Source: Chloroflexota bacterium
GTDB taxonomy: Bacteria; Chloroflexota; Dehalococcoidia; UBA2979
Direction of reading: 5' to 3'
Length of the DNA: 53,110 nt
NCBI GenBank assembly: GCA_002716405.1
Contig: PBBA01000012.1
Location: 1-53,110 of the forward strand
In this document: positions 1 to 53,110 of the stretch, piece after piece
Layout: each line of letters begins with the position of its first letter
Numbering within the stretch: position 1 is the first letter of the stretch
Program-made: the position numbers and the translations under genes
Notes under the pieces: model-generated
The model's input: only the letters and a program-made list of their open reading frames with translations
Told to the model about the DNA's origin: nothing
Databases searched by the model: none

Positions 1-543
1 CAATACCAAGATAATTTATATATGTTGGGTCACAGTGGTTATTTAGCCGTAAAAAGACGAGCCTTAATATATAGTCTAAAAAACTTAAAGGTTGAATTTA
101 CTTATAAGCAAATAGATGACTTCATGGAAGCCTATCAATATTTATCTCCATTCCCTGATGCAATCGAAGGATTGAACAGACTGAACGAAAAATATGATCT
201 TGTAATGCTTTCAAATGGTGAACAGAGCTACTTAGAACATTTAGCTAAGAACCGAATTAAACGTGAGTTCCATGCTATTTTATCAGCAGAAACAGTTGGA
301 CAATTTAAACCTCACCCTGCGGTATACCGTTTTGCTGCTAAAGAGTTAAACCTTGAACCCAGACAGATAATGATGGTTGCCGCACATTCTTTCGACACTT
401 TAGGAGCAAGAATCAGTGGCTATCGAGGTGCTTATGTTAATAGGTATGATTTACCATACGATGAATCAGAATTTTACGAATTATACATGCCTGACTACAC
501 AAGCAAAAACTTTCCTGAATTATGTGATTTACTAGGTGTCTAA
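1..543 (+). CDS. Haloacid dehalogenase type II-like hydrolase (5' end outside window)
   Basis: The frame is open from base 1, so the gene starts upstream and about 180 C-terminal residues are visible; the first in-window ATG at 22 is internal. HAD-superfamily motifs are seen in order: LSNG (motif II), FKPHPAVY with the conserved lysine (motif III), and VAAHSFDTLGARISG with the acidic motif IV residue. This arrangement and the closing YVNR segment match (S)-2-haloacid dehalogenase (type II), an enzyme that hydrolyses the carbon-halogen bond of short 2-haloacids. The catalytic N-terminal aspartate (motif I) lies outside the window, so activity cannot be checked. Other HAD phosphatases of the same fold are possible. 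It converges on cbiP. Confidence 0.8.
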   Translation, partial: QYQDNLYMLGHSGYLAVKRRALIYSLKNLKVEFTYKQIDDFMEAYQYLSPFPDAIEGLNRLNEKYDLVMLSNGEQSYLEHLAKNRIKREFHAILSAETVGQFKPHPAVYRFAAKELNLEPRQIMMVAAHSFDTLGARISGYRGAYVNRYDLPYDESEFYELYMPDYTSKNFPELCDLLGV

Positions 544-570
544 AAAAGAAATTAATGCTGCTACTTAGAA

Positions 571-703
571 ACGGTAGGTGTCAAATCACCTAATTCCTGT
601 AACCGTATAATTTACTGGTCCCCGTACTACTCCCTAAACGGCAATATTACAGTGTCTGGGTTTGGAAGAATTAGCTGAAAGTTCCATTTCATGGGCTGAA
701 ATG
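571..703 (+). promoter_or_regulatory. Structured intergenic element, weak resemblance to a cobalamin riboswitch
   Basis: The gap between the dehalogenase and cbiP carries nested inverted repeats on the plus strand. ACGGT (571-575) pairs with ACCGT (602-606) around GGTG/CACC (577-580/587-590). CCTGTAA (596-602) can alternatively pair with TTACTGG (612-618) with one mismatch. CATTTCA (685-691) pairs perfectly with TGAAATG (697-703) around a 5-nt loop. Between these, CCCCG-ACT (620-628) and TTGGAAG (662-668) fall in the order expected for a cobalamin riboswitch core. The canonical B12 box (CAGGAGACCTG-like) is not present: a CCAT-TTC-ATGG hairpin (684-694) sits in its place. There is no plus-strand gene downstream; the element points antisense into cbiP. 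It may be a decayed riboswitch, an antisense-RNA leader, or a chance structure. Confidence 0.25.
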
Positions 704-725
704 TGAAAAGCTTAGTGATCGTATT

Positions 726-2270
726 TCATTGTGTATTATGAATTTTCTCAAGTCCTGTCATTTTATATATCAAATCCATGTCAATACTTGTTCGCACCCA
801 TTCAGCAAGTTTATCGTATTCTTGATCTAAGTCTTGTCGTTCATTGGAGAAAACAATACTTAAATTTTTCAATTGTGCAATATGACTTAAAACGGATTGG
901 CGAAGCTTTATATTATGAAATAATCCATGTATATAAGTTCCTAGTACATCACCATTTTCATTGATAGCTCCATCAAAAGAAAAAACTGTTGTCTGATCAT
1001 CTTCTTGTTGTGATTGGATTTTAAATGGTTGCGCAAAAATATCACCTGATGTTCGACCCATATGGATTTCATATCCTGAAATCGGTATTGATAAAGCCCC
1101 GCCTAACAACCCATGATCACTAGTTATAATTGCCTTTATACGTTTTGTTGCCTTTGTATGCTCGAATACAGTAGTTATTGGTAATAATCCTAATCCTTCT
1201 AATTCTTTTATATCCGATTCAATACCACTCGGGTCATATAATTTCTTTCCTAACATTTGATAACCGGCACAGATACCTATTATGGGCGTTCCTTTTGAAT
1301 AGAGCCGTTTTATACAATCAGCTAAACCTTGCTGTTCCATCCAAAGGAGATCTGAAATAGTTGTTTTACTACCAGGGAGTATGATCAGATCGGGTTCACT
1401 TAGTTCTTCTATATTTGAAACATAGCGTAGATTAACGCCTTGTTCTCTAGCTAAGGGATCAAAATCATCAAAATTCGCTATATGCGGTAGTTGTATAACA
1501 ACAATATCCAACTCATTTTCAATAGACTTAGAACTTAATACTTCTAGCCCCACAGAGTCCTCTTCCGGTATATGAATATCGTTATAATGATTAATTACAC
1601 CTGCCACAGGAATGCCAGTTCGTTCCTCCAACCAACTCAACCCATCGTCGAGTAAGCTTTTATCGCCACGAAATTTATTTATAATAAAACCTTGGATAGT
1701 ATTTTTTTCCTCAGCATTCAAAAGTTCAAGGGTACCTACTAAAGATGCAAATACTCCTCCTCGATCGATATCACCGCACAAGAGAACGGGGGAGTTGCTA
1801 TACAGGGCAACTCTCATATTAACTATTTCATTTTCTTTTAAATTTATTTCCGCGGGGCTACCAGCACCTTCAATTACAACTATGTCATATTCATTGCGCA
1901 AAATATCTAAAGAAGAACAAACTGCATCCCAAAGTTGATTTTTTAATGCAAAATAATCTAAAGCTTTTGCAGAAGTAAGCGGTTTACCCATTACAACTAC
2001 TTGAGAAGAATCATCTGTTTCAGGTTTTAGCAATATCGGATTCATTTCTACACGTGATTCTATACCTGCAGCTTCTGCTTGAATGGATTGAGCTCTCCCA
2101 ATTTCTTTTCCATCAGGTGTCACATGAGAATTGTTGGACATATTTTGAGCTTTGAAAGGGGCAACACTATAGCCATCTTGTTTAAATATTCTACATAAAG
2201 CTGACACAAGAATACTTTTCCCCACGTGAGAAGCAGTACCTTGAACCATTAGTACATGTCCTTTATTCAA
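726..2270 (-). CDS. cbiP: Cobyric acid synthase (CbiP/CobQ)
   Basis: This enzyme performs the glutamine- and ATP-dependent amidation of adenosylcobyrinate a,c-diamide to adenosylcobyrate in B12 synthesis. At 514 aa it is full length. The N-terminal dethiobiotin-synthetase-like ATPase domain opens with GTASHVGKS (11-19) and continues through KAQNMSNNS and GAGSPAEINL. The C-terminal class I glutamine amidotransferase domain shows the nucleophile C334 in GICAGYQMLG and H448 in YIHGLFH. The start is TTG with an AGGTGA ribosome-binding site just upstream; the next in-frame ATG (2249) would clip the first strand, so TTG is preferred. It is last in a minus-strand cob cluster after cbiB and a broken cobD. 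Confidence 0.95.
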   Translation of the reverse strand: MNKGHVLMVQGTASHVGKSILVSALCRIFKQDGYSVAPFKAQNMSNNSHVTPDGKEIGRAQSIQAEAAGIESRVEMNPILLKPETDDSSQVVVMGKPLTSAKALDYFALKNQLWDAVCSSLDILRNEYDIVVIEGAGSPAEINLKENEIVNMRVALYSNSPVLLCGDIDRGGVFASLVGTLELLNAEEKNTIQGFIINKFRGDKSLLDDGLSWLEERTGIPVAGVINHYNDIHIPEEDSVGLEVLSSKSIENELDIVVIQLPHIANFDDFDPLAREQGVNLRYVSNIEELSEPDLIILPGSKTTISDLLWMEQQGLADCIKRLYSKGTPIIGICAGYQMLGKKLYDPSGIESDIKELEGLGLLPITTVFEHTKATKRIKAIITSDHGLLGGALSIPISGYEIHMGRTSGDIFAQPFKIQSQQEDDQTTVFSFDGAINENGDVLGTYIHGLFHNIKLRQSVLSHIAQLKNLSIVFSNERQDLDQEYDKLAEWVRTSIDMDLIYKMTGLEKIHNTQ

Positions 2271-2326
2271 TAATCACCTACCGTACATATTTTGAAGATA
2301 AAGAATCTTTTAAAAGCAATTTTTAA

Positions 2327-2752
2327 CTAAACCTCGACTAGTTCCATCATTGTGTTTACCAACTGCCTACATTCACTAAAAGGTCGAATTCCAATACGGA
2401 TATAATCTGGAAGCCCAAAAGAGGTGCAGTCTCTAACGACAATTCCTTTTTGAAGTAATCGATTCCTCCAGCTACCTGCAAGAATAAATGATGTATCAAT
2501 ATCTAGGTGTTTAGAGATCATCTCATGTAAATGCAAACACTCTGGATCGGGATATTTTGATAAGTCTATATCTTCTACTCCATCGAAAACAGATTCTGGA
2601 GGACCAAGGGGATTAATATTAGTGCTGAAATCTAAAATATCTTCATAAGCTAATCCCAGAGCACGTAATTCGGATAATTTAATACTGCCATGTATTGGGC
2701 GTATAGGATTATTCTTAGATAATCGAAATTTTTTATAAGACCTCTTGGACAT
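2327..2752 (-). pseudogene. CobD-type threonine-phosphate decarboxylase with large internal deletion
   Basis: The 141-aa frame joins two separate parts of a class I PLP-dependent enzyme of the CobD/HisC type, normally about 350-360 aa. Residues 20-93 match the N-terminus (HGS, LDFSTNINPLGPP, YPDPE, FILAG). Residues 99-141 match the C-terminus (LLQKGIVVRDCTSFGLPDYIRI, then the closing R...E...L helix). About 200 residues between them are missing, including the PLP lysine, the substrate-aligning Asp/Tyr and most of the dimer interface. The join lies near 2459-2473 and keeps the frame. A strong Shine-Dalgarno (GGAGATGG) precedes the ATG. It sits between cbiB and cbiP, as an aminopropanol-phosphate gene should. 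It cannot be an active decarboxylase; a real deletion and a misassembly are both possible. Confidence 0.85.
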
Positions 2753-2767
2753 ACAAATACCATCTCC

Positions 2768-3703
2768 TTAATGAATAATTAAGATAAGCGTTACAGCGCA
2801 TATCATTGTCAGTACAGCAGAGCAATACATAGCTTTTACTGTCCTGTTTATATCTTCGACTACTATTGGTCTTTTTTCATCACCAAGCTTGTACTGTGTA
2901 TCTTTTTCTAACGCTATGTTAAGAGCACCGGCAATTACACTCATAGTCCACCCAGCATTGGGACTTGCGGTATTAGCATGATCTCGCCACATAATATGCC
3001 AAGCATTTTTAGCATCTAGCTCAGATAGGAAAATACTACTTATTAACAAGGTACAAGCAGATAATCTAGCAGGAATAAAATTTAGTAAGTCATCGATTTT
3101 TGCAGAGAACTTTCCTAAATATTCATATTCACCTCGGTAACCGATCATACTGTCAAGTGTATTAACAACTCGATAAGCGACTGCTCCAGGAAGACCAAAA
3201 AAAGCAAATGCAATCATTGGCCCTGTAAAGCTATCAGTGACATTTTCTGATACTGATTCTATAGTCGCAGCTAAAGATTGTTGACTTGTTAAATTTGATG
3301 TATCCCTGCTAACCAAAGCAGGCATTTCTAACCTTACTTGATCAAGATCGTCTTGTTCCAGAAGAGTTTTTATTTTCGATGCTTCTTTATGAAGCATACG
3401 AATAGAAAATGTAGATTTTAAGAATAAACCAATGATCAAGACGTATAGAATATAATTTAGAGATTGGATGTAATAATTAAGTAAATATGTAGTTCCGGCC
3501 CAAAAAATTATAATAATAAGAAATAAAAATACACCATATATAAATTGCACATAATTTGAACTTGGGGATAAGAATTTAAGCCGTCTGATAGATAACCCAA
3601 TCCACGCTGTCGGATGCCATTTATTTGGCGGATCACCAAAAAATAGATCAATAAGCACTGCGATAATTAAGGCATATATTTCTACAGGAACATTCAAAAT
3701 CAT
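2768..3703 (-). CDS. cbiB: Adenosylcobinamide-phosphate synthase (CbiB)
   Basis: This membrane enzyme attaches (R)-1-aminopropan-2-ol phosphate to adenosylcobyric acid. The 311-aa protein is polytopic, with hydrophobic stretches near 8-20, 55-95, 165-185 and 290-311. It carries family signatures DLFFGDPPNKWHPTAWIG at the N-terminus, FAFFGLPGAVAYRVVNTLDSM mid-protein, and RDHANTASPNAGW. Length is normal for CbiB (about 310-320). It is the first gene of the cob cluster and lies 15 bp upstream of the broken decarboxylase that should supply its substrate. No riboswitch can fit upstream: tRNA-Thr begins only 26 bp away. Confidence 0.94.
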   Translation of the reverse strand: MILNVPVEIYALIIAVLIDLFFGDPPNKWHPTAWIGLSIRRLKFLSPSSNYVQFIYGVFLFLIIIIFWAGTTYLLNYYIQSLNYILYVLIIGLFLKSTFSIRMLHKEASKIKTLLEQDDLDQVRLEMPALVSRDTSNLTSQQSLAATIESVSENVTDSFTGPMIAFAFFGLPGAVAYRVVNTLDSMIGYRGEYEYLGKFSAKIDDLLNFIPARLSACTLLISSIFLSELDAKNAWHIMWRDHANTASPNAGWTMSVIAGALNIALEKDTQYKLGDEKRPIVVEDINRTVKAMYCSAVLTMICAVTLILIIH

Positions 3704-3729
3704 TTAACATCATTTCAAAGATTGATATA

Positions 3730-3804
3730 TGGAGCCGACGGTGTGAATCGAACACACGACCTACTGTTTACGAAACAGTTGCTCTACCCCTGAGCTACGC
3801 CGGC
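3730..3804 (-). tRNA. tRNA-Thr (anticodon CGU), CCA encoded
   Basis: Read on the minus strand, the 75 nt fold as a complete cloverleaf. The acceptor stem GCCGGCG pairs with CGTCGGC (one G-U). The anticodon stem ACTGT/ACAGT encloses loop TTCGTAA, giving anticodon CGU for the ACG codon. The T stem GTGTG/CACAC encloses TTCGATT. The discriminator U and an encoded CCA follow. The tRNA lies between the 3-hydroxyacid dehydrogenase gene and cbiB, all on the minus strand. Confidence 0.97.
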
Positions 3805-3809
3805 AAATG

Positions 3810-4682
3810 TCAGTTTTTTTTATAAATGCTAAATGCAGAATCCGATGACGAATCACCATATCCATCCGTAAGAGCACGAGTTAGATTTTCATATGCCGAT
3901 GAAGCCATAGGTGTAGGGATTTCAGATTCAATCCCTACTTGTAAAGCTAGTCCCAAATCTTTTCTTGCAAGACGGAGGGCAAAAGTCGGATTATCATAAT
4001 CTTCCTTAAATATCTTTTCTGCTCCACCTAAAATTTGTCGATTTGCACTTCCAGTTTGCATAACTTCTAATGCTCGAGCTGGATCAAGACCAGCACCATT
4101 TGCTAAAGCAAGAGCTTCGACAACAGTTTGTCTAGCACTAATTGAGACCAAATTATTAATTAATTTTACAAGAGCTCCATTACCTGAATCGCCCATATGG
4201 AAGATGTGATCTCCTATCGCCTCAAAAATGGGGTAGCATTTTTCATATGCTACTTGAGGTCCTCCTACCATTACAGCTAAAGTCCCATCAATTGCCCTTG
4301 GTACACCACCACTTACAGGGGCATCAAGTAAGGTAATTCCTACTGCTTCACAGACTTTAGCAAGACGCACTGCCTCAGATGGTAGATTTGTCGATAGATC
4401 AATGTGTATTGTCTCAGGTGCAGCATTTTCTAAAATGCCATCACTGCCAGTAATGACCTCATTTATTTCTTTTGGTCCAGGTAAGGAAGTTATAATGATT
4501 GGGCAATTTTTTGCGATATCACTGACACTTTCTAGCGGATTAGCACCTAGTTCAATGAGGTTGGCCATTCTTGCTTCCTCTAGATCAAAAACATGAACTT
4601 TATGCCCAGCACGAATTAGATTCAATGCCATTGGGTTGCCTATGTTTCCGACACCGATAAATCCTAATGGTTCGTTGAACAT
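3810..4682 (-). CDS. NAD(P)-dependent beta-hydroxyacid dehydrogenase (3-hydroxyisobutyrate dehydrogenase family)
   Basis: Enzymes of this family oxidise 3-hydroxyisobutyrate or interconvert tartronate semialdehyde and glycerate. At 290 aa the protein is full length. The N-terminal Rossmann motif GFIGVGNIGNPM (7-18) binds the dinucleotide. DAPVSGGVPRAIDGTL is the substrate-binding motif, and K173 in GALVKLINN is the expected catalytic lysine. The helical C-terminal domain is complete (RLARKDLGLAL). An acidic residue at the end of the second strand (VFDLEEAR) suggests NAD preference. The start has a good AGGAG site. The substrate cannot be assigned from sequence. Confidence 0.88.
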   Translation of the reverse strand: MFNEPLGFIGVGNIGNPMALNLIRAGHKVHVFDLEEARMANLIELGANPLESVSDIAKNCPIIITSLPGPKEINEVITGSDGILENAAPETIHIDLSTNLPSEAVRLAKVCEAVGITLLDAPVSGGVPRAIDGTLAVMVGGPQVAYEKCYPIFEAIGDHIFHMGDSGNGALVKLINNLVSISARQTVVEALALANGAGLDPARALEVMQTGSANRQILGGAEKIFKEDYDNPTFALRLARKDLGLALQVGIESEIPTPMASSAYENLTRALTDGYGDSSSDSAFSIYKKN

Positions 4683-4738
4683 GCCATACTCCTTAGTTTC
4701 ATTATGGTCAGTTTACTCAGATAGTTGGAATACTAAAA

Positions 4739-5455
4739 CTATAAGTCTTTTTTTCCGAAGATAAAGATTGCAGGAAATAAAAGAATGGCAGTTAACGCTA
4801 AGAAAATTGTAATTATTTGTATACCTTCAGAGGTAAAAGTCTCTCCACGAAAAATTTCCGGTAATTGTTGAATAGTTACGCTAATACTTAGCAGATCAAG
4901 CCCTAAGAATTGCATTAATGCACTTGATAAACTTACGGTGAGTAAAACAAGTAACACTGCTGGTAATAAACTTGCAAATAAAACAGACATTAAAATCCCA
5001 AAAGCTGCCACAGAAGTGAGGATAGAACCGACGATTATCCATCCCAGAAAAACAGAGCTTTCGGTACTATCATTAACGCCGTACCTAAGCATGAAGTATG
5101 AAAACGGAATTATAATTACTGAATATGTAATTAATATGAAACCTATTCGGGAAAGAATTTTGGCACATACATACTCACTTCGTGTGATGGCTCGAGATAG
5201 AATTGAATCAGCAATTATTCCAGATTCACCGTTAATGGAACTTGCACTAAGTACTGCAATAGCTAGTCCTGATGTAGGCATTAGAACTGTCGTTGTGTAG
5301 AAGGCCATAGTTTCAGAGACGAGTTCATTTTCATAATTTGCCAAAAAAATTAAAAATATTGCTGGAACTGTGAGTACTAAAATCCAAATACGTGAAACCC
5401 AAGATTGTGATAATTGCCGAAAGTCATATTTAAGTATTGTCAGAAAGGCTTGCAT
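4739..5455 (-). CDS. ABC transporter permease (ABC-2 type)
   Basis: The 238-aa protein is mostly hydrophobic, with about six predicted membrane segments (near 21-40, 55-75, 105-130, 140-160, 165-195 and 210-230), and the N-terminus FLTILKYDFRQLSQSWVSRIW is typical of ABC-2 permeases. Its start lies inside the 3' end of the ATP-binding gene (26-bp overlap), so the two are probably translationally coupled and form one transporter. The segment ILSRAITRSEYVCAKIL resembles the cytoplasmic coupling region of this permease group. The transported substrate is unknown. It is the last gene of a two-gene operon. Confidence 0.85.
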   Translation of the reverse strand: MQAFLTILKYDFRQLSQSWVSRIWILVLTVPAIFLIFLANYENELVSETMAFYTTTVLMPTSGLAIAVLSASSINGESGIIADSILSRAITRSEYVCAKILSRIGFILITYSVIIIPFSYFMLRYGVNDSTESSVFLGWIIVGSILTSVAAFGILMSVLFASLLPAVLLVLLTVSLSSALMQFLGLDLLSISVTIQQLPEIFRGETFTSEGIQIITIFLALTAILLFPAIFIFGKKDL

Positions 5456-6488
5456 TATTTGAGTCTACCTTTATCTGTACGTCTATATCATTATTTTCCA
5501 AGCCTTGATTGTTAAGCCAAGATGCTGCACGAAGGGCTCCACGTGTTCTGTCATCTTCCAGACGCCGCAAGAAAGCTTCTTCAATTTCGTCTTCTCCACT
5601 TCGAATAAAGTGCAGATCGACACCAGTTTTGTCGATTAATCCCAAGATTCGGTGCATGTACTCAGACAATGTTTCTGTTCCAAGTAGTGTGATTTTAAAC
5701 TCTGAACCAATTTTTTCGTATGTTACTGTTCCGGGAGTATCGAGTGTATGTATTTGCTGTTCAAAGGAGCCAATATTTCCTTCTATTTCCAGATGAATAT
5801 TTCCCTGTCGCGCTAATCTTCGCATCTCAGCCATAGGTCCTGAATAAATCATTCTACCATGTGAAAGAATGCCAACGTCAGAACATGCCCTTTCAACATC
5901 TGCTAATATATGTGTTGCAATAATAACGGTTCTATTACGTCCGGCTAGTTCACGAATCAGTTCAATAGTTTGTTTTCTCCCTGCAGGATCTAACCCTGAA
6001 GTGGGTTCATCAAGGATAATAAGCTCTGGGTCTCCCATAAGCGCAGCAGCAATACCTAATCTTGTGTTCATACCTGTAGAGAATCCCTTAATTGGTTGTG
6101 AGGCAATGGCCGATAAGTCAACAGAGTCTAAAAGTCTGACTAGTTGGATCTTAGCCCTTCTTGCGTCTAATCCAAGAACTCCACCTACAAATTCCAGATA
6201 TGTAATTGGTGTCATGTGTTTTGGGAAATTGGGGTTGGTAGGTAAATATCCTAGACGTCTTCTAATATCAGCACGTTCTGGCGTCATAGGTTCGTTAAAA
6301 AGTGAGATTGAACCAGCTGTAGGCTTTTGCAATCCTAATAAAAGCCTAAAAGTAGTAGATTTACCAGCACCATTTGGGCCTACCAAGCCAAATATGCTAC
6401 CTTTTTCTACGTTAAGATTCAGTGCATTCAATGCAATGTAGCGATTATCATATATCTTTGTTAAGTCGGATGTTTGAATGACAGACAT
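5430..6488 (-). CDS. ABC transporter ATP-binding protein
   Basis: This is the nucleotide-binding subunit of the ABC-2 transporter made with the overlapping permease. Motifs in order are Walker A GPNGAGKST (37-45), signature FSTGMNTRLG, Walker B IILDEPTSGLD and H-loop IIATHI. The signature reads FSTGM rather than LSGGM, a variation seen in this CcmA/DrrA-like family. After about residue 220 comes an extra domain of some 130 aa with regulatory-domain character and an acidic tail. Length (352 aa) exceeds the 230-310 aa usual for the family. The start has an AAGG site. It is divergent from the response regulator gene across 174 bp. Confidence 0.92.
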   Translation of the reverse strand: MSVIQTSDLTKIYDNRYIALNALNLNVEKGSIFGLVGPNGAGKSTTFRLLLGLQKPTAGSISLFNEPMTPERADIRRRLGYLPTNPNFPKHMTPITYLEFVGGVLGLDARRAKIQLVRLLDSVDLSAIASQPIKGFSTGMNTRLGIAAALMGDPELIILDEPTSGLDPAGRKQTIELIRELAGRNRTVIIATHILADVERACSDVGILSHGRMIYSGPMAEMRRLARQGNIHLEIEGNIGSFEQQIHTLDTPGTVTYEKIGSEFKITLLGTETLSEYMHRILGLIDKTGVDLHFIRSGEDEIEEAFLRRLEDDRTRGALRAASWLNNQGLENNDIDVQIKVDSNNASLSDNT

Positions 6489-6662
6489 AAGGAGACCTTC
6501 TATTATCTATTATGTCATATACAACTACCGCAAGTTTGCAGTTAGTATTTTTATGATATCAGTTTTGATACTACATCATAATGATTATTAATTACGATTG
6601 TAAGTGTAATTAGATATTGATCAGTAGGGTCCAACATTTTGAACCAGTGATTAGGTAACAAT

Positions 6663-7331
6663 ATGAATAGAATTTTGTTGCTTGCAAAAGATTCTTCTGA
6701 AATACAACTCATAGAAAGAGCTCTAAGAGTTGATGGTCATGTTTTGCGTTCTGAACATGATGTAGCTGGATGTTTATCCGCATTGGATCAATGGAAACCC
6801 ACCTTGTTTTTAGCTGATCTTTCAACCGGTATGTCTATATCATCTCTCACACAATTATCAGCAGAAATGAAAATACGAGATGTAAAGTTAATGGTTTTAG
6901 CTGATGAGCGTGATTTAGGTATTTTAGAAGCTGTTCCGCAATTAGATGATTTTGTAACAAAACCATTGAAAGATATTGAAATTCGCTTAAGGGTTTCGCG
7001 ACTACTGTCTACTTCAGCTGGGAAGATTGCATCTGAATTACTACAACGCGGTGGGTTGGAAATTGATATTGACCGTTATAAAGTGACATTGGATGGTGTG
7101 ATACTTGATCTAACCTATAAAGAATATGAGCTTTTACGGTTTTTAGCATCGAATCCAGGGAAAGCTTTTTCTCGGGAAGCATTATTAAATCAAGTATGGG
7201 GGTACGATTATTTTGGTGGTGCAAGGACTGTAGATGTGCATGTACGACGTATACGCGCCAAGATAGAACGAAGGCAACAATTTATTGAAACAGTTCGAAA
7301 TGTTGGATACAGATTTTCGGAAAATCAATAA
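6663..7331 (+). CDS. OmpR/PhoB-family response regulator, atypical receiver
   Basis: The 222-aa protein has an N-terminal receiver (1-110) and a C-terminal winged-helix domain (about 125-222; LTYKEYELLRFLASNPGKAFSR, TVDVHVRRIRAKI, VRNVGYRF). It is a transcription factor. The phosphoacceptor D52 and the conserved K100 (TKP) are present. The acidic pocket has only D10 (K9 where a second acid is usual), and the switch Thr/Ser is A80 (VLAD). These changes suggest weak or phosphorylation-independent signalling, as in atypical response regulators. No histidine kinase gene lies nearby. It is divergent from the ABC transporter genes and 27 bp upstream of the flavin reductase gene, which may share its transcript. 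Confidence 0.9.
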   Translation: MNRILLLAKDSSEIQLIERALRVDGHVLRSEHDVAGCLSALDQWKPTLFLADLSTGMSISSLTQLSAEMKIRDVKLMVLADERDLGILEAVPQLDDFVTKPLKDIEIRLRVSRLLSTSAGKIASELLQRGGLEIDIDRYKVTLDGVILDLTYKEYELLRFLASNPGKAFSREALLNQVWGYDYFGGARTVDVHVRRIRAKIERRQQFIETVRNVGYRFSENQ

Positions 7332-7358
7332 GTCTTAAGTCATAGTGAAGTATTAAAA

Positions 7359-8165
7359 ATGTACCAACCTGCTCCAGAAAATATAAATCGTTTATCTAAA
7401 GAATTTGCCGCACGGTTATTAATGGGTGGTGTAGTTACATTGGTGACTTCAAATTGGCAGGGGCGTAATAATGTGATGCCTCTTGCATGGCATATGCCTG
7501 TGTCTACTAACCCTACGTTAATAGCGATAGCAGTCGCAGAGTCAAGATATTCAGTTGACATGATTAATCATTCTGAAGAATTTACTATTAATATTCCTAA
7601 ACGACCTATGCTCCATCATGTGCAATATCTGGGTCAAATTAGTGGAGAAAATATAGATAAATTAGAAGCTGCACAATGGGATTACTTTGCTGGTTTTCGA
7701 GTAATGTCTCCGTTACTACATAATTGTGCTGGTTGGATAGAATGTGGTGTCAGGCATATGATGCCTTTTGGAGACCATGTTCTTTATATTGCTGAAGTTG
7801 TTTCAGTTCAAGTTGATAATGATTCATTTGATTTGCATTGGAAAAGTGATGCCGGGGATGATCGTCCTCTCATTTACCTTGGTGAAAATGCGTATAGTTC
7901 TTTTGATTATGTAAAAAACGCACGAACTCCCAAAGATCTAGAGGCACCAGAGAAAATTCTTGCAGAACGGATGGTTGAAGAGCTCGAACTAACTAAAGAA
8001 TCAGTAGAAAAACGTGAAGAAATTCAGGCTAAGTTGGAACGAGAAGTTGAATTAGGCAACATTATTGATGTGGATACAATGAGTGAGTTTATTAGTTTAG
8101 ATGGGAATAATCAGCTCGATTTTACGCAAGCATTAATTATTGACGATCAAGAAAAAAAAGATTAA
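7359..8165 (+). CDS. Flavin reductase-like, FMN-binding protein with acidic C-terminal tail
   Basis: Residues 12-185 match the flavin reductase/split-barrel FMN-binding family (TLVTSNWQGRNNVMPLAWHMPVS, ESRYSVDMINHSEEFTINIP, and CGWIEC-like GWIECGVRH). Members reduce free flavins for partner monooxygenases or act directly as FMN oxidoreductases. About 80 further residues (187-268) are highly charged and probably helical or coiled coil (EKILAERMVEELELTKESVE), which is not part of the core family. The gene lies 27 bp after the response regulator and converges on the beta-lactamase-like gene with 9 bp between them. No partner monooxygenase is adjacent. Confidence 0.85.
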   Translation: MYQPAPENINRLSKEFAARLLMGGVVTLVTSNWQGRNNVMPLAWHMPVSTNPTLIAIAVAESRYSVDMINHSEEFTINIPKRPMLHHVQYLGQISGENIDKLEAAQWDYFAGFRVMSPLLHNCAGWIECGVRHMMPFGDHVLYIAEVVSVQVDNDSFDLHWKSDAGDDRPLIYLGENAYSSFDYVKNARTPKDLEAPEKILAERMVEELELTKESVEKREEIQAKLEREVELGNIIDVDTMSEFISLDGNNQLDFTQALIIDDQEKKD

Positions 8166-8174
8166 CAATAATAA

Positions 8175-10463
8175 TTACGAAGCAGTCTCAGCCTGATTTT
8201 CTTCAGTTACTGTATCTTCCTTAGTCTTCACCTCTTGATTATTAGGTAGAGCATGAGGTTTACCTAAAGATGCATCAGCAAGATCAGTATCTGATTGACT
8301 AGTTAGGTCCATAACTGTTGACATATGACCTGATTTGTCATTTTGTGCAAGATGTTGATTCTGTAAACTTTGCATTGCTTCTGCTATTGCTCCTGGATCA
8401 GTAACTCCTGAATTGGCAATGTCTGATAAACGATTTTCGCGGTCTTGTAAAAATTCTCTGACGGCAGTAAAGCTGTCTGAGCGCATGGTATCAACCATTC
8501 GGGTAAGTAATTGACGTTGTTGAGCTAAATTCTCCTCAAGTGCATTGATGTCTTTATCGAATCTTTGTAAAGCTAGGTCGACAGACTCTCGCTGCTGTTC
8601 GTCAAAATGAACCATCGGGTCCAGTTGCTGTGAAATTTGCATCCGTGTTTTTGCAATTGTCGCTCTATGTGCCTCTATCGTTTCTGAAAATGCTCGTTGC
8701 AGGAATCCGAATCCATCTTCAGACATTTTCCCTTCAAGTTCGTCCAGTGTGTTTTGTTGGTCGTCCGCGTATTCATTTAGAGGAAGTAATTGAGTTTCCA
8801 AATTCTTCAAAAGGCGTTCTTGCGTTTTTTCATGACCAGCAATTAGTTCTCTTAAAGGGCGAATTAGATTGATATAGTCTTCACGCATTGAATCAGTAAG
8901 TTCTTCTTGGTGGAAAAAAAACTGCTGAATCCGGTGTAATCGAGCTGATTCATCAGCTGCAACCGCACCTAAATTAGGCAAAACTTGGTTATCATTAGTA
9001 CTTTTTGATTCATCAATATTTTCATTATCAGCTTTTCTATTAGGTAAACGCATTGAATGTGCCCTTTCTCTTAACTGAGTAATTTGACTATAACGATTTA
9101 TTCCAAGGGGTACTGATAATACCTCTAAATGCAATTGTTTATCAATTGTTCTTATTGCATATATTACAAGTATTGAAATTAAAGCTAAAGATAATGCTGC
9201 ATATGTTGCAGATATAGTTTCATCTATCGAAGCTATTGGTCTTATTACTATATTCGATTGCTGAGGTGAAATAGTGATTGGTTCTGGGTTAATAAGGCGT
9301 TGTTGGAGTGATTGAGTAGGAGTAACGTTATTACTTATTGAAGTTTGTAAAGATATTGCTGAACTAGATCCTGTGGAAGGTGAATTTTCAATGGCACCCA
9401 GTGTTGCATTGACTGGAATTGGCAATATTGTAAAAGTTGACTCCTGTCGTGCTTTATTGATTACAGTTGATAGAGCGGAAATTTTTTGCGCTGTAGTATC
9501 GAAGCTGATGGGATTAGTATTTCTAGGATTATCAGTTATAAGAGGGTTTGTTGTACCATCGTTTGTTGTCTCAATTTCGGGAGTTGGTGCGGTACTTTGG
9601 GGTGCTAAATTCGTTTGAAGATTAGGCATAGCATTGATTCCCTGCCGTGAAAGGGTTGCTATTTCATGAAACAAATCAATCGCAATATCCAAAGGCTTGT
9701 CATGCTCAAGTAGTATAACTAAGGTATAGATACTGTCCTCATCGTATACGATACCAGCATCATGGAGGTAGTTATTGAGCAAGCCGGTCTTATGTGCAAT
9801 TCGAGTATCTGTAGAAAATGCGCTTGGGATCAGGTAACGAATCTGTTGTTGTTGTAACGTATTCAAAATTTTCTGGTTGCCCACTGTATCAATTAATTCA
9901 TCATGGTAAAGTTTTTCATAAAATATTGATATATCTTTTGCAGTTGTCACATATTGATAACCTAATTTTGTTGATTCAAGATTTATTCTTTTTGGTGTAT
10001 TGTCTACAAAATCTATACCAATATGTTCGCGAAGAGCTACAGCTTCAGGGTTTTTTGAAAGTTGAATCATGAGATCAATTGATTGTTCTATGGTTCGTTC
10101 TACAGGTTCTTTCATACGCCATTCAGGAGCATCGTCGATAGCGTGCCTAGGCTCAATTAATAGTTTATCGGCAAGAGATAATTGTTCGAGTGCAATTTTT
10201 TCATGTGCTGCAGTCATTACAAATAGCTTGTACAAAGAAGCTGAGCGAAATTCCTCATCAGATCTTATTTCGCAAGTGTATCCACGCCTTAAGTCATGCA
10301 AAAGAAAACCGATTCGATATTCTCCATCATTTTCAAGCGAACGAATTTTTTCACATGCTTGTTCTAAAGGAGTAGCACTTTGCGAGTGCACAGTATTAAT
10401 CTCGGACATTAATATGCTTACACATAATAATATGGCAATAAATGGAATTTTTGATTTCAGCAC
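8175..10463 (-). CDS. Exported beta-lactamase-fold protein fused to transmembrane coiled-coil domain
   Basis: The 762-aa protein begins with a signal peptide (1-27, cleavage near VHS-Q). Residues 32-275 resemble a class A beta-lactamase/penicillin-binding serine hydrolase: S76-L-Y-K79 (SxxK), S136-K-N138 (SxN) and K225-T-G227 (KTG). The usual omega-loop glutamate is not obvious, so hydrolysis may be slow, as in penicillin-binding relatives. Residues 280-415 form a Ser/Thr/Pro/Asn-rich linker. A membrane segment follows (about 425-445, ALSLALISILVIYAI). The remaining 300 residues are charged, Gln/Glu-rich and strongly predicted coiled coil. If the signal peptide is cleaved, the coiled coil would be cytoplasmic. 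The start is GTG with GAGGA upstream. Confidence 0.75.
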   Translation of the reverse strand: MLKSKIPFIAILLCVSILMSEINTVHSQSATPLEQACEKIRSLENDGEYRIGFLLHDLRRGYTCEIRSDEEFRSASLYKLFVMTAAHEKIALEQLSLADKLLIEPRHAIDDAPEWRMKEPVERTIEQSIDLMIQLSKNPEAVALREHIGIDFVDNTPKRINLESTKLGYQYVTTAKDISIFYEKLYHDELIDTVGNQKILNTLQQQQIRYLIPSAFSTDTRIAHKTGLLNNYLHDAGIVYDEDSIYTLVILLEHDKPLDIAIDLFHEIATLSRQGINAMPNLQTNLAPQSTAPTPEIETTNDGTTNPLITDNPRNTNPISFDTTAQKISALSTVINKARQESTFTILPIPVNATLGAIENSPSTGSSSAISLQTSISNNVTPTQSLQQRLINPEPITISPQQSNIVIRPIASIDETISATYAALSLALISILVIYAIRTIDKQLHLEVLSVPLGINRYSQITQLRERAHSMRLPNRKADNENIDESKSTNDNQVLPNLGAVAADESARLHRIQQFFFHQEELTDSMREDYINLIRPLRELIAGHEKTQERLLKNLETQLLPLNEYADDQQNTLDELEGKMSEDGFGFLQRAFSETIEAHRATIAKTRMQISQQLDPMVHFDEQQRESVDLALQRFDKDINALEENLAQQRQLLTRMVDTMRSDSFTAVREFLQDRENRLSDIANSGVTDPGAIAEAMQSLQNQHLAQNDKSGHMSTVMDLTSQSDTDLADASLGKPHALPNNQEVKTKEDTVTEENQAETAS

Positions 10464-10699
10464 TATAAGTTCCTCATCGGATAATCCTATTTACTACTAG
10501 TTAATGATCTCTCAAATCTCTCTCACGGGTCAAGTGTTTATGTTCGATATAATATTTATATGTACGAATATATACAGAAAGTATGGAATAAAATTTTTCT
10601 GAAAATTAACACTGTTTTTTTGTCAGTTATGTGTATAATTTTCTGGCACACATTACAAAATGTTAGATTAAAAAAATTGTAGAAGTAAGGGGGCTCTGT

Positions 10700-11926
10700 A
10701 TGGACTGGCAAGATAGCCCAGAACAAGCACAGTTTCGCACAGAGGTTGCAGATTTTATTCAGGCACGTTTACCTGAACGATATCGTTCAGGTGATGAAAA
10801 CAGTGATGAAACACAAACGACAGGGTGGCAAGCTGATCGAAAATCGAACGATCCTTCTGCAAAAGAAAGTGCAATCAATTGGGCAGATGCGTTAGCTGAA
10901 AAAGGTTGGATAGCACCGCATTGGCCGAAAGAATATGGTGGTGCTGGCTTATCTGTAATGGAACAGTTCATATATAACCAAGAGATGGCTAAGGCAGATG
11001 CTCCACCAGTCGGAGGTATGGGAGTATCTTTATTGGGGCCCACAATGATTGTTCATGGTTCTGAAGAGCAAAAAGCTGAACACTTACCTAAAATTTTGTC
11101 AGGTGAAGTCGCTTGGGCTCAAGGATATTCTGAACCAAGCTCAGGTTCTGATTTAGCGTCGTTACAAACCCGTGCGATACGTGATGGGGATGATTTTGTT
11201 ATCAACGGTCAGAAGATTTGGACATCAGGCGCACAGTATGCTGATTGGCTTTTTGCTTTAGTGCGTACTGACCCTGAGGCACCCAAACATCGTGGGATTA
11301 GTTTTTTAGTGATGGATATCACGACACCAGGTCTCACGGTTCGACCCATTATTGATATGGGTTGGCAGGAGCCATTCAATGAAACTTTTTTTGAAGATGT
11401 AAGAGTTTCAACATCGAATGTTATCGGTGAGGAAAATCGTGGTTGGTATGTCGGGATGACTTTATTGGATTTCGAACGTTCGGGTATTTCTGGTGCAATT
11501 GAATATGAACGGACAATCAAGGAACTGATAGAGTACGTTAATTCCGAACCTGAAAATGATATAAAGACTCGCGATGATTTTGAAAGCGTGAGACATCAAA
11601 TCGCAGATCGATATTTAGAAGTGAACGTCCTTTTCAATTTTGCTTTCCGTATAGTATCGATGCAAAATTCGGGAATGGTTCCAAACTATGAAGCTTCAGT
11701 AAATAAAATGTTTGGTTCTGAGACACACCAACGTTTAGCACGAACGGGTACTAAAGTATTTGGTTTGTATTCTAATCTTTGGAGTGAGGAAAATGAATAT
11801 GCACCAATGCGTTCTTTGTTTACCCGTGACTATGTTCGTTCAGTACCACACACTATTTTCTCGGGTTCTTCTGAAATTCAAAGAAATGTGATTGCGACAC
11901 GTGGCCTTGGGTTACCTCGTGGATAA
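10700..11926 (+). CDS. Acyl-CoA dehydrogenase, alpha-like subunit
   Basis: This FAD enzyme introduces the alpha-beta double bond into an acyl-CoA and passes electrons to ETF. At 408 aa it shows the middle-domain signature AQGYSEPSSGSDLASLQTRA, KIWTSG, and C-terminal FSGSSEIQRNVIATRGLGLPRG. The usual YEGT glutamate region reads FSGSS, so the catalytic base seen in medium-chain enzymes is absent there; the same is true of FadE-type enzymes, in which a different residue or a partner subunit supplies it. A second acyl-CoA dehydrogenase gene follows 80 bp downstream, suggesting a two-subunit enzyme. An AGGGGG ribosome-binding site fixes the ATG. Confidence 0.93.
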   Translation: MDWQDSPEQAQFRTEVADFIQARLPERYRSGDENSDETQTTGWQADRKSNDPSAKESAINWADALAEKGWIAPHWPKEYGGAGLSVMEQFIYNQEMAKADAPPVGGMGVSLLGPTMIVHGSEEQKAEHLPKILSGEVAWAQGYSEPSSGSDLASLQTRAIRDGDDFVINGQKIWTSGAQYADWLFALVRTDPEAPKHRGISFLVMDITTPGLTVRPIIDMGWQEPFNETFFEDVRVSTSNVIGEENRGWYVGMTLLDFERSGISGAIEYERTIKELIEYVNSEPENDIKTRDDFESVRHQIADRYLEVNVLFNFAFRIVSMQNSGMVPNYEASVNKMFGSETHQRLARTGTKVFGLYSNLWSEENEYAPMRSLFTRDYVRSVPHTIFSGSSEIQRNVIATRGLGLPRG

Positions 11927-11966
11927 AAAAAGATGTGCTTTGGCAGATGTGTGATATAAATAAAGA

Positions 11967-11990
11967 CCCTAATCTACTAAATAGATAGGG
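11967..11990 (+). other. Hairpin between the two acyl-CoA dehydrogenase genes
   Basis: CCCT-ATCTA (11967-11976, one bulged A) pairs with TAGAT-AGGG (11982-11990) around a CTAAA loop. It is followed not by a T run but by the GTGAGGAG ribosome-binding site of the next gene. It is therefore unlikely to be a terminator; it could set the relative expression of the two genes or act as an mRNA processing or stability hairpin. Confidence 0.4.
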
Positions 11991-12006
11991 AGTGTGAGGA
12001 GTAAAA

Positions 12007-13122
12007 ATGGATCTCGGCCTAACTGAAATGCAGGAAATGTTAAAAAACGGTGCTCGTGATTTCTTAGAAAATGAATGTCCTGAGCAACTCGTTCGTGATA
12101 TGGAAGAAGATGAAGCAGGTTACAGTACATCCTTGTGGGAAAAAATGGCTGAACAAGGTTGGCAAGGTTTGCTAATTCCGGAAGAACACGGTGGAGCGGG
12201 GTTTAATTTTCTAGATCTCTGTGTCTTGTTAGAGGAATTCGGCCGTGCCTTAGTTCCTGGACCTTTTATGTCTACAGTACTAGGTGGTGCTGTTCCATTA
12301 ATTGAGATAGGTTCTGAAGATCAAAAGGCTGAATTTTTACCGAAGATTGCTAGTGGTGATGTGATTTTCACACTAGCTCTTACTGAACCTTCTGCTCGTT
12401 TTGATGAGGAAGGCGTTCAATGTCAAGCTTCAGTGGACGGTAACAATGTTACATTCAATGGTGTTAAGTTATTTGTGCCAGATGCTAATGTTGCAGATTA
12501 TATGATAGTTGCTGGGCGTTCTGAAAAAGGCGTCACTTTAGGAATTGTTGCTACTGATCAAGATGGCGTGGACGTTACACAATTACAGACTATTGCTCGT
12601 GACAAACAAGCTGAAGTTAAGCTTAACAATGCCCAAGGCCAGTTATTAGGTGTTGAAGGTGAAGGTTGGGAAGCTTTAGCCCCTGTAATTCATCGATATA
12701 CTGTTGGTGAATGTGCATACATGGTTGGGTTGGCACAGATGGATTTTGAAATTTCAGTCGATTATGCTAAAGAGCGTGTTCAGTTTGGACGTCCGATTGG
12801 TTCATTCCAAGCGATACAGCATAAATGTGCTGACATGGTTACCGATGTCGATGGATCTCGGTTCATTATGTATAAGGCCGCATGGGCAATCTCTACAGGT
12901 CAATCTGATGAAGAGACTCAAATGTCTGTGAATATGGCTAAAGCTTGGTGCTCTGATGCAACACGGCGTGTAGTCGCACATGGTCAGCAAATTCACGGCG
13001 GTATTGGATTCACTAAAGACTATAAGATTCAATTGTATTTTAGACGTCAAAAAAGAGCTGAATTATCGTTTGGTGATGCTGATTATCACCGCGAGTTAGT
13101 TGCCCAACAACTAGGGATCTAA
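12007..13122 (+). CDS. Acyl-CoA dehydrogenase, beta-like subunit
   Basis: The 371-aa protein has the acyl-CoA dehydrogenase fold: N-terminal helical domain (EHGGAGFNFLDLCVLLEEFGRAL), a middle beta domain with a weakened TEPSARF motif in place of TEPxAGSD, and a C-terminal FAD domain (ERVQFGRPIGSFQAIQHKCADM, HGQQIHGGIGFTKDYKIQLYFRR). The end differs from the preceding protein: it lacks the EIQRNVIA segment and reads RAELSFGDADYHRELV. This alpha-like/beta-like pair resembles the alpha2beta2 FadE enzymes of steroid side-chain oxidation in mycobacteria, in which each subunit contributes half of the cofactor site. GAGGAG precedes the ATG and a strong terminator follows. Confidence 0.92.
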   Translation: MDLGLTEMQEMLKNGARDFLENECPEQLVRDMEEDEAGYSTSLWEKMAEQGWQGLLIPEEHGGAGFNFLDLCVLLEEFGRALVPGPFMSTVLGGAVPLIEIGSEDQKAEFLPKIASGDVIFTLALTEPSARFDEEGVQCQASVDGNNVTFNGVKLFVPDANVADYMIVAGRSEKGVTLGIVATDQDGVDVTQLQTIARDKQAEVKLNNAQGQLLGVEGEGWEALAPVIHRYTVGECAYMVGLAQMDFEISVDYAKERVQFGRPIGSFQAIQHKCADMVTDVDGSRFIMYKAAWAISTGQSDEETQMSVNMAKAWCSDATRRVVAHGQQIHGGIGFTKDYKIQLYFRRQKRAELSFGDADYHRELVAQQLGI

Positions 13123-13140
13123 AAGATAATAATCAATCTA

Positions 13141-13175
13141 AATAAGGGTTGGTTGATAACCAGCCCTTATTTTAT
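13141..13175 (+). terminator. Rho-independent terminator after the acyl-CoA dehydrogenase pair
   Basis: A 14-bp stem (13141-13154 with 13158-13171, one G-T pair) encloses the 3-nt loop GAT and is followed by TTTA. It lies 18 bp after the stop codon of the second acyl-CoA dehydrogenase and ends that operon ahead of htpX. Confidence 0.85.
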
Positions 13176-13269
13176 GTGTTAAATTTCTATATTATCCGTT
13201 AATTTTAATGACTTGGATGATAGAATTATATTGTTATATTCAGGTAGTTCTATTGGCGTAAGGCAAAGT

Positions 13270-14076
13270 ATGAATAATTTTAAAACAGTTATCCTCCTAG
13301 CAGCGATTAGTGGTTTGTTAATTGCAGTTGGTGGTGCAGTTGGTGGTTCAGGTGGAGTAGTTATCTTTGGATTTATTGCCCTAGCTATGAATTTAGGATC
13401 ATATTGGAAATCAGCAGATATAGTTTTGCGTTCGTCTAAAGCTGTTGAAATTGAAAAAAAAGATGATCCTCGTTTGTTCAACTTGATTGAGGAAGTTGCT
13501 TCCCTGGCGAATATGCCCATGCCTCGTGTTTATCTTATGGATACTCCACAACCTAATGCTTTTGCTACCGGGCGTAATCCTAAACATGCTGCAGTAGCTG
13601 TTACCACTGGTATACAACAAATGCTCTCAGAACGTGAATTACGTGCTGTGCTTGGCCATGAATTAGCACACGTGAGTAATCGCGATATCCTTATATCGTC
13701 AATTGTTGCATCAATTGCCAGTGCGATTTCGATGATATCTTGGATGGCTTTATGGTTTGGTGGAAGAAGAAATGCCTTAGCTTCTATAGTAGTAGCGTTA
13801 ATGGCTCCCCTTGCTGCTGGAATTATTCAATCCGCTATAAGTCGTTCTCGTGAATTTGAAGCTGACCACGATGGTGCTAATTTTGTGAATGATCCGCTTG
13901 CATTGGCATCTGCTCTGGAGAAAATTGAGATGGGTGTTAATCGTTCTCCACGAGAAGTTTCGCAAGCCACTGCCCATTTATATATAGCTAGTCCTTTTGG
14001 TGGGTTGTCTCGTGGTTTCTTTTCTACACATCCCCCGACTGAAGAGCGTGTGCGTCGATTGCGATCGATGATGTAA
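13270..14076 (+). CDS. htpX: Membrane zinc metalloprotease HtpX
   Basis: HtpX is an M48-family inner-membrane protease that degrades misfolded membrane proteins. From ATG 13270 the product is 268 aa and starts MNNFKTVILLAAISGLL, matching the family N-terminus; an upstream in-frame ATG at 13213 would add 19 unrelated residues. The zinc motif H130-E-L-A-H134 lies in AVLGHELAHVSNRD, and the third ligand lies in the REFEADHDGA segment near 195. Membrane segments are seen near 6-40 and 147-190. The C-terminus has the THPPTEERVRRL signature. It is followed 20 bp later by the yqeK-like gene. Confidence 0.94.
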   Translation: MNNFKTVILLAAISGLLIAVGGAVGGSGGVVIFGFIALAMNLGSYWKSADIVLRSSKAVEIEKKDDPRLFNLIEEVASLANMPMPRVYLMDTPQPNAFATGRNPKHAAVAVTTGIQQMLSERELRAVLGHELAHVSNRDILISSIVASIASAISMISWMALWFGGRRNALASIVVALMAPLAAGIIQSAISRSREFEADHDGANFVNDPLALASALEKIEMGVNRSPREVSQATAHLYIASPFGGLSRGFFSTHPPTEERVRRLRSMM

Positions 14077-14096
14077 TTTTTTGAAATGCTAGCTTG

Positions 14097-14690
14097 ATGG
14101 ATTATGTCCGTTTGCGTGAATATATGTCTGGTGAAGTACCAGCTAAAATGCTGGCACATATAGATCGTGTTGTTAAGCTTGCCGGTTTTTTTGGCGAAAA
14201 ATATGGATTAAATGTCTCGGAAATTAAATTAGCAGCTCAAGGCCATGATCTTTTTCGTGCATTACCGCAAAAAGAATTGTTACAAAAAGCTAAGGATATG
14301 GATTTAGATATACATCCCGTTGAGCTTAATAGTCCAGTGTTACTCCATGGTCCTCTTGCTGCGATAGAACTTAAGGAAAGATTTAACATTAAGAATCCTC
14401 AAGTTTTAGAAACTATTAAGTGGCATACTACGGGGCATCCGGAATTCTCTTTAGAATCTTGGGCAATGTTTATTGCAGATAAAGTCGAACCGAATAAAAT
14501 TGCAAAAAATTCAGATTTGCAAATAGTATCTGACATCGCCGGTGAATCTTTAGAGAAAGCAGCATTAACCTATATAGATATTCGAATAAATGAAGCTTTG
14601 CAATTGGGATTACAAATTCATCCAATGTCTATTCACACCAGAAATACACTATTATCTAAGTTCGATGCCATATCTAATAGTGGAGGTTAA
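14097..14690 (+). CDS. yqeK: YqeK-like HD-domain hydrolase (probable Ap4A hydrolase)
   Basis: The 197-aa protein has the metal-binding HD architecture of YqeK-type symmetrical bis(5'-nucleosyl)-tetraphosphatases. Visible are HIDRVVKLAGFFGEKYGL, AAQGHDLFRA (the HD pair), VLLHGPLAAIEL, WHTTGHP, and ADKVEPNK. In bacteria that carry it, YqeK hydrolyses Ap4A and limits stress-induced alarmone levels. Length and motif order fit the family (about 190-200 aa). A TTG directly before the ATG could also serve as the start. yqeK usually neighbours nadD and rsfS; neither is here, so the assignment rests on sequence alone. Confidence 0.82.
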   Translation: MDYVRLREYMSGEVPAKMLAHIDRVVKLAGFFGEKYGLNVSEIKLAAQGHDLFRALPQKELLQKAKDMDLDIHPVELNSPVLLHGPLAAIELKERFNIKNPQVLETIKWHTTGHPEFSLESWAMFIADKVEPNKIAKNSDLQIVSDIAGESLEKAALTYIDIRINEALQLGLQIHPMSIHTRNTLLSKFDAISNSGG

Positions 14691-14773
14691 CATATTAAAT
14701 TTCCCCTATAAAATTGAGTCGTTTAGACTGTATTAATCTTTTGTAAATTGAATGGATAAATTGTTGGGGTTCT

Positions 14774-16609
14774 GTGAGTAGTTTTCAAAAATTAGAAAAA
14801 CGTATATTGATCCGTATTGTGTTGAGAGCTCTAAGGCATCCACAATTATTTACCTACTCACTTTTATCATTACTAGGTGCAGGTCTTTTAACGATTGCTG
14901 CACCTTGGTTAGCTGGATATGCAATTGATTCTGGATTGGGAATTGTTACTTCTAATAATTTGTCTGGTGAAGAAACTACTACTATTGATGGTAATCTTTC
15001 TACTCTTCTTATTGCTTTGTCTCTAATAGCGGTGGTGGCAATTTCCCGAGGAGCTTTTGTGTATGCACAAACTTATTTAGCTGAACGCCTTGGCCAAACT
15101 ATTGCCTATGACTTACGTAACGATATGTATGAAAGACTTCAAAGACTTTCATATGCCTACCATGACAAAGCTGAAATAGGGCAAATAATGTCTCGTGCAA
15201 CACAAGACGTTGAAGGTGTGAGGATGTTTGTTAATGTGGGTGTGATCCGACTAATTTTTGTAATAGTTTTAGTGTCCGTTGCATATAGTTTAATGATTGC
15301 TACAAATATGCGTGTAGGCTTAGTTGCTTTGATTTTTGTACCAGTTGTAGGTATTCAGGCAGGATTTGTATCGCTGAAATTGCGACCGATATGGCTACGT
15401 ATTCAAGAACTACAGGGTGAAATGGCCAACGTATTACAAGAAAATCTAAGTGGGCAACGTGTAGTCAAAGCCTTTTCTCGCGCACAATTTGAACAGCAAA
15501 AATTTGATGAAAAAATTGAACAACTTTTTTATCAATCTTATCGAACTGCGAAATTTCAAGCTTTTAATGAGCCTTTTTTACAGGGTATGTGGTTAATGTC
15601 ATTAGCTGTTGTTTTTTGGCTAGGTGTTATAGAAATTCGCGCTGGGAATATGACAGTAGGTGAATTAACAGCTTTCCAGCTGTATTTGACATTAATGCAA
15701 GTTCCAGTTCGTAGTCTTGGTTTTATTATAAATATATATGCCCGAGCACATTCAGCGGGTACACGTGTATTTGCAATTCTTGACCTACCCTCTCCTGTTG
15801 AAGAAGTCCCTGATGCTAAAGACCTTGAAATAAGTCGAGGTAATGTGAGATTTAATGATGTCTCTTTCGCATACAATGTAGATCAAGGAGTTCTTAAACG
15901 TATTACTATTGATGCAAAACCAGGGCAAACAATCGCATTGCTTGGTCCTACGGGTTCAGGAAAGACATCAATTGTTAATCTGATTCCACGATTTTATGAT
16001 CCGAATAATGGCCAAATCACTATTGATGATCAGGATATACGTGATGTTACACTTGATTCGCTACGTAAATCGATAGGTATAGTCCAACAGGATGTTTTCT
16101 TATTTATCGCGAGTATAAAAGATAATATAAGATATGGTAGTCCTGATGCGACGGATGATGAAGTAGTTGCAGCTGCAAAGGTAGCATGTATCCATGATTT
16201 CATTATGACCCAACCAGATGGGTACGATACCTGGGTAGGTGAACGTGGTTCTACACTGTCGGGGGGGCAACGGCAAAGGGTAGCTATTGCTCGTGCGTTA
16301 TTACTAGATCCAAAAATATTAATTCTTGATGATTCTACAGCTGCAGTTGATATGCAGACGGAGTTTCATATTCAAGAAGCTTTACATACAGTTATGCAAG
16401 GTAGAACGACCTTTGTTATAGCGCAAAGGTTAAGAACTGTAATGGAGGCAGACCAAATATTAGTTATGCGAGATGGTCAGATTGTTGAACACGGTACCCA
16501 CCAAACTCTACTAGATAATATGGGCTTTTATAGACAAATATATGATTTGGAATTACGTGACCAAGAAGAATCATCAACCACATTGAAAAATGAAACGAGG
16601 ATTAACTGA
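14774..16609 (+). CDS. Heterodimeric ABC exporter, subunit with degenerate ATP site
   Basis: The 611-aa protein fuses a six-helix exporter membrane domain (about 25-325) to a nucleotide-binding domain (about 345-590). Walker A GPTGSGKTS and signature LSGGQRQR are canonical. In Walker B the catalytic glutamate is replaced (LILDDSTAAVD), and the H-loop histidine is glutamine (VIAQRL, near 550). These two losses mark the degenerate-site subunit of TM287/288- or BmrCD-like heterodimers. The start is GTG with GGGG upstream. Its TGA overlaps the ATG of the next exporter gene. Probable role: drug, lipid or peptide export; the substrate is unknown. Confidence 0.93.
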   Translation: MSSFQKLEKRILIRIVLRALRHPQLFTYSLLSLLGAGLLTIAAPWLAGYAIDSGLGIVTSNNLSGEETTTIDGNLSTLLIALSLIAVVAISRGAFVYAQTYLAERLGQTIAYDLRNDMYERLQRLSYAYHDKAEIGQIMSRATQDVEGVRMFVNVGVIRLIFVIVLVSVAYSLMIATNMRVGLVALIFVPVVGIQAGFVSLKLRPIWLRIQELQGEMANVLQENLSGQRVVKAFSRAQFEQQKFDEKIEQLFYQSYRTAKFQAFNEPFLQGMWLMSLAVVFWLGVIEIRAGNMTVGELTAFQLYLTLMQVPVRSLGFIINIYARAHSAGTRVFAILDLPSPVEEVPDAKDLEISRGNVRFNDVSFAYNVDQGVLKRITIDAKPGQTIALLGPTGSGKTSIVNLIPRFYDPNNGQITIDDQDIRDVTLDSLRKSIGIVQQDVFLFIASIKDNIRYGSPDATDDEVVAAAKVACIHDFIMTQPDGYDTWVGERGSTLSGGQRQRVAIARALLLDPKILILDDSTAAVDMQTEFHIQEALHTVMQGRTTFVIAQRLRTVMEADQILVMRDGQIVEHGTHQTLLDNMGFYRQIYDLELRDQEESSTTLKNETRIN

Positions 16610-18525
16610 TGGCTTATTGGGCCGGTGGCGGTGCAGGAGGTTGGAGCCAGGGTAATTCCCCTAACCAAAGGCGTGGTCGAGGATCACAGGTAGACATGAT
16701 CAATCGTCGAGGTATTGATGGTTGGGATTATGACGAGCTTGGGAAAGTATATGATTTAGGTTTAATTAAGCGTCTTATACCATTCATCACCCCACATAAA
16801 TGGCGAGCATTGGGCGCAATTATTGCAATGATTATTTTTTCAGCTGCATCTTATGCGCCACCATTTATTATGGCTTTGGCGGTTGAACGTATTGGGGGTG
16901 CTATAATCGAAGGTACACCAGAATCTCTTGATCGTGCGGTAGCAGATACTCGATTCTTCGGCATTTTAGTAGTCGCCCTTGCTGTCGTGATGTTTTTTGC
17001 TGCAATGGCGCAGAGATTGTTGACTGGTTATATTGGACATCATATGTTGCGTGATTTACGTAGTGACATGTTCGCTCACTTAAATAAACTTTCTCTTAGT
17101 TTTTATGATCGTGAAGAAGTTGGACGTTTAATGTCCAGAGTTACAAGTGATGTAGTTACTCTTCAAGAACTAATGACCTCAGGTTTTTTGAATGTTTTAG
17201 CTGATATTATTGGACTAATGATTATCGTGGTACTAGTTGCTGCGTTGGATCCGGTGTTAGCTGCTTTAGCACTTAGTGTGGTTCCTGTTTTGTTGTTCTT
17301 TATGATTTTTTGGCAGAAATTTGCGGCTAGAGCTTTTATTAGAGTGCGTCAGGCAATAGCTATTGTTAATGCAAACATTAATGAAAATGTTTCAGGTGTA
17401 CGAGTAGTACAAGCGATGGTACGCGAACCAAAGAATTTTAATGACTTTGAAAAATTAAATAATCAAAATAAAGAAATGAACTTAAAGGCTGCAGAACTAC
17501 AGGCATCTGTGATGCCTGTAGTTGAAATACTATCTGCTACCGCGACATGTTTTATTTTATTTGTAATAGGGTACAGGGCTTTTGATGGTGCTTTAAGTGC
17601 ACCTGAAGCTGCTGGATTGGCACTAGGTTTTACTCTTTATATTCAACGTTTTTTTAATCCTGTTCGAGATATCGTTTTACAATATACGATGTTGCAAAGA
17701 GCTATGGCTGGGGCGCACAGAATTTTTGAAGTACTAGATACCGAACCTGAAATTATTGATCCTCCTAATGCTGTGGCTCTATCAGATATTGAAGGAAGAG
17801 TTGATTTTTGTGATGTAAATTTCAGTTATATTAAAGGTATTCCTGTTCTTGAAAAATTCGATTTGCATGTTTCTGCTGGTGAAACTATTGCCCTTGTTGG
17901 CCATACAGGTGCTGGTAAAACATCAGTTACTGCCTTGGTAAATCGCTCCTACGATATACAAGAAGGTGAAATATTGATTGATGGTCATGATCTTCGTTCT
18001 ATTCAAAGAGCTTCATTGACTTCTCGTATGAGTGTTGTTTTACAAGAGCCGTATTTGTTTTCGGGCAGTATAAGAGACAATATTCGTTATGGACGATTAG
18101 ATGCTACGGATGAAGATGTTGAAATTGCTGCGAAGGCTGTTGGTGCTGATGACTTTATTTCTCAATTACCTTCAGGATACGAAACCCTTTTACATGAACG
18201 CGGACGTAATGTTTCAGTAGGACAGCGTCAGCTTATTGCTTTTGCAAGAGCTTTAGTTGCAGATCCTCGTATATTGATTTTGGATGAAGCAACTGCGAAT
18301 GTTGATACACAAACTGAAAAGATTATACAACGTGCTCTGGAAACAATGCTACAAGGTAGAACATCTTTTGTAATAGCTCATAGGCTTTCTACAATTCGCA
18401 ATGCAGATCGTATTGTTATGATGCAATCAGGTAAAATTGTTGAGATTGGGGATCACGATGCATTAATGCAACATGATGGTGCATATGCTGATCTTTACAG
18501 GATGACATTTGCAAATGCTAATTAA
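16609..18525 (+). CDS. Heterodimeric ABC exporter, catalytic-Glu subunit
   Basis: The partner of the preceding gene is 638 aa. It starts with a Gly/Arg-rich cytoplasmic extension (about 1-40), then six membrane helices (about 60-360) and a nucleotide-binding domain. Walker A GHTGAGKTS, Walker B LILDEATANVD with intact glutamate, and H-loop VIAHRL are canonical, while the signature is altered to VSVGQRQ. In the assembled dimer the altered signature faces the degenerate Walker site of the partner, so one ATP site is active and one is not, exactly the known asymmetric design. The start ATG overlaps the upstream TGA by 1 nt (TGATG), indicating translational coupling. Confidence 0.94.
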   Translation: MAYWAGGGAGGWSQGNSPNQRRGRGSQVDMINRRGIDGWDYDELGKVYDLGLIKRLIPFITPHKWRALGAIIAMIIFSAASYAPPFIMALAVERIGGAIIEGTPESLDRAVADTRFFGILVVALAVVMFFAAMAQRLLTGYIGHHMLRDLRSDMFAHLNKLSLSFYDREEVGRLMSRVTSDVVTLQELMTSGFLNVLADIIGLMIIVVLVAALDPVLAALALSVVPVLLFFMIFWQKFAARAFIRVRQAIAIVNANINENVSGVRVVQAMVREPKNFNDFEKLNNQNKEMNLKAAELQASVMPVVEILSATATCFILFVIGYRAFDGALSAPEAAGLALGFTLYIQRFFNPVRDIVLQYTMLQRAMAGAHRIFEVLDTEPEIIDPPNAVALSDIEGRVDFCDVNFSYIKGIPVLEKFDLHVSAGETIALVGHTGAGKTSVTALVNRSYDIQEGEILIDGHDLRSIQRASLTSRMSVVLQEPYLFSGSIRDNIRYGRLDATDEDVEIAAKAVGADDFISQLPSGYETLLHERGRNVSVGQRQLIAFARALVADPRILILDEATANVDTQTEKIIQRALETMLQGRTSFVIAHRLSTIRNADRIVMMQSGKIVEIGDHDALMQHDGAYADLYRMTFANAN

Positions 18526-18557
18526 TATATAGGTGAGAACAATATAAATAATGAACT

Positions 18558-18584
18558 TACTTGTTTTTGAGCAAGTATTTTTAT
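18558..18584 (+). terminator. Probable terminator of the ABC exporter operon
   Basis: TACTTG (18558-18563) pairs with CAAGTA (18572-18577) around an 8-nt loop and is followed by TTTTTATT. It lies 33 bp after the exporter stop codon. The short stem makes it weaker than the terminator at 13141. Confidence 0.55.
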
Positions 18585-18621
18585 TGGCTAGTTGTTAGTA
18601 ACGGAAAGTAGTTAAGCGTAG

Positions 18622-19056
18622 ATGGTAAAAGAAAATATCGATTCAAAATTATTGGACTTAATTGCACCTGAGAGTATTGCATATTGGAGTTTATTAGGTA
18701 TTGAAGTGGAAAGTGCAGTGCAAGATGATATCAAGTTAGGACTTTCAATGCGACCTGAATTGGGGACACGTTTACCAGAAATAATACACGGTGGTGCTAT
18801 CGGTTCACTTATAGATGCTGCCGCAGGCGCAATGACCTCAACATTACGACAAGAGGATGATGAAACTTGGGTTGGTCAAGCTACTATTGATATGAATATT
18901 ACATTTTTAGGTCCCGCAAAGGGACATATTATCGCTAAACCTACTCTCTTGAGACAAAGTCGTGCATTTTCATTTGTTCAAGTTGATGTGAGTAATGAAG
19001 ATAATAAACTGGTCGCAGTGGGGCGAGTTACCTATTCAATTATACGTGCAAGATAA
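18622..19056 (+). CDS. PaaI-family hotdog thioesterase
   Basis: The 144-aa single hotdog domain carries the PaaI-type motif IHGGAIGSLIDAAAGAM (helix with the general base region), followed by the TIDMNITFLGPAKG strand typical of acyl-CoA thioesterases. Members release CoA from acyl- or aryl-CoA esters. The window's acyl-CoA dehydrogenases and hydratases make an acyl-CoA clearing role plausible. It is monocistronic on the plus strand and converges on ruvB with 15 bp between them. The substrate is not predictable. Confidence 0.85.
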   Translation: MVKENIDSKLLDLIAPESIAYWSLLGIEVESAVQDDIKLGLSMRPELGTRLPEIIHGGAIGSLIDAAAGAMTSTLRQEDDETWVGQATIDMNITFLGPAKGHIIAKPTLLRQSRAFSFVQVDVSNEDNKLVAVGRVTYSIIRAR

Positions 19057-19071
19057 AAAAGAGAATTTTAT

Positions 19072-20097
19072 TTATATTAATGGTTGTTGCAATTCATTAA
19101 TGTTTGGTTCAATTCCCATATGTTCGTAGGCATTTTTAGTAAGAGTTCTTCCTCTGGGTGTACGATGAATAAATCCTATTTTTAGTAGATAAGGTTCGTA
19201 GACATCCATTATTGTGTCTGATTCTTCAGATATAGCTGCTGATAATGTATCTAATCCAACGGGACCACCATTAAAACGTTCTGCCATAATTTTAATTAAT
19301 TCTCGGTCCATTTGATCAAGTCCAAGATGGTCTATTTCTAATTGTGCAAGGGATTCTATGGCGACCTTGGCAGTAATATTTCCATCTGATTTTACTTCTG
19401 CATAATCTCGGACTCTTCGTAATAGTCGATTTGCAACACGAGCTGTGCCTCTAGATCTTTTAGCAATTTCAATTACTCCATCATCATCAATTTGAGAATT
19501 TAAAACACTGGCAGATCTTTTTATAATTTTTGATAAAGCTAATTCATCATAAAAATCTAAGCGATATGCTGCACCAAATCGATCGCGTAGTGGCTGTGAT
19601 ATTAATGCGTAACGTGTCGTAGCTCCAACAAGTGTAAATGGATTGAGTTTTAGTCGAACATCTCTTGCTTTTGGTCCTTTGCCTAAAATGATATCGACAG
19701 CAAAATCTTCCATGGCTGGATAAAGTACCTCTTCGACAGACAGCGGTAAGCGATGTATCTCATCGATAAACAGTAGATCTCCAGGTTGTAGGCTCGTAAG
19801 TAAAGAGGCAAGGTCGCCAGTTCGCTCTATCGCAGGCCCTGACGTAATACGAATGGATACACCCATTTCAGATGCAAGTATCATTGCTAATGTTGTTTTT
19901 CCTAGCCCAGGTGGACCATGGAATAATACATGATCTAACGCCTCCTCTCTTTTTTTAGCTGCTGCGATTGAAATCTTTAAGCTATCCTTGATTCTTTCTT
20001 GTCCAAAATAGTCCGAAAGAGTTCTTGGTCTGAGAGTTTGTTCAGAATGATCTTCTTCGGTATGACTTGATGCTAAAGGTCCTGAACGTTGACTCAT
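19072..20097 (-). CDS. ruvB: Holliday junction branch migration ATPase RuvB
   Basis: RuvB is the hexameric AAA+ motor that drives branch migration of RuvA-bound Holliday junctions. The 341-aa protein shows [15 protein letters not shown], Walker [10 protein letters not shown] (61-69), Walker B FIDEIHRL, sensor [18 protein letters not shown] and the C-terminal winged helix. An upstream in-frame GTG at 20109 exists, but GGAGGA lies 5-6 nt before ATG 20097, so that ATG is chosen. Neither ruvA nor ruvC is adjacent. The rimI-like gene is divergent. Confidence 0.96.
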
Positions 20098-20193
20098 ATT
20101 GTCCTCCACAGCGATATTATTTTGTATTACTGTAAATAGTCTAGGAAAGTTTTGTATTTATTGTCGTTATCATAGTTGAAGGTATCAAGAACA

Positions 20194-20733
20194 ATGTTTC
20201 AATCTTTTCAAAATAGAGCAAAAATAAATGTTCGCTTAATGACAGAATTTGATTTGGATCATGTTCGAAATATTGAGCGTAAGGCCTATGATACAGATTT
20301 TTGGTCACGAAGAACGTTTGAAGAAGAATTGGTGAATGGATTTTCAGAATATTTGATTGCCGAAATAATTGATAAAGAACAGCAGAACCAAATGTTGGGG
20401 TTTGCAGGTGTTTGGTTTATGAAAGATCAATTACATTTAGTTACATTGGCTGTTCTGCCTGACTCTCAAAAAGTCGGTATTGGGTCAATATTGTTACTTG
20501 GTTGTTTTGGATTAGCCATTTCAGCAGATATGCAATCAATAGTACTTGAAGTTAGAGAATCAAATTTTAAAGCGCAAAATTTATATAAGAGATTTGGATT
20601 TAGAAAAATAGGTAAATTAGCGAGGTATTATCGTGATAATGATGAAGATGCAATAGTTATGCTCTCTCACCCCCTTAATAGTTTGACGATGAAATCCCTG
20701 TTAAGGGAGTGGCATCTTATTTTCGGTGTATAA
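20194..20733 (+). CDS. rimI: GNAT N-acetyltransferase, RimI-like
   Basis: The 179-aa protein matches RimI-type enzymes that acetylate the N-terminal alanine of ribosomal protein S18. Motif A around 100-115 (VLPDSQKVGIGSILL) binds acetyl-CoA. LEVRESNFKAQNLYKRFGFRKIGKLARYY followed by EDAIVM is the RimI consensus. ATG 20194 is chosen over an upstream in-frame TTG (20176) because TGAAGG lies at a workable distance. RimI is often beside tsaB/tsaD; here it is not, so a related GNAT with another substrate remains possible. Confidence 0.8.
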   Translation: MFQSFQNRAKINVRLMTEFDLDHVRNIERKAYDTDFWSRRTFEEELVNGFSEYLIAEIIDKEQQNQMLGFAGVWFMKDQLHLVTLAVLPDSQKVGIGSILLLGCFGLAISADMQSIVLEVRESNFKAQNLYKRFGFRKIGKLARYYRDNDEDAIVMLSHPLNSLTMKSLLREWHLIFGV

Positions 20734-20739
20734 AATACC

Positions 20740-21117
20740 CTACTCTGATTGCTCTTCAATATTTTCTTCTGAATCATCATCATCAGTAGCAAGGGTGTCG
20801 TGGCTATAGACTAAGTACCTTTCATTACGTTCTACCAGTATGGTTAAACGATCTTCAGATTCTTCATCAGTGATCCAATTTGGAAGTTGTGCACCGTGTC
20901 CAGATACGAGATAAGTATTGGAAGGTTGTAGTGCAAAAATACGTTCATCAATATCTAAATAAAATGGAATATCGTTATCCCATTCATTTAAGTTCAGTAC
21001 TAATACATCTACTCCACCGGTAGAAAGAATATTTAAATCGTTAAATGTAATATCTAATGTCTTTGTTTCAGAATTAAAATCCAACGTGTCTACTCTACTT
21101 TCAGTGATATTTGTCAT
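20740..21117 (-). CDS. Acidic hypothetical protein
   Basis: No family is recognised. The 125 aa are strongly acidic, with no cysteine, signal peptide or membrane segment. The first 110 residues read like alternating beta strands (TLDITFNDLNIL, VDVLVLNLNEWD, YLVSGHGAQLPNW) and the last 15 are almost all Asp/Glu/Ser. It is downstream of the DsbA-like gene (75 bp) and converges on the rimI-like gene (6 bp). The start lacks a strong ribosome-binding site. Codon use matches its neighbours, so it is taken as real. Confidence 0.6.
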   Translation of the reverse strand: MTNITESRVDTLDFNSETKTLDITFNDLNILSTGGVDVLVLNLNEWDNDIPFYLDIDERIFALQPSNTYLVSGHGAQLPNWITDEESEDRLTILVERNERYLVYSHDTLATDDDDSEENIEEQSE

Positions 21118-21191
21118 TGTGTGCTTTCGTTGTTACAGCGACATGATACTTCTTATATCATGTTCCGAACAGTATTCCATTTGAATAATAT

Positions 21192-21875
21192 TTAATTTTT
21201 AGTTGCGTTTTCTATCGCGATGCGAAACGTATCATATTCTCCGCTATTTCTAAATGGGATGCCATTAATCAAAAAGCTAGGAGTAGATGAGAATCCTAAT
21301 CTTAGTGCTTCTTCACTCATATTAATTACAAGTTCTCTTTTTTCTGGAGAATTCAAGCATGAATCAAATTGATCTACATTAAAATTTGGGTAACTTCTTT
21401 CTAATTCTCTTGCGTATTTCTTTAGATTTGCAGTAGAGAAAGTTGATTTGTTTTTGGGATTTTGTTTAAAAAAGAGTAAATCACTGTAACTCCAAAAATA
21501 TCCTTGCTCTAGTGCACATTCTGCCCCAGTTGCAGCTAGTATCGACTCTGAACCTAAGAATGCAAGGTGTCTGAATTCTAATGTGGCAATACCACGTGAA
21601 ACAAAATCTTCTATTAATCTCGGCGTTATTTCTTCATGAAAATCTTTACAATGTGAGCATTGAAAATCACCGAATTCAATTATTCTTACCGGTGCTCCCG
21701 ATATTCCCAATACACGACCTGCAGAGTCCGCATATTTTTTTGCTGTGTATGATTCTTCATTGGTCTCATTAATACTGAAAATTATGACAGCAATAATGAA
21801 ACTTACCATTCCAAAAAAGGCGATGACTACTGGAATTCCACCCCAAGAATTGATTAACTCTTTCCAATGAGACAT
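21192..21875 (-). CDS. Membrane-anchored DsbA-like thioredoxin-fold protein
   Basis: The 227-aa protein has one N-terminal membrane anchor (about 14-35) and an external thioredoxin-fold domain. The redox motif C73-S-H-C76 lies in FGDFQCSHCKDFHEE, the helical insertion contains ECALEQGYFWSYSDLLF, and the cis-proline loop is STPSFLING. It matches the DsbA/thioredoxin_4 family that forms or shuffles disulfides in exported proteins. A further Cys near 165 (FDSCLN) is common in the family. AAGGAC precedes the ATG. It is 57 bp downstream of clpC on the same strand and may belong to that stress operon. No DsbB/VKOR partner gene is adjacent. Confidence 0.88.
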   Translation of the reverse strand: MSHWKELINSWGGIPVVIAFFGMVSFIIAVIIFSINETNEESYTAKKYADSAGRVLGISGAPVRIIEFGDFQCSHCKDFHEEITPRLIEDFVSRGIATLEFRHLAFLGSESILAATGAECALEQGYFWSYSDLLFFKQNPKNKSTFSTANLKKYARELERSYPNFNVDQFDSCLNSPEKRELVINMSEEALRLGFSSTPSFLINGIPFRNSGEYDTFRIAIENATKN

Positions 21876-21932
21876 GTATGTCCTTTCCTGTGTATATCAG
21901 TAATTACATTTGAAAAATTTATTTAGCAAAGT

Positions 21933-24395
21933 TTATATTTCTATAGGCTCTACTTCTACTGATTCGATATCGACTTCTCCAGGTTCACGGCTAAATGTAA
22001 AATCACTATCGATATAATCGACATTAATTTTGTCTCCTTCAGAAAATTCTCCTGATAGAACTCGCTTCGCAAGAGGATTCTCAATTCGTTTTTCAACAAT
22101 TCTCCGTAAAGGTCTAGCTCCAAAATTTGGATCATATCCTTCACGAACAAGTTCATTTTTCGCAGTTTCCGATATTGCGAACGTTACATCTCTTTCTAAT
22201 AATCGGACCTTTACTTCATCTATTACAAGATCGGCAATATTAGCTATTTCAGGTTCCGTTAAGGGTTCAAATACAACTATATCGTCAATGCGATTAATAA
22301 ATTCAGGACGAAAAGCACTTTTAAGGGCATTTTCTATAGAAAGAACCATAGAATTATGATCGCTATCTGATGTTGTACGGCGAAATCCTATATTTTCTTG
22401 ACGTTGTGAAGTCCCTAAATTAGAAGTAAGGATAATTACTGTATTTCGGAAGTTCACTGTTCTTCCTCGCGCATCAGTTAATCGACCGTCATCCATGACC
22501 TGTAGCAATGTATTGAAAATATCCGGGTGTGCCTTTTCGATTTCATCAAAAAGTATGACTTGATAAGGTCTTCTTCTGACAGATTCTGTCAATTCACCAG
22601 CTTGATCATATCCAACATATCCGGGAGGAGCTCCTATAAGACGTGAGATAGTATGTGATTCTTGATACTCAGACATATCAAGTCTAATTAATGCATCCGG
22701 GTCATCGAAAAGGTATTCTGCTAAAGCTTTTGCGAGGTAAGTTTTTCCCACACCAGTCGGACCTACAAATACAAAGGAACCTATGGGGCGACTGGGATCT
22801 TTCAGTCCACTTCTTGCTCTTCGAATGGCATCAGACAATACAGAAATTGCTCGATCTTGTCCTATAATTTTTTCATGTAATGCTTGTTCCATTTGAATTA
22901 ATTTGGATGCCTCTTCTTCTAGCATTTTATCGACAGGAATCCCTGTCATTTGAGCAACAAGAGTCGCAATATCTGACTCTCTGACATCATCAGAAACACC
23001 TTTTTGAAATTTCCAATCATCTCTTTGTTTCGTATAGTCACTTTGTAGATTGAGAAGTTCTTGTTTCAATTGTGCAGCTTCTTCAAAATCTTCACGTTGT
23101 GCAGCATTATCAAGTCGATGGTTTATTTCATCGACTTGATATTTTAAGTTACGCAGTTCTGGTGACATAGATTCATTTTGGATTACTAACCGTGAAGATG
23201 CTTCATCGATTAGATCAATTGCTTTATCAGGAAGATGTCTTTCTGTGACATAACGCTGACTTAGATATACGGCACTTTTTATTGCTTCATCTTTTATATG
23301 GAGGCCATGATGTTCCTCATATTTTGATCTTATACCTGTTAATATTGCTATAGCATCTTCTGCTGAAGGTTCTTCTACGTAGACTGGTGAAAATCTTCTT
23401 TCAAGTGCAGGATCTTCCTCAATATTTTTTCTGTATTCATCTAATGTTGTAGCACCAATTACTCTTAATTCACCTCTTGCAAGAGCTGGTTTCATCATAT
23501 TACTGGCATCGATTGCACCATCTGCACCACCAGCACCAACTACTTGGTGTAGTTCATCAATAAAAAGAATAATTTCTCCTCCAGATTCTTTGACCTCCCT
23601 CATTACTCCTTGTAAACGTTCTTCAAATTCTCCACGAAATTTTGATCCAGCTATTAATTGTCCGATGTCAAGTGACATAATTTTTTTATCACGGAGTCTA
23701 TCTGGAACGTCACCATCTACGATTCTTTGTGCGAGTCCTTCAACAATTGCTGTTTTCCCGACACCTGCTTCACCAATTAGAGCAGGATTGTTTTTTGTTC
23801 TTCTATTAAGAACTTGCATGAGCCGATCAACTTCAACCGCTCGACCTATTACGGGATCTAATTGTTCAGTTCGGGCTAATTCGGTGAGGTCTATACTAAA
23901 TCTCGCCAGGGCTTGATAATTTGATTCCGCAGTTGGTGAATCTACTCTAGCTGTACCTCGAATATCACGTAATGCCTGATAGATTCGTTCTTTGGTAATT
24001 TCAAATTCATTAAGAATTATTGCTGAATCTCCTTCACGTTCATCAGCAATAGCTATTAATAGATGTTCTACACCAACATATTCATCTTGTAATCGTTCCG
24101 CTTCAGCATTTGCTCTTTCTAGAAGTCCAACTACACGTGGCGTTGTATATATTTGAACTACGTCACCACCTAACTTTGGTACGATCTCCAATTGTTTCCT
24201 AATTGCTCCACCAAGTAATTCAGGATTAATTCCCATTTTTTGTAAGATCTCTTGTGCTAATCCATCCTTTAGTTGCACTAGCGATAGGAATACATGCTCG
24301 ACATCCCATTGTGGATGCCGAGTTTGGCGTACCATTTCTTGTGATGCTTGTAGAACTTCTTGTGCTTGTTCTGTAAATCTATCTTGGCGCATCAT
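21933..24395 (-). CDS. clpC: ClpC-type AAA+ unfoldase
   Basis: This is a Hsp100 unfoldase that feeds substrates to ClpP. The 820 aa comprise a double-Clp N domain (1-145), AAA1 with Walker A GEAGVGKTA (206-214), a short middle domain with a UVR-like helix (FEEAAQLKQEL), AAA2 with GPTGVGKT (543-550), and the C-terminal domain. The middle domain is far shorter than the roughly 120 residues of ClpB, and an IGF tripeptide near 669-671, the ClpP-docking loop, is present. It is therefore ClpC rather than the ClpB expected next to dnaJ-hspR. The gene starts ATGATG with AAAGGA upstream, 32 bp after hspR. Confidence 0.93.
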   Translation of the reverse strand: MMRQDRFTEQAQEVLQASQEMVRQTRHPQWDVEHVFLSLVQLKDGLAQEILQKMGINPELLGGAIRKQLEIVPKLGGDVVQIYTTPRVVGLLERANAEAERLQDEYVGVEHLLIAIADEREGDSAIILNEFEITKERIYQALRDIRGTARVDSPTAESNYQALARFSIDLTELARTEQLDPVIGRAVEVDRLMQVLNRRTKNNPALIGEAGVGKTAIVEGLAQRIVDGDVPDRLRDKKIMSLDIGQLIAGSKFRGEFEERLQGVMREVKESGGEIILFIDELHQVVGAGGADGAIDASNMMKPALARGELRVIGATTLDEYRKNIEEDPALERRFSPVYVEEPSAEDAIAILTGIRSKYEEHHGLHIKDEAIKSAVYLSQRYVTERHLPDKAIDLIDEASSRLVIQNESMSPELRNLKYQVDEINHRLDNAAQREDFEEAAQLKQELLNLQSDYTKQRDDWKFQKGVSDDVRESDIATLVAQMTGIPVDKMLEEEASKLIQMEQALHEKIIGQDRAISVLSDAIRRARSGLKDPSRPIGSFVFVGPTGVGKTYLAKALAEYLFDDPDALIRLDMSEYQESHTISRLIGAPPGYVGYDQAGELTESVRRRPYQVILFDEIEKAHPDIFNTLLQVMDDGRLTDARGRTVNFRNTVIILTSNLGTSQRQENIGFRRTTSDSDHNSMVLSIENALKSAFRPEFINRIDDIVVFEPLTEPEIANIADLVIDEVKVRLLERDVTFAISETAKNELVREGYDPNFGARPLRRIVEKRIENPLAKRVLSGEFSEGDKINVDYIDSDFTFSREPGEVDIESVEVEPIEI

Positions 24396-24427
24396 TTTTA
24401 TAGTCCTTTCATTACCTAGGTGACGGC

Positions 24428-24757
24428 TTATTGCAATTGTTTTCGGAGTCGTCTATTTTCCTTTTCTTTTTTATCGATTTCATTTTGTAATTCTTCAATT
24501 TGTGAACTTAGTCGCATGATCACATCAACTCCCGCAAGGTTGATACCTAAGTCGTTCACTAGTCTCGTTACAGTACGTAATTTATCGACATCGGCATGTG
24601 AAAAAAGACGTGTATTTCCTGCAGTGCGGTGTGGTTGCACAAGTCCAATACGTTCATATGATCGAATGGTTTGTTGATGTAAACCTATCATTTGAGAAAC
24701 AATTGATATTTGAAATACGGGTTCATTTAATGAAATGTAGTTAATTTGATTGGTCAT
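24428..24757 (-). CDS. hspR: Heat-shock repressor HspR (MerR family)
   Basis: The 109-aa protein has the MerR winged-helix (QISIVSQMIGLHQQTIRSYERIGLV) with the HspR signature QPHRTAGNTRLFSHADVDKLRTV and LGINLAGVDVIMRL, then a short coiled coil ending in a basic tail. HspR represses chaperone operons and is relieved by heat through DnaK. Its ATG overlaps the dnaJ stop by 4 nt (ATGA), indicating coupled translation and probable autoregulation of the dnaJ-hspR-clpC unit. No clear HAIR operator (CTTGAGT-N7-ACTCAAG) is visible upstream of dnaJ. Confidence 0.93.
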   Translation of the reverse strand: MTNQINYISLNEPVFQISIVSQMIGLHQQTIRSYERIGLVQPHRTAGNTRLFSHADVDKLRTVTRLVNDLGINLAGVDVIMRLSSQIEELQNEIDKKEKENRRLRKQLQ

Positions 24758-25683
24758 TTTTCCTCATCACTAAAAAAATCAGTTTCTAATTCATGTATTT
24801 TTTTAAATAAATCTATTTGTTCGTCACTTAATTCAGTGGGGATCACAATTCTTATTTCTACGAGAAGATCTCCAAAGCCACCCTCTTTTATGGGCATACC
24901 TTGACCCGCTAAGCGAAAGATGCGTCCGGATTGAGTCATAGGTGGTAAGTTCAGTACGAGAGTCTTATCTTTTAGTGTCGGTACACGAATCTCTGTACCA
25001 AATATGGCATCTGTAACTATGACATCGCTACGGACATGGAGATTATGGCCATCTCTATTAAAAACAGCATTTGGCTCTAAGTTGATAATTAAAATTAAGT
25101 CGCCTGCATTCCCACCGTTACTTCCTGGTTGCCCCTTACCAGTGATTTTTATACGTTGACCTGATGTTACGCCTTTGGGAATATCCACCTCTATGGATGA
25201 ACTTCTTTGTATGTTCTGTGGTAAAGTGATTTTCCGTGTCGTGCCGCTATAAGCTTCTTTTAGTGTAATACTGATTTGTTGTTCTAGATCTGCACCTCGT
25301 GAACGATTACTCGTACGTCGAAATAGTGACTCAAAACCATTTGAACTACCAAATAATTCTGATAAATCGCCATCAAAACTAAATGAATGATTAGTGCTAT
25401 CACGCGAAAAACTATTGAATGCAAAGCCATTATTACGTTTTTCCATTTCTTCGAGTTGATTGGCACGTTGCCAATTGTCACCATATTTGTCATATGCGGA
25501 TCGATTATTTGGATCTCCTAACACCTCATGTGCTTGAGATATTTCCTTAAATCTTTCCTCTGCCTTTTTATCCCCAGGATTTACATCTGGGTGGTAACGC
25601 CTTGCTAAACGACGGAATGCAGACTTGATTTCTTGTTGAGTTGCATCTCTTTTGAGATTTAATGTTTCATAAAAATTAGACAT
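24754..25683 (-). CDS. cbpA: DnaJ-type cochaperone without zinc domain (CbpA-like)
   Basis: The 309-aa protein has an N-terminal J domain (3-70) with H31-P-D33, a Gly/Phe/Ser-rich linker (about 75-125) and two C-terminal beta domains (QISITLKEAYSGTTRKI, VDIPKGVTSGQRIKITGKG, GDLLVEIRI). The four CxxCxGxG repeats of classic DnaJ are absent, so this is a type II J protein. It stimulates DnaK; no dnaK or grpE is in the window. It is the first gene of the operon with hspR and clpC. A good promoter places the likely transcription start at or next to the ATG, suggesting a leaderless mRNA. Confidence 0.93.
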   Translation of the reverse strand: MSNFYETLNLKRDATQQEIKSAFRRLARRYHPDVNPGDKKAEERFKEISQAHEVLGDPNNRSAYDKYGDNWQRANQLEEMEKRNNGFAFNSFSRDSTNHSFSFDGDLSELFGSSNGFESLFRRTSNRSRGADLEQQISITLKEAYSGTTRKITLPQNIQRSSSIEVDIPKGVTSGQRIKITGKGQPGSNGGNAGDLILIINLEPNAVFNRDGHNLHVRSDVIVTDAIFGTEIRVPTLKDKTLVLNLPPMTQSGRIFRLAGQGMPIKEGGFGDLLVEIRIVIPTELSDEQIDLFKKIHELETDFFSDEEK

Positions 25684-25689
25684 AGATAT

Positions 25690-25717
25690 ATTATAGATTA
25701 TCGTATAATAATTGCAA
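25690..25717 (-). promoter_or_regulatory. Promoter of dnaJ-hspR-clpC, probably leaderless
   Basis: On the minus strand, TTGCAA (25712-25717) is followed by a 16-nt spacer and TATAAT (25690-25695). Only six bases separate the -10 box from the dnaJ ATG (25683), so transcription should begin at or within a base or two of the start codon. No Shine-Dalgarno is possible. Confidence 0.65.
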
Positions 25718-25902
25718 TATCATCTATAAATAAATCTTAGTCAGTATGTATAAGATATTAAAAATAATAGACTTAATAATATTCAATGTGGAATGTTTTT
25801 TTGATTAAACTTATTTTTAAGTGTTTTTCATTGTCGTTGCCAAGCCAGAAATTTGTGGATCTTCTTGGTATTATTAAACTAGCTATTTTAAGATGAGGAA
25901 AA

Positions 25903-27774
25903 ATGACTAATCTTATTACCGAAATTGAATCTGGCAGAGATATTAATACACTCAGTAATTCTGAGATGATTAAGTTAAGTAAAGATATTCGAGAATTATT
26001 AGTGGAGATTGTTCATGCTAATGGTGATGCTGGTCATTTGGCCTCTAGTTTAGGGGCTGTGGAAATTACCCTCGCATTGCACCGTATATTTAAAACTCCT
26101 GAGGATAAGATTTTATGGGATGTAGGACATCAGGCGTACGTTCATAAGATATTAACTGGTCGTTTGGATCGTATGTCTACGTTGCGACAAGAAGGTGGTC
26201 TTTCTGGTTTCCCAGATCGCCGTGAAAGCGATCATGACGCCTTTGGCGTGGGTCATGCCGGTACAGCTCTCTCTGCTTCTACTGGGTATGTTCTCGGTCG
26301 TGATTTGCAGAAACAAGACTATTCAGTTGTTGCTGTTGTTGGTGATGGTGCCTTGACGGCAGGGATGAGCTTTGAAGCGCTCAATCATCTGGGTGATATA
26401 GGCGGTAACGTTATTGTGATATTGAATGATAACGAGATGTCTATTTCACCGAATGTCGGAGCTATGAATCGTAACGTCAATCGCATGCGTGTAAGCCCTG
26501 CATATAGAGATTTCAAGATTGAATTAAAAAAATTTGTTACTCAATTACCTGCTGGTGATCGTTTATGGGATGAATGGAGAAGACTTAAGAGGGTTCCTCG
26601 AGAACTAGTCGTTCAGTCCGGATTTTGGGATCATTTAGGATTTGACTACTATGGACCAATAGATGGCCATGATATTGAAATACTTGAATCGACTCTAAAA
26701 TCAGTTAAGCATTTTACAGGTAAACCGGTACTGATACATGCATTAACCAGAAAAGGTTATGGTGTTGAAGAAGCTGAAGCCGATCCTGTAAAAAGTCATA
26801 GTGGTACCTACTGGTTAAAATCACCTATTTCTCCAGAAAATAAAAAGAGAACATACAGTGAAGTTTTTGGTGATAGCATCGGCAAAATTTGTGAGACTAA
26901 TGAAAAAGTAGTCGTTATTACACCTGCAATGTTAGAAGGTTCAGGTTTAACTAATTTAAAAAAACAATTTCCCAATCGAGTAATTGATGTCGGGATAGCT
27001 GAACAACATGCTGTTACTACTGCTGCCGGTCTTGCAGCTTCAGGTATGAAACCAGTGGTAGCAATTTACTCGACCTTTTTACAGCGAGGCTTTGATTCAG
27101 TAATACATGATGTCGTCGTTCAGAAATTGCCTGTAATTTTCGCAATTGATCGTGCTGGTTTAGTTGGAGAAGACGGTCGCACACATCAAGGGTTTGCTGA
27201 TATTAGTTATTTACGTTGCTTGCCAGATATGATTGTAGCAGCCCCAAGTGATGATGAAGAACTTTCTGCTTTACTAAATTTAGCTACTGATCATGATGGT
27301 CCTTTTGCTATTCGATATCCTCGTGGGGCTGCGGTGACTGAGATTTCTGGACTAACAAATAGAAGTTTAGATATCGGAAAGGGTACTGTGCTTAGATCAG
27401 GATCTGATTTGGCTCTAATTGGGATTGGTTCTGTGATACCCGATTGCCTTGAAGTTGCTGAAGAATTTGCTAAACGCAATCTGAGTGTTGCAGTTGTTAA
27501 TGCAAGATTTGCTAAACCTTTAGATAGTGAATTAATCACACAAATTGCTAAAGAGACTAAAGGTGTAATAACAGTTGAAGATAATTCTCTTATAGGTGGT
27601 TTTGGTGAAGGCGTTCTATCGTTATTGTCAGAATTAAGGATGGGAGAGAAATTTTTAGGTGCTATTGGAATTCCAGACATGATTGTTGAACATGGAACCC
27701 AGAGTCAACAGAGAAAAATTTGTAAGATTGACACTGAAGGCATCTTTGAGCAAGTGGAACGATTTATTATGTAA
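25903..27774 (+). CDS. dxs: 1-deoxy-D-xylulose-5-phosphate synthase
   Basis: Dxs condenses pyruvate and glyceraldehyde 3-phosphate, the first step of the non-mevalonate isoprenoid pathway, using thiamine diphosphate. The 623-aa length is normal. Visible are DVGHQAYVHKILTGR, the ThDP motif GDGALTAGMS (from 147) closing with LNDNEMSISPNVG, YYGPIDGHD, the catalytic glutamate E367 in GIAEQHAVT, DRAGLVGEDGRTHQG, and RYPRG. GAGG precedes the ATG. It is monocistronic on the plus strand and overlaps the convergent gene at 27767 by 8 bp. Confidence 0.96.
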   Translation: MTNLITEIESGRDINTLSNSEMIKLSKDIRELLVEIVHANGDAGHLASSLGAVEITLALHRIFKTPEDKILWDVGHQAYVHKILTGRLDRMSTLRQEGGLSGFPDRRESDHDAFGVGHAGTALSASTGYVLGRDLQKQDYSVVAVVGDGALTAGMSFEALNHLGDIGGNVIVILNDNEMSISPNVGAMNRNVNRMRVSPAYRDFKIELKKFVTQLPAGDRLWDEWRRLKRVPRELVVQSGFWDHLGFDYYGPIDGHDIEILESTLKSVKHFTGKPVLIHALTRKGYGVEEAEADPVKSHSGTYWLKSPISPENKKRTYSEVFGDSIGKICETNEKVVVITPAMLEGSGLTNLKKQFPNRVIDVGIAEQHAVTTAAGLAASGMKPVVAIYSTFLQRGFDSVIHDVVVQKLPVIFAIDRAGLVGEDGRTHQGFADISYLRCLPDMIVAAPSDDEELSALLNLATDHDGPFAIRYPRGAAVTEISGLTNRSLDIGKGTVLRSGSDLALIGIGSVIPDCLEVAEEFAKRNLSVAVVNARFAKPLDSELITQIAKETKGVITVEDNSLIGGFGEGVLSLLSELRMGEKFLGAIGIPDMIVEHGTQSQQRKICKIDTEGIFEQVERFIM

Positions 27775-28510
27775 AATTTTTTTTCCTATGATTTTCCATT
27801 CTTGTTATTAAAGATAGTGCCTTGCGCGTATCTGAAGCCAATCTGGCAGGTTCACTGTTACGTAATCGATATTTTGATAACCAATATATAAATCTTTGTA
27901 AGGAATTTTGGCTTATCTCATTCCCGATATGTATTCCCGTTTGGGTTGCATAAATTATTTGTAGTTCAGATAAACTTTTTCCGTAAACACGCTGGTAAGC
28001 CAATACGTCGGGAGGCTCTTTTCCTGCATTAGAAAGTACTCCAGCTTTTTCAAGTTCCAATTCAGCAGATAGTAGAAGCACTTCTTCAACTATAACACCG
28101 TATTGAAAATTTAAATGTGCACGATATTTCGGCCCTCCGATTAATCTTGCGAAGTCTATTTCACTCATATTTCCAGGAGCTACGTTATATAATAGAAGTT
28201 GCTCTATTTCATTATTTGGAGCAATTGTCAGCACTTCATCGAGTAGTCTTTGAGCAAGTAACAACCAATTAAACGCTTCTCCATCAATTAAATAATGATA
28301 AGTTATACCATCTATCTCTTCATAAGGAACCGACCAACGATTGATTACACCTAGAAGGGCAGTGTACCAATTTTCCCCAGATTCGATTCTATTAATTAAA
28401 GTGTATATCGCTTCTTTAGGTTCGAGAGGTCCAATTTGTAGAGTCTCATCAGTACGATATTCTTCATAGTCTTCTATAAAATTAGTTCTAGTGTTATCAG
28501 GTGCGGTCAT
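27767..28510 (-). CDS. Conserved-looking hypothetical protein downstream of secA
   Basis: No family is recognised. The 247 aa are soluble and mostly helical, with no signal peptide or membrane segment. Notable stretches are GENWYTALLGVINRWSVPYEE, YHYLIDGEAFNWLLLAQRLLDEV, LNFQYGVIVEEVLLLSAELEL and a basic end. The gene is third in a minus-strand row secA - 28588 gene - this gene, with a 77-bp gap before it. Its 3' end overlaps dxs by 8 bp, so both stop codons share sequence. The position suggests co-expression with secA, but no function is claimed. Confidence 0.7.
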   Translation of the reverse strand: MTAPDNTRTNFIEDYEEYRTDETLQIGPLEPKEAIYTLINRIESGENWYTALLGVINRWSVPYEEIDGITYHYLIDGEAFNWLLLAQRLLDEVLTIAPNNEIEQLLLYNVAPGNMSEIDFARLIGGPKYRAHLNFQYGVIVEEVLLLSAELELEKAGVLSNAGKEPPDVLAYQRVYGKSLSELQIIYATQTGIHIGNEISQNSLQRFIYWLSKYRLRNSEPARLASDTRKALSLITRMENHRKKNFT

Positions 28511-28587
28511 TGAAACAATTGACTCTTTTCAATTCTGTATTAATCTTTTTGATATCGGTTATAAATTATTTTAAGCCTATATAATTT

Positions 28588-29142
28588 TTATAGAATAGAT
28601 TTTTTAGATTCTATTAATTTCGTGATAGAAGCATCGGTTCTAATTTCTTTAACCCAATAGCCAATGCCATGTAATTCTTTTTTTAGCAAAGAATTCAGTT
28701 CCAGAAATTTCAATTCATTCGTAGGGATAACTGCGAGGTGCAGTTCACCTCCTGATAAGTAATGTCTATAAGCATCTAAATGATAGCTAGTTAGAATTGC
28801 ATAGTTAATAACAGATACAAAACCTGCTTCCGAAAAAGATCTTGCTAAGAGGCATTGGTTGCGTATTGATAATTCTATTTGATGTTCCGATTCGGTATCT
28901 GGTTCTTCTCCTGGTAAAACTCGCCCTTCTAACACATATTTTGATATCGACTCACCGTCAATTATTGCACTTTTCTGAAAATATTTTGCTATTTTATTTG
29001 TCAGATCACCACGCTTTTTAGATGAAGGTCCACTAACTAACCAAATAATTGGCGTTTCAGTATTTAGTCTTGCTATAGCACTAGCAGCTATTCTTTCTGC
29101 AGGTGGTACTACACCTTTTGGTCCCTTATTTTGTTCTGGCAT
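28588..29142 (-). CDS. Putative P-loop-like protein with degenerate Walker A, downstream of secA
   Basis: The 184-aa protein begins with a polar tail, then a strand-loop WLVSGPSSKKRGDLTNKIAKYF in the position of a kinase P-loop. Small kinase-like proteins usually read GPSSSGKST here; the GK-S/T end is missing (KKRGD), so nucleotide binding is doubtful. SAIIDGESISKYVLEG and RNQCLLARSFSEAGFVSVINYAI resemble the switch and helix of APS kinase- or chloramphenicol-phosphotransferase-like folds. It begins 20 bp after the secA stop and is probably cotranscribed. The fold assignment is tentative; an unrelated orphan is possible. Confidence 0.6.
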   Translation of the reverse strand: MPEQNKGPKGVVPPAERIAASAIARLNTETPIIWLVSGPSSKKRGDLTNKIAKYFQKSAIIDGESISKYVLEGRVLPGEEPDTESEHQIELSIRNQCLLARSFSEAGFVSVINYAILTSYHLDAYRHYLSGGELHLAVIPTNELKFLELNSLLKKELHGIGYWVKEIRTDASITKLIESKKSIL

Positions 29143-29162
29143 TTTTGCACCATCGAAGATGT

Positions 29163-31721
29163 TTAATTCCTATTTCTTATTTGTTTTTTTTTCTTACGTG
29201 CTGCTCTACGTCTTTCTGCTCGTGAAACATTAGTGTCATCTATATTTTGCTCACTTGCTTTCATACCATTAACAGAATTTTGTTGTGTGTCTCTATTTGT
29301 TGAAGGGTTTAGGTTGTTAACTAAGTTATGAGCAATACGTGTATGAAAAATGTTTTTTGCAACTGTTTGTCGAATATTTGCCGATAATTGCTCCCACATA
29401 TCATGTGCCTCTTGTTTATAGGCCACAAGTGGGTCGGTTTGTCCATAAGCTCTCAGACCAATTCCTTGACGCATTTCATCCATTGCAGTTAGGTGGTTAA
29501 CCCAAAGAGAATCAATAATTCTTAGTAGTACTACTTTTTCTACAACACGTTGATGATCTGATCCAACATCGTTGGTCATGGATTCATACCTATTCTCAGC
29601 AATTGTGTTTGCCTGGTTTAAAATAGAATCTATGGATTGTTGTTCAATATCATCAATTGTTATTTCTTCTTCTAATGGATATATACTGTTCAACTGTGTA
29701 AGGAATGTTTCTGGATCTACGGGACTATCAGTAAGAAATGATTTGGATAAAGATTCAATTTCCTCTTCAACCATAGTTAGAATGGTATTGTTTAATTCTG
29801 ATCCGCCTAAGACTTTATTACGTTCACTGTAAATCATATCTCTATGCATATTCATTACATCATCATAATCAACAACGTGCTTACGAATATCGAAGTTATA
29901 ACCTTCAACTCTTTGCTGTGCCTGTTCTATGGCACGTGTGACCATTTTTGATTCGAGCGGTATATTCTCTTCCATGCCAAGTTTTGACATCATTCCAGGC
30001 AACCAATCTGGTGCGAATCTTTTCATGAGATCATCTTCAAAAGAAACATAAAATCTTGTCGAACCTGGATCACCTTGTCTGCCTGATCGACCTCTTAACT
30101 GATTGTCAATTCTCCGTGATTCGTGTCTTTCTGTCCCTATGACATGGAGACCGCCTTTAGTGCTAATGCCTTCAGCTAGTTTGATATCAGTGCCTCTTCC
30201 AGCCATATTAGTTGCAATTGTTACTGCACTTTCTTCTCCTGCTTTAGCAATTATTGATGCTTCACGTTCATGTTGTTTTGCATTTAATACGCTATGTTTG
30301 ATTCCTTTTTTACGTAAAAGATCTGATAACATTTCAGATCTTTCAATGGAGATTGTTCCTACAAGTACTGGTCGACCTATAGAATTTTGGTGGATAATGT
30401 CCTCTATAACAGCATTCCATTTTGATTTTTCTGATCGAAATACTAGGTCTGCGAAATCATCCCGTGCTATTGGTTTATGTGTCGGGATAACTAATACTTC
30501 AAGATCATAAATTTTGGATAGCTCTTCAGCTTCTGTTACTGCGGTTCCTGTCATGCCAGACAGTTTTTTATAAAGTCTGAAAAAGTTTTGAATAGTGATT
30601 GTCGCGTACGTGATTGACTCTTGCTGAACTTTCAATCCTTCTTTTGCCTCAATAGCTTGATGAATACCATCGGACCATCGTCGACCTTCCATTAACCTTC
30701 CGGTAAATGCATCAACAATTACAATCTGCCCATCTTTAACAACATAATCTTGATCTTTTTGAAAAATAATTTCAGCTTTGAGAGCTGCTTCCATATATCG
30801 TAGGAGTTGATAATTTTCTAAAGAATAAATATTACTCACTCCCAGTTTTTCTTCGAGCGTTGCTACTCCATGATCAGTGAGTGCAACACTACGAGTTCTT
30901 GCATCGACTGTGTAATCAAGGCCTTGATTGAGAGATGGGACAATGCGAGCAAATCTTGGATAAATTCTGACATCATCTGATGCAGCACCTGAAATAATTA
31001 GTGGTGTTCTAGCTTCATCTATTAGAACGCTATCTGCTTCGTCGACTATTGCAAAATTTCTCTTTTTTTGAACTCTATCGTCTAAGTTCGTTGCCATGTT
31101 ATCGCGTAGATAATCGAACCCAAATTCATTATTTGTTCCATAAATGATGTCACATTTATAGATCTCTTTACGTGATGCATGTTCTATAAATTCAAATGAA
31201 GAGTGATCGGAACTTTTTTCCTTTTTTAGTAAGTATGCTGCCTGATTTTGTAGAATTCCTACAGTCATACCTAACTGCATAAGTGCGGGACCATACCACT
31301 GCGCATCTCTTCTTGCTAGATAATCGTTCACTGTGATTAGGTGAGCACTGTTTTCATCCAATGCATTAACGTATAGCGCAATGGTGGCCATTAATGTTTT
31401 TCCTTCTCCAGTGCGCATTTCCGCTATTGATCCATTATGGAGAGCAACTGCACCCATAATTTGGACATCATATGCAAATTCTCCAGTGCATCTGAATATT
31501 GCTTCTCTAGCTACAGCCATCGCTTCAATAATTAAGTCATCAATAGATTCGCCATTGTGAATTCTTGATTTGAATTCATCAGTTTTTGATTTTAATTCGT
31601 CGTCTGTAAAGCCTCTAATTGTTGAATGTAATTTAGTTATTTGATCAGCAATTGAACGAACACTTTCTAGTGCACGTGCATTAGAATCTCCACCTAGTAT
31701 TTTACGGACAGCACCTAACAT
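29163..31721 (-). CDS. secA: Preprotein translocase ATPase SecA
   Basis: SecA drives secretory proteins through SecYEG. The 852-aa protein has Walker A TGEGKT (104-109), DEADSVLIDEARTPLIISG, preprotein-binding region, second RecA domain with TNMAGRGTDIKL and ESRRIDNQLRGRSGRQGDPG, and the helical scaffold with LWVNHLTAMDEMRQGIGLRAYGQ. The C-terminal zinc motif that binds SecB is absent; the protein ends in a basic RRRAARKKKK tail. That fits bacteria without SecB. GGAGAGG precedes the ATG. It follows prs by 92 bp and leads two genes of unknown function. Confidence 0.96.
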   Translation of the reverse strand: MLGAVRKILGGDSNARALESVRSIADQITKLHSTIRGFTDDELKSKTDEFKSRIHNGESIDDLIIEAMAVAREAIFRCTGEFAYDVQIMGAVALHNGSIAEMRTGEGKTLMATIALYVNALDENSAHLITVNDYLARRDAQWYGPALMQLGMTVGILQNQAAYLLKKEKSSDHSSFEFIEHASRKEIYKCDIIYGTNNEFGFDYLRDNMATNLDDRVQKKRNFAIVDEADSVLIDEARTPLIISGAASDDVRIYPRFARIVPSLNQGLDYTVDARTRSVALTDHGVATLEEKLGVSNIYSLENYQLLRYMEAALKAEIIFQKDQDYVVKDGQIVIVDAFTGRLMEGRRWSDGIHQAIEAKEGLKVQQESITYATITIQNFFRLYKKLSGMTGTAVTEAEELSKIYDLEVLVIPTHKPIARDDFADLVFRSEKSKWNAVIEDIIHQNSIGRPVLVGTISIERSEMLSDLLRKKGIKHSVLNAKQHEREASIIAKAGEESAVTIATNMAGRGTDIKLAEGISTKGGLHVIGTERHESRRIDNQLRGRSGRQGDPGSTRFYVSFEDDLMKRFAPDWLPGMMSKLGMEENIPLESKMVTRAIEQAQQRVEGYNFDIRKHVVDYDDVMNMHRDMIYSERNKVLGGSELNNTILTMVEEEIESLSKSFLTDSPVDPETFLTQLNSIYPLEEEITIDDIEQQSIDSILNQANTIAENRYESMTNDVGSDHQRVVEKVVLLRIIDSLWVNHLTAMDEMRQGIGLRAYGQTDPLVAYKQEAHDMWEQLSANIRQTVAKNIFHTRIAHNLVNNLNPSTNRDTQQNSVNGMKASEQNIDDTNVSRAERRRAARKKKKQIRNRN

Positions 31722-31813
31722 TTGATGCCTCTCCTATCATTACGCTTTAATCTATTAGTACTAGATATTATCGGAACAACTTACATTAATATTGTAAGGC
31801 AAATAAGTGGAAT

Positions 31814-32764
31814 TTAGCGAAAGAGTGCACCGACAGATCCTCCAGTGTGAATTCTGTGGATAGCGTCACCTAATAATGAGGCAATAGATAATTTTGATGT
31901 ATTTACATTATTAAAACTACCAAATACTAGCGGTAGTGAATCAGTAAAAATTAATTGATCGATATTTGTGTTATCTAGTACATCAAAGGCTTTGTTAGAA
32001 AATACTGGATGAACACAGGCTACATACACAGACCTTGCCCCCCTGCCTCTCATTAAATCAACGGCAGAGGCAACTGTACCACCAGTTAAAATTTCATCAT
32101 CTACTATGATGCAGTCATGGTTCTCGACTTCACCAATTAAGCTTAAAGCCTCTGCTTGCTCATCATTCCCTGTTCGCCGCTTATCGATAATTGCGAGATC
32201 GCAACCAAGGCGTTCAGCTACATCTCGTGCCCTTTTTGCACCACCTACATCAGTGGCGACAACAATGGGTTTTTCCAAATTTAATCCTCTAAAATAATCT
32301 GACAACATTGGGAATGCAGTGAGCTCATCAACTGGAATATTAAAAAATCCTTGAATTTGTCCCGCGTGTAAATCTAAAGTTAGTACACGATCTGCCCCTG
32401 CTACTTCTAAAAAATTAGCTACCAATCTACCGCTGATAGGGACTCTTGGTTGGTCCTTTTTATCTGAACGTCCATAGGCGTAGTAGGGTACTACTGCAGT
32501 TATTCTTCCTGCTGAAGCACGTTTGGCAGCATCGATCATAATTAGCAATTCCATTAGGCGAGTATTGACTGGAGAAACTATAGGTTGAATTAAGAAAACA
32601 TCTTTTTCTCGAATATTGTCTAATATCCGGACAAAAACTTCTTCGTTTGAGAATTGAAACACTTCAGATTCACCTAATGGCATTTCTAAATGCTTACATA
32701 CAGCACTTGCTAACTCTTGATGAGCGTTGCCGGAAAAAATTGCTATATCACTGAAAGATTGCAT
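31814..32764 (-). CDS. prs: Ribose-phosphate pyrophosphokinase
   Basis: Prs makes PRPP from ribose 5-phosphate and ATP for nucleotide, His and Trp synthesis. From ATG 32764 the product is 316 aa and starts MQSFSDIAIFSGNAH, the family N-terminus; an upstream in-frame GTG (32818) would add 18 unrelated residues. Family blocks are PYYAYGRSDKKDQPRVPISG (the flexible loop and ATP site), LDLHAGQIQGFF, the catalytic KRR region, and the PRPP loop IIVDDEILTGGT. AGGT lies upstream of the chosen ATG. It is just upstream of secA on the same strand. Confidence 0.95.
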   Translation of the reverse strand: MQSFSDIAIFSGNAHQELASAVCKHLEMPLGESEVFQFSNEEVFVRILDNIREKDVFLIQPIVSPVNTRLMELLIMIDAAKRASAGRITAVVPYYAYGRSDKKDQPRVPISGRLVANFLEVAGADRVLTLDLHAGQIQGFFNIPVDELTAFPMLSDYFRGLNLEKPIVVATDVGGAKRARDVAERLGCDLAIIDKRRTGNDEQAEALSLIGEVENHDCIIVDDEILTGGTVASAVDLMRGRGARSVYVACVHPVFSNKAFDVLDNTNIDQLIFTDSLPLVFGSFNNVNTSKLSIASLLGDAIHRIHTGGSVGALFR

Positions 32765-32940
32765 ATTTATTGACCTAAAATGTTTCAAAAACTGCTTAAT
32801 CTCTTCTAATATGTTCACGTAGTGTACTAGTGTTATTATTCAGAGAGAATACTATTTCCAAATTTTACATATAATTACTGTAGTGTTTGGAGTATATACT
32901 TATCACTACTTACTGTTGTAATTTTTGTTAGGGGAAAACC

Positions 32941-34116
32941 GTGGATTTTACTTTTAGTGATTCTGAACTACGGTTTCAGGATGATGTAAAGAAATTTTTA
33001 AAAGAGCATCTTCCTTCTGATTACTCTGATAAGTCTTTTGTTGGAGATATTACACAAGAACAAAAAATGGAAATTGCTTCTTCACTAAGAAAATTATTAT
33101 CAGAGCGTAACTGGCTTACATTGGCTTGGCCTGAAAAATATGGTGGCTTAGATGCTGGCTATATTAGGCAAATGTTGTATCGAGAAGCTACGGCTTATGA
33201 ATCTATGCCAATAGGAAGCACTATGGGTGTTGATTGGGTTGGTCCAGCAATAATGCTCTTTGGAGATGAGGAACAGAAAGCAAAGTATTTACCATTGATT
33301 GCTAATGGTACAGATCAGTGGTGTACATTATATTCAGAATCAGGTTCCGGATCCGATCTTGCCTCATTACAAACCCGTGCAGTACGTGATGGTGATGAGT
33401 GGGTGATAAATGGGAGTAAAATTTGGACTAGTGGTGGCCATACTTCCAATATGGGTTGGTTAGCTGCTCGTACTGATCCTAATGCAGCTAAACATCGCGG
33501 TATTTCTACATTTGTTGTTGATATGAATACTCCTGGTATTGAAGTTAGGCCATTAGTCAATATGGCTGATGAACATAACTTCAATGAAGTTTTCTTTGAA
33601 GACGTTAGGATTCCAGATAGTAATCTTGTTGGTGATGAAAATAGAGGTTGGTATCAAGTTGCTACAGCTCTCGATTATGAACGTTCAGGTGTGGCAGCAT
33701 ACGCTGAAGGTAAACGTAATTTAGAGCGACTAGTTAATGTGACTAAGGAAGATACAAGTATTCTAAAGCAAAATCCTGCATCACGTTATGAACTTGCTGA
33801 TCGATGGGTTGAATTACAAGTTGGTTACAATGTTGCTTATAGGATTCCTTTTTTACAATCACTAGGGCAAACACCTAATCATGAAGCATCGATTTCAAAA
33901 CTTTATGGATCAGAGTTAACACAGCGTATTGCTCAAACAGGTCTAAAACTTTTAGGTATGGAAGCTCAAGTTACCTCTGGTTCACCTCACGCTAAATTAG
34001 GAGGTGCTATTGCTAAAACCTATTTGTCGAGTGTCAGTGCAACTATCGCTGCAGGAACTTCAGAAGTACAACGCAATATCATTGCACAACGTGGGTTAGG
34101 TATGCCTCGAGGATAA
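32941..34116 (+). CDS. Acyl-CoA dehydrogenase (unpaired alpha-like)
   Basis: The 391-aa protein closely resembles the enzyme at 10700: TLYSESGSGSDLASLQTRAVRDGDEWVINGSKIWTSGG, ALDYERSGVAAYAEGKR and C-terminal AGTSEVQRNIIAQRGLGMPRG. As there, the medium-chain-type catalytic glutamate position reads AAGTS. Unlike that gene it has no beta-like neighbour; the next gene is a cation exchanger. It may pair with a distant subunit or work alone. The start is GTG with AGGGG upstream. The two alpha-like genes probably descend from one duplication. Confidence 0.92.
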   Translation: MDFTFSDSELRFQDDVKKFLKEHLPSDYSDKSFVGDITQEQKMEIASSLRKLLSERNWLTLAWPEKYGGLDAGYIRQMLYREATAYESMPIGSTMGVDWVGPAIMLFGDEEQKAKYLPLIANGTDQWCTLYSESGSGSDLASLQTRAVRDGDEWVINGSKIWTSGGHTSNMGWLAARTDPNAAKHRGISTFVVDMNTPGIEVRPLVNMADEHNFNEVFFEDVRIPDSNLVGDENRGWYQVATALDYERSGVAAYAEGKRNLERLVNVTKEDTSILKQNPASRYELADRWVELQVGYNVAYRIPFLQSLGQTPNHEASISKLYGSELTQRIAQTGLKLLGMEAQVTSGSPHAKLGGAIAKTYLSSVSATIAAGTSEVQRNIIAQRGLGMPRG

Positions 34117-34192
34117 TATCCATTGACCGAAGGTTGATAGTCGAAGTATTTATATATTGCTTGGTAATAGTCTTTAGGGATTGCCGAAACTA

Positions 34193-35194
34193 ATGGAACT
34201 TTTTCTTCTTTGGGTGCAATTGGGTGTTGCAGCTACATTAATTTTGTTCGCTGCCAGTTACATGGCGAGTTCAGCTGATGTCATAGCTGAACGTACTGGT
34301 TTAGGTCATACTTTTGTTGGTGTAGTTTTACTGGCTACAGCTACCTCTTTACCCGAATTAGGGACTAGCATTAGTTCAATAAGATTTGTAGAGCAGCCTG
34401 ATCTTGCATTTGGTGCTGCTTTTGGAAGTAATATTTTTAATTTGATGATTATTGGTTTGTTGGATTTGTGGTGGCGTAATGGTCCGATTTTAAATCAAGT
34501 TGATAAAAATACTGCAATCTTAGCGAAACTCGGTATTTTAATTATTGTCTTTTCAATAGCTTGTCTTTTCGTCCATCAAACATTTTCTATCGATGATTAT
34601 ATTTTTGTTTCACCGATGTCATTAGTTTTGTTGTTAATATTTTTCTTGAGTATTTATGTTGTTTACAAATATGACGCTGGAGAATCTGAAGAAGAAAATA
34701 CTGATGCTATAAGCACCTCACTAGGTAAAGCTTTTCTGAACTACGGGATTTCAGCGACAGTAGTTGTTGCTGCGGCTGTTTGGTTAGCATTTGTTGGAGA
34801 TGCCTTAGCAGATGATCTCGGTTGGGAACGTAGCTTTGTAGGAACTCAGTTTCTTGCTTTCAGTACATCCTTACCAGAGCTTGCTGCTTCATTTGCTGCA
34901 CTGAGAATCAATGCTCCCCAACTTGCAATCAGTAATGTGCTAGGCAGCAACCTCTTTAACATGGGATTCATTTTATTTATGGATGATCTTATATATACCG
35001 ATGGGTCCATCTGGGCAGTAGTCGAAAGTATTCATATATTGACTGCAGTTTTTGCGATTATTATGACCTGTGTAGTACTTGTTGGTATCACCTCAAGAGG
35101 TCGTGTGCGACCTACAAAATTGCTTACAATTGAATCAGTATTACTTCTTTTGATGTACATTGTTACTAGTGTTGCAATCTTTAATTTTGCGTAA
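34193..35194 (+). CDS. CaCA-family sodium/calcium-type exchanger
   Basis: The 333-aa protein is an integral membrane antiporter with about ten helices in two inverted halves. The alpha1 repeat VVLLATATSLPELGTSISSIRF and the alpha2 repeat TQFLAFSTSLPELAASFAALRI carry the conserved ion-binding (S/T)SLPE motifs. The halves are joined by a short acidic loop (DAGESEEENTDA). A TTG at 34181 is in frame but sits directly on TTAGGGA, so ATG 34193 is preferred. Exchange of Ca2+ or another cation for Na+ or H+ is likely. It overlaps the convergent VOC gene by 14 bp. Confidence 0.87.
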   Translation: MELFLLWVQLGVAATLILFAASYMASSADVIAERTGLGHTFVGVVLLATATSLPELGTSISSIRFVEQPDLAFGAAFGSNIFNLMIIGLLDLWWRNGPILNQVDKNTAILAKLGILIIVFSIACLFVHQTFSIDDYIFVSPMSLVLLLIFFLSIYVVYKYDAGESEEENTDAISTSLGKAFLNYGISATVVVAAAVWLAFVGDALADDLGWERSFVGTQFLAFSTSLPELAASFAALRINAPQLAISNVLGSNLFNMGFILFMDDLIYTDGSIWAVVESIHILTAVFAIIMTCVVLVGITSRGRVRPTKLLTIESVLLLLMYIVTSVAIFNFA

Positions 35195-35717
35195 AATTTG
35201 TCTTTAATTCTTGAATGGCACTTTCAATATGAGATGTTTCCACAAATGTATCACCATTTAAGTTTCGAATGTCTCCAGCTAGTTTCAAAATTGTTGCTCG
35301 ATTCATTCCTGTTGGTATATCGACAGTCCACGAAGTTAGTAAAATCAGTACACCATTTGGATCTTCTAGAAATATTAATCTTTCATAGCCTCGTACAATT
35401 TCTTCAGAACCGTGGAGCCCAACTTTTGATAGTTCAAAAAAGGCTTGATCGATGAAATCTTTGTTAACGTTAAAAGAAATATATTGAACCGAACCAACTC
35501 CCAAACTGGATTCAGCTAGCTTTAACTTTGGATCTTGTGGTCCGACTAACATTAAGAAATTGTCTTCTCCTATACTCATCATTACTTGGATTGATTCGTG
35601 ATCATCTCGATTTGGCTCACTGTAAATTAATGACGCTCCGAGTTTTTGGTAAAAGTCTATAGATTCATTGAGATCTTTCACTATTATGGCTGGGTAGTTG
35701 TAGCTAAGTAGTTCCAT
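35181..35717 (-). CDS. VOC (glyoxalase/dioxygenase-fold) family protein
   Basis: The first 130 residues form the two paired beta-alpha-beta-beta-beta modules of the vicinal oxygen chelate fold: YNYPAIIVKDLNESIDFYQKLGASLIYSEP, then ISFNVNKDFIDQAFFEL and RLIFLEDPNGVLILLTSW. The metal-binding His at the start of each module is not seen (YPAI, YISF), while the C-terminal acidic residue in EDPNG is. About 45 extra residues follow. Function may be metal-free binding rather than catalysis. It has an AGGAT site. It lies between two plus-strand genes and is probably monocistronic. Confidence 0.75.
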   Translation of the reverse strand: MELLSYNYPAIIVKDLNESIDFYQKLGASLIYSEPNRDDHESIQVMMSIGEDNFLMLVGPQDPKLKLAESSLGVGSVQYISFNVNKDFIDQAFFELSKVGLHGSEEIVRGYERLIFLEDPNGVLILLTSWTVDIPTGMNRATILKLAGDIRNLNGDTFVETSHIESAIQELKTNFTQN

Positions 35718-35815
35718 TTTTTATCCTGTTCGTAGGTAGTTCATTACACATTACATCTAATTTCTTCGTAGTGTTGTAGATATTATTAATTAGTGGATAT
35801 CAAAATTTTAGCTTA

Positions 35816-35821
35816 TATAGT
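35816..35821 (+). promoter_or_regulatory. Possible -10 box for leaderless valS mRNA
   Basis: TATAGT is followed by exactly six bases and then the valS ATG, the same spacing as at dnaJ. No convincing -35 box is seen, so the call rests on the -10 match and the recurring spacing. A weak Shine-Dalgarno-like GTGGA overlaps this stretch. Confidence 0.35.
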
Positions 35822-35827
35822 GGACTT

Positions 35828-38530
35828 ATGAGTACTTTTCAAAATGATGACGATAAAAAAGAATTAATGGCTTCTGCGTATGACCCAAAATTAGTAGAAG
35901 AGAGAATCTATCACGATTGGGAAAATGGTGGATTTTTCCATCCTATGAATCCTGGCACTACACCTTTTACAGTCATAATGCCTCCACCTAACTTAACTGG
36001 TGAATTACATATTGGTCATGCATTAACAACTGCAGTACAAGATACATTAATTCGTTGGCATCGGATGTTAGGCGAAGATGTTTTGTGGTTGCCAGGTATA
36101 GATCATGCCGCAATTGCAGTTAATGCAATTATTGAACGTCATCTACGGGAAGAAAATGTATCACGGCATGATATAGGGAGGGATGCCTTCTTAGAACGAG
36201 TGTGGGAATTTGTTAATAATTCTCGTGAACGTATTATGTTTCAGCACAAACGTTTAGGTGCATCTGCTGATTGGAGTCGCGAGGCTTTCACCATGGATGA
36301 AACACGACAGAAAGCTGTACGTGCTACATTTAAAAAACTTTATGATGATGGTTTGATTTATCGTGGTGAAAGGATCATTAACTGGGATCCTGTCAGTCAA
36401 ACTGCTGTTTCAGATCTGGAAGTGGAATATCAAGAAGTAGAAAGCTTTTTTTGGCATGTTCGTTATGTTGTACTAGATGAAGATGAACAACCGACAGATG
36501 ATTATATTGTAGTAGCTACCACTCGCCCTGAAACTATTCCCGCTGATACTGCAGTGGCCGTTAATCCAAACGATGATCGATACACAAAATTAATTGGTAA
36601 AAAAGTGCTTGTTCCGATTGTAAATCGTCCTGTATCTGTTATTGCTGATGATGCTATTGAAATTGAGGCTGGTTCAGGTGTGTTAAAAGTAACACCGGGA
36701 CATGCTTTAGCAGATTTTGAAATTGGTGAACGGCATAATTTAGATATCATCAACCTTCTAAACCCTGATGGCACTCTTAATGAGTTTGCTGGTTCATATC
36801 AAGGATTAGATCGTGAGATTGCTAGAGAGAAAATCGTTCAAGATATACTAGATGCTGATCTAATTGAAAAAATTGAACCATATTCGCATAGTGTCGGACA
36901 TTCTGAACGATCAGGCGCGATCATTGAACCTTTAATTTCTGAACAATGGTGGATACATATTGATCCATTAGCTCAACCTGCAATTGAAGCGGTTAACAAT
37001 GGCGATATTGAATTTGTTCCTACAAGGTTTAAACGTACGTACTTACATTGGATGGAAAATATCCAAGACTGGTGTATCAGCAGGCAAATTTGGTGGGGGC
37101 ATCGAATACCTGTTTGGTATTGTGATGAATGTGAGGCATTAACTGTTGAAATAGAAGACCCTAGTAGTTGCAGTAGTTGCAGTAGTAAAAATATTACGCA
37201 AGATGAAGATACATTAGATACATGGTTTTCTTCAGGGCTCTGGCCTCACTCAACGTTAGGTTGGCCAGATAAAAATGCTGACGATTTGAAGAGATTCTAC
37301 CCGACTCAAGTGATGGAGACTGGTTACGATATTATATTTTTCTGGGTTGCTAGGATGATAATGCTTTCACTGTATAACATGGGTGGTGTTGTCCCTTTCC
37401 GACATGTATATCTTCATGGATTAGTCCGGGCTGCGGATGGTTCAAAAATGTCTAAATCTCGAGGGAATGTTGTAGATCCTCTTGAATCCATAGAAAGATA
37501 TGGTACTGACGCACTTCGATTTGCCCTACTTTCAGGTACTTCACCTGGTAATGATCAACGTATCACCGACGAACGACTTGAAGCAGGACGTAATTTTGCT
37601 AATAAACTTTGGAATGCCTCCCGTTTTGTAATTGAAATGGTTGATGATGATAATTTGAAGTTACCAGAGCTAGATGAGGTTATTGCAATTGAAGATAAAT
37701 GGATATTGTCACGTATCAATCAAGTTAATCGTGATGTTGAAGTTTTGTTGCAACATTTTGAATTGGCTGAAGCGTTGCGCCAGATTCGTGATTTCTTTTG
37801 GGACGAATATGCAGACTGGTATATCGAGATAGCAAAAATTCGAGTACGTAATGGCGATCGCACTCCAATGCCCGTTCTTACTTATGTGCTTGATCATGTG
37901 CTGAAGCTATTACACCCTTTTATGCCATTTGTTACAGAAGAAATTTGGCAACGAATCGAGAATTTAAATACAGCAGAAACTAAAAAAGCATCAAACAGTC
38001 TCATTATTAGTAATTATCCTAAAGCTAATGAATTAATGATTGATGACGTGGTAGTTGATCGCTTCAAGGGTTTGCAGGATTTTATTAGAGGAATACGTAA
38101 CATTCGATCGGAAAAAGGAGTTAAGGCGAGTCGTTGGATTGAAGCTTATATAGTTGCAGACCAATTGATTGTTGATGTCAATAACTTTAGTAATATCATT
38201 GAGCAACTTGCTAGAGTTGAGACATTGCATATTGTTGATGCTAATGGCCTTGTTCCTACTAATGGTGTTGTTACCTCGGTCTTAGACATAGGGCAAGTTT
38301 TAGTTCCAGTTGCAGGTTTGTTTGATATTGAAGAAGAACGTGAACGTTTACTACAACAAATTATCTCAGTTCGAAAAGATATCGCAAAAGTTGAATCTAA
38401 ATTATCCAACCAGCAATTTATAAATAAAGCCCCAGAACAAGTTGTTCAACGTGAAAGAGACAGACTATCAACTGAACAGTCACGCTTAAAAAATTTGGAA
38501 CGAAGTTTAGAGGAGTTAGTCGAAACTTAA
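35828..38530 (+). CDS. valS: Valyl-tRNA synthetase
   Basis: ValS charges tRNA-Val and edits threonine. The 900-aa class I synthetase has HIGH (61-64) in PPPNLTGELHIGHAL, an editing domain (about 220-350, TTRPETIPADTAVAV), a zinc ribbon (CDEC near 432 and CSSC near 447), ARMIMLSLYNMGGVVPF, KMSKS (540-544), an anticodon-binding domain and the C-terminal coiled-coil arm (last 65 residues). The zinc ribbon contains the coding repeat Ser-Ser-Cys-Ser-Ser-Cys-Ser-Ser. It is monocistronic, just before the nuo operon. Confidence 0.97.
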   Translation: MSTFQNDDDKKELMASAYDPKLVEERIYHDWENGGFFHPMNPGTTPFTVIMPPPNLTGELHIGHALTTAVQDTLIRWHRMLGEDVLWLPGIDHAAIAVNAIIERHLREENVSRHDIGRDAFLERVWEFVNNSRERIMFQHKRLGASADWSREAFTMDETRQKAVRATFKKLYDDGLIYRGERIINWDPVSQTAVSDLEVEYQEVESFFWHVRYVVLDEDEQPTDDYIVVATTRPETIPADTAVAVNPNDDRYTKLIGKKVLVPIVNRPVSVIADDAIEIEAGSGVLKVTPGHALADFEIGERHNLDIINLLNPDGTLNEFAGSYQGLDREIAREKIVQDILDADLIEKIEPYSHSVGHSERSGAIIEPLISEQWWIHIDPLAQPAIEAVNNGDIEFVPTRFKRTYLHWMENIQDWCISRQIWWGHRIPVWYCDECEALTVEIEDPSSCSSCSSKNITQDEDTLDTWFSSGLWPHSTLGWPDKNADDLKRFYPTQVMETGYDIIFFWVARMIMLSLYNMGGVVPFRHVYLHGLVRAADGSKMSKSRGNVVDPLESIERYGTDALRFALLSGTSPGNDQRITDERLEAGRNFANKLWNASRFVIEMVDDDNLKLPELDEVIAIEDKWILSRINQVNRDVEVLLQHFELAEALRQIRDFFWDEYADWYIEIAKIRVRNGDRTPMPVLTYVLDHVLKLLHPFMPFVTEEIWQRIENLNTAETKKASNSLIISNYPKANELMIDDVVVDRFKGLQDFIRGIRNIRSEKGVKASRWIEAYIVADQLIVDVNNFSNIIEQLARVETLHIVDANGLVPTNGVVTSVLDIGQVLVPVAGLFDIEEERERLLQQIISVRKDIAKVESKLSNQQFINKAPEQVVQRERDRLSTEQSRLKNLERSLEELVET

Positions 38531-38640
38531 AAAAAATTTAGTAATTTTTGTTCGTTTTATTACTTGCTGAGGTATGATTGATTGACACTGTCTTAGCTCG
38601 CTGATAGCGTCACCTGAGTACTGTGGTTTGCTCTTTGCAG

Positions 38641-38670
38641 TATAATATTTCTATGGAGGGGGGGAGCTGA
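38641..38670 (+). promoter_or_regulatory. Promoter and leader of the nuo operon with five-codon minigene
   Basis: A perfect TATAAT (38641-38646) is followed by six bases and an ATG (38653). This ATG opens a five-codon frame (M-E-G-G-S, stop 38668-38670) that ends one base before the nuoA ATG and contains the G-rich Shine-Dalgarno itself. No good -35 box is seen. If transcription starts about seven bases after the -10 box, the minigene would be leaderless and its termination could feed ribosomes into nuoA. Confidence 0.45.
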
Positions 38671-39045
38671 ATGCTCCCAGTTGAAGAGCTTTTTTCAAAC
38701 TATGTTGCCGTCTTGATTGCCGGCATAGTCGCTTTCTTTATGGTTATTACCGCATTGATAGCGTCTCGGCTTCTTGCTCCCTTTTCTGAGGAGCGTGAAA
38801 AGACCACTACTTATGAGTGTGGCATGTTGCCATTACGTCGTGCATCGACCAATGTAGGGAATCGATTTTATCTATACGCGATTTTATTTATTATTTTTGA
38901 TGTTGAAGCGGTCTTTATCTTTCCTTGGGCTGTTTCATTTATTGGTATTGGTCCGATGGCCTACTGGACAATGTTTACATTTGTAGTAATTCTTGGTTTG
39001 GGATTGGCGTATGCATGGAAGAAGGGAGCGTTACAATGGCGTTAA
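38671..39045 (+). CDS. nuoA: NADH-quinone oxidoreductase subunit A
   Basis: NuoA is a small membrane subunit that sits at the quinone-site junction of complex I. The 124 aa have three membrane helices (about 12-32, 70-92, 97-117) and the signature loop [18 protein letters not shown], then [25 protein letters not shown] with the conserved acidic residues. It is first in nuoABCDHIJKLMN. Its last codons overlap nuoB by 10 nt. Confidence 0.97.
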
Positions 39046-39686
39046 CACCAACAGACAGTACTTCAATATCTGCAACTACTGAAACAGACGTGGCTAATCC
39101 GAGTGTACCAGCCCCTATAATTTCCCCAGATTCACCTGGGATTACTCCAACAGAGCATCCCTTAGAAGCTCCAAGGCTAACTCCTATAACTCCTCAACCG
39201 GGTAAGGCATTGTATAGACAATTACTTCCCGGCATTATGCAAGTGCCAGCAGATTTACTCTTGGCTGCATCAAGAAAATCTTCACTATGGCCTATGACGT
39301 TTGGTTTAGCGTGTTGTGCTATAGAAATGATTGCTACATATATGGCACATTATGATTTAGATCGTTTTGGAATTGTTCCATGGCCGTCACCTCGCCAAAG
39401 TGATGTGATGATTGTTGCAGGTACTGTAACAAAAAAGATGGCTCCTGCAGTCAAGTTGTTATATGAACAAATGCCTAATCCTAAGTGGGTTATTTCTATG
39501 GGCGCATGTGCTACCAATGGTGGACCATATACTCGATATGACAGAGTTTTACAGGGTGTGGATAAAGTTATACCTGTTGACGTCTATGTTCCTGGTTGCC
39601 CACCTCGCCCTGAGGCATTAATCGATTCTTTCTTAGCTCTTCAAGATCAGATTATGGAAGAAAGATCTGCGGAGGGTCGTTCTTAA
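39036..39686 (+). CDS. nuoB: NADH-quinone oxidoreductase subunit B (N2 cluster)
   Basis: NuoB carries the terminal [4Fe-4S] cluster N2 that reduces quinone. The 216-aa protein shows the ligands as CC in [11 protein letters not shown] in [10 protein letters not shown] and C in PGCPPRPE. An N-terminal Pro/Thr/Ser-rich stretch of about 50 residues precedes the conserved core. The open frame extends upstream to 38925, but GGGAG before ATG 39036 and the homology limit set the start. It overlaps nuoA by 10 nt, and its TAA overlaps the nuoC ATG. Confidence 0.97.
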
Positions 39687-40264
39687 TGACATCTGACGAA
39701 AATGTTAACAGTACAAATGAAGAAGAGACTAGTGAAGTCGAAGTAGTCGACTCTCTTGAAGATACGATTTGGCCCTTAATCAATCGTGTTTTGAGTTCAG
39801 TTGATGTAACTCCCGAGAGGGGGTCGATCGATCTTATTACTCGCATTCCTCGTACCGATATAATTCGTGCTTTACAGATTTTAAAGAATAATGAGGAAGT
39901 GCAATTTAATTACCTAAGATGTTTAACGGCAGTCGATAATGAATCTGAAGGCGTTGACGTAGTATATCATTTGTACTCTATTCCGAAGAATATAAATTTA
40001 ACCGTCAAAACAAATCTTCCAGTTGAAGACAAGGCTATAGGGACGGCTACTGAAGTTTGGGAAGCTGCAAATTGGTTAGAACGTGAAACAGCAGAAATGT
40101 TCGGTATTAAGTTCAATAATCATCCTGATCCTCGTACGCTTCTTATGCCTGAAGACATGACAGATACTTTTCCTTTATTGAAATCTCATCCATTTGCTGA
40201 AATTGAAATTTTGCAGGGAGAGTTATTGGGTTATGATCGTGAAACACAGGGAGATGATGAATAA
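39686..40264 (+). CDS. nuoC: NADH-quinone oxidoreductase subunit C
   Basis: NuoC is a peripheral-arm subunit that packs against NuoD. The 192 aa start with a 40-residue acidic tail, then the 30-kDa-subunit core: YLRCLTAVDNESEGVDVVYHLYS and the signature WEAANWLERETAEMFGIKFNNHPDPRTLLMPEDM. It is separate from nuoD, not fused. Its ATG overlaps the nuoB stop (TAATG), and its own stop overlaps the nuoD start in the same way. Confidence 0.95.
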   Translation: MTSDENVNSTNEEETSEVEVVDSLEDTIWPLINRVLSSVDVTPERGSIDLITRIPRTDIIRALQILKNNEEVQFNYLRCLTAVDNESEGVDVVYHLYSIPKNINLTVKTNLPVEDKAIGTATEVWEAANWLERETAEMFGIKFNNHPDPRTLLMPEDMTDTFPLLKSHPFAEIEILQGELLGYDRETQGDDE

Positions 40265-41391
40265 TGGTTGTAGAGTCTACTCCAGGTTTTGAAACTCAAG
40301 ATCTTCTAATTAATGTTGGCCCCCAGCATCCATCTACACATGGTGTGTTTCGTATGGTTCTTGAAGTCGATGGTGAAATTGTAAAAGATCTAGTTCCACA
40401 TATTGGTTATTTACATCGTGGCGCCGAAAAATTGTGTGAAAATAATGATTTTCGTCAAGGTGTTGGCTATATGGATCGTACTGAATATTTAGCCTCACAC
40501 AATGCTGAACTGTCTTATGTAATGGCTGTTGAGGCTTTAGCAGAACTAGAAGTTCCAGAGCGTGCACAATGGATCAGAATGATCTTATGTGAATTAAATC
40601 GTTTATCTAGTCATTTTATGTTTTTGGGCGCTTTTGGTGTAGACGTAGGAGTTTTTGGGACTCCGTTTATTTATGCTTGGCGTGAACGTGAAGCGATTAT
40701 CGATCTTTTCGAAGAAATTAGCGGTGATCGAATGATGTATGCCTATTTCCGCGCCGGTGGATTAGCGTGGGAAGTTCCAGGCAATTTTGAAGAACGTGTT
40801 CGTGAAGTTTTAGTTTCCACACGGCAGGGTATGAAAGATTTTGATAACTTACTAACTCGGAATGAAATATTTTTAGCACGAACAAAAAATGTGGGTATCA
40901 TTTCTGCAGAAGACGCAGTTGAACTAGGAATGAGTGGACCTACATTACGTGCTTCAGGTGTGTCTCTCGACATACGTAAAGCTGAACCTTATATGTATTA
41001 CGACCAGATTGATTTTGATGTACCTGTTGGAACAAATGGTGATGTATTTGATCGTTATCTAGTTCGACTTAAGGAGATGGAACAGTCTGTACATATTATT
41101 GAACAATGTCTAGCACGTTTGGATGATGGTCCAATTATGCCTGAACGTATGCCACGTATGCTTAGATTACCGGAAGATCAGGAGATCTATGTTCGTACTG
41201 AAGCTCCACGCGGTGAATATGGTATTTATTTAGTTAGCAAAGGTGGTAATAAGCCTTGGCGATTAAAAGTTCGTAGTGCATGTTTATCTAATTTGCAGGC
41301 ATTAAAGAAGATGTCTGTTGGGCAGTATGTGGCAGATGCAATTATTATCCTTGGTTCGATTGACATAGTTTTATCAGAGGTTGACCGTTGA
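40264..41391 (+). CDS. nuoD: NADH-quinone oxidoreductase subunit D
   Basis: NuoD (49-kDa subunit) forms the quinone cavity with NuoB and is derived from [NiFe] hydrogenase large subunits. The 375 aa show NVGPQHPSTHGVFRM with the quinone-contacting His, PHIGYLHRGAEKL, YMDRTEYLASHNAE, FMFLGAFGVDVG and the C-terminal EAPRGEYGIYLVSKGGNKPWRLKVRSACLSNLQAL, ending at the usual IDIVLSEVDR. Hydrogenase metal-ligand cysteines are absent, as expected for complex I. It overlaps nuoH by 4 nt. Confidence 0.97.
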   Translation: MVVESTPGFETQDLLINVGPQHPSTHGVFRMVLEVDGEIVKDLVPHIGYLHRGAEKLCENNDFRQGVGYMDRTEYLASHNAELSYVMAVEALAELEVPERAQWIRMILCELNRLSSHFMFLGAFGVDVGVFGTPFIYAWREREAIIDLFEEISGDRMMYAYFRAGGLAWEVPGNFEERVREVLVSTRQGMKDFDNLLTRNEIFLARTKNVGIISAEDAVELGMSGPTLRASGVSLDIRKAEPYMYYDQIDFDVPVGTNGDVFDRYLVRLKEMEQSVHIIEQCLARLDDGPIMPERMPRMLRLPEDQEIYVRTEAPRGEYGIYLVSKGGNKPWRLKVRSACLSNLQALKKMSVGQYVADAIIILGSIDIVLSEVDR

Positions 41392-42512
41392 GTAATGGAA
41401 TTTATGGTATAGAAATTGCGTGGTTAGACGCTGTAATCCGCCTTCACATTATTGTTGGGTTGATGACTGTAGTGGTTATGGGTCTGATTTATGTTGAGCG
41501 AAAAATATTGGCTCGTTTCCAACAAAGACTTGGACCTACTCGTACAGGTCCGGCTGGGTTATTGCAATCTGTTGCGGATGGCCTGAAACTTGTTGGTAAG
41601 GAAGACTTAAGACCGCGTAATGCCGATCCCTGGACTTTTGAATTGGCACCGTACATGGTTTTTATTCCAGTATTTTTAGGATTTGTTATTGTACCTTTTG
41701 CGTTTGGAATGCAAGTACGTATTTTGGAGCTTGGATTAATTTATTTTGTCGCTACAAGTTCACTCGGTATTATCGGCTGGGTCATGGCTGGATGGGGCTC
41801 TGATAATCGTTATGCGATGATTGGTGGTATGCGAGCAGCGGCTCAAGGAATTTCCTATGAACTACCATTAGTCTTGTCGTTGATTTCCGTTGCTATGGTT
41901 TCTGAGTCATACAATTTGAATGATATTGTTCTTTCCCAATCAACGTATCCAAATTTATTGTGGCAACCTCTCGTTTTAGTAATTTTTATTATCGCTGGAC
42001 TTGCTGAATTAAATCGTACTCCTTTTGATATTCCAGTGGGAGAATCAGAAGTAGTTGGTGGTCCATTTGTAGAATATTCCGGTATCAGATGGTCCTTTTT
42101 CTTCCTAGCAGAATATGCAGCTCTATTCATAATGGGCTTGATATTTGCTGCAGTATTTATGGGCGGATGGGCATGGCCTTTAGGAGAAGAGTTAGGTCGC
42201 GGATGGCAAATTTTACTGGTTACTATCAAGACAAGTCTTTTTATATTTTTAGTCTTTTGGATTAGAGCGAGTGTACCTAGATTACGAATCGATCAACTAA
42301 TGTCATTTAGTTGGAAGATCTTACTGCCTCTAGCGTTCTTACAGGTTTTGATTAATGGTGCGGTGTTGGTTTATGAGGCTCCGTTATGGATATTAACCAT
42401 TACCGGAATGTTAGGTATTGTTGTTTTGGTTCGTTTGATTGAGCGCGCCGTACGTCCTCAACCAGTTACTAATGAAAGTACTGTGAGTATAGGAAATGAG
42501 AGTGTTTCATGA
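41388..42512 (+). CDS. nuoH: NADH-quinone oxidoreductase subunit H
   Basis: NuoH (ND1) is the membrane subunit that links the quinone cavity to the proton pumps. The 374 aa have about eight helices and the family blocks ERKILARFQQRLGPTRTGPAGLLQSVADGLKL, AELNRTPFDIPVGESEVVGGPFVEYSG and RASVPRLRIDQLMSFSWKILLPLAF. The start is TTG at 41388 inside the nuoD stop (TTGA), with CAGAGG upstream; no in-frame ATG is close. It overlaps nuoI by 4 nt (ATGA). Confidence 0.96.
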   Translation: MSNGIYGIEIAWLDAVIRLHIIVGLMTVVVMGLIYVERKILARFQQRLGPTRTGPAGLLQSVADGLKLVGKEDLRPRNADPWTFELAPYMVFIPVFLGFVIVPFAFGMQVRILELGLIYFVATSSLGIIGWVMAGWGSDNRYAMIGGMRAAAQGISYELPLVLSLISVAMVSESYNLNDIVLSQSTYPNLLWQPLVLVIFIIAGLAELNRTPFDIPVGESEVVGGPFVEYSGIRWSFFFLAEYAALFIMGLIFAAVFMGGWAWPLGEELGRGWQILLVTIKTSLFIFLVFWIRASVPRLRIDQLMSFSWKILLPLAFLQVLINGAVLVYEAPLWILTITGMLGIVVLVRLIERAVRPQPVTNESTVSIGNESVS

Positions 42513-42979
42513 GAGGAATTGTGAAAAGTTTAGCTACTACGATGTCTACTTTTATTAGAGGTCCCGTTACCAGAGGATACCCTTCAAAACATCGTGAACT
42601 TCCGGAACGTGATCGTGCTTTCCCACTTCTCCTTTGGGATAAAGATATCGATGAACCTTTCTGTACAGGCTGTCATGCTTGTGAACGAGCATGTCCAGTG
42701 GAATGTATGACTGTCTTAATGAAAGATAATCCTAGTCATGAATCTCAAGATGGTAATTCAAAAAGACGTAAAATTGTCGATGAATTTTGGATTGATTATG
42801 GTCGATGTATGCGTTGTAATATTTGCGTGGAAGTTTGTAATTTTGAAGCTATTGCTATGAATAATACATGGAGTGGTCATGAGACATCAGTTTATGATCG
42901 CTCTGATCTAGTAATGGATCTTCCACAACTGATGGCACAAAGCAAATCTGATGAAATACAAGAATGGGTTGCTGACTAA
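42509..42979 (+). CDS. nuoI: NADH-quinone oxidoreductase subunit I (2x[4Fe-4S])
   Basis: NuoI carries the N6a and N6b clusters that pass electrons to NuoB. The 156 aa contain two CxxCxxCxxxC motifs, CTGCHACERACPVEC (about 52-66) and CMRCNICVEVCN (about 98-110), separated by an unusually polar stretch with NSKRRKIVDEF. The N-terminal segment GYPSKHRELPERDRAFPLLLWD replaces the common RGRHxLxR opening. It is coupled to nuoH by a 4-nt overlap. Confidence 0.96.
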   Translation: MRGIVKSLATTMSTFIRGPVTRGYPSKHRELPERDRAFPLLLWDKDIDEPFCTGCHACERACPVECMTVLMKDNPSHESQDGNSKRRKIVDEFWIDYGRCMRCNICVEVCNFEAIAMNNTWSGHETSVYDRSDLVMDLPQLMAQSKSDEIQEWVAD

Positions 42980-43008
42980 TATTTAGTTAGTAAATGGAGG
43001 GTTTTGAC

Positions 43009-43644
43009 TTGTTTGAAAGACTGCCAGTACCAGCTCAATTTGATCGATTGATTGTAACCGGCGGTATTGTAACTGGTGTGATTTTGGGTCCAGTTTTTTT
43101 GGTACTTTTGTCTTTACTATTAGTAGGCAGAATTAGTGCACCTGAATTGGTATTTTGGTTAGGATTTACAGTAATAGTTGTTGGAGCATTAGGTACTGTT
43201 TTACTTCAGAATATAGTACATGCTGCTTTTGCCTTAATCGCTGCACTTATTGGTGTTGCCGCTATGTACCTATTACTCGCATCTGAATTCCTCGCATTAG
43301 TTCAAGTTCTTGTTTATGGCGGTGGTGTTGTTTTGCTAATAATTTTTGCACTAATGATGACCAATGCACAGGATGATCCAATTGTTACGGATGGCTCACA
43401 AAAACCTTTCGCTTTTATTGTTACTCTTTTATTCGGAGGAGTACTTGTCGCCGCGGCTATTGATGTTCAGTGGGGTGCGGAATCAGTATCATTGATAACT
43501 TTTCGTGATTTTGGTGCAAGGCTATTTCGTGATTTCATGGTTCCCGTGATTATTGTTGGTGTTTTGTTAGATATTGCTCTTTCTGGTGCAATAGTTAATG
43601 CACGACCAGATATTGAAGAACATTCTGAGGAGGCAAGCCAATGA
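43009..43644 (+). CDS. nuoJ: NADH-quinone oxidoreductase subunit J
   Basis: NuoJ (ND6) is a five-helix membrane subunit. An ATG at 42994 is in frame, but GGAGGG (42996-43001) lies inside that extension and is ideally placed for TTG 43009, which is therefore chosen; the product is then 211 aa. The core AAFALIAALIGVAAMYLLLASEFLALVQVLVYGGGVVLLIIFALMM contains the conserved glutamate and the pi-bulge-type helix. The C-terminus is soluble and acidic. It overlaps nuoK by 4 nt (ATGA). Confidence 0.93.
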   Translation: MFERLPVPAQFDRLIVTGGIVTGVILGPVFLVLLSLLLVGRISAPELVFWLGFTVIVVGALGTVLLQNIVHAAFALIAALIGVAAMYLLLASEFLALVQVLVYGGGVVLLIIFALMMTNAQDDPIVTDGSQKPFAFIVTLLFGGVLVAAAIDVQWGAESVSLITFRDFGARLFRDFMVPVIIVGVLLDIALSGAIVNARPDIEEHSEEASQ

Positions 43645-43949
43645 TTCCATTAGAGAATTTCTTGATTTTGTCAGGTTTCTTATTCGCGGTTGGTCTCTAT
43701 GGTGTTTTGGCTAGACGTAGTGCAATTTTAATTTTGATGTCAGTTGAACTGATGCTTGCTGGCGTGGCAATTAATTTTGCGGCATTTGCAGCATATTTGG
43801 ATGTTGATGGATTTAGTGGAATGATATTTGCGCTATTTGTAATTACTGTTGCTGCGGCTGAAGTTGGATTAGCTTTGGGTATTGTTCTTCGTTTATTTCG
43901 TGAAAGACGTACAAGTTATGTCGACGCTGCGAATACGTTGAAATGGTAA
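43641..43949 (+). CDS. nuoK: NADH-quinone oxidoreductase subunit K
   Basis: NuoK (ND4L) is a three-helix subunit of the E-channel. The 102 aa include FLFAVGLYGVLARRSAILILMSVELMLAGVAINFAAFA with the essential glutamate in SVELML, and VITVAAAEVGLALGIVL with the second conserved glutamate. Length is typical (about 100). Its start overlaps the nuoJ stop, and nuoL follows after 35 bp. Confidence 0.96.
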   Translation: MIPLENFLILSGFLFAVGLYGVLARRSAILILMSVELMLAGVAINFAAFAAYLDVDGFSGMIFALFVITVAAAEVGLALGIVLRLFRERRTSYVDAANTLKW

Positions 43950-43984
43950 TTGGTTAACAGAAAGTAGATTAAGGAAGCCAAATA

Positions 43985-45901
43985 ATGGGTATGGAACAAG
44001 TGTGGATTCTTCCAGCAATTCCTATGGCTGTATTTGTTTTGCTTGGTCTATTTAATGCATATATTCCTCGAAGAGGTGATTTTATTGCCGTTTTAGGAAT
44101 GTCATTGGTTGTCTTGTTGGTAGGTCTGGTATTACTCGATTTTCAGGGGTCCTTTTCTGATCACGAATTTCATCCACCCGCAGGGGATAATACTTATGCG
44201 TTTGACTGGTTAAATATCGGCAATGGTTTTTTTGTAATTGAGTTCAGTACTTATGTTGATGCTATTACGATGGTCATGCTTCCCGTTGTTTCTTTTGTTG
44301 CTTTGATGGTGTTGGTCTACTCGATTGGTTATATGCACGGTGAAAAGAGATATGGTTGGTATTTTGCAACCCTTTCATTCTTTGTTGCTGCGATGCTTCT
44401 TCTTGTAATCTCTGGAAATTTGTTACAACTTTATTTAGCCTGGGAAGGTGTTGGCCTTGCTTCATACTTGCTGATTGGATTTTATTGGGAACGTCAATCA
44501 GCGGCTGAAGCAGCCAAGAAGGCCTTTATAACAACCCGTGTTGGTGATGTGGGATTGTTGATTGGAATTATCTTACTGTGGAAGGCAACAGGTACCTTTG
44601 ATATACAAGGGTTAATTAACGCTGCTCATGCCGGAGCTTTTTCCGAAACATATCTGACAATTTCTCTTATTTTTCTTTTCTTGGGCGCTGTAGGAAAATC
44701 TGCACAATTCCCATTACATGTCTGGCTTCCTGATGCTATGGAAGGTCCTACTCCTGTAAGTGCGCTCATACACGCTGCAACTATGGTTGTGGCAGGAGTT
44801 TATTTAGTTGCTCGTATGTTACCTATGTATGAATTAGCACCGATTGCTCAAGATGTGGTTTTGTATACAGGATTAATTACAGCATTACTGGCTGCTACTA
44901 TGGGATTAGTTGCTAATGATATAAAACGTGTATTGGCTTTTTCAACAGTTTCACAACTTGGATTCATGTTTGTTGCCCTTGGTGTAGGCGCTGTAACTGC
45001 AGCAATGTTCCACTTGTTTACACATGCCTTCTTTAAGTCTTTGCTGTTTTTAGGTTCTGGATCTGTGATTCATGCTACTGATCAACAGGAAGTAGAAGGG
45101 CTTGGAGGTTTATGGAAGAAAATGCCTATCACGGCAGCAACTTTTATTATCGGTAGTTTAGCTCTGGCTGGTATTCCAATTTTTGCAGGATTCTTTTCAA
45201 AGGATGAAATTTTACATGCATTAATGGATTCAGGTCCGAGTTGGGCTTACTTAGTACTGGCTGGTACTGCGTTGTTGACTGCTATTTATTCTACACGATT
45301 AGTGTTACTTACTTTTTTTGGCAAAACACGAAATGTCGAGTCCTATAATCATGCTCATGAATCACCACGTATTATGACTGCACCGCTATGTATTCTTGCT
45401 GTACTTGCTACAGTTTCAGGTTTCTTTGCAATAGATCAAGTTGGAAAATTACTCGGATTTGAAGGCGGTATTGGATATTTGGTTTATCCAGTAGGCGGTC
45501 ACCCTCATGAATTCAAGTTGTATGTTCTTTTTGCTACTGTGGCTACAATTACAGCTCTTGTTGGTTTGATTATAGGGTGGGTTTATTGGCACGGGAACGC
45601 CCAAAGGGCAAATGCTGCTAAAGAATGGGCACCTGAAATACATCAACTTTTGTTAAGAAGATATTACATGGATGAACTTTATCAAGGGATAATTAATAAA
45701 GTGATATTGGGTGCTGCTGCGGTTATTGCTTGGTTTGATAAGCGTGTTGTTAATGAAACTGGAGTAGATGGTGGTGCTCAATTAATTAATTTCTTAGGTT
45801 GGCGCCTTAAATTTACTCAAACTGGTCGAATACCAAATTATGTACTTGCAATGGCAGTTGGGGTACTCGCAGTGGTCGTTGTCGCTGTTAGTAATAGTTA
45901 A
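43985..45901 (+). CDS. nuoL: NADH-quinone oxidoreductase subunit L (proton pump)
   Basis: NuoL (ND5) is the distal antiporter-like subunit. The 638 aa have about sixteen helices. The pump core shows LLQLYLAWEGVGLASYLLIGFYWER, then the lysine-bearing FLGAVGKSAQFPLHVWLPDAMEGPTPVSALIHAATMVVAG and STVSQLGFMFVALGVGA. The long lateral helix is represented by the C-terminal region RRYYMDELYQGIINKVI. AGGAAG lies upstream; the ATG at 43985 or at 43991 may be used. Confidence 0.97.
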   Translation: MGMEQVWILPAIPMAVFVLLGLFNAYIPRRGDFIAVLGMSLVVLLVGLVLLDFQGSFSDHEFHPPAGDNTYAFDWLNIGNGFFVIEFSTYVDAITMVMLPVVSFVALMVLVYSIGYMHGEKRYGWYFATLSFFVAAMLLLVISGNLLQLYLAWEGVGLASYLLIGFYWERQSAAEAAKKAFITTRVGDVGLLIGIILLWKATGTFDIQGLINAAHAGAFSETYLTISLIFLFLGAVGKSAQFPLHVWLPDAMEGPTPVSALIHAATMVVAGVYLVARMLPMYELAPIAQDVVLYTGLITALLAATMGLVANDIKRVLAFSTVSQLGFMFVALGVGAVTAAMFHLFTHAFFKSLLFLGSGSVIHATDQQEVEGLGGLWKKMPITAATFIIGSLALAGIPIFAGFFSKDEILHALMDSGPSWAYLVLAGTALLTAIYSTRLVLLTFFGKTRNVESYNHAHESPRIMTAPLCILAVLATVSGFFAIDQVGKLLGFEGGIGYLVYPVGGHPHEFKLYVLFATVATITALVGLIIGWVYWHGNAQRANAAKEWAPEIHQLLLRRYYMDELYQGIINKVILGAAAVIAWFDKRVVNETGVDGGAQLINFLGWRLKFTQTGRIPNYVLAMAVGVLAVVVVAVSNS

Positions 45902-45916
45902 AGAGGTTGAATATAG

Positions 45917-47407
45917 ATGACTGAACCTGACGCTTTAGCTTTGTTAGCAGTATTCCTAATTCCTTTGGGGACTGCATTACTGTTAATGGTTGTGCCATCA
46001 ACAGAACGTTCCTTGTTGATTGGAATTACAGCACTTTCTGGCTTTGCAATGTTCATTATATCGGTGATGGTTTTTCTACAATACGACTTCGAAGGTGCTC
46101 AATTTCAAGGAGTTCGTTCTTGGACCTATATGGAAAATGTTGGGTTGTTAGGTAAAGATGGCATCCAATTAAAAGTTGGTATTGATGGCATTGCTGCAGC
46201 GATGGTCTTATTAACAGGGATTGTCATTCTTCCAGGTACTTGGGTTTCTTGGAAAATCCAAGATCGGATGAAGGACTTTTTCATTCTTTTATATATTTTA
46301 ACTGCGGGTGTCTTCGGAACTTTTGTAATGCTCGATATGTTCGTTTGGTTTTTGTTTTATGAGATGGCACTTTTACCTATGTACTTATTGATTGGTGTTT
46401 GGGGTTCTACTCGTAAAGAGTATGGAGCGATGAAGCTAATGATCATGTTGCTTGCAGGCTCCATATTGATATTCACTGCTATTTTTGCTGTGTATGCAGA
46501 AGCTGGACTAGGTACTTTCGACTTGACTCGACTATATGGTGTTCAATTTGATGAAGACTTCCAAAAAATATACTTCCCAATGATTGCGATCGGTTGTGGA
46601 ATTCTAGCTGCGTTATTTCCATTCCACTCATGGTCTCCAGATGGTCACGCGTCTGCCCCTACTGCTGTTTCTATGTTGCATGCCGGTGTGTTGATGAAGT
46701 TAGGTGCATTTGGAATTATTCGACTTGGATTTCAAATGTTACCTGAAGGCGGAGAATTCTGGGCTCCTGGACTGATGGTTCTTGGGATTACTGCAGCTTT
46801 ATATGGTGCAATTTCTGCATTAAGGCAAACCGATCTTAAGCTAATGACTGGCTTCTCCTCTGTATCTCATATGGGTTATGTCATGGTTGGACTGGGTACT
46901 CTTAATGTGATTGGTTGGAGTGGTGCTGTACTGCAGATGTTCGCTCATGGGATTATGACAGCACTTTTCTTCTTGTTGATCGGTGGTATGTACGATCAGG
47001 CACATAATCGTGACATACCAAATTTTTCTGGTATGGCGCGTCAGATGCCTGTTTGGACAGTCTTTTTTGTCATTGCCGGGTTGGCTTCGTTAGGACTGCC
47101 AGGCATGTCAGGATTTGTTGCTGAATTACATATTTTTATTGGGGCGTTCCGTGCGTATCCTCTTGTTGGAGGTCTGGCTGTTTTGACTGCTGCTATTACT
47201 GCGACTTATTTACTGAGGATGTTTTCCCAGGCATTCTTTGGAGAATTCAATGAGAGATGGGAACATCTTCGTGATATTACATTTGCAGAGAAATGTGGAG
47301 CGACCGTTTTGGCAGGAACAATTTTACTGATGGGGTTGTGGCCTTCACCTTGGGTGAATCGAATTTCAACAACTATTGCTGAAACTATTCCGTTAGTCAC
47401 GTTGTAG
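45917..47407 (+). CDS. nuoM: NADH-quinone oxidoreductase subunit M (proton pump)
   Basis: NuoM (ND4) is an antiporter-like proton-pumping subunit. The 496 aa include the conserved FYEMALLPMYLLIGVWG glutamate helix, GILAALFPFHSWSPDGHASAPTAVSMLHAGVLMKLGAFG with the lysine and histidine relay, and FSSVSHMGYVMVGLG. About fourteen helices are seen. AGAGG precedes the ATG; it follows nuoL by 15 bp. Confidence 0.97.
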   Translation: MTEPDALALLAVFLIPLGTALLLMVVPSTERSLLIGITALSGFAMFIISVMVFLQYDFEGAQFQGVRSWTYMENVGLLGKDGIQLKVGIDGIAAAMVLLTGIVILPGTWVSWKIQDRMKDFFILLYILTAGVFGTFVMLDMFVWFLFYEMALLPMYLLIGVWGSTRKEYGAMKLMIMLLAGSILIFTAIFAVYAEAGLGTFDLTRLYGVQFDEDFQKIYFPMIAIGCGILAALFPFHSWSPDGHASAPTAVSMLHAGVLMKLGAFGIIRLGFQMLPEGGEFWAPGLMVLGITAALYGAISALRQTDLKLMTGFSSVSHMGYVMVGLGTLNVIGWSGAVLQMFAHGIMTALFFLLIGGMYDQAHNRDIPNFSGMARQMPVWTVFFVIAGLASLGLPGMSGFVAELHIFIGAFRAYPLVGGLAVLTAAITATYLLRMFSQAFFGEFNERWEHLRDITFAEKCGATVLAGTILLMGLWPSPWVNRISTTIAETIPLVTL

Positions 47408-47437
47408 TGTCTGATAATTATTGAAGGGTATGAGCTA

Positions 47438-48898
47438 ATGGATTTGAATTTTCGTTACGAACTGTTGGCACCTGAAATTGCTGTCGCAGTGACAGCTGTG
47501 TTAGTGATGTTTGCAGATGCATTTCGTAATGAGTTGAATCTGAAGAGAAATCTTTTACCACAGATTTCTCTTCTTGGACTTGCTGTTGCATTAGTGTTCA
47601 GTCTTATGTTGGGTAATGTTTCAGACGATTTTGCCCGTCTAGTTCAAATCGATGAATTCACTACATTTTTCCGTGTTTTGTTTATCGCGGTTACATTAAT
47701 CTTAATAATTGGATCGCATGAATATATTGATCGACACGTCAATCATATCGGTGAATTTTATGGTTTGTTACTTTTTTCCACTGTAGGTGCGATGCTTATG
47801 GCTGGTGCAAGAGATCTGATTACTGCATACTTGGCTATTGAAGTACTTTCCTTTTCATTGTATGTAGCAGTCTCGTTGTCTAAGAATGATCCACGTTCAG
47901 GAGAAGCTGCTCTAAAATATGTTTTGCTTGGTGGAGTGGCTTCAGCGATGCTACTTTACGGGTTAAGTTTTATTTACGGTGTAACAGGATCAACACAATA
48001 TAGTGAAATTAGTGCTGCACTTTCTGCGGGGAATGTAGATTTTGAAACAGCTCTTATTTTGGGATTAGTCTTAGTTATTGCAGGGTTAGGGTTTAAGGCA
48101 TCAGCTGTACCTTTTCACATGTGGACACCTGACGCTTATGAAGGTGCTCCTATACCGATTACTGCATATTTATCAGCCACATCAAAGGCTGCCACTTTCG
48201 CCTTGTTTTTACGTTGGTTTGCGGGACCACTTCTACCAGCTATAGATCATTGGCAGTGGATACTGGCTTTGCTTTCAGTGATTACAATGGTCGTTGGAAA
48301 TTTAGTTGCACTTCAACAACACAATATTAAGCGTTTACTTGCATACTCTTCTATTGGGCAAGTTGGTTTCATGTTGATGTGTATTACTGCAATTTCTGAA
48401 CAAACGGGTTCAGCGTTATTACTCCACCTAGTTGGTTATTTAATTACTAATTTAGCAATATTTATGGCTATTATTGCGTTTTATAATCGTACCGGTAAAG
48501 AAGAAATTAACCAATTTAAGGGGCTTGCTCAAACTAATCCCTATCTAGCTCTCGTGATCACTTCAGGGTTATTCTCTCTTGCAGGAATGCCATTGCTTGC
48601 AGGGTTTGTGACGAAATTTATTCTATTCCAATCTGTTGTAAGTGCTGGTTACCTATGGTTAGTTATAGTCGCTTTGGTGGCTAGCACAGTGTCTTTGTAC
48701 TATTACCTACAAGTCATTAAACAGATGTATCTCTATCAACCTGAAGACGATGGTAATGGTAGCAATCATCGTTGGAATTTAACCGTCACTGGTTATTTAT
48801 CTACAGGAATTTTATTTATTGGTGTTGTGTGGGTTGGAGTGTATGCTACTCCATTTTATGAATTTGCTGATAAAGCTATTGCACCACTTTTTGCATGA
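47438..48898 (+). CDS. nuoN: NADH-quinone oxidoreductase subunit N (proton pump)
   Basis: NuoN (ND2) is the third antiporter-like subunit. The 486 aa show LITAYLAIEVLSFSLYVAVSLSKND, GEAALKYVLLGGVASAMLLYG, AGLGFKASAVPFHMWTPDAYEGAPIPITAYLSATSKAATFAL and YSSIGQVGFMLM. It is the last nuo gene and is followed by a strong bidirectional terminator. GAAGGG precedes the ATG, with a two-codon ATG-AGC-TAA frame overlapping the start (TAATG). Confidence 0.97.
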   Translation: MDLNFRYELLAPEIAVAVTAVLVMFADAFRNELNLKRNLLPQISLLGLAVALVFSLMLGNVSDDFARLVQIDEFTTFFRVLFIAVTLILIIGSHEYIDRHVNHIGEFYGLLLFSTVGAMLMAGARDLITAYLAIEVLSFSLYVAVSLSKNDPRSGEAALKYVLLGGVASAMLLYGLSFIYGVTGSTQYSEISAALSAGNVDFETALILGLVLVIAGLGFKASAVPFHMWTPDAYEGAPIPITAYLSATSKAATFALFLRWFAGPLLPAIDHWQWILALLSVITMVVGNLVALQQHNIKRLLAYSSIGQVGFMLMCITAISEQTGSALLLHLVGYLITNLAIFMAIIAFYNRTGKEEINQFKGLAQTNPYLALVITSGLFSLAGMPLLAGFVTKFILFQSVVSAGYLWLVIVALVASTVSLYYYLQVIKQMYLYQPEDDGNGSNHRWNLTVTGYLSTGILFIGVVWVGVYATPFYEFADKAIAPLFA

Positions 48899-48917
48899 TC
48901 TAATTTTTATAGAAAAA

Positions 48918-48945
48918 GAAATGGAGACAAAAATGTCTCCATTTC
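48918..48945. terminator. Bidirectional terminator between nuoN and the MaoC genes
   Basis: A perfect 11-bp stem, GAAATGGAGAC (48918-48928) with GTCTCCATTTC (48935-48945), encloses a 6-nt loop. A-rich sequence on the left and T-rich sequence on the right let it work in both directions. It sits between the convergent nuo operon and the MaoC operon. Confidence 0.88.
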
Positions 48946-48968
48946 AATGTTTCTCTTTCCTTTAAATA

Positions 48969-49394
48969 CTAGCGTTGTGGTAGAGCTACGGTTGCAGTCC
49001 CAGGAGTTGTCTGTGTCCCGTCTGGCTGAGCGACTCCCACGTCAAGATCGACTAAATTTTCTCCATCCTCTTGATATTTCTTGGTTATTTTTGCCCAAAC
49101 TGTTAAATCTTGACGTGCTGGGTCCATTCCTCTATAGGAAACCCCCCAATTCTTAATGGATCCGTCCTCACCCTTCCATTCGTCAAGAAGTCTTCCAACA
49201 AGCATACCTTTCAATGCACCATGTACGATGATGTCAGGTAGCTTATTATCTTTTGCATAGTTGTCATCATAATGTATTTGGTAAAAGTCGCCTGACGCAG
49301 CAGCCCAAATCACTAAGCGTTGCGAATCCATCGGTTCGATGAGACTAAATTCTTGTCCTTCTGTAACATCATCCCAGTAAATTTGTTCCGACAT
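48969..49394 (-). CDS. MaoC-like enoyl-CoA hydratase subunit
   Basis: The 141-aa single hotdog domain carries the hydratase-2 motif in AASGDFYQIHYDDNYAKDN, with the catalytic Asp and His, and IVHGALKGML. It hydrates enoyl-CoA in an R-specific manner in known relatives. It follows the next gene upstream by 12 bp, so the two probably make one heteromeric enzyme, as in the two-part MaoC hydratases of actinobacterial steroid degradation. The start is ATG with GGAGGAAAC upstream. Confidence 0.88.
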   Translation of the reverse strand: MSEQIYWDDVTEGQEFSLIEPMDSQRLVIWAAASGDFYQIHYDDNYAKDNKLPDIIVHGALKGMLVGRLLDEWKGEDGSIKNWGVSYRGMDPARQDLTVWAKITKKYQEDGENLVDLDVGVAQPDGTQTTPGTATVALPQR

Positions 49395-49406
49395 AGTTTC
49401 CTCCGG

Positions 49407-49880
49407 TTAATATGAAATACCGGTGCCACGCGTTTTGGCAACGACGGTATTATCACTTTTTCGTGTATAGATAGTTTCATTACTTTGAATTAACATCTGT
49501 CCAAGACGGCCATTTGCTAATTCTAAAGAAGTGATACGTGTGACTGCTTCGAGTACATCACCACCATATACTTGTTCTATCGGTTCTACTTCCGTGCCAC
49601 CGTTAAGTCTTCTTGTGAAGGGGTTTGTAAATATTTCACTACGTCTACCTCCACTATTTGGATCGAAGATGGGCATTCCTAGAAATCCAGGAGGTGATGG
49701 TAGTCCATCATATCCCGCATTTCTAGCGGTTTGCTCATCGTAGTACTTGGTATCTGTGTACCCAACAGAACGTGCAAATGTACGTATTCCTTGTGTTGTT
49801 ACTTCGTAGATGGCCCTCGATGTTTCTGCACCAACTGCAGCTTTCATTTCATCAGTTAAGTCGTCGAGTTCTTCTGCCAT
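49407..49880 (-). CDS. MaoC/FAS1-type N-terminal dehydratase-like subunit
   Basis: The 157-aa protein matches the N-terminal half of double-hotdog MaoC dehydratases: the YEVTTQGIRTFARSVGYTDTKYYDEQTARNAGYDGLPSPPGFLG helix and loop, then NGGTEVEPIEQVYGGDVLEAVTRI. It lacks the catalytic Asp-His pair, which the downstream partner supplies. The operon order, structural then catalytic half, fits a heteromer. AAAGGGGG precedes the ATG. Confidence 0.86.
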   Translation of the reverse strand: MAEELDDLTDEMKAAVGAETSRAIYEVTTQGIRTFARSVGYTDTKYYDEQTARNAGYDGLPSPPGFLGMPIFDPNSGGRRSEIFTNPFTRRLNGGTEVEPIEQVYGGDVLEAVTRITSLELANGRLGQMLIQSNETIYTRKSDNTVVAKTRGTGISY

Positions 49881-49905
49881 TACGCCCCCTTTCGATTATC
49901 GGACG

Positions 49906-49911
49906 ATTATA
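49906..49911 (-). promoter_or_regulatory. Probable -10 box of the MaoC operon
   Basis: A perfect TATAAT on the minus strand lies 25 bp before the ATG at 49880 and upstream of the AAAGGGGG ribosome-binding site. No strong -35 box is seen; the operon starts in the 93-bp gap after glnA. Confidence 0.4.
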
Positions 49912-49973
49912 CATATACCATGATGTCACTACCATTATGTGTGTGCATGAGTTTGCAAGAATATGTTATTTGA

Positions 49974-51305
49974 TTAGAGCATTGGTAAATAACGGGAAAG
50001 TTCGAATGGCGTGACCTGAGATCTATATTCAGCCCATTCAATTTTCTTATTGGCGACTATTGTACTGTGTACATACTCACCTAATGTTTCCTTCATTAAT
50101 TCAGAAGCTTCAAACTGTTCAATGGCATCACCAAGTGATGCAGGTAAAACTTTTAAATTCATCTGAGCGATTTCTGTTGCAGAGAGCGATTCAGTTGAAC
50201 TAAGAACAGGTTCAGGTAATGAATAATTTTCAGCAATTCCTTTTAACCCAGCTGCAAGTACTGCAGAAAATGCAAGGTATGGGTTGGTTGCAGCATCTGG
50301 CACCCTATATTCAATACGTGTAGAGTCTTCAGATCCTGGTTTATGTGCAGGAACCCTTACAAGATCGGAATGATTATGTGGTGACCAAGTCACATACATA
50401 GGCGCCTCATACCCGGGAACGAGTCTTTTATATGAGTTAACCCATTGATTTGTTACAAGCATCAATTCAGGTGCGTGTTGAAGTAAACCAGCAATGTAGT
50501 GCCTTGCTACATCGGAGATTTGCAAATCACCTCCTGATTCATGGAAGGCATTTACTTCACCACGGAAAAGTGAAAGTTGTAAGTGCATACCAGATCCGTT
50601 GTGGTCCGGTAATGGCTTTGGCATGAATGTTGCATAGACGTTGTGTCTGAGGGCAATTTCTTTGACAAGCAATCGATAAGTCATGACTGCATCAGCCATC
50701 GTGAGTGCATCAGTATAACGAAGGTCCATTTCATGTTGGCTTGGAGCAGCTTCATGATGGCTTAGTGCGACACCTATCCCCATTTGTTCTAAAGCAAGTA
50801 CAGTTTCTCTACGGAGATCAGATCCTGCATCAAGAGGTGTTAAGTCGAAGTAACCTCCTTGATCTAATGGTTGTGGGTTTTCTGAATTTTTGAAATAGAA
50901 AAATTCTATTTCTGGTGAAATATAGAAAGTGAATCCAGTCTTTGCAGCAGAGCTAAGCGTTCGTTTTAAGACATACCTTGGATCTCCTACAAAAGAATCT
51001 CCTCCTGGAATTTGAATATCACAAAACATGCGGGCTACTGCCTGTTCCTTTGGTCTCCACGGGAGAACTTGGAATGTAGATGGATCTGGGACGATAAGCA
51101 TGTCGGATTCATCATTTCTTGCGAACCCTTCGATTGCGGAACCATCGAAGGAAATACCATCATCGAGTGCATGTTCAAGTTCTTCTATGGTGATAGCTAC
51201 AGATTTCAGCATACCTAAGATGTCTGTGAACCATAGACGTATAAATTTTACATCTTGGTCTCTGCAAGATTGGATTACGTGTTGTTGAGTATCAAAATTT
51301 TCCAT
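49974..51305 (-). CDS. glnA: Glutamine synthetase, type I-alpha
   Basis: GlnA makes glutamine from glutamate and ammonia. The 443-aa protein shows DGSAIEGFARNDESDM, the metal ligands in YISPEIEFFYF and SHHEAAPSQHEMDLRY, the ATP-site MPKPLPDHNGSGMHLQLSL, and EYRVPDAATNPYLAFSAVLAAGLKGI. The adenylylation-type NLYDLP tyrosine segment of GSI-beta is absent (ENYSLPEPV), so control is probably by feedback inhibition as in GSI-alpha enzymes, with Arg in EGFAR matching the feedback arginine region. No Shine-Dalgarno is obvious before the ATG. Confidence 0.95.
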   Translation of the reverse strand: MENFDTQQHVIQSCRDQDVKFIRLWFTDILGMLKSVAITIEELEHALDDGISFDGSAIEGFARNDESDMLIVPDPSTFQVLPWRPKEQAVARMFCDIQIPGGDSFVGDPRYVLKRTLSSAAKTGFTFYISPEIEFFYFKNSENPQPLDQGGYFDLTPLDAGSDLRRETVLALEQMGIGVALSHHEAAPSQHEMDLRYTDALTMADAVMTYRLLVKEIALRHNVYATFMPKPLPDHNGSGMHLQLSLFRGEVNAFHESGGDLQISDVARHYIAGLLQHAPELMLVTNQWVNSYKRLVPGYEAPMYVTWSPHNHSDLVRVPAHKPGSEDSTRIEYRVPDAATNPYLAFSAVLAAGLKGIAENYSLPEPVLSSTESLSATEIAQMNLKVLPASLGDAIEQFEASELMKETLGEYVHSTIVANKKIEWAEYRSQVTPFELSRYLPML

Positions 51306-51579
51306 GGAATAATGTTGCGCTTATCTTGTTTCGATGACGTTTCAAAAATAATAGTCGAAATAATTTTTATAAGAAATTATAAATTATATGTTAACCATTA
51401 TTTCAATTATGCGTTCTTACTAGTGCGGTGAGAATCTGTCTTCCCGCAAGGTTCTGGTAGGTAGATATATTTGGCAGTCTGATTGTTCGAGTGCATATTG
51501 CGATCAGCGCTCAGATAGTACACACTTAATGTTAAAGATATCTTTCTAAACAGATTCTTGCGTAAGGAGCCACGAGGAC
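51306..51579. other. Divergent intergenic region between glnA and the ECF sigma gene
   Basis: These 274 bp must hold both promoters. On the minus strand, TTGAAA (51401-51406) and TATAAT (51376-51381) are spaced by 19, a weak glnA promoter. AGAATCTGT (51431-51439) is exactly complementary to ACAGATTCT (51550-51558), a possible long-range stem ending just before the sigma-gene ribosome-binding site (GGAG, 51567-51570). No tRNA or protein-coding frame is supported here. Confidence 0.4.
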
Positions 51580-52287
51580 GTGGAACACGAGACAGATCTT
51601 GTGCGGCATGGCAGTGAGGATGTAAAAGCGTCCAATCAGTTTGCCACACCTCACTCTGAAGTAGATGCCTGGACAGCCGAGTATGAACGTGAATGCGTTG
51701 CTCGAGCGTCAGATGGTGATGCTGTTGCAGTAGGTGAGTTATATGATGCTTACATAGACAGATTGTATAGATACTGTCTAGTACGTGTCAGAAACGAGGC
51801 AGATGCTGAGGACCTTGCTGAAGAAATATTTCTCAAGGTATTTCGGTCGATTGGTCGATTTGAATGGCGGGATTTTGGAAAAGATGATAGCGGAGCGACA
51901 CGTAGTTCATTTGCAGCTTGGTTGTTTCGTATCGCACAAAACCACGTTATTTCATTTCATCGTCAGGCAGCACGACGCGGAACATCTTCAGAGGTGCCTG
52001 CATGGCTCCCAGATGATCAGCGTGGCCCGCAAGAGTTAACAGAATTGTCTTTGAGTATTGAGGAGGTATTCACTGCAGTCACTCAGCTTTCAGAAGCGCA
52101 ACAAGAAGTAATTCAATTGCGATTCGGCGCCGGCCTTTCTGTACGAGAGACCGCAGAAGCTTTGGGAAAGCGTGAAGCCAACGTTAAGGTATTGCAACAT
52201 AAAGGAGTAAAGCGTCTACAAGAATTACTGAGTCGAGAAAATTCTCTTCCTACTTGGCATGTTGATTCACAACAAACAGGTGGTTGA
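51580..52287 (+). CDS. ECF-family RNA polymerase sigma factor
   Basis: The 235-aa protein has an acidic N-terminal extension (about 1-45), sigma region 2 (ELYDAYIDRLYRYCLVRVRNEADAEDLAEEIFLKVF, then AAWLFRIAQNHVISFHRQ), a linker, and region 4 (LSEAQQEVIQLRFGAGLSVRETAEALGKREANVKVLQHKGVKRLQ). Region 3 is missing, as in ECF sigma factors. The start is GTG with GGAG upstream. A membrane protein gene follows 50 bp later, the normal position of an anti-sigma factor, so activity is probably controlled by that partner. Confidence 0.93.
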   Translation: MEHETDLVRHGSEDVKASNQFATPHSEVDAWTAEYERECVARASDGDAVAVGELYDAYIDRLYRYCLVRVRNEADAEDLAEEIFLKVFRSIGRFEWRDFGKDDSGATRSSFAAWLFRIAQNHVISFHRQAARRGTSSEVPAWLPDDQRGPQELTELSLSIEEVFTAVTQLSEAQQEVIQLRFGAGLSVRETAEALGKREANVKVLQHKGVKRLQELLSRENSLPTWHVDSQQTGG

Positions 52288-52337
52288 ATTTTTTTGAAAG
52301 TTTAGTTTTTGAATAGTCGTTCATAGAGTAGGTATAC

Positions 52338-53110
52338 GTGACGGAAGAATTTGATAAGCAACGGATTCGATTTCTTCAGCAGGGATTATCTCCTGATGAA
52401 ATTGACGCTTTATATTTTGAAGCGTTACTTGTTGATGGCGAATTTGTTGCGGATATGATTTCTACTGAAAAATATGCCTCCTTGCAAGATCTAGTAGAAA
52501 CTACAGTGGCTCTTGATGCATCGTTGGTAGATGCTACTTCTTCCCCGAGCTATCTTTCTTCCAAAGAGCGTATAAAGGCTACAATTTTGCGGGACTTTGA
52601 AGCCTCTCGAACTCCTGCCCCTGTGGTTGCAGAAGATGTGGAAGTTGTGCCATTGTTCCGTAGATGGATGCCTCGCTTGATTCCATTAGCTTCTGCTGGT
52701 GTAGCTGCTGTATTAACATTTATGTTCGTTGGCGGGAATAGTACTACACCAACTGTCACTAATGAAGCTTCTTCTGTGACGACTGTTGCTGTTGCACCAG
52801 TGGAGAGTACATCAGTTGCTGCTGGTCTTGCTGGGAGCAACACGATTCAATCCAACCCTGTCATTGTTCCACAAAATGTGCCTGTTGCTGTTACAACAAC
52901 GGAAACAAATAGTGTGCAGAATGAGAATTCTGTTGTTGTTCCTGGCGTAACTAGTAATGTACCAAACATTACCAGTAGTGAAGTTGCTACTATAACTGCT
53001 GAATCTGAAATTATAAAAACTGAAATCACAGTCGATGAACTGCGTGCTGAAAACTTGTTCCAAACAGTTGCAGAACTACGTTCTGTCCTGGATAACGGCG
53101 AGAAAGTTTC
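52338..53110 (+). CDS. Probable membrane anti-sigma factor (3' end outside window)
   Basis: The frame is open from GTG 52338 to the window end, giving the first 257 residues. A cytoplasmic N-terminal part of about 110 residues (LSPDEIDALYFEALLVDGEFVADM, YLSSKERIKATIL) precedes one membrane segment (114-133, LIPLASAGVAAVLTFMF). The visible outer part is Thr/Val/Asn/Ser-rich, low complexity. There is no HxxxCxxC zinc motif, so it is not a ZAS-type anti-sigma. Position, topology and N-terminal helices suggest an anti-sigma factor. An AGG site precedes the GTG. Confidence 0.7.
   Translation, partial: MTEEFDKQRIRFLQQGLSPDEIDALYFEALLVDGEFVADMISTEKYASLQDLVETTVALDASLVDATSSPSYLSSKERIKATILRDFEASRTPAPVVAEDVEVVPLFRRWMPRLIPLASAGVAAVLTFMFVGGNSTTPTVTNEASSVTTVAVAPVESTSVAAGLAGSNTIQSNPVIVPQNVPVAVTTTETNSVQNENSVVVPGVTSNVPNITSSEVATITAESEIIKTEITVDELRAENLFQTVAELRSVLDNGEKV

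Follow-up and report, generated by a model that had tools for sequence, protein, structure and literature searches.

What is the 141-codon open reading frame that lies between cbiB and cbiP in the genome of a marine, SAR202-type member of the Dehalococcoidia (Chloroflexota): a shortened enzyme that still serves the cobalamin pathway, a small protein with another role, or the relic of a broken gene? The frame, which begins with ATG, is located near the left end of the window, that is, the whole stretch of 53,110 nucleotides of contig PBBA01000012.1 that we analyzed (Table 1). In an NCBIfam search, its residues 21-93 match positions 1-71 of the 331 positions of the CobD profile TIGR01140 (E 2e-15), and the final 44 residues align with the C-terminal ends of HisC/CobD-type models; against TIGR01140 it scores 56.7 bits, below the curated cut-off of 290.55. 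The gene adjoins cbiB and cbiP, and the same gene order is found in two further loci (L080 and L081). Taken together, the comparisons described below are best explained by a loss-of-function allele of a CobD-type L-threonine-O-3-phosphate decarboxylase.

Table 1. Features of the cobD locus; positions refer to the window, minus strand where marked, unless another locus is named.
Feature	Position	Strand	Remarks
cbiP, cobyric acid synthase, 514 aa, intact	726..2270	-	TIGR00313, 512 bits, over cut-off
cobD remnant, 141 codons	2327..2752	-	residues 1-93 of the intact protein joined to its last 48
Deletion junction, sole remaining copy of the 8-bp repeat TACCTGCA	2473..2480	.	comparison with G002
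cbiB, adenosylcobinamide-phosphate synthase, 311 aa, intact	2768..3703	-	TIGR00380, 271 bits, over cut-off; 98.7% aa identity to G002
cbiB-cobD-cbiP block, most likely exchanged	674..3729	-	about 98.8% identical to G002; absent at the G001 site
tRNA-Thr(CGT)	3730..3804	-	block meets older chromosome here; possible chimeric join
Deleted stretch, including both repeat copies	L038:4510-5210		in G002

We compared the locus with that of G002, a genome of the same genus (JAKUNM01), in which an 18,172-base contig (JAKUNM010000031, Dehalococcoidia MAG from ALOHA) carries an intact cobD of 372 aa (L038:4364-5482) between the same cbiB and cbiP. The best NCBIfam match of this intact protein is TIGR01140 (264.8 bits, just under the same cut-off) and its best PDB match is 1LC5. 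Window and G002 differ in the gene by one clean event: 693 bp, or 231 codons, have dropped out of the window between two occurrences of the 8-bp sequence TACCTGCA. The DNA flanking the gap is 98.7-98.8% identical in the two genomes. The absent part holds the PLP lysine K234 (identified by alignment with 1LC5) in its S-x-T-K motif, together with NPNNPTG and DEAY, all of which are present in G002 and in relatives. The window accordingly shares with CobD, as represented by TIGR01140 and 1LC5, the N-terminal 93 and C-terminal 48 residues and the cbiB-cobD-cbiP order, but lacks the 231 residues that include the catalytic lysine. AlphaFold2 models had a mean pLDDT of 39.7 for the remnant (5-row alignment) versus 66.5 for the intact protein (4-row alignment), a difference to be read lightly because both alignments are thin. 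The product of the remnant is probably an unfolded, non-catalytic peptide.

A sequence-only reading of this locus had anticipated much of this outcome: a family N-terminus over the first 93 residues, a C-terminus over the last 43, about 200 residues gone from the middle along with the PLP lysine, and a retained frame, ribosome-binding site and operon position between cobalamin genes that look intact. G002 bears out this description with minor adjustments of extent (48 C-terminal residues rather than 43, 231 missing rather than about 200). The window and G002 agree in the ribosome-binding site, AAGGAGATG, and in the spacing to cbiB, and both neighboring genes score above their curated cut-offs. 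The locus is a warning that an open frame in an intact-looking operon can still be broken.

We consider it likely that this is an ordinary, recent null allele, produced by a slippage or microhomology deletion within a horizontally acquired B12 block. Replication slippage, or other RecA-independent recombination, between the two direct repeats of 8 bp (on the coding strand, TGCAGGTA) would have removed the 693 bp, which encode the PLP lysine and the greater part of the large domain; the repeat points to this mechanism, and the loss itself is evident from the comparison with G002. Random deletion endpoints in cobD share at least 8 bp in only 3 of 10,000 cases, so the junction repeat is not a chance feature. 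The retained frame and ribosome-binding site count against a null allele, though they are expected of a very young deletion. Both repeat copies are read in the same frame and encode Ala-Gly, so that the frame would have survived without selection; more generally, direct repeats of 8 bp or longer form 21 pairs in the intact gene, and 10 of these pairs are in frame, so that an in-frame outcome requires no selection. The preserved frame is thus best explained as incidental. The locus resembles bacterial pseudogenes that arise through deletions between short direct repeats, with a clean gap, one repeat copy left and an intact allele in a close relative, but differs from them in that the number of deleted bases is, by coincidence, divisible by three. 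We rejected the idea that the contig is prone to deletions in general or badly assembled: the remaining 49 kb of the window, aligned to the genome G001, contains no indel larger than 18 bp.

Among the related genomes searched, the deletion is private to the window's genome. Of 60 relatives, 32 carry both cbiB and cobD and none carries only one of them, with the window's genome counted through its remnant. In the family (44 genomes), 23 genomes besides the window's have a cobD homologue (E <1e-42), and in each of these the sequence continues through the region deleted here. Two candidates for further truncated family members, in G067 and G018, were rejected, as these genes are short only because the contig ends there. 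The read-through locus in G002 could have called the gap into question; instead, it leaves a deletion that stands and is confined to one genome. The missing 693 bp were not found elsewhere in the window's assembly, and neither was a second cobD, the other TIGR01140 matches being HisC, encoded in a hisD-hisC-hisB operon, and weaker matches to other ORFs. HisC is the only close paralogue; the absence of a second cobD is not proof, because the assembly is 84.5% complete and a copy could sit in unassembled DNA. The sequence-only reading had left three options, namely, aminopropanol phosphate supplied from elsewhere, another role for the small protein, or a pathway starting to decay. The gene is intact in a sister locus of 98.8% identity and in every other family member with a homologue, and no copy was found elsewhere in the window's own assembly; this favors early decay, or else the loss of an acquired block that was dispensable. 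The two alleles, intact and deleted, are about 1% apart and located on a mobile vitamin B12 block, providing a snapshot of gene loss.

The mobility of the block is apparent from its surroundings. At the left end of the window (1-3812), a mosaic is observed, with positions 1-500 being 98.8% identical to G001 and positions 674-3808 being 98.8% identical to G002. From 3812 on, identity falls to about 83% with G002 and about 84% with G001, and the other B12-related loci of the genome provide a background of 80-91%. Over the 79 bp around tRNA-Thr (3730-3808), the window's genome (G000), G001 and G002 do not differ. In G001, the counterpart of the haloacid dehalogenase gene at window 22-543 lies immediately next to tRNA-Thr(CGT), which follows it, constituting an empty site without the block. 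In a CbiB tree, a clade of 15 sequences of the same family (support 100/99) excludes the window and G002, which are instead placed beside SAR202-type bins from the genome collection (81/95). Given the contrast in identity, the empty site in G001 and the CbiB tree, the block was most likely acquired from outside the family and recently exchanged within the genus. The same neighborhood shows another difference in gene content: between tRNA-Thr and a hydroxyacid dehydrogenase gene, G001 and G002 have a gene encoding about 101 aa that weakly matches NF007791 (isomerase family). This gene is absent at window 3808-3812, a second loss within 2 kb.

The mosaic left end could reflect either a recombination hotspot or a chimeric contig, and the latter leads to the most substantial alternative: that the left 3.8 kb derive from another population, joined through the 79-bp tRNA-Thr block, and/or that the cobD gap is a local misassembly. 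We regard this as possible, at a clearly lower probability than a genuine recent null allele. The drop in identity to G002 from about 99% to 83% falls exactly at the tRNA block common to the three genomes, the three-part pattern of the left end stands out from the 80-91% background, and the segment lies at a contig end, all of which speaks for a chimera. However, recombination at a tRNA-linked variable site yields the same mosaic, and G001 and G002 differ from each other at the same place. Moreover, a join at the tRNA would not create the cobD gap; it would assign the deletion to a different organism but leave it in place. As for misassembly at the gap, 8 bp is far below the usual word lengths of assemblers, and some real molecule should therefore carry the deletion. 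Exact queries across the cobD junction (34 bp) and across the tRNA/3808 junction (31 bp) gave no match in viral contigs.

On the side of corrinoid metabolism, the genes for CobT and CobU are adjacent in this genome, which also codes for CobS, CobA, a PduO-type adenosyltransferase, MetH and methylmalonyl-CoA mutase, whereas CbiC, the corrin-ring marker and the only ring gene looked for, and the salvage amidohydrolase CbiZ were not found in the genus; CbiZ-dependent remodelling was rejected on the latter ground. From this gene content, the genome looks like that of a cobinamide salvager in which the block is dispensable, and we infer that the cell is B12-dependent and able to finish cobinamide. 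The acquired block would allow it to start from cobyric acid or its diamide precursor. Loss of CobD would spare cobinamide and cobalamin salvage and disable only the step from cobyric acid to cobinamide-phosphate, such that the linker used by CbiB would have to come from elsewhere or the block would be idle. In the family at large, cbiC was detected in 1 of the 36 genomes searched, and many genomes have cbiB and cobD without cbiC and without cbiZ; the cbiB-cobD block may serve there in the salvage of cobyric acid-level intermediates. Small marine genomes may shift between levels of corrinoid salvage by gain or loss of one cassette. Uneven retention of the pathway is already known in SAR202, in which cobalamin biosynthesis is prevalent in deep members and absent from euphotic ones (PMC11245477).

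The genome shares with cobinamide-salvaging bacteria such as Dehalococcoides mccartyi (PMC6461909) the nucleotide-loop genes, the B12-dependent enzymes and the lack of the corrin-ring marker. Unlike salvagers of that type, it carries an acquired cbiB-cobD-cbiP block with a broken cobD, and no FecCD corrinoid importer scores over the cut-off in it, so that the salvage route is incomplete as seen. The genome needs corrinoids, yet has no such importer over the cut-off; a strong FecCD-type permease (BtuC-like) is present in G001 (L153, G001:C4:152293-153246). Among the B12-dependent enzymes, MetH (L150:1772-4429, 885 aa) does not begin to match the MetH model until position 339, leaving the N-terminal homocysteine-binding module outside the ORF; the corresponding ORFs of G001 and G002 are of similar length.

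A working pathway despite a real deletion, with the aminopropanol or ethanolamine phosphate for CbiB supplied by another enzyme, for example, a promiscuous one of the HisC type, appears unlikely to us. A bypass is conceivable because cobD annotation is absent from most experimentally verified cobamide producers, to the extent that the survey left cobD out of its criteria (PMC6461909); other sources or unannotated enzymes may exist. The two flanking genes are intact, with substitution ratios of 0.17-0.23 that are of the purifying type, but the deletion may be too young for decay of cbiB and cbiP to show. Against a bypass, the sole close paralogue is the true HisC of the histidine operon, every other relative with cbiB has a cobD homologue, and with CbiC absent, flux through CbiP and CbiB relies on imported intermediates.

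The substitutions in the remnant itself lean toward relaxed constraint. Relative to G002, cbiP and cbiB together show 10 non-synonymous and 15 synonymous differences, compared with 5 non-synonymous and 1 synonymous in the remnant (Fisher p = 0.08, on only six changes); three of the six lie at residues 3, 4 and 8, and the last 48 codons have none. Retention of the 141-aa protein because it had gained a non-catalytic function, such as that of a CbiB or CbiP partner, would fit the open frame, the start codon, the ribosome-binding site and the unchanged last 48 codons, but is highly improbable, as the remnant occurs in one genome only, zero substitutions in 48 codons are expected at about 1% divergence, the residues of the active site have been lost, the fold is modeled poorly and the N-terminal changes lean non-synonymous, although not significantly. 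The broader scenario in which the block repeatedly enters and decays at a tRNA-Thr hotspot in small-genome SAR202-type bacteria, with the CobD remnant kept here as a non-catalytic partner, we likewise consider far-fetched.
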